This document shows, piece after piece, positions 1 to 64,000 of a stretch of DNA of 64,000 bases. The DNA is taken from NCBI RefSeq assembly GCF_021401125.1, contig NZ_JACBFQ010000001.1, forward strand, positions 1 through 64,000. The letters run 5' to 3'. The stretch's first letter is position 1, and the number at the start of each line of letters is the position of its first letter. The DNA is from Xanthobacter sp. NM-59. GTDB taxonomy: Bacteria > Pseudomonadota > Alphaproteobacteria > Rhizobiales > Xanthobacteraceae. A program made the translations under genes and the position numbers. The notes below the pieces were generated by a model. That model had not been told where the DNA came from. It did no database searches and was given only the letters and a program-made list of their open reading frames with translations.

Positions 1-110
1 GCCATCTGGAGACCGCCAATCTGATTCTGCCAAAGTAGTGTTAGGGCCGATCGACATTCAGCACATGCGGCGCCGCTATACCCCACTACCGCCACACGCC
101 TCATAGCGCG

Positions 111-303
111 GCTCCTCTCCCACTTGCGGGGGAGGGCTGGGGCGGGGCGAAATGTTGGGAGGTGGCCCCCGGTCGAGAGGCGAGGGGGCAGCGCTTCGAA
201 AATCTCGAAAGCCTTGAATCTCCGGTCTCTGCGCCACTGAGGCGCTCCCGGCTAAGGCGGTTCTGCTGCCCCCTCAACCTCCTCCGCAAGCGGGAGAGGG
301 AAC
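111..303. repeat. Intergenic palindromic repeat element
   Basis: The two ends are inverted copies of one motif: CCTCTCCCACTTGCGG at the left end (from 114) and CCGCAAGCGGGAGAGG at the right end (to 299). The interior has no convincing gene. Elements with such CTCTCCC/GGGAGAG termini are common between genes in Hyphomicrobiales genomes, and related pieces appear here at about 12190-12290 and 14690-14730. The bases before it (1-110) show nothing recognisable. Confidence 0.5.
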
Positions 304-353
304 GTGCCTCTTAAATGTCGATCGGACCTGGGTCCTGCGCGGCGCAGTTGGCC

Positions 354-1703
354 TCACACGTTCAGGGCGTCGCGGATGCGATACCAGGTCTCCACCACCG
401 GCACGGCCTGGGCCGCCACGGGCTGGAGCGGGAATGGGGGAAAGGCGAGGTCGTCGAACGCCGTGCGGCCTTCCGCGGAGCCGATGAGCTGCAGGGCCAC
501 CTTGTGCCCGAAATAGGTGGAGCGCGAGACGCCCGTGCCGCAATAGCCGATGGCGAAATGCACGCCGTCCTTGGTGCGGCCGAGATGGGGCACCTCGTCA
601 TAAGTGTAGCCGATGCGCCCCTCCCAGGCATGGGTCACGGGGATGTCGCCGAGAGCCGGGAAGGTCTTCAGCAGGTCCCGCGCCAGGTGGGCATAGGCAC
701 CGGGCGTGCCCGCCGGGGCGAGGCGCCCCACGCGGCCGCCCCAGACGATCCGGCGTTCGCCCGGCGGCGCGCGGAAATAGGAAAAGACGCGGTTGGTGTT
801 GCCATAGACGCGGCCCGCCGGCATCAGCGGCGCGAAGCGCTCCGGCGGGATTTCTCCGGTGGCGATCAGGCCTGAGCCCACGGGCACGATGCGCCGGCCG
901 AGCTCCGGCACCAGCCCGCTCGTATAGCCATTGGTTGCGATGAGGACATCACGGCAGCGCACCGCGCCGCGGGCCGTCGACAGGGTGAAGCCGGCGTTCT
1001 CCGCCCGCAGCCGCTTCACCTGCGCCGCGCCGTGCACACGTCCGCCCAGCGCGATCACCCGCGCCATGAGGCCGTGATGGTAGAGGCCGGGATGAAGGCT
1101 CGCATCGTCGGGCAGCACCGAGCCGCCATGGAACAGGTCGGTGCCGATTTCCCGGTGCTGCTCCGCGCGGGGCACCATGAAGCTCTCGACCCCCGCCACC
1201 GCCTTCAGGTCCTCCATGTCGCGGGCCATGGATTCGTAATGCTCGGGGCGGATGGCACCGCGGAAACGGCCGCTGCGGGCAAAGCCGCATTCGATACCTT
1301 CCCGATCGATGAGCCCGGCGATGTGCTCTAGCATCATCACGCCTTCGCGCAGCAGCGCTTCCGCCTTCGCGCGGCCCCGCAGGGCGATGAGATGCTTCAC
1401 GCGGAACTTCTGATTGCCGCTGCCGACCTGGCCGCCATTGCGGGTGGAGGCGCCAAAGCCGGGCACGCCGGCATCCAGCACCAGCGGCCGGCGGCCGTTG
1501 CGCAGCAGGGTGAGGGCGGCGGACAGGCCGGTGAAGCCAGAGCCGACAATCACCACGTCCGCCTCATCCGGCAGGGGCTCCGGCTGCGTCCCGGCCCTCG
1601 GCGCGGCCTCCCACCAATAAGGTGCGAAGGTGAGTGAGGCGCCGGGCGGCACCGCGCCGCGCGCCAGTGCGTCCAGGGAGGGGTGTGCCGCAGCCTCGCT
1701 CAT
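354..1703 (-). CDS. FAD-dependent oxidoreductase (DAO / gamma-glutamylputrescine oxidase type)
   Basis: A 449-residue flavoprotein of the D-amino-acid-oxidase superfamily, whose members oxidise amines or amino acids with FAD. Near residues 48-75 it has the dinucleotide-binding motif VVIVGSGFTGLSAALTLL followed by the acidic end of the second strand (LVLDAG), and then RNGGQVGSG, a conserved step of PuuB/OrdL-like proteins. The C-terminus has the FAD-contacting segment GYCGTGVSRSTYFG. I chose the ATG at 1703 (MSEAAAH) because AAAGG lies 8 nt upstream; the frame stays open further upstream but starts poorly. It lies 151 bp downstream of nrdB on the same strand, so read-through is possible but no functional link is evident. 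The substrate cannot be told from sequence; polyamine or gamma-glutamylputrescine oxidation is the family-based guess. Confidence 0.85.
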   Translation of the reverse strand: MSEAAAHPSLDALARGAVPPGASLTFAPYWWEAAPRAGTQPEPLPDEADVVIVGSGFTGLSAALTLLRNGRRPLVLDAGVPGFGASTRNGGQVGSGNQKFRVKHLIALRGRAKAEALLREGVMMLEHIAGLIDREGIECGFARSGRFRGAIRPEHYESMARDMEDLKAVAGVESFMVPRAEQHREIGTDLFHGGSVLPDDASLHPGLYHHGLMARVIALGGRVHGAAQVKRLRAENAGFTLSTARGAVRCRDVLIATNGYTSGLVPELGRRIVPVGSGLIATGEIPPERFAPLMPAGRVYGNTNRVFSYFRAPPGERRIVWGGRVGRLAPAGTPGAYAHLARDLLKTFPALGDIPVTHAWEGRIGYTYDEVPHLGRTKDGVHFAIGYCGTGVSRSTYFGHKVALQLIGSAEGRTAFDDLAFPPFPLQPVAAQAVPVVETWYRIRDALNV

Positions 1704-1854
1704 GATGTGCGCCTTTCCGCCGCGCGGTGCCGAATTCGCAGACAACCTTCCTAGCGCCGCGTTTCTGTGTAGGCAACTTTGTTGTCCATGCAGAAAACAA
1801 GCCCGCCCGGCGGAGCGCTGGAAAGGCCTTGGCGCGGGGTGGGGGCGCAAACCC

Positions 1855-2991
1855 TCAGTCCCAGGCGAGGGCGCCACCGTTCTGGTATTCGATGACCCGG
1901 GTTTCGAAGAAATTCTTCTCCTTCTTCAGGTCCATGGCCTCGCTCATCCAGGGAAAAGGATTCTCCGCCTCGGCGAAGACAGGCGCGAGGCCGAGTTGGG
2001 CGCAGCGGCGATTGGCGATGAAGTGCATATACTGTTCGCACAGCGCGGCATTCAGCCCCAGAAGACCGCGCGGCATGGTTTCGCGCCCATAGGCGGCTTC
2101 CAGCTCGGCGGCGGCCTTGAGCATGGCGCGCACCTCCTCCTGAAAGGCGGTGGTCCAGAGGTGGGGAGCCTCCACCTTGATCTGGTTGATGACGTCGATG
2201 CCGAAATTCAGGTGAATACTCTCGTCGCGCAGGATGTATTGGTATTGTTCCGCGACACCGACCATCTTGTTGCGCCGGCCGAGCGAGAGGATCTGCGCGA
2301 ATCCGGTATAGAACCACATACCCTCGAACACCACGTAGAAGGCGACGAGATCGCGCAGAAAGGCCTGGTCCGTCTCCGGCGTGCCGGTGGCGAAGGCGGG
2401 ATCGGAGAGGTTCTGGGTGTAGGCCAGCGCCCAGGCCGCCTTGTCGGTGATGGAGGGCACCTCCCGATACATGTTGAACAGCTCGCCCTCGTCGAGGCTA
2501 AGACTTTCCACGACGTATTGGAAGGTGTGGGTGTGCACCGCCTCCTCGAAGGCCTGCCGCAGCAGGTATTGCCGGCATTCGGGATTGGCGAGGTGGCGGT
2601 AGATGGCGAGCACGATGTTGTTCGCCACCAGGCTTTCGGAGGCGGCGAAGAAGCCGAGATTGCGCTTCACCATGTGCCGCTCGTCCGCGGTGAGGCCATC
2701 GCGGGATTTCCACAGCGCAATGTCCGCCTGCATGGACACCTCGGTGGGCATCCAATGGTTGTTGCAGGCGGAAAGATACTTCTCCCATGCCCATTTGTAC
2801 TTCATGGGCAGGATCTGGTTCACGTCGGCGCGCGCGTTGAGCATGCGCTTTTCATCCACGCTCACCCGGCCGGCGCCACGGTCGATGGCGCCAAGGCCGG
2901 TGGCGTCGCTCAATGCCAGAGGGTGAGGCTCGCGGACCCCGTGCGTGGGAGGGGCGGTGACGAGGGCCTGCGGATCGGACCAGTCGAGCAT
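1855..2991 (-). CDS. nrdB: Class I ribonucleotide reductase small subunit, class Ic-like
   Basis: A 378-residue ferritin-like R2 protein that holds the metal site used to start radical chemistry in NrdA. Candidate metal ligands are Glu119 (context [10 protein letters not shown]), Glu150 and His153 ([10 protein letters not shown]), Glu223 (VVFEGMW), and Glu257 and His260 (RDESIH). Position His153+4, the radical Tyr of class Ia enzymes, is Phe157, and the first ligand is Glu rather than Asp. Both features match the chlamydial class Ic (Mn/Fe) type. I chose ATG 2991 because AAGGAG lies 8 nt before it; a GTG at 3015 overlaps the nrdA stop and is the alternative. It is cotranscribed with nrdA, so it falls under the same cobalamin riboswitch. 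Metal content is inferred, not seen. Confidence 0.93.
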
Positions 2992-3011
2992 GGTCAGGGC
3001 TCCTTCTGCGC

Positions 3012-5861
3012 TCACTGGCAGGATTCACAGGCGGGATCGGCGATGGAGCACGCGCTGGGTGCGCCAACGAGGATGGGGGTGACGGCATTGAGCTTGCCGT
3101 CGGTGCCGCGCAGGGTGGATTTTTCCACATGGGTGGCGGAGCGTGAGCGCAGGTAATAGGTGGTCTTCAGCCCCAGCCGCCATGCCAGGCGATAGGCTTC
3201 ATCCAGCTTTCGGCCGGAAGGCTCGGCCATGTAGAGGTTCAGGGACTGGGCCTGGTCAATCCATTTCTGCCGCCGCGCCGCCGCGCGGATCAGCCATTCC
3301 GGCGCGATCTCGAAGGAGGTGGCATAAAGCGCCTTCAGATCCTCGGGCACCCGGTCGATGGCGCTGACCATGCCGTCATAATATTTGAGATCGCAGATCA
3401 TCACCTCGTCCCACAGGCCGCGGCTTTTCAGGTCGCGCACCAGGTTCGCGTTCACCACTGTGAAGTCGCCGGACATGTTCGCCTTCACATAAAGCTGGCT
3501 GTAGGCGGGCTCGATAGACTGGGATACGCCGACGATGTTGGAGATGGTCGCGGTGGGGGCGATGGCCATGACATTGGAATTGCGCATCCCCTTCGCCATC
3601 ACCCGCTCGCGCAGCCCCGCCCAGTCGAGGCGGGCCGAGCGATCGAGCTCCGTGTGCCCGTCGCGGGCGGCCGCCAGGAGGTCCAGGCTGTCCACGGGCA
3701 GGATGCCCTGCGACCACAGAGAGCCCTCGAACGAGGCGTAGCGCCCGCGCTCCTCGGCGAGATCCACGGACGCGGAAATGGCGAAATAGCTCAGCGCTTC
3801 CATGGAGATGTCGGCGAACGCCACGGCCGCGTCGCTGGCTGTGGGCAGGCGCTGGTGTTCCAGCGCATCCTGGTAGCCCATCAGGCCGAGCCCCACCGGC
3901 CGATGGCGCAGGTTGGAGCGCCGCGCCTCGGGGATGGTGTAGAAGTTGATGTCGATGACATTGTCGAGCATCCGCATGGCGGTCGCGACCGTGCGCCGGA
4001 GCCGGTCCACGTCCAGGCCTTCGCGCGTCACGTGGGCCGCCAGGTTCACGGAGCCGAGATTGCACACGGCCACCTCGTCGGCGCTGGTGTTGAGGGTGAT
4101 CTCCGTGCACAGGTTCGAGGAGTGGACCACGCCCGCGTGCTGCTGCGGCGAGCGCAGGTTGCAGGGGTCCTTGAAGGTGATCCAGGGGTGCCCGGTCTCG
4201 AACAGCAGGGTGAGCATGCGCCGCCACAGCTCCACCGCCTTCACCTGGCGCCAGACCCGCATTTCCCCGCGCGCCGCCTTGGCTTCATAGGCCTCATAGG
4301 CCGCCTTGAAGGGCTTGCCGTAAAGGTTGTGCAGGTCCGGAGTCTCGTCGGGGGAAAACAGCGTCCAGTCGGCGCCGGCTTCCACCCGTTCCATGAACAG
4401 GTCCGGCACCCAGTTGGCGGTGTTCATGTCGTGGGTGCGGCGGCGGTCATCGCCGGTATTCTTGCGCAGATCGAGGAATTCTTCGATGTCCACGTGCCAG
4501 GTTTCGAGATAAGCGCACACCGCGCCCTTGCGCTTGCCGCCCTGGTTGACGGCGATGGCCGTATCATTCGCCACCTTCAGGAATGGCACGACGCCCTGGC
4601 TCTCGCCATTGGTGCCCTTGATATGGGCGCCGAGCCCGCGCACCTGCGTCCAGTCATTGCCCAGGCCCCCGGAATATTTGGCGAGCAAGGCATTGTCGCG
4701 GATGGCCTTGAAGATGCCGTCCAGGTCGTCCGCCACGGTGGTGAGGAAGCAGGACGACAATTGCGGGCGCGGTGTGCCCGCATTGAACAATGTGGGCGTG
4801 GAGGCCATGAAATCGAAGGACGACAGCAGATCATAGAACTCGATCGCCCGCGCCTCCCGGTCGATCTCACGCAGGGCGAGTCCCATGGCCACGCGCATGA
4901 AGAAGGCCTGGGGCAGCTCGAAGCGCGTGCCGTCGACATGGAGAAAGTAGCGGTCATAAAGGGTCTGCAGGCCGAGATAGTCGAACTGAAGATCGCGCTC
5001 GGGCTTCAGGGCGGCGGCGAGCCGGGGCAGGTTGAATTGCCAGAGCTCCGGGTCGATGAGGTCGGCCGCGATGCCGGCTTTCACATAAGCGGGGAAGTAA
5101 TCCGCATATCGGTCGGCCATCTCCGCCTGGGTCGCCTGGTCGGGCCGGTTGTGCACGAAGCTGAGGGCCTCGCGCCGCAGGCTGTCCGTGAGCAGGCGGG
5201 CCGTGACCTTGGAATAGTCCGGTTCGGTCTCGATCAGCGTGCGGGCGGCCAGGATGGGCGCCAGCGCCAGTTCCGCATGGGAAATGCCGTCGTAAAGATT
5301 GCGCCGGGTCTCCGCGAGAATGGGCGCGGGGGACACGCCATCGAGCCCGGCGCAGGCCTCGCGCACCAGGATTTCCAGCCGTTTCGCGTCAAGGGGGACG
5401 AGCGCGCCGTCGGTGCCGCGCACGTGCAGCTGCGGGGCGCTTGCCCCGGCGCTGGCGCCTTGCGCGGCGGCGCGCTCCCTGGCGCGGTCCTCGCGATAGA
5501 GCACATAGGCGCGCGCCACCTTGTGGCGTTCGCCGCGCATGAGGGCCAGTTCCACCTGGTCCTGGATGTCCTCGATGTGGAAGGTGCGCCCCGCGTCGGC
5601 CCGGCGGGTCAGGTTGGCCACCACCTGCCCGGTGAGCTCGGCGACGATCTCATGCACCCGGCGCGAGGCGGCTGCATGGCCGCCTTCCACCGCCAGGAAC
5701 GCTTTGGTGAGCGCCACCGCGATTTTGCCGGCATCGAACGGCGTCACCGCCCCATTGCGGCGGATGACCTGATAGGCCGGCTCGGCTGTGCGCGCTGCTG
5801 GCGGTTCACTGGAAGTGAAGGCCTTGGAAAGGGCCGGGCCGGCTTGAAGGGAAAGAGACAT
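3012..5861 (-). CDS. nrdA: Class I ribonucleoside-diphosphate reductase large subunit
   Basis: Reduces ribonucleotides to deoxyribonucleotides. The 949-residue protein is longer than E. coli NrdA (761) because of its N-terminus: an ATP-cone at about residues 33-125 ([18 protein letters not shown]) and what looks like a second cone at about 145-235 ([19 protein letters not shown]), the allosteric activity modules. The catalytic barrel shows [26 protein letters not shown] and CNLGSVNLA with the active-site Cys, Asn and Glu positions. The last residues, CESCQ, carry the redox-shuttle Cys945/Cys948. The start at 5861 (MSLSLQ) has a weak AAGG; an ATG at 5891 is possible. Its leader holds a cobalamin riboswitch, which fits a B12-independent reductase that is repressed when B12 could support a class II enzyme. 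That class II gene is not in the window. Confidence 0.95.
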
Positions 5862-5948
5862 TTGCCTTGAACCCCAAATGGTTGGGGGCAAAGGCCAAGC
5901 GGTCGCAAAAGGGCGCGGGGCGGGCCCGCGACGCCAAGAATGCGATCC

Positions 5949-6150
5949 ACCGGGACACCCCGCCCGAGGACGTTAGCTGTGTCACGGCAGGTCTCCTGGC
6001 TTGCGGGTCAACGCCTGAAGTCCGCCTTCCCGGGCTTGCGCCCAGTGGCATGGATGGACCTTGGCTCACCGCTTACAGTTGCGGGGGCAGCGCCGGCATC
6101 GCACCGGCTTCCCTCTTCGCTCTCGCTCTTTCGAGTCGAGAGACCGTGAC
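5949..6150 (-). promoter_or_regulatory. Cobalamin (AdoCbl) riboswitch, nrdAB leader
   Basis: Read on the minus strand, the leader contains the hallmarks of the B12 element: GGGAAGCCGGTG, then GCTGCCCCCGCAACTGTAAG, then GCCACTGGGC, then GGGAAGGC, and the B12 box AGCCAGGAGACCTGCC at 6001-5986. It ends about 90 nt before the nrdA start. Known elements of this class lower expression when adenosylcobalamin binds. The 24 nt at 5949-5972 after the B12 box are identical to those at the metE element. Confidence 0.95.
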
Positions 6151-6156
6151 GGCTAC

Positions 6157-6196
6157 ATGTAGCGACGAGGCCCGTGCGGCTGTCAATATATGGCGT
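6157..6196 (-). promoter_or_regulatory. Putative sigma70 promoter of nrdAB with possible NrdR box
   Basis: On the minus strand a perfect TTGACA (6186-6181) is followed after 18 nt by CTACAT (6162-6157), which places transcription start just before the riboswitch. The overlapping 16-mer ACGCCATATATTGACA (6196-6181) matches the core of the NrdR box (CwATATaTwG) at most positions. Only one box is seen, whereas NrdR usually binds two. Confidence 0.5.
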
Positions 6197-6281
6197 GGAA
6201 TGTCCCCTGTTCGCGAGGGGCGGTTCTGCCGAGGGCCGTCGCAGGCGTGGCACGCCCGCGACGGCCGCTCCTGTGTGGACA

Positions 6282-8618
6282 TCAGCCTTCGGCGCGCAGC
6301 GCGCGGGCGGCGGCCACCATGTTGACCAGGGCGGGGCGCACCTCCTCCCACTTGCGGGTCTTCAGCCCGCAATCGGGATTGACCCAGATCTGCCCGTCGT
6401 CGAGCCGCCGGCGGGCGAGGCCCAGAAGGTCCGTCATCTCCGGCACGGCCGGGATGCGGGGCAAGTGGATGTCGTAGACGCCGGGCCCGATCTCATTGGG
6501 ATATTTGTAACTGCGGAAGGCATCGAGCAGCTCCATCTTCGAGCGCGCGGTCTCGATGGAGATCACATCGGCATCCATTGCGGCGATGGCATTGATGATG
6601 TCGTTGAACTCCGAATAGCACATGTGGGTGTGGATCTGCGTTTCATCCCGCACCCCGCAGGAGCACAGCCGGAAACCCTCCACCGCCCAGTCGAGATAGG
6701 CGCGCCAGGCTCTGCGGCGCAGCGGCAGCCCCTCGCGCAGGGCCGCTTCGTCGATCTGGATCATGGCGGCGCCTGCCGCCTCCAGATCCTGGACCTCGTC
6801 GCGGATGGCAAGGGCGATCTGCCGGCAGGTGGCGCTGCGCGCGATGTCATCGCGCACGAACGACCAGTTGAGGATGGTCACAGGCCCGGTGAGCATGCCT
6901 TTCACCGGCTTGGAAGTGAGGGACTGGGCATAGCGCCACCACTCCACCGTCATCGGGCGCGGGCGCGAGACGTCGCCGAAAATGATGGGAGGGCGCACGC
7001 AGCGGGAGCCGTAGCTCTGCACCCATCCATGCCGGGTGAAGGCGAAGCCGGACAATTGCTCGCCGAAATACTGCACCATGTCGTTGCGCTCGAACTCGCC
7101 ATGAACGAGCACGTCGAGGCCGATCTCCTCCTGCCAGCGCACGGCGCGGGCGGTTTCCTCGCGCAGGAACTGGCCATAGGCCTCCTCGCTCAGCGTCCCT
7201 TTCGCATGGGCGGAACGGGCGTGGCGGACCTCGGCGGTCTGGGGGAACGAGCCGATGGTCGTCGTGGGGAAGAGCGGCAGGCCGAAGCGCTGCCTCTGCG
7301 TCTGGGCGCGTTGGACGAACGGGCTCAAGCGGTGGGTCATGGAGGGCGAGACGGCGGCGGCGCGTGCCTCGACGGCGGCATCGTGAACCTTGGGCGAGGC
7401 CCGGCGGGCGGCTGCGGCCGCGGCCGAGGCGTCAAGCGCCGCCTTCACCTTGTGCCCCTCGCCGGAAAGGGCGGAGGCGAGCACGCCGAGCTCGTCCATC
7501 TTCTGAAGCGAGAAAGAGAGCCAGGACTTCAGGTCGCCATCCAGATCGCCCTCCAGCTCCAGGTCGATGGGCACGTGCAGCAGCGAGCAGGAAGGCGCGA
7601 TCTGGATGTGATCGGTTCCGCGCCGGGAGACGATGGCCTTCAGCCGCTCCACCAGACCGGGCAGGTTCGCCCGCCAGATGTTGCGCCCGTCAATGGCGCC
7701 GAGCGACAGCACGAGCCCCCGTGGGGCCCGCGCGGCGACGGTTTCAAGCTGTTCCGGCGCGCGGGCAAGGTCGAGGTGGAGGCCGGCGACGGGCAGGGAA
7801 AGGGCGGTGTCCAGATTGTCGTCGAGCGCGCCGAAATAGGTGGTAAGCATGATCTTCAGGTGGGGCAGCGCCCGCGCGAAGGCGGCGTAGGCCCGGCGCA
7901 ATGCGTCGCGCGTCGCCTCGTCGAGATCGAGCACCAGGCACGGCTCGTCCATCTGCACCCATTCCGCGCCATTGGCCACCAGCCGCCGCAGCATGTCGGT
8001 GTAGACGGGCAGGAGATTGCCGAGCAGCACCAGCGGATCAAGGCCCGGCGTCTTTGACTTGCCGAGCTTCAGGAAGGTGACGGGACCAAGCAGCACGGGG
8101 CGCGTCTGATAGCCCAGCGCCTTGGCCTCGCGGTATTCCTCAAGCGCCTTGAGCGAGGCGAGGGTGAATCGCTGGTCAGGGGCGAATTCCGGCACCATGT
8201 AGTGGTAGTTGGTGTCGAACCACTTCGTCATTTCCTGGGCCGGCACGCCGTTGCCCTCATCCGCGTGTGCATGCCCGCAGGAGCCCGCGTCTCGCGCGCC
8301 CTCGCTGCCTCGCGCCATGGCGAAATAGGTGGCGAGCGGAACCGGGCCGCCGCTCCAGCCATAGGCTGGTGGAATGGCGCCCACCATCACGGACGTGTCG
8401 AGCACCTGATCGTAGAGCGAGAAATCGTTGGACGGGATGATGGAGACGCCGCGAGCCTTCTGGCGCGCCCAGTTCTGCGCGCGCAGAGCGGCGGCGGTGG
8501 CCAGGAGATCGGCTTGAGAGGTTCTGCCCGCCCAATGGCTTTCAAGCGCCATCTTCAGCTCGCGGCGGACCCCGATGCGCGGCGTGCCGAGTGTGGCGAC
8601 GGGAATGGTGGATGACAT
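6282..8618 (-). CDS. metE: Cobalamin-independent methionine synthase
   Basis: 5-methyltetrahydropteroyltriglutamate-homocysteine methyltransferase; makes methionine without B12. The 778-residue length fits the family (E. coli 753). The N-terminal half shows TLGTPRIGVRRELKMALESHW, GPVTFLKLGKS and DEPCLVLDLD. The catalytic C-terminal barrel shows TTTIGSFPQT, VHGEFERNDMVQYFGEQL, the zinc-binding IHTHMCYSEF (His and Cys ligands) and VNPDCGLKTR (the last Cys ligand). The start at 8618 (MSSTIP) follows GAAGGG. The gene is monocistronic between two riboswitch-bearing units and has its own cobalamin riboswitch upstream, the classic arrangement in which metE is turned off when B12 lets MetH work. No metH is in the window. 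Confidence 0.97.
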   Translation of the reverse strand: MSSTIPVATLGTPRIGVRRELKMALESHWAGRTSQADLLATAAALRAQNWARQKARGVSIIPSNDFSLYDQVLDTSVMVGAIPPAYGWSGGPVPLATYFAMARGSEGARDAGSCGHAHADEGNGVPAQEMTKWFDTNYHYMVPEFAPDQRFTLASLKALEEYREAKALGYQTRPVLLGPVTFLKLGKSKTPGLDPLVLLGNLLPVYTDMLRRLVANGAEWVQMDEPCLVLDLDEATRDALRRAYAAFARALPHLKIMLTTYFGALDDNLDTALSLPVAGLHLDLARAPEQLETVAARAPRGLVLSLGAIDGRNIWRANLPGLVERLKAIVSRRGTDHIQIAPSCSLLHVPIDLELEGDLDGDLKSWLSFSLQKMDELGVLASALSGEGHKVKAALDASAAAAAARRASPKVHDAAVEARAAAVSPSMTHRLSPFVQRAQTQRQRFGLPLFPTTTIGSFPQTAEVRHARSAHAKGTLSEEAYGQFLREETARAVRWQEEIGLDVLVHGEFERNDMVQYFGEQLSGFAFTRHGWVQSYGSRCVRPPIIFGDVSRPRPMTVEWWRYAQSLTSKPVKGMLTGPVTILNWSFVRDDIARSATCRQIALAIRDEVQDLEAAGAAMIQIDEAALREGLPLRRRAWRAYLDWAVEGFRLCSCGVRDETQIHTHMCYSEFNDIINAIAAMDADVISIETARSKMELLDAFRSYKYPNEIGPGVYDIHLPRIPAVPEMTDLLGLARRRLDDGQIWVNPDCGLKTRKWEEVRPALVNMVAAARALRAEG

Positions 8619-8708
8619 CACGGCTGCAAAGCCCTTCTGCTGTGGGCAGGCCGTGACGGCAGGCGTGAGGTCCCCGCGCGGCGACAGCCGGTGGAGCCTG
8701 CAGCGCAC

Positions 8709-8915
8709 ACCGGGACACCCCGCCCGAGGACGATTTTGCCGGGGCAGGTCTCCTGGCTCGCGGGTCGTCACCTGAAGTCCGCCTTCCCGGGCTCGCGCCC
8801 AGTGACGTGAATGGACCTCGGCTCGCCGCTGACAGTTGCGGGGGCAGCGCCGGCCTTGCACCGGCTTCCCTCTTAGCTCCGGCACCAGAAGGCAGGCCGG
8901 AGAACCTCGACATTG
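8709..8915 (-). promoter_or_regulatory. Cobalamin (AdoCbl) riboswitch, metE leader
   Basis: On the minus strand: GAGGGAAGCCGGTG, GCGCTGCCCCCGCAACTGTC, GTCACTGGGC, GGGAAGGC and the B12 box AGCCAGGAGACCTGCC at 8758-8743. It ends about 90 nt before the metE start. The 24 nt at 8709-8732 are identical to 5949-5972 of the nrd element. Confidence 0.95.
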
Positions 8916-8917
8916 GA

Positions 8918-8967
8918 AATCTGTCCTGCGACGGACCCTCTGTCAAGCATCATATAACGACATGCTT
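8918..8967 (-). promoter_or_regulatory. Putative metE promoter with overlapping inverted repeat
   Basis: On the minus strand TTGACA (8946-8941) is spaced 17 nt from CAGATT (8923-8918), just before the riboswitch. An inverted repeat AAGCAT-N11-ATGCTT (8945-8967) overlaps the -35 region and sits in an AT-rich patch unlike the surrounding DNA, so it could be an operator for a methionine-cycle regulator. The regulator is not identified. Confidence 0.45.
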
Positions 8968-8977
8968 ATATCGTAAT

Positions 8978-10393
8978 TTATCGCTCTCCAGCCGCATAGG
9001 GTGCGAAGACGCTGCGGTTTTCGTCCACGGCGAGGGGGCGGCCGATGAGGGGGAAGGCGCGCTGCGGGCAGGCGGGGCGCTCGCACACCTTGCAGCCCGC
9101 GCCGATGGGGGTGGCGGCGGCGGGATCGTCCAGCGCCAGCCCGCGTGAATAGACGAGCCGCCCCCCATGGCGGATGTCGCAGCCGAGGCCGATGGCGAAG
9201 GTCTTGCCCGGAGCTCCATAGCCGCCGGTGCCGTGGTGCACGGTGCGGGCGATCCACAGATAGGCGCGCCCGTCCGGCATCTGCGCCACCTGGGTGAGGA
9301 TGCGCCCCGGCTGGGCGAAAGCCTCGTAGACGTTCCACAACGGGCAGGTTCCGCCGACGCGGGAGAAGTGAAAGTCGGTGGCCGATTGGCGCTTGGAGAT
9401 GTTGCCGGCGCGGTCCACGCGGATGAAGAAGAAGGGCACGCCCAGCGACCCCGGCCGCTGCAGCGAGCTCAGGCGGTGGCAGGTGGTTTCGAACCCCACC
9501 CCGAAGGCCCGGCCCAGCCGCTCGATGTCATAGCGCTCCCGCTCGGCCGCGGTCAGGAAGGCCGCATAGGGCATCAGCAGCGCGCCCGCGAAATAGTTGG
9601 CAAGGCCGATGCGCGCCAGCGCCCGCGTTTCCTTCACTCCGCGCGCGGCTTCGTTCGCCAGCCGGTCGATGAGCGGGCCCTGCTCCAGAAAGGCGAGCTG
9701 GGTGGCCATCTGGAAGGCCCGCTGGCCGTCCTCCAGCCCACGCGCGAGGCGCAGCACCCGCTCGGCGGGCAGGAAGCGGCGCTGGCCTTCATCCTCCACC
9801 CGCGCCACTCGCACGCCGTGGTGGGCCTCCAGGTGGCGGGCAAGGCCTTCCGCCATGTCGCCGGGCACCAGGCCCGCGCGCTCGGCCAGTTGTTCGGCCA
9901 CCTCATCCAGATCAGAGAAGTAATTGTGGTGGGCGTAGAAGAAGTCGCGCACCTGCTCGTAGGGCATGGGCGTGGCGAGCGTGGCGACGCCGCCGGAGCC
10001 CAGGCCCAGTTCGCCGGCCATGGCATCGGCCCGCTCCAGCGCGTGGCGCCAGCGCCGGTTCAGCGCCACCACGGCGCGGCCCAGGGCGGGCATGGCCGCG
10101 GCCACCTCCTTCAGCTCCGCAAGGCTCACCCGCTCGCCATTGAGCGGATCGGTGAAGACCTCGCGCAAGTCGGCGATCAGGCGGCCTTCCTCGCCCTCCG
10201 AGAACAGTTGAACGTCCACGCCGAAGATCTCGTTGATCTTCAGCAGCACGGGTACCGTGAGGGGCCGCTGGTTCTTCTCCAGCTGGTTGAGATAGCTCGC
10301 GGACAGGCCGAGCGCCTGGGCGAGCGCCAGCTGGGTGAGTCCGCGCTCTTCCCGCAGGCGCTTGAGCCGCACGCCGACGAAGGTCTTCTTCAT
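8978..10393 (-). CDS. XRE-family short-chain fatty acyl regulator (ScfR/RamB type)
   Basis: A 471-residue transcription factor with an N-terminal XRE helix-turn-helix at about residues 8-65 (GVRLKRLREERGLTQLALAQ, then SASYLNQLEKNQRPLT) and a long C-terminal part of the DUF2083/ScfR type. It includes HRLSSLQRPGSLGVPFFFIR and a cysteine-containing end (CDIRHG, GAGCKVCERPACPQR) that may bind a metal or sense ligand. Known relatives control glyoxylate-bypass and methylcitrate genes in response to acetyl- or propionyl-CoA. It is divergent from isocitrate lyase and the prp genes, which fits. The start at 10393 (MKKTF) has AAGGA 5 nt upstream. Whether it activates or represses cannot be read from sequence. 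Confidence 0.85.
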   Translation of the reverse strand: MKKTFVGVRLKRLREERGLTQLALAQALGLSASYLNQLEKNQRPLTVPVLLKINEIFGVDVQLFSEGEEGRLIADLREVFTDPLNGERVSLAELKEVAAAMPALGRAVVALNRRWRHALERADAMAGELGLGSGGVATLATPMPYEQVRDFFYAHHNYFSDLDEVAEQLAERAGLVPGDMAEGLARHLEAHHGVRVARVEDEGQRRFLPAERVLRLARGLEDGQRAFQMATQLAFLEQGPLIDRLANEAARGVKETRALARIGLANYFAGALLMPYAAFLTAAERERYDIERLGRAFGVGFETTCHRLSSLQRPGSLGVPFFFIRVDRAGNISKRQSATDFHFSRVGGTCPLWNVYEAFAQPGRILTQVAQMPDGRAYLWIARTVHHGTGGYGAPGKTFAIGLGCDIRHGGRLVYSRGLALDDPAAATPIGAGCKVCERPACPQRAFPLIGRPLAVDENRSVFAPYAAGER

Positions 10394-10407
10394 GGCTGTC
10401 CTTCGCA

Positions 10408-10447
10408 TTCGCAAGATTTGCAAATTGGCGAGTTAAGCATCGCAAAT
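10408..10447. promoter_or_regulatory. Candidate operator: three (T/A)(T)(C/T)GCAA half-sites
   Basis: Between the divergent regulator and isocitrate lyase genes lie TTCGCAA (10408-10414), TTTGCAA (10417-10423) and ATCGCAA (10439-10445), all in one orientation. They resemble the TTTGCAAA-like sites of RamB. This is probably autoregulation plus control of aceA; binding is inferred. Confidence 0.45.
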
Positions 10448-10564
10448 CCACGCATTTTCAGTCATTCCGCACCGTGTCGGCGGCAAATATTGTGAGGAAA
10501 CGATCCTGCCGCAAGAAAATTCGCGGCTGGCGGCATGACTGAAGAACGCGAAGAGGAAGACCCT

Positions 10565-12184
10565 ATGGGCCAGCGCAAGAGCTACGCCGCACTCGCCGCC
10601 GAACTGAAGGCGCGCTTTCCCGATGGCGTGGCGCCGGGCGGCGTGAGCGTGGACGACATCATTCAGCTGCGCCTGCAGAACAGCTTCGGCACTCATCTCG
10701 ACATCGCCCGCGCCATGGCCCAGGTGATGCGCGCCGACATGGCCGCCTATGACGCCGACCCCTCCCGTTTCACCCAGTCGTTGGGCTGCTGGTCCGGCTT
10801 CCATGCCCAGCAGATGATCAAGTCGGTGAAGCGCCTCAGGGGCACGGTGAAGGGGGCGTATGTCTACCTGTCCGGTTGGATGGTGGCGGGCCTGCGCAAC
10901 CGCTTCGGCCATCTGCCTGACCAGTCCATGCACGAAAAGACCTCGGTGGTGGATCTCATTGAGGAGATCTACGTTTCGCTGCGTCAGGCCGACGAAGTGG
11001 CCATGAACGACCTGTTCAAGGCCCTGAAGGCGGCGCGCGCCAAGGGGGATGTGGCGGCCGAGCGTGAGGCCATCGCGGCCATTGACGGCTTCGAGAGCCA
11101 TGTGGTGCCCATCATCGCCGACATTGATGCCGGCTTCGGCAATGAGCACGCGACCTATCTGCTGGCGAAGGAGATGATCAAGGCGGGCGCCTGCTGCCTG
11201 CAGATCGAGAACCAGGTGTCTGATGCCAAGCAGTGCGGCCACCAGGACGGCAAGGTGACCGTGCCGCGCGAGGATTTCATCGAGAAGCTGCGCGCCTGCC
11301 GCCTGGCCTTCGAGGAACTGGGGGTAGAAGCGGGCGTCATCGTTGCGCGCACCGACAGCCTGGGCGCCGGTCTCACCCAGAAGATTCCGGTCAGCCAGCG
11401 TCCCGGCGACCTCGCCAGCCAGTACACCAAGTGGCTGAAGACCACCCCTGTCACCGCCGCCGATCCGCTGCGGGAAGGGGAGCTTGCCATCGTGCTGGAC
11501 GGCGCGCTGGTGCGCCCGGTGCGCCTCGCCAACGGACTGTTCGCCTTTCAGGACGGCACGGGCCGTGCACGGGTCATCGAGGATTGCATCGCCTCCCTCA
11601 CCCAGGGTGGCGCCGACCTTCTGTGGATCGAGACCGATACGCCCAATGTGCAGGAGATCGCGGCCATGGTGGCCGAGATCCGCGCGGTGGTGCCGGGCGC
11701 GAAGCTCACCTACAACAATTCGCCCTCCTTCAACTGGACGCTGAATCTGCGCAAGCAGGTGCGGGCGGACTGGATCGCGCAGGGCCGCGCCGGGGCGGAG
11801 AGCTATCCCGACGGAGCGCTGCTCATGTCCGCCAAGCTCGACGACGATCCCCTGGGCCAGGAGGCGGATGCCCGCCTCGCGCGGTTCCAGGAAGACATCT
11901 CGCGCGAGGCGGGCGTGTTCCACAATCTCATCACGCTGCCCACCTTCCATCTCACCGCGAAGAGCATGGACGAACTGAGCCACGGCTATTTCGGCCCGGA
12001 CCGCATGAAGGCCTACGTGAACACGGTGCAGCGCGAGGAGATCCGGCGCGGTGTCTCGGCCGTGAGGCACCAGCACGAAGTGGGTTCGAACCTCGGCGAC
12101 ACCTTCAAGGAGATGGTGGGTGGCGAGCGGGCGCTGAAGGCCGGTGGCCACGCCAACACCATGAACCAGTTCGCGGCGGAGTGA
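10565..12184 (+). CDS. aceA: Isocitrate lyase (long form)
   Basis: Splits isocitrate into glyoxylate and succinate for the glyoxylate bypass. The 539-residue length matches the long class of isocitrate lyases. The signature is KQCGH at residues 222-226 (catalytic Cys224), with DIDAGFGNEHATYLLAKEMI just before and IVARTDSLGA after. It also has SLGCWSGFHAQQM near the N-terminus and TYNNSPSFNWT towards the C-terminus. ATG 10565 (MGQRKS) was chosen over 10535 because AGAGGAAG is correctly spaced before it. It is divergent from the ScfR-type regulator and precedes a small gene, a thioesterase and prpDCB, so acetate and propionate carbon use are grouped here. A terminator-like hairpin follows. Confidence 0.95.
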   Translation: MGQRKSYAALAAELKARFPDGVAPGGVSVDDIIQLRLQNSFGTHLDIARAMAQVMRADMAAYDADPSRFTQSLGCWSGFHAQQMIKSVKRLRGTVKGAYVYLSGWMVAGLRNRFGHLPDQSMHEKTSVVDLIEEIYVSLRQADEVAMNDLFKALKAARAKGDVAAEREAIAAIDGFESHVVPIIADIDAGFGNEHATYLLAKEMIKAGACCLQIENQVSDAKQCGHQDGKVTVPREDFIEKLRACRLAFEELGVEAGVIVARTDSLGAGLTQKIPVSQRPGDLASQYTKWLKTTPVTAADPLREGELAIVLDGALVRPVRLANGLFAFQDGTGRARVIEDCIASLTQGGADLLWIETDTPNVQEIAAMVAEIRAVVPGAKLTYNNSPSFNWTLNLRKQVRADWIAQGRAGAESYPDGALLMSAKLDDDPLGQEADARLARFQEDISREAGVFHNLITLPTFHLTAKSMDELSHGYFGPDRMKAYVNTVQREEIRRGVSAVRHQHEVGSNLGDTFKEMVGGERALKAGGHANTMNQFAAE

Positions 12185-12283
12185 CCTCCCGCCACGTTCC
12201 CTCTCCCGGCGCGGAAGGCGGCACCTGACCGCGCACCGGACGGTGCGGCCGTGGCAGCCCGCCGCCCGGCAGGGAGAAGGCTG

Positions 12284-12345
12284 GGTGAGGGGCGGCCCGC
12301 CCCGCGGTTCCGGGCTTTGCCGGAAAGGCGCCCCTCACCCCTTTT
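12284..12345 (+). terminator. Likely terminator after aceA
   Basis: GGTGAGGGGCG (12284-12294) pairs exactly with CGCCCCTCACC (12329-12339), and CCTTTT follows. It lies between aceA and the RBS of the next gene. Confidence 0.6.
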
Positions 12346-12379
12346 CATCCTCAACAGCATCGACCGAGGAGGATCGAGC

Positions 12380-12610
12380 ATGAATGCCGAATTCAAGGCC
12401 GTCATGGCGCCGGAGCTGCCCGAGCGGGAGCGCGCCATCAATCGCGTGGCCGATGCCGTGCACCGGGTGAACGAGGCGATCCAGCGGGCGGTGGCCTCCG
12501 GTGTCTCGGTGGAGCTGGTGCGGGTCTCACGCCACCATGACGGGGCCGGCGCCTGGGGCGACCAGATGATCCCGCTGGTGCGTGAGCCCGCAGCTGGCGG
12601 AGCCGCGTGA
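12380..12610 (+). CDS. Small conserved-looking protein of unknown function
   Basis: A 76-residue protein starting at ATG 12380 with a strong GAGGAGG upstream. The middle (residues 14-45) is amphipathic and helical in character (ERERAINRVADAVHRVNEAI), and there is no membrane segment or cysteine pair. I do not recognise a family. It starts the thioesterase-prpDCB run: its stop is 1 base before the thioesterase start, so it is translationally coupled with it. A role linked to propionyl-CoA metabolism is inferred from position only. Confidence 0.7.
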   Translation: MNAEFKAVMAPELPERERAINRVADAVHRVNEAIQRAVASGVSVELVRVSRHHDGAGAWGDQMIPLVREPAAGGAA

Positions 12611-12611
12611 A

Positions 12612-13112
12612 ATGGCCCCGCCCGCCGCCATCCCGCGCGAGGCCGCCAAGCCCCTGGTCAAGCCCCCGGTCAAGTCCCCCGCTGCGCGCTCTGCCGCGGG
12701 TGAGGGTGCCATTCCGGTGCCGGCGGAAACGCTGTTCCTGGAGATGGTGTTCCCCGATCAGGCCAATCATTACGGCACCCTGTTCGGCGGCAACGCCCTC
12801 TCGCTTCTGGGCAAGGCGGCCTTCGTGGCCGCCACCCGCCGCGCCCGCGCGCCGGTGGTGATGGCGAGCGCGCAGAAGACCGATTTTCACGTGCCGGTGC
12901 GGGTGGGCGAGATCGTGGAGCTTTGCGCCCGCGTCACCCGGGTGGGGCGCACCTCCATGACGGTGGAGGTGGAGATGACGGCCGAGGCCCTCCTCTCCGG
13001 TGCCCGCAGGCTCGCCGTGCGCGGGGCCTTCGAGATGGTGGCGGTGGATGCCGCCGGCCGACCCGTGCCCGTGCCTTCCCTTTCCAATTCAGCCGAGGAT
13101 CACGCCCCGTGA
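12612..13112 (+). CDS. Acyl-CoA thioesterase, hotdog fold (YciA/BFIT type)
   Basis: A 166-residue single hotdog domain. Residues about 35-75 read [20 protein letters not shown], the Asn-His-x-Gly-x-x-Phe-Gly-Gly signature of the acyl-CoA hydrolase family. [20 protein letters not shown] and TSMTVEVEM follow. The first 30 residues are a Pro/Ala-rich tail of low complexity. ATG 12612 has GGAG 9 nt upstream; a GTG at 12582 overlaps the previous gene. The stop overlaps the prpD start (GTGA). Set inside a methylcitrate operon, it could drain excess propionyl-CoA or related acyl-CoAs, but the substrate is not shown by sequence. Confidence 0.88.
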
Positions 13113-14656
13113 AGCAGCATCACGTCCACACCTACAAGTCCGCCGAGCACCTGGCGCGGGCCGACCAGCTGGCCTGGAAGATCGCGGAAGTCGCCACCGA
13201 TCCGGTGCCGGTGGAGCCGGATGTCGTCGAGATGATCGGCAACCGCATCATCGACAATGCGGCGGTGGCGGCGGCCTCCCTCGCCCGGCGCCCGGTGGCG
13301 AGCGCGCGGGCGCAGGCGCTCGCCCACCCCTATCAGCCGGGCTCGACCGTGTTCGGCCTCTCTCCGCACCGGCGCGTGTCGCCGGAATGGGCGGCCTGGG
13401 CCAATGGCGTGGCCGTGCGCGAGCTCGACTTTCACGACACCTTCCTGGCGGCCGAATATTCCCATCCCGGCGACAATATTCCCCCCATCCTGGCCGTGGC
13501 GCAGCATTGCGGGCTCGATGGCGAGGCGCTCGCGCGCGGTATCGCCGCCGGCTATGAGATCCAGGTGGACCTCGTGAAGGGCATCTGCCTGCACGAGCAC
13601 AAGATCGACCACATCGCCCATCTCGGCCCCTCGGCGGCCGCGGGCATCGGCGCGGCTTTGGGGCTGGGAACCGAGACGGTGTATCAGGCGGTGCAGCAGG
13701 CGTTGCACGTCACCACCACCACCCGCCAGTCGCGCAAGGGTGAGATTTCAAGCTGGAAGGCCTATGCCCCCGCTTTCGCTGGCAAGATGGCGGTGGAAGC
13801 GGTGGACCGCGTGATGCGCGGCGAGGGCGCCCCTTCCCCGGCCTGGGAGGGCGAGGATGGCTTCATCGCCTGGATGCTGGGCGGCCCGAAGGCGGAATAT
13901 CTCGTGCCGCTACCGGAGAAAGGCGAGGCGAAGCGCGCCATCCTCGACACTTACACCAAGGAGCATTCGGCCGAATACCAGAGCCAGGCGCTCATCGATT
14001 TGGCCCGCCGGCTGGGGCCGAAGATCGGCGACCTGGCGCAGGTGGCGTCCATCGTCATCCACACGTCCCATCACACCCATTATGTGATCGGCACCGGCGC
14101 CAACGATCCGCAGAAAATGGATCCGAAGGCCAGCCGGGAGACCCTCGACCACTCCATCATGTACATCTTCGCCGTCGCGCTGGAGGACGGGGCCTGGCAC
14201 CACGTGCGCTCCTATGCGCCGGAGCGGGCGGGCCGGCCCTCCACCATCGCGCTGTGGCACAAGATCTCCACCGTCGAGGATCCGGAATGGACCCGCCGCT
14301 ACCACGCGCGGGACCCGAAGGAGAAGGCCTTCGGCGGCCGTGTGGTGGTGACGCTGAAGGACGGCCGGGTGATCGAGGACGCGCTGGCGATCGCCGACGC
14401 CCATCCCCTCGGCGCGCGCCCCTTCGGCCGGCGGGAATACATCGCCAAGTTCCGTGAGCTGGCAAAGGGCGTGGTCTCGCCGGCGGAGCAGGACCGCTTC
14501 CTCGGCACGGTGGAACGCCTTCCCAGGCTGAAGGCCGACGATCTGTGCGGCCTCACCTTCCAGGTGGATCCGGCCTTGCTCGGCGCCGCCCGCGCCACCG
14601 GCGTCTTCGATTGGCGTGGCCGCGCGGCGCCGGAACTCGCCGTGGTCTCCGCCTGA
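13109..14656 (+). CDS. prpD: 2-methylcitrate dehydratase (MmgE/PrpD family)
   Basis: Dehydrates 2-methylcitrate in the methylcitrate cycle for propionyl-CoA. The 515-residue protein has the family's all-helical N-terminal half ([51 protein letters not shown]) and a C-terminal half with [20 protein letters not shown], a conserved MmgE/PrpD step. It is slightly longer than E. coli PrpD (483). GTG 13109 overlaps the stop of the thioesterase gene, with GAGG upstream, so translation is coupled. It is followed by prpC after about 130 bp containing a GC-rich hairpin. Assignment as PrpD rather than another MmgE/PrpD enzyme rests on the prpC-prpB neighbours. Confidence 0.93.
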
Positions 14657-14787
14657 CCACCGCCACCGGACCGGACGCGGAACCCTCTTCCGTTCGCGGG
14701 GGAGGGGGCCGCCGGTCCGCGGCAGTGCGTGCGTCCCCATCACCTGTGGCCTTGCGCCATCTCCAATCGGTCTTCGAGGAGGATCAG

Positions 14788-15969
14788 ATGTCCGAGCATC
14801 AGCCGAGCGCGGGAAAGGCCGCGCCGAAGAAGTCCGTGGCCCTGTCCGGCGTGGTGGCCGGAAATACGGCCCTGTGCACCGTTGGCCGCTCCGGCAACGA
14901 TCTGCACTATCGCGGCTATGACATTCTCGACGTGGCTGAAAGCTGCACCTTCGAGGAAATCGCCCATCTTCTCGTTCATGGCAGCCTGCCCACCCTGGCG
15001 GAGCTTTCCGCCTACAAGGCCAAGCTGAGAAGCCTGCGGGGCCTGCCCGCCGCCGTGCGCCGCACCCTGGAGGAGCTGCCCGCCGCCGCCCACCCCATGG
15101 ATGTGATGCGTTCCGGCGTCTCGGCCCTGGGCTGCGTGCTGCCCGAGGCGGCGGACCACAACCCGGCCGGCGGGCGCGACATCGCCGACCGGCTGATGGC
15201 CGCCCTCGGCTCCATGCTGCTCTATTGGCATCACTTTTCGCAGAATGGCCGGCGCATCGAGGTGGAGACGGATGACGACACCATTGGCGGCCACTTCCTG
15301 CACCTGTTGCATGGCCGCGCGCCGTCCGAGAGCCATGTGCGGGCCATGCACACCTCGCTGATCCTCTATGCGGAACACGAGTTCAACGCCTCCACCTTCA
15401 CCGCTCGGTCCATTGCCGGCACGGGGGCTGACTTCTACTCGGCCATCACCGGGGCCATCGGCGCCCTGCGCGGGCCCAAGCACGGCGGCGCCAATGAGGT
15501 CGCCTTCGAGATCCAGAAGCGCTACGCCGATCCGGACACGGCGGAAGCCGACATTCGCCGCCGCATGGCCGCCAAGGAAGTGGTGATCGGCTTCGGCCAC
15601 CCGGTCTACACGGTGGCCGACCCGCGCAATGCCGTCATCCGCGAGGTGGCGCGGCGCCTGTCGCTGGAGGCGGGTTCCACCAAGATGTTCGATATCGCCG
15701 CCCGCATTGAGCAGGTGATGGGCGAGACGAAGAAGATGTTCGCCAATCTCGACTGGTTCAGCGCCGTCTCATACCACATGATGGGCGTGCCGACGGCCAT
15801 GTTCACGCCCCTGTTCGTCATCGCCCGCACCTCGGGCTGGAGCGCGCACATTCTGGAGCAGCGGGCGGATAACAAGATCATCCGTCCCTCGGCCAATTAT
15901 GTGGGGCCGGAGCATCAGGCATTCGTGCCGCTGGAGGCGCGCGGACGCGCCGCCATCCGGGCCGCGTGA
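14788..15969 (+). CDS. prpC: 2-methylcitrate synthase
   Basis: Condenses propionyl-CoA with oxaloacetate. The 393-residue length is that of methylcitrate synthase rather than the longer hexameric citrate synthases. Motifs are [40 protein letters not shown] (one active-site His), [13 protein letters not shown] (second active-site His) and [15 protein letters not shown] (third His with the catalytic neighbourhood), and the C-terminal RPSANYVGP supplies the conserved Arg. ATG 14788 has GAGGAGG upstream. It lies 12 bp from prpB. Citrate synthase activity cannot be excluded, but the PrpB and PrpD neighbours favour methylcitrate. Confidence 0.94.
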
Positions 15970-15981
15970 AGGAGTAGACAG

Positions 15982-16899
15982 ATGCCCTATCTCATCTCTT
16001 CCGACCTTCCCGCCGAACCCGCGGGCCTGCGTTTCCGGGCGCTGGTGGAGCGGGGTGGCATTCTGCAGCTGCCCGGCGCCCACAACGGCATGGCGGCGCT
16101 GCAGGCGCGGCGCGCGGGGTTCGAGGCCCTCTATTTGTCCGGCGCGGCGATGACCGCCTCCATGGGGCTGCCCGATCTCGGCATCATCACAGTGGATGAG
16201 GTGGCCTTCTTCATCCGGCAGATCGCGCGGGCGAGCAGCCTGCCGCTGCTGGTGGACGGCGACACCGGCTATGGCGAGGCGCTCAATGTGATGCACATGG
16301 TGCGCACCTTCGAGGAGGCCGGCGCCGGCGCGGTCCATATCGAGGATCAGCTGCTGCCCAAGAAATGCGGCCACCTCAACGACAAGAAGCTGGCGGATGC
16401 CCGCGACATGGCGGCCAAGGTGGCCGCCGCCGCCAAAGCCCGGCGCCACCTCTATCTCATCGCCCGCACCGATGCCGCTGCGAGCGAGGGCATCGAGGGC
16501 GCCGTGGCCCGCGCAAGGCTTTATGTGGAAGCCGGCGCCGACGCCATCTTTCCCGAGGCCCTGACCGATGCGGAGATGTTTCGCGAGTTCGCCCGCCGCA
16601 TGCCCGGCGTGCCCTTGCTCGCCAACATGACGGAGTTCGGCCGTACGCCCTTCTTCACCGCCGCCGAATTCGAGGCGATGGGCTATCGGCTGGTCATCTG
16701 GCCGGTCTCCTCCCTGCGGGTCGCCAACAAGGCCCAGGAGAAGCTCTACGCGATCCTTGCCCGCGAGGGTTCCACCCAGTCCATGGTGGGGGAGATGCAG
16801 ACCCGCGCCGAGCTCTACAACACCATCGGCCTCAAGGCGTTCGAGGCGCTCGACGCTTCCATCGTGGCAACCGTGGTGCCCCCCTTGGCGGCGCAATAG
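15982..16899 (+). CDS. prpB: 2-methylisocitrate lyase
   Basis: Cleaves 2-methylisocitrate to pyruvate and succinate, the last step of the methylcitrate cycle. The 305-residue length is typical for PrpB. Signatures are PGAHNGMAALQARRAGFEAL near the N-terminus, VDGDTGYGEALNVMHMV, the catalytic PKKCGH at about residues 128-133, LIARTDAAASEGIEGA, and FPEALTDAEMFREFA. ATG 15982 follows GAAGGAG. It is the last gene of the run; the convergent diguanylate cyclase ends 11 bp downstream. No prpE (propionyl-CoA synthetase) is in the cluster, so propionyl-CoA probably comes from degradation pathways or from an acyl-CoA synthetase elsewhere. Confidence 0.95.
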   Translation: MPYLISSDLPAEPAGLRFRALVERGGILQLPGAHNGMAALQARRAGFEALYLSGAAMTASMGLPDLGIITVDEVAFFIRQIARASSLPLLVDGDTGYGEALNVMHMVRTFEEAGAGAVHIEDQLLPKKCGHLNDKKLADARDMAAKVAAAAKARRHLYLIARTDAAASEGIEGAVARARLYVEAGADAIFPEALTDAEMFREFARRMPGVPLLANMTEFGRTPFFTAAEFEAMGYRLVIWPVSSLRVANKAQEKLYAILAREGSTQSMVGEMQTRAELYNTIGLKAFEALDASIVATVVPPLAAQ

Positions 16900-16910
16900 G
16901 CGCGAGCGGT

Positions 16911-18434
16911 TCAGGCGGCGCTGGAGGTGGTCACTGGGCCGGTGACCACCTTGTTGCGACCGGCCGCCTTGGCTGCGTACAGCGCATCATCGGCGATCTG
17001 GAGCAGGGTGCGCTCGCTCTGCCCGTGGGTGACGTGCTGGGATATCACGCCGATGCTGACCGTCACCTGTTGCAGGGCGGGGGCATTCGGGCTTGGAGTC
17101 ATGACCATGACGGAGCGGCGGATTCGCTCGGCGATCATCTGGGCGCCCGGCGCGCCGGTGCAGGGCAGCAGTACGACGAATTCCTCGCCGCCATAGCGGG
17201 CCGCGAAATCGCCCGGACGGCGGATGGCTTCGGAAATATGCCGCGCGACGCGCTTCAACACCTCGTCGCCGATGGCGTGGCTATAGGTGTCGTTGACCCT
17301 CTTGAAGTGGTCGACATCCACCATCAGCACGGAAAGTTCCGTCTTGTAGCGCGCCGCCCGCTTCATCTCGTTGCCCATGGCCATGTCGAAGGCGCGGCGG
17401 TTGGGAATGCCCGTGAGTGCATCGGTGACGGCCATGATTTCCAGCTGCTCCTCCATGTCCTGGCTGTGCACCAAAGCCAGGCGCAGGGCCCGGAACAGCA
17501 GGACGATGAGGACGCACACCACGGCCGTGATGACCATAGTGACGAGCGCCCGCTCATTCCAATCCTTCATGGCCGCTGCGGTGGAGATGCCGACCGCGAG
17601 CATCAAAGGAAAACCGCCGATGCGCGCGCTGACATAATAGCGCCGGATGCCATCGAGGGTGGAACGCTCGGTGATGTGGTCTCCCGGTGCAGCCAGCAGC
17701 TTCTGGAAGATGGGCGAGGTGGCGATGTCGGTGCCAATGCGCGTGTCGTGCCCGAGCGGCGGATGGCGGAACAGGAGAATGCCGTCGGTCCGCATGAGGG
17801 CAATGACGCTGTCCGCGCCAAGGTCAACCTTGGTGAACAGCTTGCGGAAGAATTCCATGCGGATCGAGGCGACAGCGATGCCGCCGAAGCTGCCATCCGG
17901 ATTGGAGATGCGCCGGCTCATGGCCATGCTGGGCTCGCCATTGCGCAGGCGGCTTGGAAAAGGCCGGCTGATGAAGGTGCCGCGCCCGGGCTCCAGCTGG
18001 AGGCGGAAATAGTCCCGGTCCGAGAAATTTCCCACCCGGGGGATGGGGGAGCTGGAATCGAAGCGGATGTCGCCCTTGGCGCTCAGCACGATCATGGCGC
18101 CAAGGTCCCTGGCGCTCGCCGCGCGATCGAACAGCAGCATGCTGCGGACCGTGGGGTCCAGCGTATCGATGTTCTCGATGAGGGAGGCGCTCTCCAGGCC
18201 GATCAGCGAAAGCTGGACGGTGTCGAGGTTGCGCTCGATGTTGGCGGCCAGGGTGTTGAGGACGTTTTCCGCCGAGCGCTCAGCCAAAAGCCAGGTCGCT
18301 TCGTGGGAGCGGTGGAGAATGTAGCCCTGCACGCACACGATGGCCGCGATCAGCGCAGCCACCACGGCTGGGAAAAGGGGGCCCCTCGCGAGGCGTTTCG
18401 GCCCTATGTCCATGCGGCTCACTCTTGCCGGCAT
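16911..18434 (-). CDS. Membrane-bound sensor diguanylate cyclase
   Basis: Makes cyclic-di-GMP. The 507-residue protein has a transmembrane helix at about residues 20-41, a periplasmic sensor of about 250 residues resembling a double-Cache domain (SAKGDIRFDSSSPIPRVGNF, FSDRDYF, SRPFPSRLRNGEP), a second membrane helix at about 291-315, and a C-terminal GGDEF domain (DALTGIPNRRAFD, then GGEEF). RPGD lies five residues before GGEEF, an intact I-site for product inhibition, so the enzyme should be active and feedback-controlled. ATG 18434 and ATG 18413 are both possible starts. It stands alone, convergent with prpB. The ligand is unknown. Confidence 0.92.
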   Translation of the reverse strand: MPARVSRMDIGPKRLARGPLFPAVVAALIAAIVCVQGYILHRSHEATWLLAERSAENVLNTLAANIERNLDTVQLSLIGLESASLIENIDTLDPTVRSMLLFDRAASARDLGAMIVLSAKGDIRFDSSSPIPRVGNFSDRDYFRLQLEPGRGTFISRPFPSRLRNGEPSMAMSRRISNPDGSFGGIAVASIRMEFFRKLFTKVDLGADSVIALMRTDGILLFRHPPLGHDTRIGTDIATSPIFQKLLAAPGDHITERSTLDGIRRYYVSARIGGFPLMLAVGISTAAAMKDWNERALVTMVITAVVCVLIVLLFRALRLALVHSQDMEEQLEIMAVTDALTGIPNRRAFDMAMGNEMKRAARYKTELSVLMVDVDHFKRVNDTYSHAIGDEVLKRVARHISEAIRRPGDFAARYGGEEFVVLLPCTGAPGAQMIAERIRRSVMVMTPSPNAPALQQVTVSIGVISQHVTHGQSERTLLQIADDALYAAKAAGRNKVVTGPVTTSSAA

Positions 18435-18670
18435 CCAGATCCGTTGCTTCCTTCATTACCGCGAATTGAGCGCGAGGAAACATGCTTTCGCCGCCAGCAG
18501 GAGGGCTTTCTCACCGGTTTTTGCTGGAATATACGACCTCAGGGTGTGGCTCGTATTCGTTGAAATCTATGGCCGTTGTCACGCTGTGCATCCGCTCGCG
18601 CGCCTTGGGCCGGTCCGCGGTCTGCTCGGTGTGCGTCACGGCCCGGCGTGCTTTCGGTTGGGGGCGGCGA

Positions 18671-19450
18671 TCAGGCCTGCTTGCGGATCTGGCGGCGCGC
18701 GATGTCGGCCACGGGGTGGAGCGCCGCCGGGTCGTCATCGCCCACCAGGCTGTACCCCAGGCCGTCGTCCGACCAGCTGAAGCCATGGACCCCATGCCCG
18801 GCGTGCGGCGTCATGGGCGCCTCGGCATCCGCTTGCATCGGCCGGGCCAGCATCACCAGGCGCTTGCCCTGGTCGTCGTCATACATGAACAGGGCGGCCG
18901 GGCCATGCTCGGTGGCCACGACGCGGCCGCCCATGAAGCGATATCCGGCCGCGGCGAGATCGGGGATGGCCACGGGCCGCCCCAGACGCCGCGAGGTCCA
19001 GGCGGCAAGCTGCGCGCGATCCTCGGCGCGGATTTCGACAGGCCGGGCGCGGTCCGGCGCGAACACGGCGTAGCTGGCGGAAGCCTCTTGGCCCAGCGCC
19101 TGGAGGCCCTCGGCCGGGGGCGTCTGGAAGCCGCGCGCCATCCATCCCGCTCCGGCGCCGACGGCAAGCAGCAGCACGGCCGCCGCCGCCGTCCTCCAGT
19201 GCGAACGCCAGCTTGGGCGGGCACGGGCTTCGATCATGCGCTGAAGGTCGAGCTCGGGCGGCAGGGGCTCTTCGGCAACAGGAGCGAGGGCGGCGCGCAA
19301 CATGTCGCGTTCCGCGCGAAAAGCCTCGATCCGCGCCGCGGTTTCGGGGTGGGCGGCGAGATAGCTGACCACCTCGGCGCGGCGCTCGGCGGTCAGGGCA
19401 TCGTCCACATAGCCGTTCAGGTCGTCCTCGGTAACGGGGCGGATGCTCAT
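18671..19450 (-). CDS. Anti-sigma factor, single-pass membrane protein
   Basis: A 259-residue protein. The cytoplasmic N-terminus (LNGYVDDALTAERRAEVVSY, about residues 11-30) is the usual short anti-sigma helical domain, followed by one membrane helix at 87-106 (TAAAAVLLLAVGAGAGWMAR) and a periplasmic domain of about 150 residues with RWMGGRV-like and YDDDQGKRL segments. No zinc HxxxCxxC motif is seen, so it is a non-ZAS anti-sigma factor. Its ATG overlaps the sigma stop (ATGA), so the two are made together. It is expected to hold the ECF sigma at the membrane until a periplasmic signal releases it. Confidence 0.9.
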   Translation of the reverse strand: MSIRPVTEDDLNGYVDDALTAERRAEVVSYLAAHPETAARIEAFRAERDMLRAALAPVAEEPLPPELDLQRMIEARARPSWRSHWRTAAAAVLLLAVGAGAGWMARGFQTPPAEGLQALGQEASASYAVFAPDRARPVEIRAEDRAQLAAWTSRRLGRPVAIPDLAAAGYRFMGGRVVATEHGPAALFMYDDDQGKRLVMLARPMQADAEAPMTPHAGHGVHGFSWSDDGLGYSLVGDDDPAALHPVADIARRQIRKQA

Positions 19451-19977
19451 TTCACTCTCCGCAGGTGCGGGTGGGCGCTCTCGCGCCGCGCATGGTCCGA
19501 CATGGCATCATGAAGCCGCTCCCGGGCGCGCGACAGGCGGGACATCACCGTGCCCACGGGAATGTCCAGCACCTTGGCCGCCTGCGCGTAGGAAAGGTCC
19601 TCGACGCCCACCAGCAGAAGCACCGCGCGCTGCTCCTCCGGCAGGTGGCCGAGGGCGGCAAGGGCGTCCTGGTAGTGCAACTGCTCCTCCTGCGGTGCCG
19701 CGTGGGCAAGCTCACCCTCGCCGGCCTCCTCGATGGGCACGGCCTGGGGGCGGGCCGACGCGCGGCGCAGGCGGGTCATGGCGAGGTTGTGCAGAATGGC
19801 GAAGATCCACGCGCGGGCGTCCCCATCCTCCCGGCGCTGATGCCAGCGGCCCACCGCCCGTTCCAGGCAGTCCTGAACGAGGTCGTCCGCCGCCGCCCGG
19901 TCTCGCAGCAGCGCGCGCGCATAGCGCCGCAAGGCGGGAATGACGGGCGTGATGAGGCTCGCCATGTCGGCGCTCAT
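19447..19977 (-). CDS. ECF-family RNA polymerase sigma factor
   Basis: A 176-residue sigma-70 family protein with only regions 2 and 4. Region 2 is at about residues 10-75 (RRYARALLRDRAAADDLVQD, AWIFAILHNLAMTRLRR), and region 4 is at about 115-165 (HLPEEQRAVLLLVGVEDLSY, VLDIPVGTVMSRLSRARERL). ATG 19977 has GGAG 8 nt upstream; the frame is open further upstream but lacks a better start. It is cotranscribed with the anti-sigma gene. Upstream is GGGAATAAA-N16-GTC, found also before 20293 and 22571, so it probably transcribes its own operon and the divergent genes. The exported MsrB and MsrA nearby point to periplasmic oxidative damage as the trigger (inference). Confidence 0.93.
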   Translation of the reverse strand: MSADMASLITPVIPALRRYARALLRDRAAADDLVQDCLERAVGRWHQRREDGDARAWIFAILHNLAMTRLRRASARPQAVPIEEAGEGELAHAAPQEEQLHYQDALAALGHLPEEQRAVLLLVGVEDLSYAQAAKVLDIPVGTVMSRLSRARERLHDAMSDHARRESAHPHLRRVK

Positions 19978-20138
19978 GCGGACTTCTCCGTCGGCGTTGC
20001 TCCTCCGCCCGCGCGCCCGTGCGCCCTCGATCCGCGTTTCCATCCGGCGGAAGGCGCGGGCGTCGCCGCAGGGCGAGCGCGGGCGGAGGGGAAGGGCATT
20101 GCGGATCTCCATCGGGCACCGAGCCCGATCAACGGTGG

Positions 20139-20165
20139 GACCCCATGTAGCGTCGATTTATTCCC
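20139..20165 (-). promoter_or_regulatory. Candidate ECF promoter for the sigma/anti-sigma operon
   Basis: On the minus strand GGGAATAAA (20165-20157) precedes GTC (20141-20139); measured from GGAATAA the spacer is 16 nt. The same two-part motif lies before 20293 and 22571. Confidence 0.55.
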
Positions 20166-20230
20166 AACGCGCATGATTTTTTTGCCGGCATGAGTCGCCG
20201 GCGACCACCGAGGGAAAAATCTGAAATCCC

Positions 20231-20257
20231 GGGAATAAAGCCGGGGGTGGGTGGGTC
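20231..20257 (+). promoter_or_regulatory. Candidate ECF promoter for the exported protein at 20293
   Basis: GGGAATAAA (20231-20239) with GTCAAC starting at 20255, a 16-nt spacer after GGAATAA, 36 bp before the start codon. It is divergent from the copy that serves the sigma gene. Confidence 0.55.
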
Positions 20258-20292
20258 AACGTCATGTCCGTTCCTGAAGAAGGGGATCCACC

Positions 20293-20745
20293 ATGAGGAC
20301 ACTTTCCGCCTTCGCGCCACCCTTCGCGGCACCCTTGGCCGCACCCTTCGCCGTGCTGGCATTTTCCGCGAGCGCCGCTCTGGCGGGCCCGGCCGAAGAT
20401 CTTGCCCGCGCGCGCGTCGCGGCCATCGCCGCCGGGGATCTTGTGGCCGTCACCGGCGTTTATGCTCCGGGTGCGCAGCTGCACTGGATCGGCGGTCCGT
20501 TGGACGGCACGTATGCGGGGCCGGAAGCGCTCACCGCCGTGTGGTCGAAGTTCGCTGCCGCGCAGGGCCCGCAGCAGGCTTCCATTGCCGCGATCTCGGA
20601 GGCGGCCAACCCCAAGGGCGCCACCGTCACCGCCGACGTGACCTTCGCCGGCAAGGCCAAGGTGGGGGTGCGCTATGTGCTGGTCTATCGCGAGGGCAGC
20701 CTGGTGGACGAGGTGTGGCAGGTCAAACCGGCCGCTGCGCGTTGA
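20293..20745 (+). CDS. Exported NTF2-like (SnoaL/DUF4440-type) protein
   Basis: A 150-residue protein with an N-terminal signal peptide (about residues 1-31, ending ASAALA). The mature part reads as a small cone-shaped NTF2-like fold: LARARVAAIAAGDLVAVTGV at the N-terminus, GPEALTAVWSKFA in the middle and VRYVLVYREGSLVDEVWQVK at the end. Such proteins bind small ligands or act as enzymes, and no catalytic residue can be named here. ATG 20293 is preceded by GAAGGGG. It is the first gene downstream of a candidate ECF promoter and 113 bp before msrB, so it may be in the same stress regulon. Function unknown. Confidence 0.75.
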   Translation: MRTLSAFAPPFAAPLAAPFAVLAFSASAALAGPAEDLARARVAAIAAGDLVAVTGVYAPGAQLHWIGGPLDGTYAGPEALTAVWSKFAAAQGPQQASIAAISEAANPKGATVTADVTFAGKAKVGVRYVLVYREGSLVDEVWQVKPAAAR

Positions 20746-20857
20746 AGCAACCACGGGCGGTCGCTATGGGTGCGCCCCGCCCTCATGCGTGCCGTTGGAA
20801 GCGTGTCCATGACTGCCACCCGAGGAGCGGGCCACAGGGACACAGGGAGCGATCACC

Positions 20858-21334
20858 ATGCTGACACGACGTTGCCTGCTGCTGTCCAGCGCGCTCGCCG
20901 CCATCGGCCTTGCCCCTGGGCCGCGCGCGCTGGCGGCGACTTTTCCGGTGTCCTACTCGGACGCGGAATGGCGAAAGCGGCTGACGCCGGAGCAATATGC
21001 GGTGTTGCGCCAGGACGGGACGGAGCGGGCCTATTCCAGCCCGCTCAATGAGGAGCACCGGCGCGGCACATTCGCCTGCGCCGGCTGCGGCAATGCGCTT
21101 TTCTCCTCCGCCACCAAGTTCGACAGCGGCACCGGCTGGCCCAGCTTCTGGGCGCCGCTCGCGGGGGCGGTGGGCGAAACCCGCGACTTCTCCTACGGCA
21201 TGGCGCGCACGGCGGTGCATTGCGCGCGCTGCGGCGGGCATCTCGGCCACGTCTTCAAGGACGGGCCCCCGCCCACGGGCCTGCGCTATTGCATGAACGG
21301 CGTGGCCCTGAGCTTCGCTCCGGCGGTGGGGTGA
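20858..21334 (+). CDS. msrB: Exported peptide-methionine (R)-S-oxide reductase
   Basis: Repairs methionine-R-sulfoxide in proteins. The 158-residue protein begins with a twin-arginine-like signal (TRRCLLLSSALAAIGLAPG), so it should act in the periplasm. The MsrB domain covers about residues 33-155: two zinc CxxC pairs (FACAGCGNALF and HCARCGGHLGH), GTGWPSFW, and the catalytic Cys145 in RYCMNG. ATG 20858 has GGGAG upstream. It is followed 358 bp later by msrA, also exported, so both stereoisomers can be repaired outside the cytoplasm. It is close to an ECF sigma/anti-sigma pair, which may control it through the promoter before 20293. Confidence 0.95.
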   Translation: MLTRRCLLLSSALAAIGLAPGPRALAATFPVSYSDAEWRKRLTPEQYAVLRQDGTERAYSSPLNEEHRRGTFACAGCGNALFSSATKFDSGTGWPSFWAPLAGAVGETRDFSYGMARTAVHCARCGGHLGHVFKDGPPPTGLRYCMNGVALSFAPAVG

Positions 21335-21692
21335 GGCGCCATGGTGCGGTTGCCGCAGGCTTGCCGAGCTGGCACGCGCAACGGTCTCAGCCGCTCTCTC
21401 CGGGCGGTCGGGCCCTTTCGCTCAATGGCCCGTCCCTTCAGAGCGGCATGGAGCTGAGCTTTGTGACGTGGTGGCGGCGCGGTCGCAAGTGTGGGCCGGT
21501 CGCCTTCGCCTCGCCCTCGACGGGGCGCATGGGTCAAAGGCCTATGGCTCTGGGTGCCCATCCGCCGGCCCGGTGCCCTCGGAGAGCGTATGTCTTCGCA
21601 GAGCGTATGTTTGAGGTGGGGTGCATCAAACCGGGCGTCGAGGCCTGTGCCTTCGCTTCCAGCCGGGGCCCGGCTGAACAGGGAGAGATGTG
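21335..21692. other. Intergenic region between msrB and msrA, no gene
   Basis: About 358 bp without a credible gene on either strand; reading frames here are short and compositionally odd. A short direct repeat (CAGAGCGTATGT, near 21585-21610) is visible. It may hold the msrA promoter, but no copy of the GGGAATAAA motif is seen. Confidence 0.5.
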
Positions 21693-22385
21693 ATGACAGC
21701 CAGACGTGGCTTCCTTCTCGGCCTTGCGGCCGTGTGGCTGGTGGGCGCGAGCGTGCCGGGCGCGGCACAGGAGGGCATCGCTGTTCCGCCGCCGGCGCTT
21801 GATGAGACCGCCACCGCCCCCAGCGAGGTGGCGGTGCTGGCCGGCGGATGCTTCTGGGGCGTGCAGGGGGTGTTCCAGCATGTGAAGGGCGTGACGAGCG
21901 CCGTCTCCGGCTATGCCGGCGGGGAGGGTGCGACCGCGCGCTATGGCATGGTGAGCAGCGGCGCCACGGGGCATGCGGAGTCGGTGAAGGTCACCTTCGA
22001 TCCCCGGCAGATCAGCTATGGCGAGATCCTGCGGATCTACTTTTCCGTGGCCCACGATCCGACCCAGCTCAACCGCCAGGGACCAGACCACGGCACCCAG
22101 TATCGCTCCGCCATCTTTCCCATGGACGATCAGCAGGCGCGCATTGCCAAGGCCTATATCGCCCAGCTCGACGGCGCGCGGATCTATGATGCCGCCATCG
22201 CGACGCGGATCGAGCCGGGCCACGCTTTCTTTCCGGCCGAGGCGGCGCATCAGGACTTCCTCACTCGAAATCCCGGCAATCCGTACATCGTCGTCAATGA
22301 TTTGCCCAAGATCCGCAATCTCGCCCGCCTTTATCCCGATCGCTACCGCGCCGTGCCGGTGCTGGTGGGGCAAAGCGGGCGCTGA
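21693..22385 (+). CDS. msrA: Exported peptide-methionine (S)-S-oxide reductase
   Basis: Repairs methionine-S-sulfoxide. The 230-residue protein starts with a twin-arginine-like signal (TARRGFLLGLAAVWLVG), so it is periplasmic. The MsrA core has the catalytic Cys53 in AGGCFWGVQG, followed by VSGYAGG, GHAESVKVTFDP, YFSVAHDPTQLNRQGPDHGT and YRSAIF, all family signatures. ATG 21693 was chosen because GGGAGAG is spaced well before it; GTG 21690 is adjacent. It is separate from msrB by a long gap, so it probably has its own promoter. The C-terminus (residues 175-230) is a normal MsrA tail. Confidence 0.95.
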   Translation: MTARRGFLLGLAAVWLVGASVPGAAQEGIAVPPPALDETATAPSEVAVLAGGCFWGVQGVFQHVKGVTSAVSGYAGGEGATARYGMVSSGATGHAESVKVTFDPRQISYGEILRIYFSVAHDPTQLNRQGPDHGTQYRSAIFPMDDQQARIAKAYIAQLDGARIYDAAIATRIEPGHAFFPAEAAHQDFLTRNPGNPYIVVNDLPKIRNLARLYPDRYRAVPVLVGQSGR

Positions 22386-22415
22386 GGGGCTGGCGGCGAA
22401 TTCTTGATCGGCGGT

Positions 22416-22441
22416 GGGAATAAATCCGGCTGAGCGGAGTC
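22416..22441 (+). promoter_or_regulatory. Candidate ECF promoter for the substrate-binding protein
   Basis: GGGAATAAA (22416-22424) followed after 15 nt (measured from GGAATAA) by GTCGATC. It is the third copy of the motif seen at the sigma operon and at 20231. Confidence 0.5.
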
Positions 22442-22570
22442 GATCCTTCAGGCGCCGCCACGCTGGGCTTTCCAACGGGCGGCGCCGCCAACCCATCCGC
22501 CGGATCCCTTCCGGTCCGCGCTGCCGTGCTGCCCCTTCCTGAGAGCGGCGGTGCCCTGGAGACAGTCTTC

Positions 22571-23332
22571 ATGATCAAGCTTGCCGTTCTGGCCATCGCG
22601 GCCCTTGCCGCCGGCATGTCGAGCGCCTGTGCCGCCGACCTCAATATCTACGGGCCGGGTGGTCCGCTGCCGGCCATGAAGGAGGCCGCCGCCGCCTTCG
22701 GAAAGGCCAAGGGCATCGAGGTGGCCGTGACCGCCGGGCCCACATCCGCCTGGATCGAGAAGGCCCGGCAGGATGCCGACCTCGTCTTCAGCGGCTCCGA
22801 GGCGATGATGACCGACTTCGTTGCCGCCATGAATGGCCAGATCCGCAGCGAGGATGTGGAGCCGCTGTACCTGAGGGCCTCCGCCATCCTGGTGCGGCCG
22901 GGCAACCCCAAGGGCATTCACGGCCTCGCGGATCTGATGAAGCCGGGGGTGAAGGTGCTCGTCGTCCATGGCGCCGGTCAGACCGGCCTCTGGGAAGATG
23001 TGGCGGGCCGCACGGGCAGCATCGACGATGTGCGGCGCCTGCGCGCCAATATCGGCTTCTTCGCCCCCAACAGCGCCGTGGCAAAACAGAAATGGGTGGA
23101 TGAGACGGCCTACGACGCCTGGATCATCTGGAACATCTGGCAGGTCTCCAATCCGCAGCTGGCGGACACGGTGGAGATCGACCCCGAGCACCGCATCTAT
23201 CGTGACACTGGAATCGTGGAGACCGCGCGCGGGCAGGCGAAGCCGGCCGCCAAGGCGTTCGTTGCCTTCCTGAAGAGCCCGCAGGGTGCGAAGATTTTTG
23301 AGAAATGGGGCTGGCACAACCCCGCGCATTGA
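22571..23332 (+). CDS. Periplasmic ModA-like substrate-binding protein
   Basis: A 253-residue exported protein (signal peptide about residues 1-23, MSSACAA cleavage region) of the type II periplasmic-binding superfamily near ModA. Visible features are LNIYGPGGPLPAMKEAAAAF at the mature N-terminus, GPTSAWIEKARQDADLVFSG and LYLRASAILVRPGNPKGIHG. No permease or ATPase genes are adjacent, so it is an orphan in this window. Molybdate/tungstate binding is the family default, but the motif spacing is not the textbook ModA one; sensing or scavenging of an organic or metal anion is as likely. ATG 22571 has GGAG 9 nt upstream. The candidate ECF promoter about 150 bp upstream suggests stress-linked expression. 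Confidence 0.8.
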   Translation: MIKLAVLAIAALAAGMSSACAADLNIYGPGGPLPAMKEAAAAFGKAKGIEVAVTAGPTSAWIEKARQDADLVFSGSEAMMTDFVAAMNGQIRSEDVEPLYLRASAILVRPGNPKGIHGLADLMKPGVKVLVVHGAGQTGLWEDVAGRTGSIDDVRRLRANIGFFAPNSAVAKQKWVDETAYDAWIIWNIWQVSNPQLADTVEIDPEHRIYRDTGIVETARGQAKPAAKAFVAFLKSPQGAKIFEKWGWHNPAH

Positions 23333-23956
23333 GCACCAGGACACTTTCCATCACAAGATGTAACAGAGTGGCCACGCGCGGAGATCGGGACTATTGGCCG
23401 ACAAAGCATATCCCGGGGCAGGTTGGCCCCGGGCGTTTGCATCAAAGGCTTTGCCGCGAAAGTGCAGGGGGCTCGGCGCGGGGCCGGCATGGTGTAAGCG
23501 GGGGTTGGCCTCGATTGTCTCAATGCTTCATCGGCGGGCGATCAGGGCCTAAATCCGCGGCAGGATGCCAAATATTCAGCCATTATTCCGCCCGTTGTTA
23601 ACTGTGCTTGGTGGGAAATCCACATCCTAGCAATAAGTTGCATTTGCGGATGGTGACCTGGGGCTAATGATTGTCGCTGAGATGGGGGCATCGAACTGGC
23701 AATCGTCATTGCCGGGTATCTGGTTCCCGGGCAGGCCCGGGATCCGGTACGGGGCAGAGCCGAGCGCGAGAAATCATTCGAAGTGACGACGGCATGACCT
23801 TCCCGCTGCCCCCGGTGGCGGGAGAGTGCTGCCAATGATGAGACGCATTCGCATCTTTCGTTGATTTCAACGGAAATGTACAATAGTACCCCCGCCTCAG
23901 GCGTGGGTCGTGTGACGCGACCCGTGATGTCAATCGGTTGAGTGCTGAGGGTCCCA
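23333..23956. other. Intergenic region with GC palindromes, no gene
   Basis: About 620 bp. No convincing coding sequence on either strand. It contains a cluster of GC palindromes around 23715-23755 (CCCGGGCAGGCCCGGG) and an AT-richer stretch at 23850-23900, which is a plausible place for the chemoreceptor promoter. Confidence 0.5.
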
Positions 23957-25738
23957 ATGTCCGTAACCAATGATGCCGTTTCCGTCGGAAGCTATGCCGC
24001 CTCCTCGAAGCCGGGCGGGGGAAGTGGTGCGGGTTTCCTGGCGCGGTTCAAGATCTTCACGAAGATCCTCATGGTGGTGGGCGTTCTCGCGCTGGCCGCG
24101 CTGGTGATCACGGCCATTGGCGTTCGCTCGCTGAGCGCCCTCAATTCCACCGCCCAGTCCATGAGCGGCGTTTCGGAAGCCGCTCTGAATGGCGCGCGCC
24201 TGTCCATCGGCATCACCATGCTCAGCCGCGGTGAATATCGCATCGCCATCGATCCGAGCGAGAATGCCCGCAAGGACATCATGCGGCAGGTGGAGGAGGA
24301 GCGCGCCCGGTTCTATAAGTACCTCGACGCGCTCTCCACCGCGCTGAGCGATCCCGCCGACCGCGCGCGCCTGGAGGAGATCCGGGCCCGGTTCGACACC
24401 TATATGGAGCAGATGGCGTCGACCGTGCGCACGGCGGAGAATGTGCAGGATCAGGAGGTCAGCGAGGCCACGGCGGTGCTGCGGGATTCCGCTCTGCGCG
24501 GGCGCGCGGCGGCTGAGAATGTGCGCAAGAGCGTTGCCGCCCTGGTGGGCTCTCTCGACCAGCGGATGAGCGCGTCGGTGGTTGGCGCCGAAGCTGAATA
24601 CCGCAAGGCCTCCATGGTCATGATGGCGGCCGCCGCCATCGGCATTTTCGTGGCGCTGGCGCTGGGCTATGTGATTGGCCAGTACGGCATTTCCCGCCCC
24701 ATCCGCCATATCGTCGACGTGCTGCAGCAGATTGCCCGGGGCGATTTCCAGACCAACGTGGTGGGCGTGGACCGCGCCGACGAGGTGGGCGAGGTGGCGC
24801 GCTCGGCCCTGGTGTTCAAGCGGAACGGTGAGGAGAAGGTGCAGCTGGAGCGGGAGGCCGAGGAGGCCAAGCAGCGCGCCGAGGCCGACAAGCGCGCCTC
24901 GATGGCGCGTTTGGCCGAGGGCTTTGAAGCCTCGGTTGGCGGCATCGTCGACATCGTGTCTTCCGCTGCCACCGAGCTTGAGGCGTCGGCCCAGACCCTC
25001 ACTGCCTCCACTGAGGAGACTTCGGTGCAGAGCTCGGCCATGGCCTCGGCCTCGGAGCAGGCGTCGGCGAATGTGGAAACCGTGGCTGCCGCTGCCGAGG
25101 AGCTGGCAGGTTCCATCGCCGAAATCGGTCGCCAGGTGGAGGAGTCCGCACGCATGGCCCGCAACGCGGCGGCGAATGCCGATGCCACCGCATCGAAGAT
25201 GCAGTCGCTTTCGGAATCGGCCACCAGCATCGTCGCGGTGGTCGACCTCATCAGCGCCATTGCCCAGCAGACGAACCTTCTGGCCCTGAATGCCACCATC
25301 GAGGCCGCGCGGGCGGGCGATGCCGGCAAGGGGTTTGCGGTGGTCGCCTCCGAGGTCAAGAGCCTCGCGGAGCAGACCGGCAAGGCGACCCAGCAGATCG
25401 CCGACCAGATCTCCGCCATTCAAAGCTCCACCCGCGAGTCGGTGGACGCAATGGCGGCCATCAACAAGTCGATCGACGATATCAACGGCGTCTCCAGCCT
25501 GATCGCCTCCGCCGTGACCCAGCAGATGGCGGCGACCGGTGAAATCGCCCGCAATGTCCAGCAGGCTGCCGTGGGCACCAAGCAGGTGTCCGAGAATATC
25601 GAGAGCGTGAGCATCGCCGCGCGCGATTCCGGCGCGGCGTCCACCCAGGTACTCGCCTCGGCCGAGGAGCTGGCCAAGCAGGCCGAGCGCCTGCGCGGTG
25701 AGGTTCACTCGTTCCTGTCGAACGTCCGCGCGGCGTGA
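23957..25738 (+). CDS. Methyl-accepting chemotaxis protein
   Basis: A 593-residue chemoreceptor that passes ligand information to CheA/CheW. Membrane helix 1 is at about residues 36-56, a periplasmic four-helix-bundle sensor at about 57-220, membrane helix 2 at about 221-242, HAMP at about 243-300, and a long cytoplasmic coiled coil with the conserved hairpin tip [20 protein letters not shown] around 435-455, followed by [15 protein letters not shown]. There is no C-terminal CheR-binding pentapeptide; it ends [13 protein letters not shown] 23957 has GAGG upstream (GTG 23942 also in frame). It is a single gene followed by a strong hairpin. The ligand cannot be predicted. Confidence 0.95.
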
Positions 25739-25760
25739 TCCTCCGGCGGTGAAGAAAGGC

Positions 25761-25790
25761 AAGGCGCCCGCTGCCCGCAGCGGGCGCCTT
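25761..25790 (+). terminator. Strong hairpin after the chemoreceptor gene
   Basis: AAGGCGCCCGCTG pairs perfectly over 13 bp with CAGCGGGCGCCTT around a CCCG loop. There is no T-run, but the position 20 bp after the stop, between convergent genes, fits a bidirectional terminator. Confidence 0.6.
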
Positions 25791-25842
25791 CGCGATGGCG
25801 GAGCCGCGCCGGATGCCGGCACCCATTGAAGAAGAGCGGCGG

Positions 25843-26877
25843 CTAAGGTTCCGCCTGTGCTTGCGGGGTGGGGCGCCCTGAACGCCACCTTGAAGGCGCC
25901 ATTCCACTCCAGCGGCGGAAGCTGCGCACGAAGGCGCTCTGGGTGGAATAGGACAGCGCGGCCGAGATCTCTCCAATGGAAAGCTCCGTCAGCGCCAGCA
26001 GTTCCGAGGCCATGACGAAGCGCACCGCATCACGCTCGCGCGCAAAGGATGTGCCTTCCGCAGCCAGGCGCCGGTCGAGGGAGCGCGGCGAGGTGTGAAG
26101 GCGCCGGGCGATGGCATCGAGGGATGTCTCGTTCAGGCTCAGGGCCGGTCGCAGCACATGCCGCAGCCGCTCCGTGGTGGAAAGCGCGGACAGGCCCAAG
26201 GTCGCCGACAGCGTGGCCAGCAGATGTTCCCGCCGTGCCGGATCGAAGGTGGGGCAGGGGGCCGACAGATCCACCCGCCGCAGCAGAATACAGGTTTGGG
26301 GCTGATTGAAGCGGACCTCGGTTCGCAGCAGGGCCTCGAAAAGCGAGGGGGTCGGCGGCGGCCTGAAGGAGAAGTGCACTTCAAGCGGCATGACGGCCCC
26401 GCCGGAGAGGCTGCGGATCATGTTCGCGCCCGCACCCATGGCCAGGCCGTAAATCTGATCGGCGCCCGGGGCCTGGCGGTCGTAGATGCCGAAACCCAGC
26501 GCCGTGCACTCACCCATGGGGATGAGGTAGGAGCAGGCAGCCTGGGACATGCCGCCCTGCATGCTCACATAGTCGGCGAGCGCCTGGCCGACGGTTGGCG
26601 CCGAGGCCATCAGTTCCCCCACCGGTCCGAGGCAGCGATGGTCGTTGCGCGCGCCCACGCGCACGCCCAGCTCGGCCTGCCCGGCGAGGGCCGAGGCCCG
26701 CGCCATCATGGCCAGCGCCTGGCTGAAGGGCACCCGCGCACCGCTGACGAGATCGCGCGGACCGAAGCTCAAGCCCGCGAACACCGGCCGCGGGTCAATC
26801 CCCAGCTCTTCCAGCACTGCAGGCAATGCCGCCGCCGGGCTGACCCTCTGCAAGGCTGTCCTGGATGGGTCGGTCAT
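25843..26877 (-). CDS. AraC-family transcriptional regulator (OruR/ArgR-like)
   Basis: A 344-residue protein with a long N-terminal ligand domain of the arabinose-binding-like type (about residues 1-210) and a C-terminal double helix-turn-helix of the AraC family (about 230-335). DNA-binding features are SLDAIARRLHTSPRSLDRRL and SIGEISAALSYSTQSAFVRS then FRRWSGMAPSRWR. ATG 26877 (MTDPSR) was chosen; a longer frame to 26940 exists. It is divergent from the exported DUF1254 protein across 163 bp, so that gene is the likely target. Known relatives control catabolic genes. Inducer unknown. Confidence 0.9.
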   Translation of the reverse strand: MTDPSRTALQRVSPAAALPAVLEELGIDPRPVFAGLSFGPRDLVSGARVPFSQALAMMARASALAGQAELGVRVGARNDHRCLGPVGELMASAPTVGQALADYVSMQGGMSQAACSYLIPMGECTALGFGIYDRQAPGADQIYGLAMGAGANMIRSLSGGAVMPLEVHFSFRPPPTPSLFEALLRTEVRFNQPQTCILLRRVDLSAPCPTFDPARREHLLATLSATLGLSALSTTERLRHVLRPALSLNETSLDAIARRLHTSPRSLDRRLAAEGTSFARERDAVRFVMASELLALTELSIGEISAALSYSTQSAFVRSFRRWSGMAPSRWRSGRPTPQAQAEP

Positions 26878-27040
26878 CGGGCCCCGCTGGCGAGAAATGG
26901 CAAACAGGGGACGCGGTAGCACGCCTAGCATCGCGCGCAAAACATCACGAGGGCGTATGCCTTTTGCGGCTTTTTCCGCGCTCCGGGCGTTTCCGGGCCG
27001 GGGGCAGCCCCGAGGATCGCCCAGCTAAGGGAGACTTCCC

Positions 27041-28486
27041 ATGAATGAAATGTTTGGTCCAGGCGCGATGTCCCGTCGCGCCTTCCTGGCGACGACTGCG
27101 CTGGGAACGCTGGCCGCGGCCATGCCCGCCGCCCGCGCCGCGAGTTCTGCTGTAGAAGAGGCGCGCCAGATCGCCGTCGACGCCTATGTCTACGGCTACT
27201 CGCTGATCACCACCGACATCACCCGCCTGCAGATGAGCAACGTGGCCAAGGCTGGGCTGATGAGCGCCCCGATGGGCTCGTTCTTCAATGTCCGCGGCTA
27301 TCCGCCGGCGACCTATCGCGGCGTTTCGGCCACCAATGCGGACACGCTCTATTCCATGGCCTGGCTCGACCTGAAGGAGCCCATGGTCTTCAGCCACCCC
27401 CAGATTACGGACCGCTTCTTCAACTTCGAGCTGGTCGACCTGTGGATGGTGGTGAAGCACTCCGTTGGCACCAACACCACTGGAACCGATGCCGCCACCT
27501 ATCTCTTCACCGGTCCCGGGTGGAAGGGCGAGGTGCCCAAGGGCATGACGCATATCGCCTACCCGACCCGCTATCTGGGCGTGCTCGGCCGCACCTACGC
27601 GCTCGATACCCCCGAGGATCTGGCGATCGTCCACAAGCTGCAGGACCAGTACAAGGTCGTACCGCTGTCCGCCTACGGCAAGGACTACACCTTCGCCGCG
27701 CCGCCGGTGGAGGATGTGGGCATCAAGATGGACGAGGCGCCGCAGAAGGTGATCCTCGCCCTTGGGCTGGAAGGCTACTTCAACTGGATGACGCGGCTGA
27801 TCCCCGCCGCGGCGGAGCCTGCCGCCGAGGATGCGCCGCTGCTCGCGCGGATTGCCAAAATCGGCATCGTGCCCGGCCAGCCGTTCGAGATGTCGAAGCT
27901 GAGCGCGGAGGTACAGGCGGCGCTGAAGGACGTGCCGCAGATCGTCACCGACAAGCTCAATGAGGGCTGGGCCCATCTCGGCAAGAACGTGAACGGCTGG
28001 CGCGTCACCACAACGGGCGCGATTTATGGCACTGATTATCTCACTCGCGCCATCTGGGCCTCGAATGGCTGGCCGGCCCAGCAGCCCGAGGTGTCGGTCT
28101 ATCCGACCACCTATGTGGACGGCTCCGGCGCCAAGCTCGATGGCCGCAACAGCTATACGCTCACTTTCCGGAAGGGGGAGATGCCGCCGGTCAATGCCAA
28201 GGCCTTCTGGTCCATCACCATGTACCAGATCGACAACGGGCTGTGGTTCTATCCCAACAAGCTGAACAGGCTCACGCTCAGTACGCGCAACAGCTTCGTC
28301 TACAACAAGGACGGCTCGCTGACGCTCTACTTTCAGAACGAGTCCCCCGGCGCGGACAAAGAGGCGAACTGGCTGCCCGCGCCCGCCGCACCATTCGCCA
28401 TGACCATGCGGCTTTATTGGCCCAACCGCACTGCACCGTCGATTCTCGATGGCTCCTGGGCCCCACCGCCGGTGGTGAAGGCCTGA
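27041..28486 (+). CDS. Exported DUF1254/DUF1214 protein
   Basis: A 481-residue protein with a twin-arginine signal (MSRRAFLATTALGTLAAAMP, from residue 10). The mature part has the DUF1254 region (ARQIAVDAYVYGYSLITTDI, NADTLYSMAWLDL; about residues 40-170) and a C-terminal DUF1214 region (YTLTFRKGEMPPVNAKAFWS, NRLTLSTRN; about 360-475). The family is widespread in the periplasm of Proteobacteria and its biochemical role is not established; several members lie near catabolic genes. ATG 27041 has AAGGGAG upstream. It is divergent from the AraC regulator and followed by a hairpin. No catalytic residue can be assigned. Confidence 0.9.
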   Translation: MNEMFGPGAMSRRAFLATTALGTLAAAMPAARAASSAVEEARQIAVDAYVYGYSLITTDITRLQMSNVAKAGLMSAPMGSFFNVRGYPPATYRGVSATNADTLYSMAWLDLKEPMVFSHPQITDRFFNFELVDLWMVVKHSVGTNTTGTDAATYLFTGPGWKGEVPKGMTHIAYPTRYLGVLGRTYALDTPEDLAIVHKLQDQYKVVPLSAYGKDYTFAAPPVEDVGIKMDEAPQKVILALGLEGYFNWMTRLIPAAAEPAAEDAPLLARIAKIGIVPGQPFEMSKLSAEVQAALKDVPQIVTDKLNEGWAHLGKNVNGWRVTTTGAIYGTDYLTRAIWASNGWPAQQPEVSVYPTTYVDGSGAKLDGRNSYTLTFRKGEMPPVNAKAFWSITMYQIDNGLWFYPNKLNRLTLSTRNSFVYNKDGSLTLYFQNESPGADKEANWLPAPAAPFAMTMRLYWPNRTAPSILDGSWAPPPVVKA

Positions 28487-28491
28487 TCTCA

Positions 28492-28532
28492 GCCGCCCGA
28501 TGCCCGGCGTTTTCGCCGGTGTCGGGCGGGCA
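28492..28532 (+). terminator. Hairpin after the DUF1254 gene
   Basis: CCGCCCGATGCCCGGCG and CGCCGGTGTCGGGCGG form a long, slightly imperfect stem around TTTT, immediately after the stop codon. Confidence 0.6.
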
Positions 28533-28836
28533 TGCTCCGGCAAGGATCGAAAAAGGATCGCGGTTCGCGGATGGGCGAAGCTCTGGCCGCGATCCCTGGA
28601 GCAAAAATGACCGGCAAAAATGGCCATGGGCTGCACTTAGGCGGCCGATCACACGGGATCGCGGCCTTGCGACAAGGCCGCGCTGGCGCCCGGCAGGGGC
28701 TGGCGTCGTGACGCTTATCGCGCGCAAGGGGTCTCGCTGGCCATCATCGGCGACGTCGCGAGCCGCTAAAGCGTTCATGAGCTGGAGGAAGTTGCAGGCT
28801 GGTGGTTCGGCATCGCGCCGCAGCGTGCGAAAGAAG
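28533..28836. other. Intergenic region, no gene seen
   Basis: About 300 bp before tRNA-Asn with no credible coding sequence. Short frames crossing it run into the tRNA gene and are artefacts. Confidence 0.5.
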
Positions 28837-28912
28837 TGGCTCCCCGAGCAGGACTCGAACCTGCGACCATTCGATTAACAGTCGAACGCTCTACCAACTG
28901 AGCTATCGGGGA
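28837..28912 (-). tRNA. tRNA-Asn (GTT)
   Basis: A complete 76-nt cloverleaf on the minus strand: acceptor TCCCCGA pairs with TCGGGGA, the D-arm is TAGCTCAGTTGGTAGAGC, the anticodon loop CTGTTAA carries GTT, the T-arm is GCAGGTTCGAGTCCTGC, and the 3' end GCCA is encoded. Confidence 0.98.
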
Positions 28913-29004
28913 CCAGGTCGTTTCCGACCGAGGCCGGCGATATAGCAACCGGTTTTCCGCTTGTGAAGCCCTAAAGCGAAAAGGGTTGTTTCAACCTGTG
29001 GAAA

Positions 29005-29032
29005 GTTCCCCGGCCCGAGCGGGTCGGGGAAC
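29005..29032 (-). terminator. Hairpin terminator after the ABC exporter
   Basis: On the minus strand GTTCCCCGACCCG pairs with CGGGCCGGGGAAC (one wobble pair), and CTTTCC follows. It lies 8 bp beyond the stop of the ABC gene. Confidence 0.6.
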
Positions 29033-29039
29033 GCGAAAA

Positions 29040-30866
<1,827 letters not shown>

Positions 30867-31077
30867 GCGGTTCTCCGGCGGCGGGCGAACGGCCGGCCGC
30901 TTGTGCGCTGTTCAAGCGCCATGGCCCTGGCAAGTCAATCGCGGGCAAATCAAACGCGAGCGTGGCCTGCGCGTGCGGTGCTTGGCATCTGCGAGGCTAT
31001 TCCGCCGCCGCGCGCTCTAATTTGCCCATATGGGCGTCGAGGCATTCGGCAGGCTGGGAGAAATGTGCCGGGCACCG

Positions 31078-31120
31078 TGGAGGCCACGGAGGGAATCGAA
31101 CCCCCGTACACGGATTTGCA
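31078..31120 (-). other. attL: 3' fragment of tRNA-Cys
   Basis: Read on the minus strand, from the anticodon loop TGCAAA (GCA anticodon) through ATCCGTGTA, the T-arm GGGGGTTCGATTCCCTC (with minor mispairing) and CGTGGCCTCCA, this is the 3' half of a tRNA-Cys ending in CCA. The sequence on the higher-coordinate side does not give a D-arm or a GGCCACG acceptor strand, so the gene is cut at the anticodon loop. A prophage lies directly on that side. This is what is left at one junction after integration into tRNA-Cys. The restored full tRNA should be at the far end of the prophage, beyond the window. Confidence 0.85.
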
Positions 31121-31166
31121 GGGCGGTGACAGCCATGACGTCCGAACGTACAGTCCGAAAAAGCGT

Positions 31167-31212
31167 ATCCGCAAAGTGGCTTACTGCCAGAGAAGTCAGC
31201 TTTGCGGATAAT
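31167..31212 (+). promoter_or_regulatory. Inverted repeat over a -10-like hexamer, upstream of phage RNA polymerase
   Basis: ATCCGCAAAG (31167-31176) is repeated inverted as CTTTGCGGAT (31200-31209). The right arm overlaps GATAAT (31207-31212), a good host-type -10 element; no clear TTGACA is at the right distance. The layout suits an operator at the host-driven promoter of the polymerase gene. Confidence 0.45.
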
Positions 31213-31240
31213 CCGGCTGAACATACGGATTTGGTGACAA

Positions 31241-33727
31241 ATGGACCTAGTGACAAATTCCGTGGCAATCGAGGACGGCAGCCGCGAGGCCACGCTTGAG
31301 CATTTCATGCGTGAGCGCGGCATTGATCGCATGGAAACCCTGGTCTCCAAGGCGGAGGCGAAGGGGCTCGCCAGCGAGACGCCCGGCGCTATGAATGCAA
31401 TCCGGTCCCTCATCCAGCCCATGGCAGATGGCGTGGCCGAACTGTTCGCGGCGGAGCGGGCGCGGAAGATGGGCCGCCCGTCCATCGTCATGTCGAAGAT
31501 CGGCGAGATGGAGCCCGACCTCGTCGCTTACCTAACCATCAAGGAAACCATCAATTATGCGGCGGGGCGCTGCCCGCTGGGCCGTCTGACTCACCACATT
31601 GGCTCGGTGCTTGAAGACGAGGTGCGCATGGCGGTGTTCGATAACGCCGCGCCGAAGCTCTACCGGACCGTTGACCGCGACGTGAAACGCAAATCGTGGG
31701 ACGCGGTTCACGCTGAATTGATCTTCTCCGCTGCCGCCAAAGCGGCGGACATCGAGCTTCCTCGGTGGAGCCGTGCCGACAAGATGCAGGTCGGAACCCG
31801 CCTTGTGGACATCCTCATCGAGCGCACTGGGCTCATGACGGTCTTTGATGTCCATGAACGCAAGAACAGCACCGTCAAGGTGGTCGAGATGACGGAGTTC
31901 GGCCGCCGGTGGATCGCTGACTTCAACGGCAAGGCCGGCCTTCTTCGCCCCTCGCTCACGCCCACCGTCGTCCCTCCCGTCAAGTGGGTGGGGACCACTG
32001 GGGGTGGCTATCTGACGCACGCAATCCGCAGCTTTTGCGTCGTGAAGCGGACCTACCGTTCCCATGTCGAAGCCCTGAAGGCGGCGCCAGGGATGCCCGC
32101 CATCTACCGGGCCATGAACGCCATCCAGGAAACGCCATGGGCGATCAATGGGAAGGTCCTCGACGTCATGCTGGAGGCGGACGAGCGCGGCATCCTCCTT
32201 CCTGGGATGCCCCCGCCCAACCCGAACCCGCTTCCCGAACGGCCGGCCGACATCGACACCAACGAGGCCGCGCGGCGGGCCTGGAAGGAGAAAGCGAAGC
32301 TCGTCTATGAGCAGAACGCGGAGGATGAAGGCCGGCGGCTTGAGCTGGCGCAGCTCCTGACGATAGGGAAGGAGTATCGGGGCGACGCGCAGATTTATTT
32401 TCCGCAACAGCTTGACTTTCGCGGAAGAGTCTACTCCATCCCCAACACGCTGCACCCGCAAGGCTCCGATCGTGGCAAGGCGCTTCTGCACTTCGGCCCC
32501 GGAAAGCCCCTCGGAGATACCGGGCTGCGCTGGCTCGGCATCCACGGCGCCAACGAGTTCGGTGTGGACAAGGTCAGCTTCGACGACCGCGTCTCCTGGG
32601 CCATGGAGCACCGGGAGGCCGCCGCTGCCTGCGCCCGCGATCCGTTCTCGAACCGCTGGTGGACCGAGGCGGACAAGCCTTGGGAGTTCCTGTCGTGGTG
32701 CTTCGAGTTCGGCGCCATCGACTGGAGCAACAGCCCCGAAGCCTTCGTGTCCCACCTTCCCGTCGCCCAGGACGGGAGCTGCAACGGGCTCCAACATTTC
32801 AGCGCCATGCTGCGCGACCCTGTCGGCGGCGCGGCGGTTAACCTCGTGCCCTCCGACGTCCCGCAGGACATCTATCAGCGGGTGGCGGATCGCGCGGTTG
32901 AGCGGTTGGCAAAGGAAGTGGCTGATGCCCGTGCCGAGGGTCGGGAGGACGAGAAGGCTCGCTGGGCTTATGGCTGGCTGGCGTTCGGCCTCAACCGGAA
33001 GATCACCAAGCGCCCGGTCATGGTGCTGCCCTATGGGGGCACGATGACGAGCTGCCTGGAGTACACCCGCGCCGCTGTCCGAGAGCAGATCAAGGATGGA
33101 AAGGGGCACAACTTTGGCGACGAGTTGCCCAAGGCGGAAGCCTATCTGGCCTCCACCATCTGGGCCGCCATCGGCGACGTGGTGGTCGCGGCGAGGGCCG
33201 TTATGTCGTGGCTTCAGAAGGTCGCGCGAGTGGCCGCGAAGGCAGGCGTGCCGCTCCAGTGGACCACCCCAAGCGGCTTCGTGGCGCACCAGGAATACCG
33301 CGACCTGCGCCGCCGCCGCGTCGAGAGCCGGCTGCGCGGGGCCGTGGTCAAGGTCTACTACCAGGAGGACACCGACCAGCTCCACGTCAGCCGGCAGGCC
33401 CTGGGCATCTCGCCCAACTTCGTGCACAGCATGGATGCCAGCGCCATGATGCTCACCATCAACAGGTGCCTTGACGATGGCATCGGTGCCTTCGCCATGA
33501 TCCACGACAGCTATGGGACCTACGCGGCCGACACCGACCGGCTGTCGCAGCACCTGCGCTCGGCCTTCGTGGATATGTATGAAGAGCACGATGTGCTGCG
33601 CGAGTTCCGGGATGCCGTGGTCGCGGCCCTTCCTCCAGAGGCGTCGGAGTTCGACATCCCTCCGCTTCCGCAGATGGGAACCCTCGACCTTCAACGGGTG
33701 CGGGAGTCCGCCTACTTCTTTGCTTAG
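31241..33727 (+). CDS. Phage single-subunit RNA polymerase (T7 gp1-like)
   Basis: An 828-residue DNA-dependent RNA polymerase that would transcribe the middle and late phage genes from its own promoters. Catalytic residues are conserved: Asp511 in VAQDGSCNGLQHFSAML (T7 Asp537), Lys590 and Tyr598 in KITKRPVMVLPYGGT (T7 Lys631, Tyr639), and Asp732 in NFVHSMDASAMML (T7 Asp812). It also has HDSYGT, and a C-terminal aromatic foot (YFFA) like the T7 FAFA end. It is about 55 residues shorter than T7 RNAP. The start at ATG 31241 has no good RBS, so the true start may differ. It is the first gene after attL, so its repression alone could hold lysogeny. Confidence 0.96.
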   Translation: MDLVTNSVAIEDGSREATLEHFMRERGIDRMETLVSKAEAKGLASETPGAMNAIRSLIQPMADGVAELFAAERARKMGRPSIVMSKIGEMEPDLVAYLTIKETINYAAGRCPLGRLTHHIGSVLEDEVRMAVFDNAAPKLYRTVDRDVKRKSWDAVHAELIFSAAAKAADIELPRWSRADKMQVGTRLVDILIERTGLMTVFDVHERKNSTVKVVEMTEFGRRWIADFNGKAGLLRPSLTPTVVPPVKWVGTTGGGYLTHAIRSFCVVKRTYRSHVEALKAAPGMPAIYRAMNAIQETPWAINGKVLDVMLEADERGILLPGMPPPNPNPLPERPADIDTNEAARRAWKEKAKLVYEQNAEDEGRRLELAQLLTIGKEYRGDAQIYFPQQLDFRGRVYSIPNTLHPQGSDRGKALLHFGPGKPLGDTGLRWLGIHGANEFGVDKVSFDDRVSWAMEHREAAAACARDPFSNRWWTEADKPWEFLSWCFEFGAIDWSNSPEAFVSHLPVAQDGSCNGLQHFSAMLRDPVGGAAVNLVPSDVPQDIYQRVADRAVERLAKEVADARAEGREDEKARWAYGWLAFGLNRKITKRPVMVLPYGGTMTSCLEYTRAAVREQIKDGKGHNFGDELPKAEAYLASTIWAAIGDVVVAARAVMSWLQKVARVAAKAGVPLQWTTPSGFVAHQEYRDLRRRRVESRLRGAVVKVYYQEDTDQLHVSRQALGISPNFVHSMDASAMMLTINRCLDDGIGAFAMIHDSYGTYAADTDRLSQHLRSAFVDMYEEHDVLREFRDAVVAALPPEASEFDIPPLPQMGTLDLQRVRESAYFFA

Positions 33728-33760
33728 AAGGTACGTTCAGGCGTAATAAACGCTCGAACG

Positions 33761-33783
33761 GACTTTCCCGCCACTCTTGCCTA
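33761..33783 (+). promoter_or_regulatory. Candidate phage RNA polymerase promoter, copy 1
   Basis: GACTTTCCCGCCACTCT, then T, then GCCTA: 23 bp located 34 bp after the RNA polymerase stop and before the early/replication genes. It recurs with one mismatch at 43780. The length equals that of a T7 promoter. Confidence 0.6.
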
Positions 33784-33801
33784 AATTGGAACATCCAGCC
33801 C

Positions 33802-33993
33802 ATGAACGCTTCTCCTAAGCCTTCCATCACCATCCGCATCGGCGCTGCCCATTGGGACGCCACCTTGGCGGACGGGACCAACTTCGATTTCGCCAGCATG
33901 ACCTCGAACGAGCGCCGGCAGTGGTACCGGGCGTTCGGTGACATCGTCTGGGATACCTACGGCCACAACGTGAAGGGATACCGGCCTCGGTGA
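33802..33993 (+). CDS. Small phage protein, unknown
   Basis: A 63-residue soluble protein starting at ATG 33802. It has a beta-like N-terminal half (SITIRIGAAHWDATLADGTN) and an aromatic, basic C-terminal half (RRQWYRAFGDIVWDTYGHNV). It is the first gene after the candidate phage promoter. Its stop overlaps the GTG of the next gene. No family recognised; an early host-interaction role is possible from position only. Confidence 0.65.
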   Translation: MNASPKPSITIRIGAAHWDATLADGTNFDFASMTSNERRQWYRAFGDIVWDTYGHNVKGYRPR

Positions 33994-34103
33994 CCTTCCT
34001 CGTCATCCTCGGAGCCTGTGTTGTCGGGGCCATCTTCCTCTTCGGCCTCGACTTCCTCTCCGACCTCCTCCTCGACACCTTCAACAACGACAGGAACCCC
34101 TGA
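33990..34103 (+). CDS. Very small membrane protein
   Basis: A 37-residue protein beginning with GTG 33990, which overlaps the previous stop (GTGA). It is one hydrophobic helix (TFLVILGACVVGAIFLFGLD) followed by a short acidic and polar tail. Overlap with neighbours on both sides supports it being real. The family is unknown; a membrane-acting early phage peptide is possible. Confidence 0.55.
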   Translation: MTFLVILGACVVGAIFLFGLDFLSDLLLDTFNNDRNP

Positions 34104-34104
34104 A

Positions 34105-34344
34105 ATGAACGACACCACCACTGCCCCCGCCTTCACCGACATCTTCGGCAACGACATCCGCATCGGCGACGAGGTGGCGCACGTGAAGCGCGGCCCCGGC
34201 GGCTACATGAGCATTCCCGTGACCAAGGTGGAGGGCTTCACCGCCGCCATGGTGGTCATGGAGAGCGGCCTCAAGGCTCGTCCGCATCTCGTCGTCGTGA
34301 ACACCGCCGCCCGTGCCGCTGCCAGCGAAGAGGCGGTCGGCTGA
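34105..34344 (+). CDS. Small phage protein, unknown
   Basis: A 79-residue protein from ATG 34105, 1 base after the previous stop. The middle looks like a small beta-barrel (FGNDIRIGDEVAHVKRGPGG, PVTKVEGFTAAMVVMESG), reminiscent of short KOW/SH3-like folds, and the C-terminus is Ala-rich. Its stop overlaps the next ATG (ATGA). Function not recognised. Confidence 0.65.
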   Translation: MNDTTTAPAFTDIFGNDIRIGDEVAHVKRGPGGYMSIPVTKVEGFTAAMVVMESGLKARPHLVVVNTAARAAASEEAVG

Positions 34345-34511
34345 TGGAAACCGTCACGATCACTAAGGAAGAGCACCAGCGGCTCCTCCGGGCGGAAGTC
34401 TGGGTGGACGCCCTGGAAGCGGCCGGCGTCGATAACTGGGAGGGCTGTGCAGAAGCCGCCCAGATCTATCGCGAGTTCTGTGAGGAGGAAGGTCTCCTTC
34501 TCGACGAATGA
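34344..34511 (+). CDS. Small acidic phage protein, unknown
   Basis: A 55-residue, strongly acidic protein from ATG 34344, in ATGA overlap with the previous gene and overlapping the next ATG at its own stop. It reads as two helices (KEEHQRLLRAEVWVDALEAA and AAQIYREFCEEEGLLLDE). Acidic early phage proteins can mimic DNA, but there is no direct evidence for that here. Confidence 0.6.
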   Translation: METVTITKEEHQRLLRAEVWVDALEAAGVDNWEGCAEAAQIYREFCEEEGLLLDE

Positions 34512-34768
34512 ACCACGACACCCTCGTCAACGCGCCTTCCGAGGTGGTTGCGCAGGTGGCGATGACGCTCATCGACCGCCTTCAGGATCACCCGCCGGCC
34601 CTCCAGTGCGCCGGCCTCGCCTCGGTCTTCCTGGCCGCCTGCCGGGTGCACCGAGTGAACCCCCACGAAGTCCTCAACGTCGCCCAGAACCTCATGGCCG
34701 ACACCATCCACGGCGAGCGTCCCGAGTTCCGGGCGCTGCGCCTCTATGCGGAGCACGAGCTGAAATGA
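34508..34768 (+). CDS. Small helical phage protein, unknown
   Basis: An 86-residue helical protein from ATG 34508, which overlaps the previous stop. It contains APSEVVAQVAMTLIDRLQDH and ALQCAGLASVFLAACRVHRV, then a histidine- and glutamate-bearing C-terminus. Its stop overlaps the following ATG. No family recognised. Confidence 0.65.
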   Translation: MNHDTLVNAPSEVVAQVAMTLIDRLQDHPPALQCAGLASVFLAACRVHRVNPHEVLNVAQNLMADTIHGERPEFRALRLYAEHELK

Positions 34769-35100
34769 ACATCCACGGCACCATCAACATGGGCGACGTC
34801 AACATCACCTTCACCGACGAGGGCCTCGCCATCGACGGCGCCATGCCGAACACCATTCGTTCCGGCCTCGCCATCGGTTCCGCCATCGTGACCCAGGTCC
34901 TCATCGACTGCGGCGCGTCGGAGCATGCGTTCGGCACCGCTTTCCTGAATGCGTTCGGCGACTATGCCGTCCAGGCCGCCAATCAGGCCGAGGAGCAGGC
35001 GGTCGCCCAGGCGCTCGATGCCATCAAGGAGATGCTCGCCGAGGCCATCTTCGAGCAGGAAGAGTTCGACCTCTTCGACCCCAAGCACAGCGGCGAGTGA
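34765..35100 (+). CDS. Phage protein with alternating beta N-terminus and acidic tail, unknown
   Basis: A 111-residue protein from ATG 34765 in overlap with the previous stop. The N-terminus reads as beta strands (NIHGTINMGDVNITFTDEG), a hydrophobic stretch follows (RSGLAIGSAIVTQVLIDCGA), and the C-terminal third is helical and acidic (EEQAVAQALDAIKEMLAEAI, then EQEEFDLFD). I do not recognise it. Confidence 0.65.
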   Translation: MNIHGTINMGDVNITFTDEGLAIDGAMPNTIRSGLAIGSAIVTQVLIDCGASEHAFGTAFLNAFGDYAVQAANQAEEQAVAQALDAIKEMLAEAIFEQEEFDLFDPKHSGE

Positions 35101-35183
35101 ACGCATCCGGCGCGTCCGAGCCGTGCTCAAGTGGTACGGCCGGACGTACTGGTTTCCCTCTTCAGGAATTTGGAGTGCACCAA

Positions 35184-35696
35184 ATGAACGCGCACACGCC
35201 GATTGACATCAACGATCCCTACGGCCGGGGGCTCCTTAAGGAAGTCCTGGCGCAACTGGAGCGCACCAGCGCTCGCCTTGACCGGCTGGAGCAGAAAGCA
35301 CGACCGAAGGAGACGCCGGACCTCCTCCCCAAGCTGGAGCGGTCCCTCATGCAGGCCCTGGAAGAGGCTCACGCCAAGCTCCCCGAGCCGCACTTCGTCA
35401 GCGAGAAGACGGGCAACAACGCCACCAGCCTGTACGTCCTCCAGGATGCCATGGGCTTCGTGGTCCCCGTCAGCCGGTGGGCGGATATGTGCCGGCGGCT
35501 GGAGGCCCTGCCCAGCTTCTACGGGAGCGACCGCTTCAAGGGCCGGAAGCGCTCGGGCTGGCCGACGCCCTGCTTCGACCTCGCCGAAGTGGAACAGGCG
35601 CTCCTCCTCATGTGGCCGGGCCGGAAGAAGGACCACTCCGACAGCAAGGCGCACGACATCATCCGCAAGTTCAAGAGCAAGTGGGGTGTGAAGTGA
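35184..35696 (+). CDS. Phage protein with coiled-coil N-terminus, unknown
   Basis: A 170-residue protein. ATG 35184 has GGAG 8 nt before it and was preferred to GTG 35097, which would add a low-quality leader. Residues about 15-40 look like a short coiled coil (LLKEVLAQLERTSARLDRLE). The rest has LYVLQDAMGFVVPVSRWADM and a basic C-terminus (DIIRKFKSKWGVK) that could touch nucleic acid. The stop overlaps the next gene's GTG. Function not recognised. Confidence 0.65.
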   Translation: MNAHTPIDINDPYGRGLLKEVLAQLERTSARLDRLEQKARPKETPDLLPKLERSLMQALEEAHAKLPEPHFVSEKTGNNATSLYVLQDAMGFVVPVSRWADMCRRLEALPSFYGSDRFKGRKRSGWPTPCFDLAEVEQALLLMWPGRKKDHSDSKAHDIIRKFKSKWGVK

Positions 35697-36415
35697 ACGC
35701 CGTCGTCATCGTCGAAGACCCCGCCTACCTCGCCCGGGAGATCAACTACAACCATCAGCAAGTGGTCGAGCACGGCAAGTCCATGCTGGCCTACGCCGTA
35801 GAGGCGGGGAAGCACCTAATCGCCGTCAAGGGGATGCTCCAGCACGGCAAGTTCGGGAAGTGGGTGAAGGAGAACTGCGTGTTCTCTGAGCGAATGGCCC
35901 GCCGGTACATGCAGGTTGCCAAAACGGACACGCGTGACCGTTTTGACCTCGATACCAGCCTTCGGAAGTTCCTCGGCATTGAGGACGCCAAGACCCCGCA
36001 CCCCACCCCCACCGACCTCTCCCAGGACGACGCTTCCCACGCCCTGAAGCTCCACGCCCTGGTGGAACGTGGCGCCACCGAAGGGGAGCGTGACGTGGCC
36101 CGGCGGAAGCTGGAAGCCTTCGCGAAGGGGTTTGGCCGCACGGCTGAAGCGCTCGTGGAGAAGGCCCAGGACATCCTCCCGGACTGGCAGAAGACTGACA
36201 AGCAGGTCCGCGTGGAGAAGGCAGAGGCCGAAGCCCAAGCCGCCAAGGCCGAAGCCGCCGCCCTCCGCGCCCAGCTTGAAGCCATCAAGGGCCGCATCAA
36301 TCAGCTCCGCACGGACTGCATGGGCATGACGCGGGAGGCGCTGGAGGAGGCTTACATCGGCCTCGTTCTGGAGCGGGAAGGTCTCACCAAGATCAACGAG
36401 AAGGCCGCCCGATGA
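35693..36415 (+). CDS. DUF3102-like phage DNA-associated protein
   Basis: A 240-residue protein from GTG 35693 (overlap with the previous stop). Residues about 15-75 (NHQQVVEHGKSMLAYAVEAG, HGKFGKWVKENCVFSERMAR) match the look of DUF3102-type phage proteins, which often sit near replication or partition genes. Residues about 175-220 form a long coiled coil rich in Ala, Glu and Lys. Predicted to oligomerise. The precise role is unknown; DNA binding is inferred from the helix-turn-helix-like SERMARRYMQVA segment. Confidence 0.65.
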   Translation: MNAVVIVEDPAYLAREINYNHQQVVEHGKSMLAYAVEAGKHLIAVKGMLQHGKFGKWVKENCVFSERMARRYMQVAKTDTRDRFDLDTSLRKFLGIEDAKTPHPTPTDLSQDDASHALKLHALVERGATEGERDVARRKLEAFAKGFGRTAEALVEKAQDILPDWQKTDKQVRVEKAEAEAQAAKAEAAALRAQLEAIKGRINQLRTDCMGMTREALEEAYIGLVLEREGLTKINEKAAR

Positions 36416-36558
36416 ACGACACGCCCCGCGCCCTGCGCATTGCCAAGCTCTATTGGGCTGACGGCCAACCCATCCCCATCGACCTCTTTCTCGAACTCCT
36501 GGACCTGGGTCTCGACGCCCAGGCCCTGGAAGACGAACACCTCTACAACCAGGACTGA
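36412..36558 (+). CDS. Small acidic phage protein, unknown
   Basis: A 48-residue protein from ATG 36412, overlapping the previous stop (ATGA). It contains LRIAKLYWADGQPIPIDLFL and an acidic end (LEDEHLYNQD). It precedes the SSB gene by 9 bp. Coding is supported by the overlap and codon usage; no function is recognised. Confidence 0.55.
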   Translation: MNDTPRALRIAKLYWADGQPIPIDLFLELLDLGLDAQALEDEHLYNQD

Positions 36559-36567
36559 GACACAACA

Positions 36568-37269
36568 TTGGCTGACAAGAAGAAGCGCAACAAGATCAAG
36601 ATCGGCAGCTTCGTGAGCCCCATCGGCATTGCGAGTTACCCGCATCTGAACAAGCCGGACACCAAGTGGAATGAAGCCGGCGAGTACCGTTGCACTCTTA
36701 TCTACGACGAAGACGTCGCCGAAAACCTCCGCCCCAAGCTCGAAGAACTTCTCGACAAGGGCTTCGAGACCATGAAGAAGGAGCACTACGGCGACAACCC
36801 CAACACCGCCAAAGCGAAGCGCTGCGCCAAGCTCGACGTTCCGCTGAAGGCGGTGGAGGACGAGGAGGGTAACGAGACCGGCACCTACAAGCTGTCCCCG
36901 AAGAAGACGGCGTCCGGCGTCAAGAAGGACGGCACGCCCTGGACGGCCAAGGTTCAGGTCTTCGACAGCAAGGGCAAGAAGCTGAGCCCGGTCCCGTCCA
37001 TCTGGGGCGGCTCCAAGCTCCGGGCCGACATCGACGTCTACGCCTACTTCGCCGCCAAGGACAACGCCATCGGCATCACCCTGGAGCTGGTTGGCGTCCA
37101 GGTTATTGAGCTGGTGGCCGGTTCCGGCGAGCGTGAGAGTGCCTTCGGCGAGGTCGAGGGCGGCTATGTGGCCTCCGAAGAGGAGGGCTTCGGTCGCGGC
37201 TCCGGTGAGGACGACGGCGAAGACGACAGCTCCTCCGACGATGACGACGAGGGCTCGGCCGACTTCTGA
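36568..37269 (+). CDS. Single-stranded DNA-binding protein (T7 gp2.5-like)
   Basis: A 233-residue protein that would coat ssDNA and recruit the phage polymerase and helicase. The start is TTG 36568. The N-terminal two thirds resemble the phage OB-fold ssDNA-binding family (KIGSFVSPIGIASYPHLNKP, KVQVFDSKGKKLSPVPSIWG, GGSKLRADIDVYAYFAAKDN). The last 35 residues are almost all Asp, Glu, Ser and Gly and end in Phe, the hallmark of gp2.5, whose acidic tail with a final Phe binds the polymerase. It is followed by endonuclease I, as in T7. Confidence 0.88.
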   Translation: MADKKKRNKIKIGSFVSPIGIASYPHLNKPDTKWNEAGEYRCTLIYDEDVAENLRPKLEELLDKGFETMKKEHYGDNPNTAKAKRCAKLDVPLKAVEDEEGNETGTYKLSPKKTASGVKKDGTPWTAKVQVFDSKGKKLSPVPSIWGGSKLRADIDVYAYFAAKDNAIGITLELVGVQVIELVAGSGERESAFGEVEGGYVASEEEGFGRGSGEDDGEDDSSSDDDDEGSADF

Positions 37270-37727
37270 TGGCAGTGACGAAAGACCGGGGCGTGGTCGA
37301 AGGCTATCGCTCCGGTCTCGAAGAGAAGCTCGCCGACCAGCTCAACCGGGCCGGCGAGCCTGTGGTCTATGAGCAGTTCAAGCTGCGCTACACGCAGCCC
37401 GAGAAGCCCCGCACCTACACGCCGGACTTCATCCTCCACAACGGCATCATCATCGAAAGCAAGGGGCGCTTCGTCACCGCCGACAGGCAGAAGCATCTCT
37501 TCATCAAGGCCGATCATCCCGCCTTGGATGTCCGCTTCGTCTTCTCAAATTCCCGGTCCCGCATCGGCAAGGCCAGCCCCACCACCTACGCCATGTGGTG
37601 TGAGCGCAATGGATTTCTGTTTGCCGACAAGTGGATACCGCAGGAGTGGCTCGACGAGCCGCTCGACCTCACACGCATGATCGCCGCGAAGGCGGCCCTC
37701 GGCTGGGACCCGCCGTCCTGGCCCTGA
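37269..37727 (+). CDS. Endonuclease I, Holliday-junction resolvase (T7 gp3-like)
   Basis: A 152-residue nuclease that cuts branched DNA and helps degrade host DNA. The PD-(D/E)xK site is clear: SGLEEKLADQL (first Glu), YTPDFILHNGIIIESKGRF with Asp, Glu and Lys in the order seen in T7 endonuclease I (Asp55, Glu65, Lys67). ATG 37269 shares its A with the SSB stop. It is dimeric in the family. A hairpin follows 8 bp after the stop. Confidence 0.93.
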   Translation: MAVTKDRGVVEGYRSGLEEKLADQLNRAGEPVVYEQFKLRYTQPEKPRTYTPDFILHNGIIIESKGRFVTADRQKHLFIKADHPALDVRFVFSNSRSRIGKASPTTYAMWCERNGFLFADKWIPQEWLDEPLDLTRMIAAKAALGWDPPSWP

Positions 37728-37734
37728 TCTTCAC

Positions 37735-37761
37735 GGGGAGCGTCCTTCGTCGGCGCTCCCC
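37735..37761 (+). terminator. Hairpin after endonuclease I
   Basis: GGGGAGCG (37735-37742) pairs with CGCTCCCC (37754-37761) around an 11-nt loop. There is no T-run, so it could be a weak terminator or an RNA-processing site. Confidence 0.4.
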
Positions 37762-37803
37762 ATCCACCGCCAGCTCTCCAGCAACCTAACGAAAGGTAAG
37801 GCA

Positions 37804-38049
37804 ATGGCTTTCAAGCCGCTCATGTCCAAGTCGCAGACCCAGCTCCTCCTCGACCATTTCCGGGTGAAGGGCTCCATCTCCGGCATCGAAGCCCAGGCGC
37901 TCTACCGCATCCGCAGTCTCTCGCGCCGGATCAATGACCTCGAAGCTCGGGGCTACATCTTCGCCCGGTCCGAGGAGAAGGACCCAACTGAGCAGCGCTA
38001 CACCCGTTACCACTTCATCGGCCTGAAGGCTGAGGGGAAGGCCGCGTGA
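37804..38049 (+). CDS. Small winged-helix DNA-binding protein
   Basis: An 81-residue protein whose core is a helix-turn-helix with wing: QTQLLLDHFRVKGSISGIEA, then ALYRIRSLSRRINDLEARGY and IFARSEE. This pattern is common in small phage proteins annotated as helix-turn-helix domains that choose between reading and blocking a promoter. ATG 37804 has GAAAGG upstream. Its stop overlaps the next gene. It lacks a ligand domain. It could regulate phage transcription; this is not shown by the sequence. Confidence 0.75.
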   Translation: MAFKPLMSKSQTQLLLDHFRVKGSISGIEAQALYRIRSLSRRINDLEARGYIFARSEEKDPTEQRYTRYHFIGLKAEGKAA

Positions 38050-38282
38050 TGCAGCTCATCGACGCCACCCATTGCAAGGTGGGGCAGTATTTCCTCATCG
38101 CGCTCTCCAACACGCCCGGCGTCACGGGCACCGCGAGCGGTTCCTACTACCAGCCCGAGGTAGCCGAGGAGGAGGCTCGGAAGCGGGCCGCCAGCACCGG
38201 CCTCCCGCACCTCGTCGTGAAGGTGGAGAAGCATTTCAAGACCTCCTCCCAGGTGGTGGAGGTGACCAACGGACAGCAGTGA
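38049..38282 (+). CDS. Small phage protein, unknown
   Basis: A 77-residue protein from ATG 38049, overlapping the preceding stop. It is beta-rich (CKVGQYFLIALSNTPGVTGT, GLPHLVVKVEKHF) with a short helix containing EEEARKRAAS. No family recognised. Confidence 0.6.
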   Translation: MQLIDATHCKVGQYFLIALSNTPGVTGTASGSYYQPEVAEEEARKRAASTGLPHLVVKVEKHFKTSSQVVEVTNGQQ

Positions 38283-38344
38283 ACTTGTATCGAAGGGGCC
38301 GTGCGCATCGTGCGGCTCCTCCGATGCTTGCGCAACCTACAGCG

Positions 38345-38455
38345 ATGGACATTCTTACTGCTTTTCTTGTGGGGCTTTTGTCTCCGGGGACGGCCATTCT
38401 TCTCCTCGGGATGTGCATGGACCTAACGGGAAGGGACGGCGAGTGGCCGGTCTGA
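38345..38455 (+). CDS. Possible 36-residue membrane peptide
   Basis: ATG 38345 opens a short frame with one clear hydrophobic helix (ILTAFLVGLLSPGTAILLLG) and a charged end (DLTGRDGEWPV). There is no good RBS, and the frame is also open back to a GTG at 38279. It overlaps the helicase start by 13 nt. It may be a real small membrane protein or chance. Confidence 0.35.
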   Translation: MDILTAFLVGLLSPGTAILLLGMCMDLTGRDGEWPV

Positions 38456-39906
38456 TCCCGTTCGGAGAAGCCCAGGACCTCACCAAGCGCCACCTCACCG
38501 AAGAGACCTGCCGCCGCGCCGGCTACACCGTGTCCCGAATGGGCGGGGAGCTGGTCCAGGTCGCCAACTATCGGGACGACACGGGCGCCATCGTCGCCCA
38601 GAAGGTCCGGGGCCGGGACAAGGAGTTCCGGTTCCTTGGTGACACCAAGTCCGCTGGGCTCTTCATGCAGCACCTGTGGAGGGACGGCGGGAAACGCATC
38701 ATCATCACAGAGGGTGAGGTGGATGCGCTCACCGTGTTCCAGGAGATGGGCTACAAGTGGCCCGTGGTGTCCGTCCCGAACGGAGCCCAGGGCGCGAAGA
38801 AGTCCTTGGGCAAGCACCTGGAATGGCTCCTGAAATTCGAGCATGTGGACCTGTGCTTCGACCAGGACGACCCTGGCCGGGAGGCGACCGAAGCGTGCCT
38901 CGAACTCTTCCCGCCCGGCCATGCCCGCATCATCCGGCTTCCGCTCAAGGACGCCAACGAGATGCTCCAGGAGGGCCGGCGCAAGGAGCTGATCGACGCC
39001 CTGTGGTCCCCCGTCGAGTTCCGCCCGGATGGCATCGTCACGGTGGCGGACATATTCGACGAGGCCATGGAGGAGCCGGAAGGTGGGCTTCCGTGGTTCC
39101 TCGACACCCTGACTGCCAAGACTTTCGGACGACGATATGGCGAGGCGGTGGCGCTCGGAGCCGGCACCGGCATCGGGAAGACCGACTTCATCACCCAGCA
39201 GATCACCTTCGACATCGACGTGCTGAAAAAGAAGGTGGCCGTGTTCGCGTTCGAGCAGGTGCCGAAGGAGACCCTGTGGCGAATTGCCGGGAAGGCAGCC
39301 GGAAAGACGTTCCATATCCCGGATGGGAGCTGGTCCAAGGAGGAAAAGGTTGCGGCCCTGACCAAGCTCCGGGACGACGACCGGCTCTATTTCTATAACC
39401 ACTTCGGCGCCTGCGATTGGGACATCGTCTCCTCCCGCATCCGCTTCCTGGCTCACACCGAAGGTGTCCGCATCTTCTACATCGACCACCTCACCGCGCT
39501 TGCCGGCCACGGCGACGAGGAGCGCGGCTCCCTTGAGAAGATCATGGCGGAGCTGGGAGCCCTCGTGAAGGAGCTGGACATCTGGGTTCTGTTCGTCTCG
39601 CACCTCACCACGCCGGAGGGCAAGCCCCACGAAGAGGGCGGCCGGGTGACCATCAAGCAGTTCAAGGGCTCTCGCGCCATCGGCTACTGGAGCCACTTCA
39701 TGTTCGGGATGGAACGCGACACCCAGGCGGAGGACGAGGAGGAGCGCCAGACGACCACCTTCCGCGTCCTCAAGGACCGCTACACTGGCCGGGCCAACGG
39801 CCTGACCATTCCTCTCGAATATGACACCGAGACCGGCCGCCTATCCGAAGTGGAGGCGCGGGCTTTTCCACCTACCGAAACCGACGAAGAGAAGAAGGAC
39901 TTCTAG
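38443..39906 (+). CDS. Primase-helicase without zinc domain (T7 gp4-like)
   Basis: A 487-residue replicative helicase with a Toprim primase-type domain. Residues about 85-200 hold the Toprim fold (KRIIITEGEVDALTVFQEMG, then VDLCFDQDDPGREA with the Asp-x-Asp pair). The RecA-like helicase follows: Walker A GAGTGIGKT at 239-247, FYIDHLTALAG as Walker B, and LFVSHLTTP as the later conserved loop. The N-terminus lacks the Cys4 zinc ribbon that T7 gp4A uses to read primer sites, so it resembles the short gp4B. GTG 38443 has AAGGGA upstream; GTG 38413 is an alternative. Confidence 0.93.
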   Translation: MAGLIPFGEAQDLTKRHLTEETCRRAGYTVSRMGGELVQVANYRDDTGAIVAQKVRGRDKEFRFLGDTKSAGLFMQHLWRDGGKRIIITEGEVDALTVFQEMGYKWPVVSVPNGAQGAKKSLGKHLEWLLKFEHVDLCFDQDDPGREATEACLELFPPGHARIIRLPLKDANEMLQEGRRKELIDALWSPVEFRPDGIVTVADIFDEAMEEPEGGLPWFLDTLTAKTFGRRYGEAVALGAGTGIGKTDFITQQITFDIDVLKKKVAVFAFEQVPKETLWRIAGKAAGKTFHIPDGSWSKEEKVAALTKLRDDDRLYFYNHFGACDWDIVSSRIRFLAHTEGVRIFYIDHLTALAGHGDEERGSLEKIMAELGALVKELDIWVLFVSHLTTPEGKPHEEGGRVTIKQFKGSRAIGYWSHFMFGMERDTQAEDEEERQTTTFRVLKDRYTGRANGLTIPLEYDTETGRLSEVEARAFPPTETDEEKKDF

Positions 39907-40109
39907 TGGGCAATATCACGACCGCAACCAAGACCGAAGACGTGGAGTTCGGTATCGGCGTGGCCGAGGACGGAACGGCGTTCGTCGTCCTCCGCGTCGC
40001 CGGGGAGGCCGTTGCCTTCCCCGCGTCCTGGATGCCGGCTGTCCTCGACGGACTCATGGACATCCTGGAGGCCACCTTCTCGGTGCCCGAGGGAGAAGCC
40101 CTCAACTGA
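39906..40109 (+). CDS. Small phage protein, unknown
   Basis: A 67-residue protein starting at GTG 39906, which shares its G with the helicase TAG stop. It is beta-hairpin-like at the start (DVEFGIGVAEDGTAFVVLRV) followed by one helix (MPAVLDGLMDILEATF). Between helicase and polymerase genes; no family recognised. Confidence 0.6.
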   Translation: MGNITTATKTEDVEFGIGVAEDGTAFVVLRVAGEAVAFPASWMPAVLDGLMDILEATFSVPEGEALN

Positions 40110-40309
40110 TGGATGGGACATGGGATGCCCCGTCTCCCGTGTCCTTCGAGATCACCATCTTGAAGGAGCGGAAGACGGGGAGGAAAGCCATTGAACTCCA
40201 CGTCCCCGGCTTCATGACGTGGACTCTTACCCCCAAGGGGGCCGCTGAACTCGCCCAGGAGTTGGGCTGGGCGGCGGCCGACGCGCAGGAAGAGGTGGCT
40301 CCGGAGTGA
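40109..40309 (+). CDS. Small phage protein, unknown
   Basis: A 66-residue protein from ATG 40109, overlapping the previous stop (ATGA-like) and overlapping the polymerase GTG at its own end. It has strand-forming PVSFEITILKERKTGRKAIE and a C-terminal helix (PKGAAELAQELGWAAADA). No family recognised. Confidence 0.6.
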   Translation: MDGTWDAPSPVSFEITILKERKTGRKAIELHVPGFMTWTLTPKGAAELAQELGWAAADAQEEVAPE

Positions 40310-42180
40310 CCACCCTCCTGTTTGACATCGAGACGAACGGGCTTCTCGACGAACTCACTACCATCCATTGCCTCGTCATCCAGGACGCCGACACGGGGCA
40401 GGTGTGGTCCTGCACAGATGCGGAGACCGAAGACCCGTTCGCTTACGACCGCCTGGAGACGGGCCTAAAGCTCCTCGCCGATGCCGATATGATCGTTGGC
40501 CACAACGTCATTGGCTTCGACATCCCCGCCATCCAGAAGCTCTATCCAGAGTGGAAGCCGAAGGGTGTCGTCCGGGACACGCTGATCCTCGGCTATCTCC
40601 TGTTCCCGCGTGAGGTGCTCCGGGACAAGGACTTCCGGCTTGCCGAGAAGGGCCGCCTCCCGAAGAAGCTCATCGGGCTCCAGCGACTGGAAGCCTGGGG
40701 CCACCGCCTGGGCGAGTACAAGGGGGACTACAAGGGGCCGTGGGATGCGTGGTCCGTGACCATGCAGGACTATTGCGAGCAGGACGTCGCGGTCACCGCC
40801 AAGCTCTGGAAGCGCGAGCAGGAGGAGCTGGCGGACGGGTGGGGGACCGAATGCGTCGAGCTTGAGCACGACCTCGCATGGATCATCGAGAGGCAGACCC
40901 GGCGCGGTTTCGCCTTTGATGACGAGGCAGCCCAGTCTCTTTACGGGACCCTCGCCAAGCGTAAGGCGGAGCTGGCGGACGAACTGTCCACCATCTTCCC
41001 GCCCAAGATCGTTCGCACCCCGTTCACCCCCAAGGTGAACAACGCCAAGCGCGGCTACGTCAAGGGCGTTCCGACCTTCAAAGAGAAGGTGGTCCCGTTC
41101 CTTCCGTCGTCGCGTAAGCAAGTCGCCGAGCGGCTCATGGACCTTGGTTGGAAGCCCTCCGAGTTCGGGAAGGACGGAACCCCCAAGGTTGATGACGACG
41201 TCCTCAACAAGCTGCCATACCCCGAGGCCAAGCTCCTGGCCGAATACTTCCTTGTTACCAAGAGGATGGGCCAGCTCGGCGACGGCCGGGAAGCCTGGAT
41301 GCAGCATTCCCGCAAGGGCCGCGTCCACGGCTGGGTGATCCAGAACGGCGCCGTCACCGGGCGCATGACGCATCGCCTCATCGCCAACGTCCCGGCGGAG
41401 AGGACCACCTACGGCCACGAGATGCGGGCACTGTTCCGGGCCTCCACCGGCTTCAAACTGGTGGGCTGCGACGCCGACGCCCTGGAGCTGCGCTGCCTCG
41501 CTGGCTTCATGGCCCGGCACGACGGCGGCGCCTACATCAAGACCGTGCTGGAAGGCCGCAAGGAAGATGGCACGGACATGCACACGCTCAACGCCAAGGC
41601 GCTGGGGTGTGACCGGGACACCGCAAAGACCTGGTTCTATGCCTTCATCTATGGGGCGGGGGATGCGAAGTTGGGCTTCACCCTCCTCGGCGCCCTCTCG
41701 AAAGCTCGCCTCGTCGGCGCAGGCCGAGCCGCTCGCGCCAAGTTCCTGGCGAACCTGCCGGCTCTCGCCAAGCTCGTGAAGGCCGTTGGCGTGACCCTCA
41801 ACGGAAAGCGCAGCAGGGACGGCCGGCTCATCAAGCCGGGGCGCGGTTATCTCTTGGGCCTCGACGGCCGCAAGCTCCGCGTCCGGTCCGAGCACGCTGC
41901 CCTCAACACGCTCCTGCAATCGGCTGGGGCGGTCCTCATGAAGAAGGCCCAGGTGATCCTAGATGCCGACATCCAGGCCGCCGGCCTCGTTCCGGGCAAG
42001 GACTACGAGTTCGTAATCACGTACCACGACGAATGGCAGATTGAGGTGCTTCCTCAATTCGCGGAGCTGGTCGGCACCTTGGCCGCCGACGCCATCCGCA
42101 AGTCCGGAGAATACTTCGGCTTCCGCTGCCCACTGAAAGGCAACTTCGACATTGGCGACAACTGGGCGGAGACGCACTGA
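40306..42180 (+). CDS. Phage DNA polymerase, family A (T7 gp5-like)
   Basis: A 624-residue replicative polymerase with proofreading. The exonuclease site starts with Asp7 and Glu9 (LLFDIETNG) and continues with VGHNVIGFDIPA and DYCEQDVAVT. Polymerase motif A is CDADALELRCLAGF (catalytic Asp389). The O-helix contains Arg437, Lys441 and Tyr445 in RDTAKTWFYAFIYGAG, matching T7 Arg518, Lys522 and Tyr526. Motif C is YHDEW (Asp575). It is about 80 residues shorter than T7 gp5, mostly in the thumb region, so whether it uses host thioredoxin as a clamp is open. GTG 40306 overlaps the previous stop. Confidence 0.96.
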   Translation: MTTLLFDIETNGLLDELTTIHCLVIQDADTGQVWSCTDAETEDPFAYDRLETGLKLLADADMIVGHNVIGFDIPAIQKLYPEWKPKGVVRDTLILGYLLFPREVLRDKDFRLAEKGRLPKKLIGLQRLEAWGHRLGEYKGDYKGPWDAWSVTMQDYCEQDVAVTAKLWKREQEELADGWGTECVELEHDLAWIIERQTRRGFAFDDEAAQSLYGTLAKRKAELADELSTIFPPKIVRTPFTPKVNNAKRGYVKGVPTFKEKVVPFLPSSRKQVAERLMDLGWKPSEFGKDGTPKVDDDVLNKLPYPEAKLLAEYFLVTKRMGQLGDGREAWMQHSRKGRVHGWVIQNGAVTGRMTHRLIANVPAERTTYGHEMRALFRASTGFKLVGCDADALELRCLAGFMARHDGGAYIKTVLEGRKEDGTDMHTLNAKALGCDRDTAKTWFYAFIYGAGDAKLGFTLLGALSKARLVGAGRAARAKFLANLPALAKLVKAVGVTLNGKRSRDGRLIKPGRGYLLGLDGRKLRVRSEHAALNTLLQSAGAVLMKKAQVILDADIQAAGLVPGKDYEFVITYHDEWQIEVLPQFAELVGTLAADAIRKSGEYFGFRCPLKGNFDIGDNWAETH

Positions 42181-42457
42181 CGGTTGGGTCTACGTCCTTC
42201 GCAACCCGGCATGGCCTGGATTTGTGAAGGTCGGCTCCAGCTTCGACGTCGCAGAGCGCCTCCGCACCTATCAAACCTCCAGCCCCTTCCGAGATTACGC
42301 CCTCGTGGACGCCGTGTTCGTCCCCGACCGCCGTGGGTTCGAGCATCGCTTTCACGAGGCGATGAAGGGCTATCGCGTTGGAAGCACGGAATGGTTTCAA
42401 GTTCACCCTCAGGATGCCAAGAACATCCTAGCCACACTCAAGAAGGAGTTGCGATGA
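42152..42457 (+). CDS. GIY-YIG family endonuclease (T5orf172/free-standing type)
   Basis: A 101-residue protein made of little more than the GIY-YIG nuclease core: WVYVLRNP as the first strand, FVKVGSS as the second, then DVAERLRTYQTSSPF with the catalytic Arg, and FEHRFHEAMKGYRVGSTEWF with a conserved Glu and the terminal aromatic motif. It starts at TTG 42152 inside the end of the polymerase gene in another frame (29-nt overlap). Free-standing GIY-YIG and HNH genes next to phage polymerase genes are often homing endonucleases. No long DNA-recognition domain is present, so a role in DNA processing is also possible. Confidence 0.85.
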   Translation: MATTGRRRTDGWVYVLRNPAWPGFVKVGSSFDVAERLRTYQTSSPFRDYALVDAVFVPDRRGFEHRFHEAMKGYRVGSTEWFQVHPQDAKNILATLKKELR

Positions 42458-42561
42458 ACATTGGTGACGTCCTCGATTGGATGGACCTCCTCAAAGAGAA
42501 GTACGGTATCTCGTGCCCCGTCACTTTCGAGAACGATGAAGACGAGGACGGCGGGGAGTGA
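42454..42561 (+). CDS. Small acidic phage protein, unknown
   Basis: A 35-residue protein from ATG 42454 with a good AAGGAG upstream and overlaps with neighbours at both ends. It has an N-terminal helix (DVLDWMDLLKEKYGI) and ends in a run of Asp, Glu and Gly. The RBS supports it being real. Function unknown. Confidence 0.55.
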   Translation: MNIGDVLDWMDLLKEKYGISCPVTFENDEDEDGGE

Positions 42562-43292
42562 AGACCCTCGTCCTCGTTGACGGGGACATCCTGGCTTATA
42601 CCGCCGGGGCTGCCGTGGAGCGGGAGACCCGATGGGACGACGACACGTTCACCCTGGCTGCCGACCTCGACGAAGCGAAAGATGCCTTCGTCACGATGCT
42701 GACCAAGGCGAAGAAGGAGGCCGAGGCCGCCGACGCGGCTCCGGTCATCTGCTTCACGCCATCTGGCCCCACCTTCCGGCACGCCCTCTGGCCGACTTAC
42801 AAGGAGGGCCGCAAGCGTAAGCCGCTGGTCCACAAGGCATTGGTGGCGTGGGCCGAGGAGGAGTACCGGGCCGTCATCAAGCCGGGCCTCGAAGCCGACG
42901 ACGTGCTCGGCATTCTGGCGACCCACCCGAATAACCGCAAGTTCCGAAAGGTGATCGTCACGGGCGACAAGGACCTGCGGCAAATCCCCTGCGACATCCT
43001 GGACATCAAGCGCAACGAGCTGGTCACCGTGACCGAGGAGGAGGGGGAAGCGCTCTTTCTCCTCCAAACGCTGACCGGCGACCCCGCCGACAACTACCCT
43101 GGGTGCCCTGGCATCGGCCCCAAGCGGGCTGAAGGCATCGTGAAGCTGGGCTGGCCGGGCATCGTGACTGCCTACGAGAAGGCCAAGCTCACCGAAGAGG
43201 ACGCGCTGGTCCAGGCCCGCCTCGCCCGCATCCTGCGGTTCGATGATTACGACCACAAGAAGAAGGAAGTGAAGTTTTGGGAACCGAAATGA
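42558..43292 (+). CDS. Phage 5'-3' exonuclease (T7 gp6-like)
   Basis: A 244-residue FEN-like nuclease that removes RNA primers and degrades host DNA. It has LVLVDGDILAYTAGAA with the first metal Asp, the arch segment ALWPTYKEGRKRKPLVHKAL, PGLEADDVLGILA and VIVTGDKDLRQIPC with the conserved Asp clusters, and the helix-hairpin-helix YPGCPGIGPKRAEGIVK. GTG 42558 overlaps the preceding stop. It directly follows polymerase and the nuclease insertion, as in T7. Confidence 0.93.
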   Translation: MKTLVLVDGDILAYTAGAAVERETRWDDDTFTLAADLDEAKDAFVTMLTKAKKEAEAADAAPVICFTPSGPTFRHALWPTYKEGRKRKPLVHKALVAWAEEEYRAVIKPGLEADDVLGILATHPNNRKFRKVIVTGDKDLRQIPCDILDIKRNELVTVTEEEGEALFLLQTLTGDPADNYPGCPGIGPKRAEGIVKLGWPGIVTAYEKAKLTEEDALVQARLARILRFDDYDHKKKEVKFWEPK

Positions 43293-43747
43293 CTGGTTGC
43301 GAAGAGTGCGTGTTCGACGAGAAGAAGGCTTTCGAGGAGCCGTGCTGCTACTGCAATTGGGGGATGGGGCCGGGCGACACGCTGGCTCCCCCCACTCGCG
43401 GGGTTCCCAAGGAAGGCCCCTTCGGCGGTGGTGGCGCACGCCCCGGCAAACCTGAGCTGCCTGGGGCTGGCACAGGGAGCCTCCTCGAAGGCATCCTCGC
43501 CAACCGGGCCAAGACCCACGGGGACTTCGGCATCCATGCCGCGTGCACTCAGGACCTGAAGCGCATGGCGAAGAGCTGGATGAAGGCGGCCGGCAAGAAC
43601 GGCCTGGACAACGACAAGCAGGAAGCCCTCGACATGATCTTCCACAAGGTCGGCCGCATCGTCGCCGGTGACCCCGACACCGAGGACCACTGGAGAGACA
43701 TCGCCGGCTACGCCACGCTGGTGGCGGACCGCTGCAAGGTGAGCTAG
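43289..43747 (+). CDS. DUF6378-like phage protein with cysteine-rich N-terminus
   Basis: A 152-residue protein from ATG 43289 (overlap with the exonuclease stop). Residues about 1-25 hold a Cys cluster (CEECVFDEKKAFEEPCCYCN), possibly metal-binding, followed by a Gly/Pro-rich linker. The C-terminal half (about 75-150) reads KTHGDFGIHAACTQDLKRMA, then KQEALDMIFHKVGRIVAGDP and EDHWRDIAGYATL. That is the DUF6378 pattern seen in many podoviruses, thought to be related to helical nucleotide-handling proteins. Activity not established. Confidence 0.75.
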   Translation: MTGCEECVFDEKKAFEEPCCYCNWGMGPGDTLAPPTRGVPKEGPFGGGGARPGKPELPGAGTGSLLEGILANRAKTHGDFGIHAACTQDLKRMAKSWMKAAGKNGLDNDKQEALDMIFHKVGRIVAGDPDTEDHWRDIAGYATLVADRCKVS

Positions 43748-44010
43748 TGGCTCGCATCTCCCGGCCCCCGCTCGGCGAAGACTTTCCCGCCACTCTAGCC
43801 TACAGCGGACCGTCCCCTCTTAAGATACCGCTTCCTGACATCTCCAAGCAACTTCTCGATTATCTTGACGCCGTCTTCAAAGACCGCGTTGACCCCGCAT
43901 GGCGGGACTTCGGAGATGTCCGAGAGGCAATGGGGACGCGCCGCGTCATCGACCACCTTCGCCAGCTCCGCGAAGAACAGGAGAACTCTCATGTGCCTGG
44001 GGGGCAGTAA
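43747..44010 (+). CDS. Small phage protein before the connector gene
   Basis: An 87-residue protein from GTG 43747, overlapping the preceding TAG. The C-terminal 60 residues (KIPLPDISKQLLDYLDAVFK, then RRVIDHLRQLREEQE) resemble a small protein found just before the connector in many T7-like phages. The N-terminal codons coincide with copy 2 of the 23-bp candidate promoter, so the true start may be further in, but no ATG, GTG or TTG follows before the conserved part. Confidence 0.6.
   Translation: MARISRPPLGEDFPATLAYSGPSPLKIPLPDISKQLLDYLDAVFKDRVDPAWRDFGDVREAMGTRRVIDHLRQLREEQENSHVPGGQ
43780..43802 (+). promoter_or_regulatory. Candidate phage RNA polymerase promoter, copy 2
   Basis: GACTTTCCCGCCACTCT, then A, then GCCTA: 22 of 23 bases identical to 33761-33783. 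It sits at the start of the virion gene block, where T7 phages place strong late promoters. Confidence 0.6.
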
Positions 44011-44206
44011 AACCCCTCCTCATCAAGCGGCATCGGCTCCACCTCCTCCGCCTCCTGCGGATACCCCGAAGTCACCCGCTTTGAATGAGTCCACGACCGA
44101 GGCCAAGAACGCCTCGAAGGCGGTTGAGGGCGCCCGGCGCGGGCGAAGTGCCCTGCGTATCGACCTCAACGCTCCCTCCACTTCCTCTGGCCTGACCATC
44201 GCCTAG
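43991..44206 (+). CDS. Proline-rich small protein upstream of the connector
   Basis: A 71-residue protein from ATG 43991 with AGGAG 7 nt before it. It begins MCLGGSKTPP, continues with a proline run and TPKSPALNESTTEAK, and ends GRSALRIDLNA then GLTIA. This Met-Cys, proline-rich start and RxSLRIDL end is a recurring gene just before the head-tail connector of podoviruses. Its role there is not known. It overlaps the previous gene by 20 nt and lies 2 bp before the connector start. Confidence 0.75.
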   Translation: MCLGGSKTPPHQAASAPPPPPPADTPKSPALNESTTEAKNASKAVEGARRGRSALRIDLNAPSTSSGLTIA

Positions 44207-44208
44207 CG

Positions 44209-45783
44209 TTGGACCAGAAACAGGCCACGGCGGCGCAGCGCTACGCCGCGCTCGAAGGCGGGCGAGACCCGTTCTTAGATCGCGGTCGAGACTGCGCCGC
44301 TCTTACCGTACCTTATCTTCTACCGCCGTCCGGCTTCAGCCCGAACTCCAAGCTCGACACGCCCTTCCAGTCCCTGGGAGCGCGAGGTCAGCGGGTTCTA
44401 AGCTCGAAGCTCCTCCTCTCCCTCTTCCCCCCGAACACCCCGTTCTTTCGCTACCAGATCGACGACCAAGCTCTTCAGCAGCTCACGCAATCAGACCAGA
44501 TGCGCGGGACCGTTGAGCAGGCGCTGTCGTCCCGCGAGAAGGCGGTGCTCGCCGAGATGGAGAGCGCCCTGTTCCGGCCGGCCGCCTTCACCACCCTCCA
44601 GCACCTCATCGTGGTTGGCAACGTTCTCGTCTACGTTCCACCTAAAGGCCGCGTGAGGGTTTTCCGCCTCGACCAATACGTCGTCAAGCGCGACGCCTCC
44701 GGCAACTTGCTGGAGATCGTGGTCAAGGAAAGCGTGGCCCGCGCCGCACTCCCGCGCGAGGCAGCCGCCGCCCTGGCGGACAAGCTCTCGAAGGGCACGC
44801 CGGGAGACGAGCAGAAGGACCTGGACCTGTACACCCGCATCCACCTGGAAGGCGGCATGTGGAGGGTCTATCAGGAAATCTGCGACATCGTGGTCCCCGG
44901 CAGCACGGGCTCCTACACGCCCGATGCCCTGCCGTGGCTCCCTCTGCGCCTGTCGGTGCAGCCGGGTGAGGACTATGGCAGGTCCTATGTCGAGGAGTAC
45001 CTGGGCGACCTGGACAGCCTGGAAGGGCTCGTCGAGGCCATCGTCGAGGGCTCGGCTGCAACCGCTCGCGTCATCTTCGTGGTGTCGCCCAATGGCACCG
45101 TGCAGCTTCGCCAGTTCGCGAAGGCCCGCACCGGCGACACCATCGCCGGATCGGCGGACGACGTCGGCGTCATCCAGACGAACCGTCAGGTTGACCTCTC
45201 CGTAGCCCGTCAGCAGGCCACCGACATCGCCCAGTCGCTGTCCTATGCCTTCATGCTCAACGCTGCGGTGCAGCGCTCCGGCGAGCGCGTGACGGCCGAG
45301 GAAATCCGCTACATGGCCTCGGAGCTGGATGACGCCCTTGGCGGTGTCTACACGCTCCTCGGCGCGGAGTTTCAGCTTCCCGTCGTGCGTCTGTTCGAGC
45401 GGAGGATGGAGAAGAACCGGCAGGTTCCCCCGCTCCCCCACGACCTCGTCCAGCCCCAGATTGTCACCGGCCTCCAGGCCATCGGCCGGGGCTACGACCA
45501 ACAGAACCTCAAGCTCTTCGTCGCCGACATCCTCCAGGTCCTCGGGCCGGAACTCGCCATGAAGTTCCTCAACCCGCAGGAGTTCCTGAAGCGCTCGGCC
45601 GCGTCCTACGGCATCGACCCTGGCGGCCTCCTGGCCTCCGACGAGCAGCTCGCCCAGCAGGAACAGCAGGCGCAGATGATGCAGCTCGTCCAGCAGCTCG
45701 GCCCCCAGGCCCTCCAGCAGCTCGGTGGCATGGCGCAGACGCAGATGAAGATCGACAACCCCCCTCCCGCAAAGGCCCAATGA
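44209..45783 (+). CDS. Head-tail connector (portal) protein (T7 gp8-like)
   Basis: A 524-residue portal subunit that forms the ring through which DNA enters the capsid and the tail attaches. It starts at TTG 44209. Features are ERYxAL-like AQRYAALEGGRDPFLDRGRD at the N-terminus, PYLLPPSG and LGARGQRVLSSKLLLSLFPP, YGRSYVEEYLGDLDSLEGLV in the middle and the Gln-rich C-terminal tail (DEQLAQQEQQAQMMQLVQQL). Length and order match T7 gp8 (536 residues). Followed with a 4-nt overlap by a small gene and then the scaffold. Confidence 0.93.
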   Translation: MDQKQATAAQRYAALEGGRDPFLDRGRDCAALTVPYLLPPSGFSPNSKLDTPFQSLGARGQRVLSSKLLLSLFPPNTPFFRYQIDDQALQQLTQSDQMRGTVEQALSSREKAVLAEMESALFRPAAFTTLQHLIVVGNVLVYVPPKGRVRVFRLDQYVVKRDASGNLLEIVVKESVARAALPREAAAALADKLSKGTPGDEQKDLDLYTRIHLEGGMWRVYQEICDIVVPGSTGSYTPDALPWLPLRLSVQPGEDYGRSYVEEYLGDLDSLEGLVEAIVEGSAATARVIFVVSPNGTVQLRQFAKARTGDTIAGSADDVGVIQTNRQVDLSVARQQATDIAQSLSYAFMLNAAVQRSGERVTAEEIRYMASELDDALGGVYTLLGAEFQLPVVRLFERRMEKNRQVPPLPHDLVQPQIVTGLQAIGRGYDQQNLKLFVADILQVLGPELAMKFLNPQEFLKRSAASYGIDPGGLLASDEQLAQQEQQAQMMQLVQQLGPQALQQLGGMAQTQMKIDNPPPAKAQ

Positions 45784-45959
45784 ACACCAAGACCGCAACC
45801 AAGACTGCCGCCCCCGCCGACGAAGAGACCGAGACCAAGGTCGAAACCGCCAAGGCTGATGCGTCCGTCCCGGTGCCTACCTCTGCCCTCTTCCCCGAGA
45901 CCGTGATGCCGGGGGCCAAGACCGAACTCCACAACGGGTTGGTCCTGGAGAGCTTCTGA
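45780..45959 (+). CDS. Small phage protein between connector and scaffold
   Basis: A 59-residue protein from ATG 45780, overlapping the connector stop. Low-complexity Thr/Ala/Lys/Glu first half (KTATKTAAPADEETETKVET), then PVPTSALFPETVMPGAKTEL and ELHNGLVLESF at the end. Coding supported by overlap and position. No function recognised. Confidence 0.55.
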   Translation: MNTKTATKTAAPADEETETKVETAKADASVPVPTSALFPETVMPGAKTELHNGLVLESF

Positions 45960-45961
45960 AC

Positions 45962-46774
45962 GTGGTTGAGACCGTCACCTTCGCGCCGGCCACCACCGGC
46001 TCGGAGGCTCCTCCCGCAGTACAAGAGCCCGCCGCCCCCGCCAACCTGGAAAAGGCGCTTTCCGATACCAAGGCCGAACTGACCCGCGTTCAGCAGGAGC
46101 TGGCCGCGCTGAAGAAGGCTCCGGAAGCCCCCGGCCAGGAGCCGCCCCCGGCCACTCCCGAGACGCCTGCCGTTCCTGAAGGCACCCCCGCCAAGGAGCC
46201 GCCCCCGGCCGAGCCCCCGAAGCAGACCGAGGAGCAGAAGGCGGCCGAGGATGCCGTCAAGGCGGCCGGCCTCGACGTCGCTCCCTACCAGGACGAGTTC
46301 GACACCACCGGAGATGTCTCCCCCGAGAGCCGCGAGAAGCTGGCCGAGGGCCTCAAGGGCCTGTTCGGAGATCAGGCTCGCGCCGTGGTGGACAAGTTCA
46401 TCGACGGCCAGAAGGCCGCCTCCACCGCCCGCACCGCTGAGTTGTTCTCGGCAGGTGGTGGGGAGGCCGGCTACAAGGAAATGGTCGCCTGGGCCAAGAC
46501 CGCGCTCACGCCGGCCGAGATCGCCCAGTTCGACAGCACGATCACCAGCGGTGACCACAACGCCGCACTCTTCGCGATCAAGGGCCTTCGCTCTCGCTTC
46601 GAGGGCGCCAACGGCCACGAGCCACAGCTCCTCAATGCCGGCCAGCCGATTGCCACCAAGAGTGGCTTCAGCAGCGTCTACGAGATGACCAAGGCCATGG
46701 CCGATCCCCGCTATTCCTCCGACCCCGCATACCGAGCCGAGGTCGAGCAAAGGGTCTTTAAGTCCAGCTTCTGA
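45962..46774 (+). CDS. Capsid assembly scaffolding protein (T7 gp9-like)
   Basis: A 270-residue scaffold that guides procapsid assembly and then leaves. Start GTG 45962. The first 100 residues are Ala/Pro/Glu-rich with a short coiled coil (LEKALSDTKAELTRVQQELA). The rest is helical: AVKAAGLDVAPYQDEFDTTG, GDQARAVVDKFIDGQKAA, GYKEMVAWAKTALTPAEIAQ, and the C-terminus YEMTKAMADPRYSSDPAYRA, a pattern conserved in T7-like scaffolds. It sits directly after the connector, but the next gene is an endolysin instead of the capsid. Confidence 0.9.
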   Translation: MVETVTFAPATTGSEAPPAVQEPAAPANLEKALSDTKAELTRVQQELAALKKAPEAPGQEPPPATPETPAVPEGTPAKEPPPAEPPKQTEEQKAAEDAVKAAGLDVAPYQDEFDTTGDVSPESREKLAEGLKGLFGDQARAVVDKFIDGQKAASTARTAELFSAGGGEAGYKEMVAWAKTALTPAEIAQFDSTITSGDHNAALFAIKGLRSRFEGANGHEPQLLNAGQPIATKSGFSSVYEMTKAMADPRYSSDPAYRAEVEQRVFKSSF

Positions 46775-47562
46775 TGCCCACCATGAAAATCTCCAAGCGA
46801 GGCCTCGACTTCATCAAGGGCTTCGAGAGCTTCGTCGCATACCCCTATGACGACCTCCTGGCGCCCGTAAAGGGCAAGTACCGGGAGTGGACCGGAAGCC
46901 CGCTCAAGGGCACCGCCACCATCGGCTACGGCCACACCAACGCCGCCAAGCATTCCCTTCGCGTCGTCCCCGGCATCTCCATCACCGAGGAGGAAGCGTC
47001 TGAAATCCTGGACGTGGACCTCGACGAGTGTGAAGGGGACGTCAACCGGCTCGTGAAGGTGCCGCTCTCCCAGGGCCAGTTCGATGCCCTGGTGTCGTTC
47101 ACCTTCAACTGCGGCACCGGCAACCTCAAGAAGCTCATCGCCCCTTTGAACCGGGGCGACTATGACGGCACCCGCGCCAAGTTCGCGCTCTACACCCGCT
47201 CGAAGGGCAAGGTCCTCAATGGCCTCGTCCGCCGCCGCACCGGCGAGGTGGCGCTGTGGGACGCGGACTACGACTACGCCGCCAAGAACCTGCCCGCCGC
47301 GCCCTCCAACGTCCCCGAGCAGGTGGATGCCCCCAAGGCGCCAGTCCCGATGAAGACCATCCTCTCGTCTGCCACCGGCACCGCCGTGGTTTTGGCGGGA
47401 GTTCAGCAGGTCTCCGACACTGTGTCGGCCGTGTCCGAGCCGATGAAGCAGGCTGTCGGCATCGTGTCCGGCATCGGCTCCATTGGCCCGGCCGTTCTCG
47501 TCGCCGTGGTGGCTGCCGCTGTTGCCGGTGGCGCCGTCTATTTCCTGATGCGCCGGGCGTGA
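46774..47562 (+). CDS. Endolysin: GH24 lysozyme with C-terminal membrane segment
   Basis: A 262-residue muramidase of the T4-lysozyme/phage-lambdoid GH24 family. Catalytic residues are Glu18 (KGFESF), Asp27 (YPYDD) and Thr49 (TATIGYGHT). There is an insertion between Asp and Thr, and SFTFNCGTGN and GLVRRRTGEVALW follow. After residue 170 comes an extra tail of about 90 residues ending in a strong membrane helix (GPAVLVAVVAAAVAGGAVYF) and MRRA. There is no N-terminal signal, so the tail may tether the enzyme or act as a holin-like element. ATG 46774 overlaps the scaffold stop. First gene of the lysis cassette. Confidence 0.9.
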   Translation: MPTMKISKRGLDFIKGFESFVAYPYDDLLAPVKGKYREWTGSPLKGTATIGYGHTNAAKHSLRVVPGISITEEEASEILDVDLDECEGDVNRLVKVPLSQGQFDALVSFTFNCGTGNLKKLIAPLNRGDYDGTRAKFALYTRSKGKVLNGLVRRRTGEVALWDADYDYAAKNLPAAPSNVPEQVDAPKAPVPMKTILSSATGTAVVLAGVQQVSDTVSAVSEPMKQAVGIVSGIGSIGPAVLVAVVAAAVAGGAVYFLMRRA

Positions 47563-47813
47563 CCGCGCTCCTCGCGTGGCTCGCCAGCCTCCTCTCCCCG
47601 TTCAAGAAGTACCTCGCCATCTTCGGCGTGGCCTTCGCCATTCTCGGCACCGTGTTCCTCAAGGGGCGCGGTGCCGGCAAGGCGGCCGAGCGGAAGGCCC
47701 AGACGGATGCCATCCAGAAGATTGAAAGGGAATGGGATGCGATTGACAGCGCTCCTTCTGCCGCTGGCGGTGCTTTTGACAGCCTGCGTCAGCGAGCCCG
47801 TCCGGGCCGTTAA
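47559..47813 (+). CDS. i-spanin (Rz-like)
   Basis: An 84-residue inner-membrane spanin subunit. GTG 47559 overlaps the endolysin stop. One N-terminal membrane helix (about residues 16-34, YLAIFGVAFAILGTVFLKGR) is followed by a charged helical periplasmic part (AGKAAERKAQTDAIQKIERE) and a Ser/Ala/Arg tail. It is short for Rz but has the right topology and is directly followed, in a different frame and overlapping, by a lipoprotein gene, the usual Rz/Rz1 arrangement. Together they should fuse inner and outer membranes at lysis. Confidence 0.75.
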   Translation: MTALLAWLASLLSPFKKYLAIFGVAFAILGTVFLKGRGAGKAAERKAQTDAIQKIEREWDAIDSAPSAAGGAFDSLRQRARPGR

Positions 47814-47952
47814 GTGCCCCTCCCTCGTCGCCCCGCCCACCGCCACCATCGACGTGATGGAGAAGGCGTGTAAGGCCGGCGACACGGCCACCTGCAACTA
47901 CGCGGTGGCCCTCGACAAGCACTACCAGAAGCTCGACCGCTGCGGCGGTTGA
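47737..47952 (+). CDS. o-spanin (Rz1-like lipoprotein), embedded in the i-spanin frame
   Basis: A 71-residue lipoprotein read in another frame: ATG 47737 lies inside the i-spanin gene (77-nt overlap). Signal MRLTALLLPLAVLLTAC ends in a lipobox with Cys17, so the mature protein would be anchored in the outer membrane. The mature part has two pairs of cysteines (KCPSL, EKACKAGDTATCNYA). Overlap with the i-spanin gene supports the assignment. Confidence 0.75.
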   Translation: MRLTALLLPLAVLLTACVSEPVRAVKCPSLVAPPTATIDVMEKACKAGDTATCNYAVALDKHYQKLDRCGG

Positions 47953-48179
47953 GACTGGTTGTGCTCCCTGGGGACCGCCTCTGCCATCCTCCGGGGTGGT
48001 ATGCGCCCCAGGGCAAGCATTCCTGAAAGCGCGTGAAGCAGTGCCCCTCTCTAGGGGGCTGCCACGGCTCCGCATTACAGCGGCTGTCGCAGAAGAGAGC
48101 TGAGGTTCTCTCTCCGACAACTACCGACCCGTGTGCTGGATGCCGAGGAACCATCCTCCCGCATTCAGGAATTTTCTAA
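47953..48179 (+). promoter_or_regulatory. Structured leader before the major capsid gene
   Basis: About 225 bp with no gene. It holds CCCTGGGG (47966) paired with CCCCAGGG (48006), a CCCCT/AGGGG hairpin near 48043-48056, and a GAGAG/CTCTC hairpin near 48093-48115, then AGGAA 8 nt before the capsid GTG. It may contain a promoter or RNA-processing site, but no full copy of the 23-bp motif is present. Confidence 0.5.
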
Positions 48180-49115
48180 GTGACCAATACCACTGTCAGC
48201 CGCCTCGGCCAGATCAACGGCGCAGGCGACGTTCAGGCCCTCTTCCTCAAGCTCTTCTCTGGTGAGGTGCTCACCGAGTTCGAGCGCATCAACATCTTCA
48301 AGGGCCTCCACTTCGTCCGCCAGATCAGCAACGGCAAGTCCGCCCAGTTCCCGCTGATCGGCCGGGCTACCTCCGGCTATCACACGCCCGGCAACTGGAT
48401 CGACGGCAGCTCCATCGACCACGCCGAGACGATCATCACCGTGGACGACCTCCTCCAGTCGAACGTGTTCATCGCGAACGTGGACGAGGCCATGAACCAC
48501 TATGACGTGCGCGGCCCCTACTCGAAGGAGCTGGGTCAGGCCCTGGCGTTCGCCTATGACAGCAACGTCGCCCGCGTCATCACCCTTGCCGCGCGTGCCG
48601 CATCCCCGCTGACCGGCCGTCCCGGCGGCTCCCGGATCACCGACGCCGCGATGGCGACCGACCCGGCGAAGCTGGAAGCGGCCCTGTTCACCGCCGCCCA
48701 GACCCTGGACGAGAAGAACGTCGGCCTCACCGACACCCAGGCGGTGTTCCGCCCGGCGCAGTATTATCTCCTCGCCCAGCGCGACCGTCTGGTGGACACC
48801 ACCCTCGGCGCTCGCGGTTCTGTCGCGACGGGCCGCGTGGACACCATCGCCGGCTTCCCCATCGTGAAGTCGAACCACGTCCCGTCCACCAACGTGACGA
48901 CCGGCCCGGCCAAGTACCGGGGCGACTTCCGCACCACCGTGGGCCTCATCTTCAACAAGATGGCCGCCGGCACCGTGCAGCTCATGGATATGTCCATGGA
49001 GAGCGAATACGAAATTCGCCGCCAGGGCACGTTCTTCATCGCCAAGTACCTCGTGGGTCACGGCATTCTGCGGCCCGACTGCGCGATTGAGGTCGCGACC
49101 GGCGCGGTGGCGTAA
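48180..49115 (+). CDS. Major capsid protein (T7 gp10-like)
   Basis: A 311-residue HK97-fold shell protein from GTG 48180 with a well-placed AGGAA. Typical T7-like features are SRLGQINGAGDVQALFLKLF, FSGEVLTEFERINIFKGLHF, VRQISNGKSAQFPLIGRATS, YHTPGNWIDG and VDDLLQSNVFIANVDEAMNH. The C-terminus RRQGTFFIAKYLVGHGILRP is also conserved. Slightly shorter than T7 gp10A (345). No slippery sequence for a gp10B-type frameshift is apparent. A strong terminator follows. Confidence 0.95.
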   Translation: MTNTTVSRLGQINGAGDVQALFLKLFSGEVLTEFERINIFKGLHFVRQISNGKSAQFPLIGRATSGYHTPGNWIDGSSIDHAETIITVDDLLQSNVFIANVDEAMNHYDVRGPYSKELGQALAFAYDSNVARVITLAARAASPLTGRPGGSRITDAAMATDPAKLEAALFTAAQTLDEKNVGLTDTQAVFRPAQYYLLAQRDRLVDTTLGARGSVATGRVDTIAGFPIVKSNHVPSTNVTTGPAKYRGDFRTTVGLIFNKMAAGTVQLMDMSMESEYEIRRQGTFFIAKYLVGHGILRPDCAIEVATGAVA

Positions 49116-49134
49116 CCTTCCCTTCAACTCCAAT

Positions 49135-49168
49135 GGCAGAGGTCCCTCACGGGGCTTCTGCCTTTTTT
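49135..49168 (+). terminator. Intrinsic terminator after the capsid gene
   Basis: GGCAGAGGTCCC and GGGGCTTCTGCC form a stem with a TCAC loop, then TTTTTT. It lies 20 bp after the capsid stop, the same place as T-phi in T7. Confidence 0.85.
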
Positions 49169-49172
49169 CGAA

Positions 49173-49769
49173 GTGACCGCACCTCTCCTCACACCGACCA
49201 CCGAACTGGAGGCCGTAAACGCGCTTCTCTCCGCCATCGGGGAGAGCCCTGTGGAAACCCTCCTGACCGTGCTCCCGGCTGATGCCGGCACGGCCCTGGC
49301 CTCCATCCGACGCTTCTCTCGCCAGCTCCAGAAATCGGGCTGGTCCTTCAACTCCGAGGAGAATTTCCCGCTGTCTCCCAATACGGACGGCGAGATCATC
49401 CTCCCCCTCAACACCCTCAAGGTGGACCCTTCCGACCCGTCGTGCCCTTACGTTCAGCGTGGCGGGCGCCTCTATGATCCGGTGGGCCACACCTACAACA
49501 TCGGACAGCCGGTGAAGGTGGACATCGTCTTCGGTCTCGACTTCTACGAGCTTCCAGAGACGGCCCGCAACTTCATCGTGATCGCCGCCGGCCGCCGCTT
49601 CGAGGACCAGTTCCTCGGGGCCGACAACCTGCACAACTATTCCGTCAAGGACGAGCAGGCCGCCTGGGCCGAGTTCGTGTCGGACGAAGCGGAGAACGAG
49701 GACCTCAACGTTCTCGACGCCTCACTTCCGTCCCGCATCCTCCGCCGCCGGAGCCGCTCGTGGGCCTAA
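49173..49769 (+). CDS. Tail tubular protein A (T7 gp11-like)
   Basis: A 198-residue adaptor that forms the ring joining connector to tail nozzle. It starts at GTG 49173, only 4 nt after the T-run of the terminator. Conserved pattern: LEAVNALLSAIGESPVETLL at the N-terminus, then LQKSGWSFNSEENFPLSPNT, YVQRGGRLYDP and PETARNFIVIAAGRRFEDQF. It overlaps tail tubular protein B by 10 nt. Confidence 0.93.
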   Translation: MTAPLLTPTTELEAVNALLSAIGESPVETLLTVLPADAGTALASIRRFSRQLQKSGWSFNSEENFPLSPNTDGEIILPLNTLKVDPSDPSCPYVQRGGRLYDPVGHTYNIGQPVKVDIVFGLDFYELPETARNFIVIAAGRRFEDQFLGADNLHNYSVKDEQAAWAEFVSDEAENEDLNVLDASLPSRILRRRSRSWA

Positions 49770-52246
49770 TCACGGGCGAGCTTCCGGGGCTCTACAACGG
49801 CGTCTCCCAGCAGGCCGTCGCCATGCGCCTCCCCACCCAGGGGGAGCTTCAGGAGAACTTTGATGCCACCCTCGTGGCTGGCCTGAAGAAGCGCCCGCCG
49901 TTCGAGCACGTCGCGAACATCCCCACCTCGGGCGGTGCCACGTTCATGCACCTCATCAACCGCGACGAGGCCGAGCGCTACGTGCTCGTGATCCGGGACG
50001 GGAAGCTTTTTGTGTATGGTTTCGACGGCACCGCCCGCGCCGTCAGCGCTCCTTCCGGTTTCAGCTATTTGTCCGGTGCGGGAACCAGCTACGCGGCCCT
50101 GACGGTGGCCGACTACACCATCATCGTGAACCAGAAGAAGAAGGTGCTGGCGGCGGATGGGAGGTTCCCAACCCGTCCGTACGAAGCCCTCGTGAATGTG
50201 GTGCAAGGAAACTATTCCAAGCCCTACACGGTGGACATCAACGGCGTCCGGGTTGCTCAATACGTAACTCCAGGCGGGGGGCTGTCCGGCTCCGCAAGCT
50301 GCGCTTCGACGGAGAACATTGCCCAGCTCCTGATTGACGGGACGATGGCTGCGGCAGGGGGCGTTTATTACAACGGTATGTCCCCCAACGGGACCGAGAA
50401 CCGCGTCATCTGGGGCATCTCTGAGGACGTGAACCAAATGGTGGACAATGCCGGGTGGGTCGCGAAGATCATGTCCAAGCGCGGCATTGATGCTGCGAAT
50501 GGGTGGTCGGTGACGCGATACACCTCCTCCATCCATCTCCAGCACCCGACCAGCGACTTCGCGATTGCGGTCGCGGACGGGTACAACGGCAACGCCATGA
50601 AGGTGGTGAAGGGGCAGACGCAGAGGTTTTCCGACCTGCCCAACTTCGCGCCCACCGGGTACACCGTCGAAATCACCGGGACGGAAGGAAACGCAGCCGA
50701 CAGCTATTGGGTCGTCGCCCAGAAGGACGGGGACAACGACGGCAACTCCCAAGTCCTCTGGAAGGAGACCTGCAAGCCCGGCTCCCGCAAGGGCCTGGAC
50801 GCCTCGACCATGCCGCACATCCTGGTGCGCGAGGCGGACGGTAGCTTCACCTTCAAGCCAGCATCCTGGAACGAGCGTGAGTGCGGTGACGACGAGGACG
50901 TCAACCCGGACCCGTCCTTTGTGGGCGGGACCATCCAGGACGTCTTCTTCCACCACAACCGGCTCGGCTTCCTCTCCGACGAGAACGTCATACTCTCGCG
51001 CTCTGGGGACTTCTTCAACTTCTACCGGACCACGGCCACCGCCTACCTGGATGACGACCCCATCGACGTTGCCGCCAGCCACGTCAAGGTGTCGATCATG
51101 CGGCATGTAGTGCCCACCCAGGACAACCTCATCCTATTCTCGGATGGCACCCAGTTCCGCCTCTCCGGCAACGAGACGCTGACCCCCAAGTCGGTATCCC
51201 TTCGGCCGATGACAGAGTTCTCCTCGTCCCCCACCGTGCCTCCGGTGGCCGTTGGCAAGAGCGTCTTCTTCATCGCCGACAGCACCGCCAGCCGGGACTA
51301 CGCGGCGGTCTACGACTTCTTCTACGACAACAACAGCGAGACCGGAGACGCTGACAACGTCACCGCCCACACCCCGAGCTACATCCCAACCGGCGTCACC
51401 CAGATCATCGGGAGCCCGGACGAGAGCTGCCTCGCCGTCCTGACCGATGGAGACCCTTCGGCGGTCTACATCCATCGCTTCTATTGGGCGGGGCAGAACA
51501 AGGTACAGTCCGCCTGGATGCGCTGGACGACCGCAGGGACCATCCTTCGCGCCGCCTTCATCAAGTCCGACATCTACGCCCTGGTGGCCCGGCCCGGCGG
51601 GACATGCCTGGAGAAGCTCCGCATGAGCACCTCCGCGCTCGACGCCGACCACGGCTACCTCATCCACCTGGACCGGCGCGTGACCTCGGACCAGCTCGCG
51701 TCCCCGGTGTATAAGTCCTCATCCGAGGTCACCACCTACACGTTGCCTTTCGTTCCCCAGGACGGCATCATAGCCGTGTCGTCCGGGCGGATGCTCGACG
51801 TCTCCTCCATCGGAGGTGTGTCGGTGTCCCTCAAGGGGGACACGCGGGGGAAGCTGGTCTATTTTGGCTACCCCTATGAGAGCCGGTACCGCTTCTCGAC
51901 GCTCTTTGCTCGGGGCCAGTCCGCCGATGGAAGCTCCATTGCGAAGATCAACGGTCGCCTCCAGCTCCACCACCTCGCTTTGTCGTTCGACAAAACCGGG
52001 TACTTCCGGGTTGAGGTGACGCCTGACGGCCGTTCCCTCCGGTCCGAGGAATACCACGGCCGAGTGCTTGGGGACTCCCAGCACGTCTTCGGCACCGTGA
52101 AGCCCGAGAACCGGCGCTGGAGCGTGCCCATCATGAGCCGCAATGACAGGGTCATCATCGACCTTGTCAACGATAGCTGGCTTCCAAGTTCATTCATCTC
52201 CGCTTCCTGGCGGGGTATGTGGAACCAGAACAACCTGGAGAGATAG
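49760..52246 (+). CDS. Tail tubular protein B (T7 gp12-like nozzle)
   Basis: An 828-residue nozzle protein; length close to T7 gp12 (794). GTG 49760. Features are LPGLYNGVSQQAVAMRLPTQ and ALKKRPPFEHVA-like text near the N-terminus, HHNRLGFLSDENVILSRSGD and FFNFYRTTATAYLDDDPIDV in the middle, and the beta-propeller-like LILFSDGTQFRLSGNETLTP. The C-terminus has RDNRVIIDLVNDS-like MSRNDRVIIDLVNDSWLPSS. It forms the distal tube that carries the tail fibres. Confidence 0.94.
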   Translation: MGLITGELPGLYNGVSQQAVAMRLPTQGELQENFDATLVAGLKKRPPFEHVANIPTSGGATFMHLINRDEAERYVLVIRDGKLFVYGFDGTARAVSAPSGFSYLSGAGTSYAALTVADYTIIVNQKKKVLAADGRFPTRPYEALVNVVQGNYSKPYTVDINGVRVAQYVTPGGGLSGSASCASTENIAQLLIDGTMAAAGGVYYNGMSPNGTENRVIWGISEDVNQMVDNAGWVAKIMSKRGIDAANGWSVTRYTSSIHLQHPTSDFAIAVADGYNGNAMKVVKGQTQRFSDLPNFAPTGYTVEITGTEGNAADSYWVVAQKDGDNDGNSQVLWKETCKPGSRKGLDASTMPHILVREADGSFTFKPASWNERECGDDEDVNPDPSFVGGTIQDVFFHHNRLGFLSDENVILSRSGDFFNFYRTTATAYLDDDPIDVAASHVKVSIMRHVVPTQDNLILFSDGTQFRLSGNETLTPKSVSLRPMTEFSSSPTVPPVAVGKSVFFIADSTASRDYAAVYDFFYDNNSETGDADNVTAHTPSYIPTGVTQIIGSPDESCLAVLTDGDPSAVYIHRFYWAGQNKVQSAWMRWTTAGTILRAAFIKSDIYALVARPGGTCLEKLRMSTSALDADHGYLIHLDRRVTSDQLASPVYKSSSEVTTYTLPFVPQDGIIAVSSGRMLDVSSIGGVSVSLKGDTRGKLVYFGYPYESRYRFSTLFARGQSADGSSIAKINGRLQLHHLALSFDKTGYFRVEVTPDGRSLRSEEYHGRVLGDSQHVFGTVKPENRRWSVPIMSRNDRVIIDLVNDSWLPSSFISASWRGMWNQNNLER

Positions 52247-52248
52247 AC

Positions 52249-52776
52249 GTGGGATACATCGTCAAGGCCACTGAAGAACACGCCCGAGCCCTGGCGCCCA
52301 TCCTGCGGCCGGCTGACCGGGCCGAGGTCGAGGCACTCACCGGCCGTGAGCCGTTGGGGGTGCTTCTGGAAATGGTCCGGGAGCACGACGCCTGGGCGAT
52401 GTATTCCGACGCCGGGGAGCTGGCGGGAATGTGCGGCGTGGACCCGATCTATCCGCCAACCCCCGACTACCCCGGCGTTCTCAAGACCGGAACCCCGAAG
52501 CTCGGGCAGCCGTGGATGATGGGCAGCGACGTGCTCGACAAGCGTCCCATCGAGTTCCTCCGCGCCAGCCGCAAGTGGGTGGAGGAACAGCAGGCCCGGT
52601 ATGAGACCCTGAACAACGTTGTTGATGCCCGCAATGCGAAGCACATTCAGTGGCTCAAGTGGCTGGGTTTCGAGGTCGCCAAGGAGCCCATCCTGTGGGG
52701 TTCGAAGCTCCTCCCGTTCTACCCATTTGAAAGGACCAGAAGCACGCCATGTGCGTTGCCGCTCTTCCCCTCCTGA
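52249..52776 (+). CDS. Internal virion-assembly protein, GNAT-like (T7 gp13-like)
   Basis: A 175-residue protein from GTG 52249 with GGAGA upstream. Pattern of the DUF2833/gp13 group, which looks like a degenerate GNAT acetyltransferase fold: GYIVKATEEHARALAPILRP, DAWAMYSDAGELAGMCGVDP, GQPWMMGSDVL and ARNAKHIQWLKWLGFEV. In T7, gp13 is needed for proper internal core assembly. Its end overlaps gp14 by 28 nt. Confidence 0.85.
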   Translation: MGYIVKATEEHARALAPILRPADRAEVEALTGREPLGVLLEMVREHDAWAMYSDAGELAGMCGVDPIYPPTPDYPGVLKTGTPKLGQPWMMGSDVLDKRPIEFLRASRKWVEEQQARYETLNNVVDARNAKHIQWLKWLGFEVAKEPILWGSKLLPFYPFERTRSTPCALPLFPS

Positions 52777-53255
52777 GCCTGGGCCTGAGCATTGCTGGCG
52801 GTGTCGCCAGCTATCAGGCCGCGAAGTCCCAGGCGGACGCGCAGAACCAGATGTACCGCGAGAACGCTCGCGACGCGAACAAGGCGGCGGACAACCAGTA
52901 TGCCGCGCTCCAGCACAAGAGCATCCAGGAGCGCAACGCCGCCGACCAGAAGCTCTTCGAGAACAATATAGACGCCCTCCGCGCCCGCTCCCAGGCCCGA
53001 ACTTCGGCTGGCGAGGCGGGCGTGACCGGCCTCTCCGTCAACGCCCTCGTCAATGACCTGTGGGCGCAGCAGGGGCGCCGGGACGACGCAACCATGCAGA
53101 ACTATCAGACGGCGCGGGATGACGCCTACGCCCAGATGGATCAGGTGAAGGCCAACACCCAGTCCCGCATCAATTCCGTGCAGCGGGCCAAGAGCCCCAG
53201 CTTCCTGCCGTTCCTCATCGGCGGCATCTCCGGCGGCCTGGGGGCGTTCGGCTGA
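52749..53255 (+). CDS. Internal virion protein (T7 gp14-like)
   Basis: A 168-residue ejection protein from ATG 52749. It begins MCVAALPLLSLGLSIAGGVA, a hydrophobic start typical of gp14, followed by a long helical region (SQADAQNQMYRENARDANKA, then QHKSIQERNAADQKLFENNI) and a Gly-rich hydrophobic end (FLPFLIGGISGGLGAF). In T7, gp14 forms the outer-membrane part of the DNA-ejection channel. Confidence 0.88.
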   Translation: MCVAALPLLSLGLSIAGGVASYQAAKSQADAQNQMYRENARDANKAADNQYAALQHKSIQERNAADQKLFENNIDALRARSQARTSAGEAGVTGLSVNALVNDLWAQQGRRDDATMQNYQTARDDAYAQMDQVKANTQSRINSVQRAKSPSFLPFLIGGISGGLGAFG

Positions 53256-55510
53256 TGGCCCCATACCGCCGCCAAGAGACAAGAGACCTGGCACCCCCGG
53301 AGCCTCTGTCGGTCGCGCCCGCCCGAGGGGACACCTACGTCCAGCCCGAGCGCCCGGTTCAGAACGACGACATGGCCCGCCTGGGCCAGTCCCTGTCGGC
53401 CTTCTCCGGCGCCCTGGCGGGGCTCTACCGCCGCAATGAGGCGGACCTGAAGCGGCAGGAGGCAGAGCGAAAGAAGCTGGAGAACGATCAGGCGAAGGAG
53501 GCGGCAGCCCGCTACATCGCCAGCTCTTCCAGCACCGAGCTTGCCCAGGGTCTTCGCAACGGCACGGTGCCTTATTATGCGAACCCTGTCGCCAATGGTG
53601 CCTATCAGGCCGCCGTGGGCATCAACGTCGGCAACGAGTTCAGCGATGCGATGAAGGCCGACTTCGGCCCCGGCGGAACCCAGTCGCTCCTCAACCCGGA
53701 CGGAACCCCCGTTGACATCGACCAGCTCATCGCCGATCGCGCGAAGGGCTACATGGACCGCATCCCCACGGGGACGCCCCACGGCGCCGAGAACTTCCAG
53801 CGGTCCGTGGTGGGGCTCCGTGAGCAGCTCCTGAAGGAACAGCAGGGCCAGATCGCCCGGCACAATGCCGACGTGCGGGGCGTCACCATCTCCACCGGCT
53901 TCCGCAACGTGCTGAACGCTCCCGACATGGGGAGCCTTACGCCCGATCAGGTGGCCGAGCGCGTCCGTCAGGCCAAGGCCGAACTGGCGGGAAGCGTCAA
54001 TGGCGCCACCTGGGCGGAGATGAACGACAGCCTCATGGGCGTCCTGAAGACCAGCCTCTCGGACGGCCGGGCCACGCCCCAGGCCGCCCGCAACGTGCTC
54101 GCCATCCTCGACGCGCCCGGCAAGGACGTGAAGACCGGGCAGGCGCTCCCCGCCTTCTCCCAGGACCCGAAGTATGTCGCCGATGCCCAGTCCCTCCGCG
54201 CCGACGCCAACCGGGTGCTCGGCAAGGACTGGGAGGCGCAGCAGAAGGATGGCCTCTTCAAGCAGGCCCAGGCGGCCCTAACGCGCGGGGATGGCTCCTT
54301 CGACGCGGTCCAGGACATCGTCGCTCGGAACCCCTTCACCGGCGAGATGAAGACCTTCGGGGCCAAGGAGATCAAGGACGGGGCCGTTACCTTCCAGGCC
54401 CAGAGCATTCGCTCCCAGGTCGCCAAGCAGTTCCAGGGGCAGCCGCAGAGCGTCATCAACGGCCACGTGTTCGCCGCCCAGGCGGAGCAGTTCGTCCGCA
54501 ACGGGGTGGAGAACCCCGAGTGGAAGGGGTACCTGCACTCGGCAATCCAGTCGGCAGCCAACACCACCTCGCTCACGAACCCCGACGAGCAGCAGCGCAC
54601 GGAGCAGGCCGCGAACCTCTACGAGGCGCTGCGCACCCGCTCCCCCGCCTATGTGAACAACCTCCTGGACGCCAAGGACCGCGACTTCTACGACAGCTAC
54701 CATCTCCTGCGGAAGATGGGGAAGACGAGGCAGGAGGCCATTGAAGGTGCCTCCCGAGCCATCGACCCCGACAGCGCCAACGGCGACCAGATCAAGGCCG
54801 CCTACCAAGAGATCAATGACGCCGTGAAGGGCCTTCGCGACCCGCAGTCCGGCTACATGCCATGGAACTGGAAGGCCAACCCCGTCAACCTCGGAAGCGC
54901 CCAGACCGAGATTACCCGCCGCGCCCAGCTCCTGGTGCGCACTCAGGGCGTCTCCGCCAAGGATGCGGTCAAGGCCGCCGCCGCCAGCATCGGAGAGGAG
55001 GTCCCCGTCATCAACGGGCAGGCGCAGTTCAACCGCTCCTCCTTCCTCTCCATCGGCAAGGAGCCGGTGGTCAACGAGGTGCTCAATCAGGTCTACAAGC
55101 AGTTCCCCAACGACCTGAAGGCCCAGGGCATCGACGGGCCGGGGAACCTTTCGATCCGCTTCGAGAACGGCATCTATCGCGTCATCAACGCCGCGACGGG
55201 TGCGCCCCTCTATTCCGTCAACGGCGACAAGCTCACCTTCACGGACCGGGACCTGAGGAAGACGGACAAGGCCATGAGCTTGGCGGCCAACGCGAAGATC
55301 ATCGACGACCGCAAGCAGGCCGCGCAGTCCCGCGATGCCGGCTTGAAGCTCTTCGAGGGCACCCCTGCGGAACCCATCTTCGACCTCCTCACGAACCCCC
55401 AGAAACCGAACCTGGGCGGCCTTACGGCGGGCTTCAAGGCCCTGGCCGACCCCAACTCCGATGTGAACAAGAACGCCTCCAAGCCCGTGTTTCCGTGGTT
55501 TGGTGAATAA
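53255..55510 (+). CDS. Internal virion protein (T7 gp15-like)
   Basis: A 751-residue ejection protein; same length range as T7 gp15 (747). ATG 53255 overlaps the gp14 stop. Almost wholly helical: ARLGQSLSAFSGALAGLYRR near the N-terminus, RDFYDSYHLLRKMGKTRQEA in the middle and AIDPDSANGDQIKAAYQEIN further on, with a C-terminal region containing NGIYRVINAATGAPLYSVNG. With gp16 it should make the periplasmic and inner-membrane channel and motor for genome entry. Confidence 0.9.
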   Translation: MAPYRRQETRDLAPPEPLSVAPARGDTYVQPERPVQNDDMARLGQSLSAFSGALAGLYRRNEADLKRQEAERKKLENDQAKEAAARYIASSSSTELAQGLRNGTVPYYANPVANGAYQAAVGINVGNEFSDAMKADFGPGGTQSLLNPDGTPVDIDQLIADRAKGYMDRIPTGTPHGAENFQRSVVGLREQLLKEQQGQIARHNADVRGVTISTGFRNVLNAPDMGSLTPDQVAERVRQAKAELAGSVNGATWAEMNDSLMGVLKTSLSDGRATPQAARNVLAILDAPGKDVKTGQALPAFSQDPKYVADAQSLRADANRVLGKDWEAQQKDGLFKQAQAALTRGDGSFDAVQDIVARNPFTGEMKTFGAKEIKDGAVTFQAQSIRSQVAKQFQGQPQSVINGHVFAAQAEQFVRNGVENPEWKGYLHSAIQSAANTTSLTNPDEQQRTEQAANLYEALRTRSPAYVNNLLDAKDRDFYDSYHLLRKMGKTRQEAIEGASRAIDPDSANGDQIKAAYQEINDAVKGLRDPQSGYMPWNWKANPVNLGSAQTEITRRAQLLVRTQGVSAKDAVKAAAASIGEEVPVINGQAQFNRSSFLSIGKEPVVNEVLNQVYKQFPNDLKAQGIDGPGNLSIRFENGIYRVINAATGAPLYSVNGDKLTFTDRDLRKTDKAMSLAANAKIIDDRKQAAQSRDAGLKLFEGTPAEPIFDLLTNPQKPNLGGLTAGFKALADPNSDVNKNASKPVFPWFGE

Positions 55511-55522
55511 CAGCAAGGATTG

Positions 55523-58500
55523 ATGGACGACACCCTCGGCCTTGGGCCGCAAAGCAATATCGAGACGACCGAGTTGCCCGCCCCCGGCCAGGGGGCACCC
55601 CCTTCCACATTCCCCGACGCCGGCCTCCCGGATACACAGGGCGCCGCTCCGGCGGCCCCTGATCCGGCCCCGGCACAATCCCTCCCGGACACCTCCGGGG
55701 CCGACCAGAACCTCCCCCAGCCCACTCAGGCGGCCCCCGGTGTCGATCCCATTCCCGCCCGACCCGGCGACCCCGACCAGACGCCCATCACCCCGGCCCC
55801 TGCGGAGCCTAAGGTTCGGCGGAGAGCCGGGGGGTGGACGGCCTCCGACCCTGCGGTCGAGTACGCGACCCGTGAGGTTCTGACCAAGCAGCGGCAATCT
55901 GCCATCAACGAACTCGCGAACGACCCGGAGCTGCGCTCCTACGTCTTCGGGCTGATGCGGCTGGAGACGGGCGATCACCCCGAGACGGCGATGGAGAACC
56001 TCATCAACCGGTCCGTGATGTACGGGAAGTCGGTTCGTGAGCTGGTCTTCAATGGCGGGAACACCGCAAAGAGCTTCTACGGACCGGTCCGCCGGGGCAT
56101 CGTCCGGCCCGAGCAATCCGGCTCGGCCTATTACCAAAAGGCCATGTCCGCGCTGGAGGACATCGCGGCAGGCAGCAACTACGTCGGTCTGACAACCGAC
56201 CAGGGGATGGAGAATGAGCACGCCTTCGCCGACGCGAACCCGAGCATCGGAGGGAAGATCAAGGTCGGGAATGAGTGGTTCTCCCGCAAGGGGATGGAGG
56301 GCGTCCGCTACGCCCAGAGCACCCAGGCTGAGATTGATAAGCGCGTGGCGGAGCTGCGGAAGAGCGGACTTCCTCTCGACTTCACCGGCCCCAAGACCCA
56401 TTGGGTAGATACGGCCCCGGGCGTCACCCCCGCAGGCTCGCCCGAGGACGTCGCGGCAGGAGTTGCCAAGCGCACCTTCAATCCGCCTCCGACCTTCTGG
56501 CAGACGGTGGAGTCCGCCGCCGACGAGAGCACCACGGCCTACCTGTTTCGCGACAGCCCGGTCTTCGCCCCGGCGCCCGACTATCAGCCAACCACCGAGG
56601 AGCTTGAACAGCGCAAGCAGGGGCTCCCCGAGAAATATTGGGGGCAGCTCCTCGGCGTCTCCCCCGCTCATTCTGACTATCTGACGGCCCAGGCTCACCG
56701 CCAGTACGAGAACGAGCTGAATATCAGCCGGGCCGGATGGACCGGGACGGGCGTGAGACTTGCCGCCGGGATGCTTGATCCGACCGGGCTTGCCGTCGCT
56801 ATCAGCACGGGCGGCCTCGGGGCGGCGGCCGGCGGAGCAATGAAGCTCGGCGCCGTTGGCTCTCGGATCGCGGCCGGGGCTGCGGCGGCTGGGGGAAACC
56901 TCGCACTGACCGCCGGTGAGGACGCCCTCGGTAAGTCCGTGAGCGGTGAGGACTATGCCATGGCGGCCGCTTTCGGCGCCGGCCTGGGCTTCGCCTTCGG
57001 TCCGTTCTCCCGGAACCCGGCGACCGAGGATATTGCAGCCCGTGGATCGGTGGAGGCCAATCGCGTCGTCGCCGACATCCAGCGAGGAACCCCCGTATTC
57101 AGCGGTGGCGAAGGCTCCCTGAGCGCCGCCATGAACCCCGAGAACACCATGCAGTTCTCGAAGGGTGACCTCATGAAGGTGGGGCAGGATGACGCCTCCC
57201 GCACCGCCGTTGAGGCCGCCCGGCCGGACATGGCGGGCCGTGTCGGCTCCTCCAAGAACCCGCTGGCCCGTAAGGTTGGCGAGGCTCTCGGCCTGGACGT
57301 GGTCGGCCGAAAGGACGCCAACGGGGACTTCGTGGTCAACCCGGTGTCGGCCGGCGAGGACAAGCTCCGCATCATGCACGACGCGGATAACCGCTTCTAC
57401 AGCACGGCCTATCCGCAGTTCAAGGAGTGGGCTGACGCCAAGGGCATCCCGTGGTGGAAGTCCTCCATTGCCCCCCGCATGACCCAGGCGTGGGAGGACT
57501 TCGGGGATGCCGTCTCCAACTACACCAGAGACATGCGGCCCGACCGGGATGCGCATTATGACCCCCAGGTGGTCAAGGTCGGAAAGCAGCTCAATGCCCT
57601 CATGGAGGAGCACCGGCAGGGCAACCTCACGCCCCGCGCCGAGACGCCGGACAACCCTGGCCGGGCACTTGCCGGGCGCGAGAACGTCCCCCCGAACAGT
57701 CACTACCTGCCCCGTGTGTGGCGTCTCGACAAAATCAGCAAGATCGACGCGAGTGGAAGGAAGTTCAAGGAGTGGTTCGAGGGCGCTCTCCTCGCCTCCC
57801 ACAAGGAGCTGGGGGACAAGGCCTACACCATCGCCAACGGCGTTTGGGAAAACCTCAACCGCCGCGCCTACGGCCTGGACGAGTTCTTCATGATGTCCCG
57901 CGACGGGGCCACCGCCGACGTCATCCGCTCCGGGATGCGCGACATGGGCCTGTCGGAGGCCGACATCGACGAAATCCTGGCCCGGCTGCCCAAGGGCTCG
58001 AAGCCCGGTTTCATGCACTTCCGTATCGACATCGACGAGAACTACGTCCATCCCCGCACGGGCCTGAAGCTGGGGGACTTCGTCGAGAACAACGCCTTCG
58101 ACCTGTTCGACCACTACAACCACCAAGCATCCGCGTGGCGGGCCGCCGGCCGCATTCAGCTTGTCCGCAAGGATGGCGAGGTGCTCATGGACGGCATCCG
58201 CTCCCGGCAGGAGATGAATAACGTTCTTGAGCAGGTGGCCGCAAAGGGCGCCGAGAGCGGGCAGTCCCCCAAGGAAATTGCAAACGACGTCTCGCTCCTG
58301 AAGGAGGAGTTCGACCGGCTCCTCGGTGTTCCCAGCGAGAATGCCAACACCCGCGTCGCCCAGGGCCTGGAAATCCTGCGCAACCTCGGCACTGCCACGA
58401 TGGGCGGAAACTTCGGCTTGTCGGCAATCCCCGACATGGCCCGCCTCGCGACCATTGGAGGTAAGGCCACCCAGGGTGGTCTTCGCGCCATGCTCCAGCA

Positions 58501-61048
58501 TATGCCGGCCTTCCGCACCCACATTTTGGAAGGGGGCGTTCTGAAGGCCACCGATGACCTTGGACGGGACATCGCGGCCCTGGGCGCCGTGGACGAGTTC
58601 AAGCACCTGTCGGCCCGCCGCGCCCCTGAGGACGGGATGCTCACGGCGCCCATGGATGGCGCCCTGGCGAAGATCGCGGGGGCCACCAAGGCCACCTCGG
58701 ACTTCGTGGTGTCGGCCTCTGGCATGAACGCCATTAACCACCGGGTGCGTGGCGCCGCCCGGCGCATCCTGGCCGACCGGTTCTACCGGGACGCGAAGGC
58801 TGCCTACAAGGGGCTCGGCAAGGCGTCAAAGTCCGTGAAGGCGGTCCGCGACGACATCAAGGCCCAGCTCGTGGCGGCGGGTGTGGCCGAGCGCGAAGCC
58901 AGGATCAATGCCGAGATCGTGTCGGCTCGCTACGCGGCCCGCGCCGAGCGTCTGGGCGAGGATGCTCTCAAGCTCTACCAGAAGGAAGGCATTGAGGTCC
59001 GGTCCGGCAAGTCCCCCGATGTCCTCGGTCCGGGAGAGATGGGGCAGTTCGCCGGTGTACGGGCCAAGACGTCGAACATTGATGACCTGATGATGGCTAT
59101 CGACCTTGAGGGGAAGGGCTTCGGCCCGGACGACATCTGGGCCATCACCGGGTGGGGCAAGGGCAAGGACGGGAAGTGGCGCTTTGAAGTCCCCGACGAT
59201 AAGGGGAAGATCGCCCCCCGCATCAACGAAGCCCTGGATGACGCCGCGCGTGGGGCCGTCATCCGCCTCCGCGACGTCTACAGGTCCCCGGAGCTGGAAG
59301 CTGCCTATCCGAGCTTGTTCGACCTACAGATTAAGCAGGTTCCTGCGGAGATGCAGGACCGAGCGTGGGGCTATTTCGACCACAACACCGGCTCAATCGC
59401 CTTAAGCCCGTTGAGCCCCGACCACCACGGCACGATTCTGCACGAAATACAGCACGCCATCCAGTATCTGGAGGGGCATGGGTATGGCACGGACCCCGAG
59501 TATCTTGCGAAGAGGTGGGGGCTGACCATAGAGGAGGCGAGGGACTTCTACCGGCGGATGTCCGGGGAGGTGGAAAGTCGGTCCACCGAAGTCCGGGGCC
59601 ATATGACTGCCGAGCAGCGTAGGGACCTCCCGCCGTGGTTCACTGGGCCGGGAGCGGAGGACACCCCCCGCAGCCGTCAGTGGGTGATGTATCCCGATGG
59701 CAAGGTCCCCAAGGACCAGTCGGCTGCCCCAACCACTCCCGACAAGTATGCGAAGTTCTTCCAGTCCAACGGCGACGGGTATCGCGGCTCCATCACGTCA
59801 AGCCGGAACAAGGCCGTCATCCAGCTCTTCGAGGAGCGTGACGCCTCCACCTTCATGCACGAGATGGGCCACCAATGGCTGGGCGAAATGATCCAGGATG
59901 CCCAGATCAACAAGGCCGCGAAGAAGGACCTCGACACCGTCCTGAAATGGCTCGGCGTGGACGACGTGTCGAAGATCGGCCGCAAGGAACATGAGCAGTG
60001 GGCGCAGGGCTTTGAGCAGTATCTGCGAGAAGGCAAGGCCCCAACACCCCAGCTCCAGGGCGCCTTCCAGAACTTCCGAGCTTGGCTCGTGCGCATCTAC
60101 CAGTCCGTCAAGGGTCTTGGAACCCCCATCTCCGACGACGTTCGCGGCGTCATGGACCGGATGCTGGCGGGAGACGCCGCCGAGAAGTTTGACCTGTCCA
60201 AGCTCTCCAAGGCCGAGCGGAACCGCCTGAAGTGGTTCGGCATGGATGACGAGATGCTCCCCAGAGTTCTCGCCCAGGTCGCGGAGCACAGCGAGGTGAC
60301 GAGCCACTGGACCGGTGCCAAGCTCTCTCGTCTGCACCCCGAGGAGTGGACCGACCCGGAGGCCAAGACCGCCTTCGCCTCCGCGCTCAACCGCGCCGCC
60401 GGCCGGGCCAGCATGGAGCACGACTTCGGTGCCGGGACGGTCTATGACCGCTCCCCGATCTTCCGGACTTTCGCCCAGCTCCGGCGCTTCGCCCTCAATG
60501 CTTGGCACATGAACATCCTCAATGGATGGGCGATGCGGGATAGTGAGGCGTTCGCCGACGTGGTGTGGTCTACCATGGCTGGAGCGGCGCTCTACGCCGG
60601 GCGCACCCGCATCCAGGCGGCCACCCAGGAGGACCCGCAGAAGTATCTCGACGAGAAGCTCACGCCCGGAGCCATCGCCATGGCGGCCTTCCAGCTCTCG
60701 GCCTACTCCTCTCTCATCCCCGGCCTCGTGGATACCGGCATCGGCATGACCGGCGCCAATCCCATGTTCGGCTATCGGAACTCCGCTCTCCCGTCCGATG
60801 CGTGGTTCGGGAACCCCTCGGTCGCGTTCATCAACAACGTCCTCCGGGTGGCGCCATCCGCGCTCTTCCAGCCCATCATCACGGGCCGGGAACGGTCGCA
60901 GCAGGAATGGAAGCAGCTCCTCTCCGTGCTTCCGTTCTCCAACAACATCGCGGTTCAAGGCGCCTTGAGCCACATGGTCCGCGATGCCCCGCAGAAGCCG
61001 CCGAAGAACTCCGGCTTCGACGTCACGGACTTCCTCCCAGGTTCGTGA
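55523..61048 (+). CDS. Giant internal virion/ejection protein (T7 gp16-like) with two HExxH metallopeptidase motifs
   Basis: A 1841-residue protein, far longer than T7 gp16 (1318). ATG 55523 has AAGGA upstream. A Pro-rich leader (1-100) precedes a cell-wall hydrolase-like domain at about 110-290 (FGLMRLETGDHPETAMENLI, with a likely catalytic Glu), then Gly/Ala-rich hydrophobic stretches at about 423-493. Large helical regions follow. From about 1095 to 1570 the sequence changes character: AVRDDIKAQL..., WAITGWGKGKDGKWRFEVPD, HEIQH at 1307-1311 with GEVESRS after it, and HEMGH at 1446-1450 with FEQYLREGKAPTPQLQGAFQ. Both fit phage polyvalent-protein metallopeptidase modules. The end (about 1600-1841) returns to gp16-like text (ENxLRV-like FINNVLRVAPSALFQPIITG). 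Ejection, wall cutting and possible protein cleavage in the host are inferred. Confidence 0.88.
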   Translation: MDDTLGLGPQSNIETTELPAPGQGAPPSTFPDAGLPDTQGAAPAAPDPAPAQSLPDTSGADQNLPQPTQAAPGVDPIPARPGDPDQTPITPAPAEPKVRRRAGGWTASDPAVEYATREVLTKQRQSAINELANDPELRSYVFGLMRLETGDHPETAMENLINRSVMYGKSVRELVFNGGNTAKSFYGPVRRGIVRPEQSGSAYYQKAMSALEDIAAGSNYVGLTTDQGMENEHAFADANPSIGGKIKVGNEWFSRKGMEGVRYAQSTQAEIDKRVAELRKSGLPLDFTGPKTHWVDTAPGVTPAGSPEDVAAGVAKRTFNPPPTFWQTVESAADESTTAYLFRDSPVFAPAPDYQPTTEELEQRKQGLPEKYWGQLLGVSPAHSDYLTAQAHRQYENELNISRAGWTGTGVRLAAGMLDPTGLAVAISTGGLGAAAGGAMKLGAVGSRIAAGAAAAGGNLALTAGEDALGKSVSGEDYAMAAAFGAGLGFAFGPFSRNPATEDIAARGSVEANRVVADIQRGTPVFSGGEGSLSAAMNPENTMQFSKGDLMKVGQDDASRTAVEAARPDMAGRVGSSKNPLARKVGEALGLDVVGRKDANGDFVVNPVSAGEDKLRIMHDADNRFYSTAYPQFKEWADAKGIPWWKSSIAPRMTQAWEDFGDAVSNYTRDMRPDRDAHYDPQVVKVGKQLNALMEEHRQGNLTPRAETPDNPGRALAGRENVPPNSHYLPRVWRLDKISKIDASGRKFKEWFEGALLASHKELGDKAYTIANGVWENLNRRAYGLDEFFMMSRDGATADVIRSGMRDMGLSEADIDEILARLPKGSKPGFMHFRIDIDENYVHPRTGLKLGDFVENNAFDLFDHYNHQASAWRAAGRIQLVRKDGEVLMDGIRSRQEMNNVLEQVAAKGAESGQSPKEIANDVSLLKEEFDRLLGVPSENANTRVAQGLEILRNLGTATMGGNFGLSAIPDMARLATIGGKATQGGLRAMLQHMPAFRTHILEGGVLKATDDLGRDIAALGAVDEFKHLSARRAPEDGMLTAPMDGALAKIAGATKATSDFVVSASGMNAINHRVRGAARRILADRFYRDAKAAYKGLGKASKSVKAVRDDIKAQLVAAGVAEREARINAEIVSARYAARAERLGEDALKLYQKEGIEVRSGKSPDVLGPGEMGQFAGVRAKTSNIDDLMMAIDLEGKGFGPDDIWAITGWGKGKDGKWRFEVPDDKGKIAPRINEALDDAARGAVIRLRDVYRSPELEAAYPSLFDLQIKQVPAEMQDRAWGYFDHNTGSIALSPLSPDHHGTILHEIQHAIQYLEGHGYGTDPEYLAKRWGLTIEEARDFYRRMSGEVESRSTEVRGHMTAEQRRDLPPWFTGPGAEDTPRSRQWVMYPDGKVPKDQSAAPTTPDKYAKFFQSNGDGYRGSITSSRNKAVIQLFEERDASTFMHEMGHQWLGEMIQDAQINKAAKKDLDTVLKWLGVDDVSKIGRKEHEQWAQGFEQYLREGKAPTPQLQGAFQNFRAWLVRIYQSVKGLGTPISDDVRGVMDRMLAGDAAEKFDLSKLSKAERNRLKWFGMDDEMLPRVLAQVAEHSEVTSHWTGAKLSRLHPEEWTDPEAKTAFASALNRAAGRASMEHDFGAGTVYDRSPIFRTFAQLRRFALNAWHMNILNGWAMRDSEAFADVVWSTMAGAALYAGRTRIQAATQEDPQKYLDEKLTPGAIAMAAFQLSAYSSLIPGLVDTGIGMTGANPMFGYRNSALPSDAWFGNPSVAFINNVLRVAPSALFQPIITGRERSQQEWKQLLSVLPFSNNIAVQGALSHMVRDAPQKPPKNSGFDVTDFLPGS

Positions 61049-61102
61049 TCCCACCGGTGCCCGTCGTCCCTGTGGCGGCGGGCCATCCTCCCCTCGTGAG
61101 AT

Positions 61103-61804
61103 ATGGCCCTCAGTTACGTCACCTACACGGGGGACGGTGTCACCAAGAACTTCGCGGTCCCGTTCCCCTATCTCGAAAAGTCCCACGTCTACCCCACGGT
61201 CGGCGATACCATGCCGGCATTCACGTGGGTCAACGCCCAGACCGTCAGCTTCGCCGTCGCGCCCTCCGCAGGCATCGGCATCAAAATCTTCCGCTCCACC
61301 CCCAAGGTCCTCCCCGTCGTCACCTTCTACAACGACCAAGCAGTGGACGTGGAGCGCTTCAACGATGCCATTCGGCAGGCCCTCTATGTGGCCCAGGAGC
61401 TTGAAGACCTCTCCGGCTCGGTCATCAATCAGTACGTCTCGGCCATCCAGACGGGTGCCTGGTGGTACGACGTCTCGGCGTCGATCCCCTACACCCCGCT
61501 GAAGGGCGAGTACGTCCTCATTCTCCCTGTCGTCCGCGACGTGCAGGTCCCCGCGAACTTCTCCGGGAGCCTTGCCTATGCCGCTACGGCGCCGGCGGAG
61601 AGGGCTCAGGTGTTCTCCATCATGCGGGACCTGACGTCCATCGGGACGCTCACCTTCGCCGTTGGCTCCAGCACCGGCGTGTTCTCTGGAAGCGCTGCGA
61701 GCATTCCCGCCGGGGCCGTGCTCCGCGTGTCCCTCACCTCGGAAGCCGACAGCGTCTTCAAGGACATCGGCATCACCTTGCGCATGACCAGCGCCGACGA
61801 ATGA
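61103..61804 (+). CDS. Short tail-fibre attachment protein (T7 gp17 N-terminal type)
   Basis: A 233-residue protein from ATG 61103. Residues 1-150 match the tail-attachment domain of T7 gp17: YVTYTGDGVTKNFAVPFPYL, FRSTPKVLPVVTFYNDQAVD and VERFNDAIRQALYVAQELED. The last 80 residues are a small beta domain and then it stops, with no receptor-binding shaft. Its stop overlaps the start of the large spike gene, so it probably works as the adaptor onto which that protein docks. Confidence 0.88.
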   Translation: MALSYVTYTGDGVTKNFAVPFPYLEKSHVYPTVGDTMPAFTWVNAQTVSFAVAPSAGIGIKIFRSTPKVLPVVTFYNDQAVDVERFNDAIRQALYVAQELEDLSGSVINQYVSAIQTGAWWYDVSASIPYTPLKGEYVLILPVVRDVQVPANFSGSLAYAATAPAERAQVFSIMRDLTSIGTLTFAVGSSTGVFSGSAASIPAGAVLRVSLTSEADSVFKDIGITLRMTSADE

Positions 61805-64000
61805 GCTACCTCGTCAAGACACATAGGTCCGACCGAAGCAGCAAGATCAGCCGCTTCATGCCGCGCTACTGGACCCTGGACATGCCCCTTGAGGTGTCCG
61901 GCTCCATCCGAACCACGTCCTCGACGGCCATCCGGGCCGACGCTGTGTTCCGGCGCAACGGCGACATCGCCGGCATCATGTGGCATTCGGACCACCCGTT
62001 CGATCACCCCCGCTTCAAATACGAGACCAAGAACAACTACACGGGCCTCGTCTGGACCTTCTCCATCTCCCTCGGCGGAGACTGCCCGCGCCTCGACGCG
62101 CTCTATGGCGCCACGCTGGTGATCGACACCGGAGACGGCAAGACCTACAACGTCCGACTGTGGAACTATCGGACGGACAAGAACAACTCCGACCCGTACA
62201 AGCAGAAGATCACCATCCCGTTCACCTCCGACCTGTACAGCGGATATGGGGAGGTCACGGACGAGACCAGCGACGCCGAGAAGGAAGCCCGCCGCGTCCC
62301 GGTGACGGACATCGTCCGCCTCATGCTCCCCATCACGCCCAGGGATTACCTGGGCGGAGAGGCGACCCTGGGTTCTCCGCTCGCCAGCGGAACCCGGACT
62401 GTGACGGTTCAACTGAACAACGGCGCCACGTTGATGGGCGGCGACCTCATAACCGTCCCAACGTCGGATGGCGGCGGGTATGAGCTGGCGATTGCCGGCG
62501 TCACGGGCGAGGAGGGCGATCCTGTTGCCCACGGCTCCGATTGGGGCGACGTGGTCTTCGAGTGGTCCGCCCCCGAAGGCTTCACCAGCCCCACCTATGA
62601 GGTGAGCGTCAAGAAGCCCGATGGAACCTGGGCCGTTCTCGGGACAACCACCGAGACGTGGTTCGATTTCCCCGTCGAAGACAACGTCCCGATCTTCGAC
62701 TACTCGCCCTCGTGGATCGAGTGGCGTGTCAAAGTGACGAGCGAGATGTCCTACTTCGTGGACGCCGCTTCCGCTGTCGCCGTGGACAATTCCTTCGTGA
62801 CCGTCGTGGTGCCCTTCCTGGGCCAGTCCAATGCGGTGGGGCACTTCACGGAACTCTCCGGAAGCGGGCGGGACACGTGCTCTGCCGCCACCTTCCGGCG
62901 CAAGCTCGCCGAGCTGTACGGCATCCGTGCTGTCCGCGTCATGCCGCTGGAAGTGTGCTGGGGTTCCTCCGCTGCCGACCGTCAGGCTGATGACGACCCC
63001 ATCAACGGCGTCAACTACTGGTGGGACCTCAACGAGGATAAGCCCGGTCCTCGCCTCCTCCAGGCCGTGGGCATCATCAACTCCATCGGCAAGGTGGCTC
63101 CTGTCGGCATCTGGGCGCAGGGCGAGAATGACGTCAGCTACACGGACGTCGGCTGGTCCGGGCATGGCAATCCCCAGCCCACCATCGACCGGATGAAGCA
63201 ATCCTGGATCAAGATTTTCGCCTATCTCCGGGCCAACACCAATCCCGACATGACCCTGTACATCCAGAAGATGTGCACGTCGTGGTACGGCGACCCGCCT
63301 TATCAGGTTCTCGTCAGCGCCTACGAAGCGGCGCGGGCAGCGCAGGACGACATCGCGACCACTGACCCCCTGACCTACATCGGCGCCCAGAACCTCTGCT
63401 TCCAGCCTTCAGACTTTCTGAAGCAGGACATCACCTACATCCATTACGCCACGACCATCTACCACCAGCTCGCGAACCTCCTGGCGACGTCGATCCACGA
63501 CAACCAGATGTCGCTGGACGGGACTGGCACGGCTCCTGGGATTGGGGACGTCCCGGCGGTGTATCTCACGCCGCCCATCGTGGACAATGGCGGGGGCTCC
63601 TACACCGTCCGCACGACCCGCGCCTATCTCGGCCCGGCCGTTGGGAGCGGGACGCGAGTGAGCGTCAAGACGCAGCTCAATGTCGCATTGGCGTCTCAGA
63701 ACGAATGCTGGATGGCTGTCGAAGGCATCGTGGTCTCCGGCTCCAACACGACGCTCAAGATCGACCTGCGATACGAGCCGGCCCATTCCATGTCTATGAC
63801 GGATGGGTATGACAACTGCTACAACTTGACGCCTGAGTTCGTGGCGGAGCGGACGTGGTCGCTGGGCTACCGTGGCCCATACGTCCTATACATGGGCATC
63901 TCGCACTTCCACAACTTCGATTGGACTGGTGAGAGGTGGCTCCTGCGCAAGACTGGGAGCCTCGTGAACTCCCCCACACGCCTGTGGTTCGAGGACTTCT
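61801..64000 (+). CDS. Tail spike/fibre with SGNH-esterase domain (3' end beyond window)
   Basis: The frame opens at ATG 61801, overlapping the previous stop, and stays open to the window end: at least 733 residues, C-terminus missing. Residues about 1-180 are beta-rich (FRRNGDIAGIMWHSDHPFDH, YETKNNYTGLVWTFSISLGG). From about 335 an SGNH/sialate-O-acetylesterase-like domain begins: VVPFLGQSNAVGHF (nucleophile Ser343, oxyanion Asn344), GIWAQGENDV (Gly441-Asp444) and a candidate Asp543/His548 pair (KQDITYIHY). Such spikes remove acetyl groups from surface polysaccharide to reach the cell. The Asp/His spacing is not the textbook DxxH, so the triad is tentative. Confidence 0.85.
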   Translation, partial: MSYLVKTHRSDRSSKISRFMPRYWTLDMPLEVSGSIRTTSSTAIRADAVFRRNGDIAGIMWHSDHPFDHPRFKYETKNNYTGLVWTFSISLGGDCPRLDALYGATLVIDTGDGKTYNVRLWNYRTDKNNSDPYKQKITIPFTSDLYSGYGEVTDETSDAEKEARRVPVTDIVRLMLPITPRDYLGGEATLGSPLASGTRTVTVQLNNGATLMGGDLITVPTSDGGGYELAIAGVTGEEGDPVAHGSDWGDVVFEWSAPEGFTSPTYEVSVKKPDGTWAVLGTTTETWFDFPVEDNVPIFDYSPSWIEWRVKVTSEMSYFVDAASAVAVDNSFVTVVVPFLGQSNAVGHFTELSGSGRDTCSAATFRRKLAELYGIRAVRVMPLEVCWGSSAADRQADDDPINGVNYWWDLNEDKPGPRLLQAVGIINSIGKVAPVGIWAQGENDVSYTDVGWSGHGNPQPTIDRMKQSWIKIFAYLRANTNPDMTLYIQKMCTSWYGDPPYQVLVSAYEAARAAQDDIATTDPLTYIGAQNLCFQPSDFLKQDITYIHYATTIYHQLANLLATSIHDNQMSLDGTGTAPGIGDVPAVYLTPPIVDNGGGSYTVRTTRAYLGPAVGSGTRVSVKTQLNVALASQNECWMAVEGIVVSGSNTTLKIDLRYEPAHSMSMTDGYDNCYNLTPEFVAERTWSLGYRGPYVLYMGISHFHNFDWTGERWLLRKTGSLVNSPTRLWFEDF

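Follow-up and report, generated by a model that had tools for sequence, protein, structure and literature searches.

A T7-like prophage and its repeated 23-bp motif

The window analysed here is a 64,000-nucleotide stretch of DNA, positions 1-64000 of contig C11, from a source genome of 4,956,536 bp in 36 contigs; coordinates above 64000 refer to the same contig beyond the window. A prophage of about 41.9 kb occupies C11 31105-73041. It encodes a T7-type RNA polymerase, SSB, an endonuclease, a primase-helicase, a DNA polymerase and an exonuclease, as well as portal, scaffold, endolysin, capsid, tail protein, terminase, a MarR-like protein and an integrase. The T7 gene order, the phage-encoded RNA polymerase, and the presence of an integrase and att sites identify this as a temperate prophage of the Autographiviridae type. 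Its relevant features are as follows.

31105..31121, + strand: left att repeat of the prophage (CGTACACGGATTTGCAG, 17 bp); the right copy is at contig 73025-73041, in tRNA-Cys
31241..33727, + strand: T7-type single-subunit RNA polymerase, 828 aa (phrog_414, E 1.2e-256; T7 RNAP 1aro, E 4.7e-130)
33761..33783, + strand: motif copy 1, putative promoter of the early/replication block, with its predicted +1 at the G at 33779
43747..44010, + strand: conserved small ORF, 87 aa, overlapping copy 2 (tblastn matches in several relatives)
43780..43802, + strand: motif copy 2, putative promoter before the virion block, overlapping codons of the small conserved ORF
44209..45783, + strand: portal (head-tail connector) gene, downstream of copy 2 (phrog_449, E 1.3e-170)
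48180..49115, + strand: major capsid gene (phrog_267, E 5.9e-83), with a 79%-identical homologue in a separate element
52219..52776, + strand: gene with a 73%-identical homologue in the same element (contig 367835-368338), whose copy matches phrog_308 (internal virion protein)
Contig 67943-67965, + strand: motif copy 3, followed by a class II signal at 68611
Contig 71500-71892: MarR-like HTH gene, beside the integrase gene
Contig 71879-72922: prophage integrase
Contig 371106-371128, + strand: motif copy 4, within the element at 366024-380727

The polymerase aligns with T7 RNA polymerase across residues 16-828 and keeps all of the T7 residues D537, K631, Y639, H811 and D812, as do all 28 aligned relatives, T7 and LUZ100. 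With its catalytic residues intact, the enzyme appears from its sequence to be active and is the presumed reader of the motif. No second match to it exists anywhere in the genome besides the prophage gene. At specificity-loop positions 746, 748, 756 and 758 (T7 numbering) it carries R, E, V and a gap, whereas T7 has R, N, R and Q, a divergence that would be expected if promoter letters and specificity loop had changed together. A polymerase that is 99% identical occurs in Xanthobacter aminoxidans, where copy 1 is also present, and in genome G398 all three prophage copies of the motif are identical letter for letter.

The stretch between the polymerase stop and copy 1 (33728-33760) likely forms a small hairpin (CGTTC...GAACG, GCGT...ACGC; pairing judged by eye). 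Short stem-loops seem to follow the polymerase gene directly in several relatives too, and Pasto has further occurrences of such a sequence at several positions.

An earlier, sequence-only reading of the window had reported a pair of 23-mers at 33761 and 43780. Both are found exactly there, on the + strand, and agree at 22 of 23 bases. When up to three mismatches are permitted, these two are the only matches in the window, compared with none in 100 dinucleotide shuffles, and the next-best window site has seven mismatches to copy 2. The accompanying remark that no other full copy was seen holds within the window, but contig C11 carries two further copies beyond it, at 67943 and 371106, with two mismatches and one mismatch to the pattern, respectively. 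At the same threshold the whole genome contains four copies, all on the + strand of C11, and a backwards-read control gives none. A weaker partial echo that had been pointed out, CCTACAGCG, is a bare 9-mer at 43799 and 38336; by our estimate, a pair of occurrences in 64 kb is close to chance, and it is given no weight.

The placement described for the first two copies is borne out: copy 1 starts 34 bp past the polymerase stop (33727), and copy 2 heads the virion block, 429 bp upstream of the start of the portal ORF (44209). Copy 3 starts 19 bp past the terminase stop. Copies 1 and 3 lie between phage genes, and copy 2 is inside the 87-aa ORF, which matches no Pfam or PHROG family and has tblastn E-values down to 1.6e-12 outside a near-identical Xanthobacter prophage. 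Given this overlap, one could imagine that the copies resemble each other because they encode a shared peptide, DFPATLA, particularly as the single T/A difference is synonymous in the conserved frame of copy 2. Copies 1 and 3, however, lie downstream of the polymerase and terminase genes, respectively, and show no less similarity than copy 2, and relatives carry other motifs at the equivalent places. We therefore give coding constraint practically no credence, because copies 1 and 3 lie between the phage genes.

Evidence for a promoter of the phage polymerase

The 23-mer had been described as unlike the T7 consensus. This is true of its whole length, in that copy 2 and the T7 consensus agree at only 9 of 23 positions, but not of the CACTnTAG core, which reads CACTCTAG here and CACTATAG in T7: seven of the nine matching positions fall in CACT-n-TAG. 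Moreover, the motif shares the 23-bp scale and the -17 to +6 layout of T7-class promoters, with A/T-rich positions -16 to -13, TA at -2/-1, and G at +1. Copy 1 has CTTT at -16 to -13 and T instead of A at -1, where copies 2 through 4 have A. As is characteristic of T7-class promoters, a conserved site of about 17-23 bp is repeated in the orientation of the genes, and sites follow both the RNA polymerase gene and the terminase gene.

The same layout emerges when the motifs of 14 genomes, our own included, are aligned. The most constant positions are A at -16 (11/14), T at -14 (13/14), A at -13 (11/14), C at -6 and at -5 (11/14 each), T at -2 (13/14), A at -1 (11/14), G at +1 (12/14) and C at +2 (12/14), although the motifs were brought into register by eye, with the -12 to -1 core as the anchor, and the counts lean towards that register. 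T7 promoters have the same layout as these 14 motifs. The alignment takes in G413, which is positive at two places only, and leaves out G418 and G419 (near-duplicates of G417) as well as G426 and G434 (register not obvious).

The sequence-only reading had proposed scanning the complete prophage and its relatives for the 23-mer. In addition to the third prophage copy, this comparison reveals that 16 of 27 relatives carry a motif of their own at three places. The relatives comprise all 25 IMG/VR records longer than 40 kb among 80 listed polymerase matches, plus Mesorhizobium phage Lo5R7ANS and Rhizobium phage Pasto (L026, a copy of Lo5R7ANS, was left out). Their polymerases are 37-49% identical to the prophage enzyme. 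In each genome, the 90 bp past the polymerase gene was compared with 900 bp before the portal match and with 300 bp past the terminase gene, and a motif was counted at three places when its copies differed by at most four mismatches and their offset was equal within 3 bp. With the prophage included, 17 of 28 genomes have one motif at all three places with equal offset. Control windows were drawn from the same loci and had no 25-mer in common with the compared stretches. For 18-mers with up to three mismatches, the polymerase and terminase stretches match in 19 of 28 genomes (controls, 14/1680), and the polymerase and longer portal stretches match in 21 of 28 (controls, 98/1680). Seventeen of the 19 terminase-stretch matches lie at the motif; those of G413 and G427 do not. 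The three-place test failed in 11 of the 28 genomes, among which G413, G414, G415, G432 and G433 show a match between the polymerase and portal stretches only. Some near relatives (e.g. G417-G419) have one motif in common.

Lo5R7ANS has exactly three copies within four mismatches in 45.7 kb, and Pasto has three within two mismatches, followed by two at four. Copies of a prophage's own motif outside that prophage were sought in three genomes: our own, G398 and Mesorhizobium loti LU (G265). In the 6.4 Mb of the latter, the three exact copies of its motif are all located on the contig with the prophage, and its backwards-read control gives 14 matches at up to two mismatches. An 18-mer search with one mismatch found one scattered match in each of six other genomes among 397 of the order, and the backwards-read control found matches in more genomes. 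With two mismatches, matches appear in four other genomes among 14 of the genus; of these matches, three exact ones in G398 are the sole matches at syntenic places.

The copies, their positions, the three-place architecture conserved in relatives, the T7-type layout and the intact polymerase can all be read directly from the DNA. On this basis we conclude, with a probability of roughly 0.9, that the motif serves the phage-encoded single-subunit RNA polymerase as a promoter of the T7 class; we infer that this enzyme starts RNA synthesis at the G of CT(A/T)G. Transcription from copy 1 would serve the early/replication block and that from copy 2 the virion block, and copy 3, like phiOR in T7, would direct transcription into the packaging junction, starting where the terminase gene ends. 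Counting against this conclusion are the 11 of 28 genomes that are negative at three places, the 9/23 match to T7, and the position of copy 2 in a coding ORF.

A conventional sigma-70 promoter at the motif finds no support, in that scans revealed no sigma-70-like site in 33600-34100 around copy 1 and none overlapping copy 3 or copy 4. It is also very unlikely that the repeat is not a promoter but an operator bound by a phage regulator such as the MarR-like protein. This idea draws on the MarR-like HTH gene adjoining the integrase, and on MarR repression at a phage promoter, which the LUZ100 authors propose in the available text of their report (PMC10134795). Nevertheless, all four copies point in the same direction, the motif is no palindrome by eye, and it is located where LUZ100 and T7 promoters are mapped or annotated, with an equal layout. 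A regulator could, of course, bind on top of the promoter.

A second signal follows copy 3. In T7 the sequence ATCTGTT starts at base 161, just after the 160-bp terminal repeat, and in Pasto it starts at base 272, where the annotated repeat spans 1-271. In the available text of PMC11617373, ATCTGTT and the U run that follows it are described as a class II terminator of T7 polymerase that is also found at the concatemer junction. The related sequence CTATCTGTCGTTTT is present in Lo5R7ANS, in three IMG/VR relatives, and in the prophage at 68611, 668 bp past copy 3. In 117.7 kb past the terminase genes of relatives, (C/T)TATCTGT occurs six times forward and never in reverse, in 5 of 20 records; Lo5R7ANS has two reverse matches. 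The hexamer ATCTGT shows no strand bias past terminase genes (seven forward and seven reverse in 32 kb), and no class II signal lies close to the terminal repeats of LUZ100.

Because copy 3 precedes this presumed concatemer-junction signal, the motif might instead be a packaging, replication or recombination site at which transcription is incidental. We consider this extremely unlikely, as copies 1 and 2 head gene blocks in the manner of promoters. T7 promoters near the genome ends also serve replication and packaging, and such a function would be a second role of the promoter rather than an alternative to it.

The fourth motif copy and its element

Copy 4 lies outside the prophage, in an element flanked at 366024 and 380710 by an 18-bp repeat of the 3' end of tRNA-Phe (14.7 kb from att to att). 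Besides copy 4, its main features are as follows.

Contig 366126-367832: element integrase, ORF open
Contig 367835-368338: phrog_308-matching gene, 73% identical to the prophage gene at 52219..52776
Contig 371617-372738: orphan gene, 373 aa
Contig 373397-374338: element capsid gene, 79% identical to that of the prophage

The element also has genes for Bro-N and pRha regulators, for a resolvase, and for AP2 and DUF3102 proteins; the family search covered part of its ORFs, with 374874-375386, which lies across a locus border, standing outside it. The capsid gene is 2.3 kb downstream of copy 4 on the same strand. A degenerate second promoter copy (370985-371016, 72% identical) lies 112 bp upstream of copy 4, and T7 likewise has two tandem promoters past its polymerase gene. 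A polymerase gene is absent from the element, and none of the ORFs scanned was recognised as a replication or terminase gene. Similarly, no relative of the prophage terminase, portal or primase was found among 146 ORFs of at least 40 aa at E-values up to 1e-4. A defence scan of ten element ORFs gave weak matches alone (E >0.005). The T7 primary origin has an AT-rich tract after its promoter; no such tract is seen downstream of copy 4, where the next 60 bp are 33% AT.

Two observations concern the element's fine structure. Seven copies of GGAGCCTCT lie between or within its small genes (contig 371656-377873), each closing a short stem-loop of the CTCCAC...GTGGAG kind (stems judged by eye), and the prophage has one copy; these stem-loops are possibly RNA processing sites. 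In addition, the two capsid genes are unevenly similar, with 73-79% DNA identity over the first 150 codons and 81-87% thereafter, which may reflect recombination between prophage and element. At 37 capsid columns that are invariant in 20 other sequences, the element departs at four and the prophage at three, a result with no clear bearing on head size.

The presence of a further motif copy in a separate mobile element with a capsid variant suggests a parasitic element that is switched on by the phage polymerase. Specifically, the sequence makes it probable that the element is a 14.7-kb satellite with a borrowed promoter, which would be transcribed solely while the helper prophage produces its polymerase. 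As in satellites generally, an integrase and flanking att repeats accompany an incomplete virion gene set, and cis signals are held in common with the helper. One of these signals is promoter copy 4. The other is a candidate class II signal, CTATCTGTTTTTTA, which occurs once in the element, at 379770, and is weak evidence for a helper-shared signal on its own: of 1000 shuffled versions of the element, 42 contain the 8-mer, and one contains it when four or more of the next six positions must be T. This frequency of the 8-mer, the lack of strand bias of ATCTGT, the finding of the element in one genome only, and the negative searches for an empty site and for relatives of its orphan and integrase (described below) count against the satellite. 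It can be proposed more tentatively that a single helper polymerase would run the satellite's whole life by turning on its genes, possibly priming its replication in the manner of the T7 primary origin, and halting at the junction for packaging, perhaps into smaller heads.

Most likely, then, the element is a satellite, and the main rival is a decayed or recombinant second T7-like prophage whose promoter is a leftover. The latter is a real, if minority, possibility: the element's capsid, phrog_308 and DUF3102 genes are related to those of the prophage, it is found in one genome alone, and its 112-bp upstream promoter copy is degenerate. Against decay, two att copies flank the element, its integrase ORF is open, and copy 4 itself is intact at 22 of 23 positions. 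The capsid and phrog_308 ORFs are likewise intact, and their Ka/Ks values against the prophage genes (0.41 and 0.28, respectively, by a crude Nei-Gojobori estimate) are below 1, so that both appear to be kept as coding genes. Furthermore, the order of genes in the element (phrog_308, promoter, capsid, DUF3102) differs from that in the prophage (DUF3102, promoter 2, capsid, phrog_308), and hence simple deletion does not explain the arrangement.

No second example of such an element came to light. Of 26 IMG/VR loci with a capsid gene, none could be recognised as a satellite: two or more other structural genes of T7 type are present in 24, and a single one, tail tube B, in L152 and L154. In viral_contigs no relatives were found for either the element integrase or the 373-aa orphan, and among 149 genomes of the family the orphan occurs in our own only. 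A capsid homologue was found in seven genomes among 397 of the order and in three among 385 of the class (own genome included in both), and the five other genomes of the order with a clear capsid match also have the polymerase, with the weak matches in G304 and G624 and the locus in G874 standing outside this tally. An empty integration site was sought with the 400 bp to the right of attR (380728-381127); nothing matching this stretch was found in 13 other genomes of the genus, so that attR may border on another strain-specific island. Among the IMG/VR records, a 78,980-bp sequence (IMGVR 3300046665_000193) has two portals and two terminases of T7 type, and represents either two prophages side by side or a joined assembly.

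Comparison with known phages and satellites

Copy 1 corresponds in position to phi1.1A of T7 and phi2 of LUZ100, and copy 3 corresponds to T7 phiOR and LUZ100 phi8. The T7 promoters phi1.1A and phiOR have their +1 at polymerase stop +26 and terminase stop +99, respectively, whereas the predicted +1 positions of copies 1 and 3 are 52 and 37 bp past the polymerase and terminase stops. The prophage would have three promoters, compared with the 17 phage promoters of T7, and the two polymerases differ at specificity-loop residues 748, 756 and 758.

According to the available text of PMC10134795, the promoters of the Pseudomonas phage LUZ100 were mapped from ONT-cappable-seq data, and three of its eight promoters were recovered with the motif. 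In LUZ100, phi2 and phi8 are 50-bp features that start 21 bp and 46 bp past the polymerase and terminase genes. Like the prophage, LUZ100 is temperate and T7-like and has promoters just past these two genes; unlike the prophage, it has a motif of type ATTACCACACAG and one promoter upstream of the polymerase gene itself (PMC10134795, same text); no such copy is present in the prophage.

The closest named phages by polymerase, Lo5R7ANS (44%) and Pasto (42%), resemble the prophage in having three good copies each at the same three places. Their motif letters differ, and the pairs may be orthogonal. Together, these promoters and the differing specificity loops form a set of naturally diverged polymerase-promoter pairs. 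Since 16 of 27 relatives have their own motif and the loops differ as well, the recognition rules can be tested directly and candidate orthogonal expression parts can be chosen.

Satellites of the cfPICI type carry their own capsid and packaging module. The element does have a capsid, but no relative of the prophage portal or terminase was found among its 146 ORFs (an unrelated packaging gene could escape such a search), and assignment to the cfPICI is therefore not favored. Assignment to the PICMI is contradicted by its tRNA-Phe site and capsid gene, given that the available text of PMC10803314 defines these satellites as integrated next to fis and as having no capsid-remodelling genes. The satellite families covered in the available text of PMC11389934 are P4-like, PICI, cfPICI, PLE, PICMI, VEIME and tycheposon, and no paper in the literature searched deals, judging by its title or the opening lines of its abstract, with a satellite of a T7-like phage.

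If correct, the satellite reading would add temperate T7-like phages to the helpers in this field and would add a mechanism of control, namely the borrowing of a promoter for the helper's own RNA polymerase. It would also predict that other satellites can be found by searching host genomes for a prophage promoter outside the prophage. Like P4-like satellites, PICI, cfPICI, PLE and PICMI, the element is small and integrated, has its own integrase, and shares its cell with a larger prophage; it is about one third of that prophage's size and carries a related capsid gene. It is unlike those satellites in that its presumed helper is T7-like, its control would operate via the helper's RNA polymerase promoter, it has a whole major capsid variant but, as far as found, no relative of the prophage terminase, portal or primase, and its integration site is tRNA-Phe.
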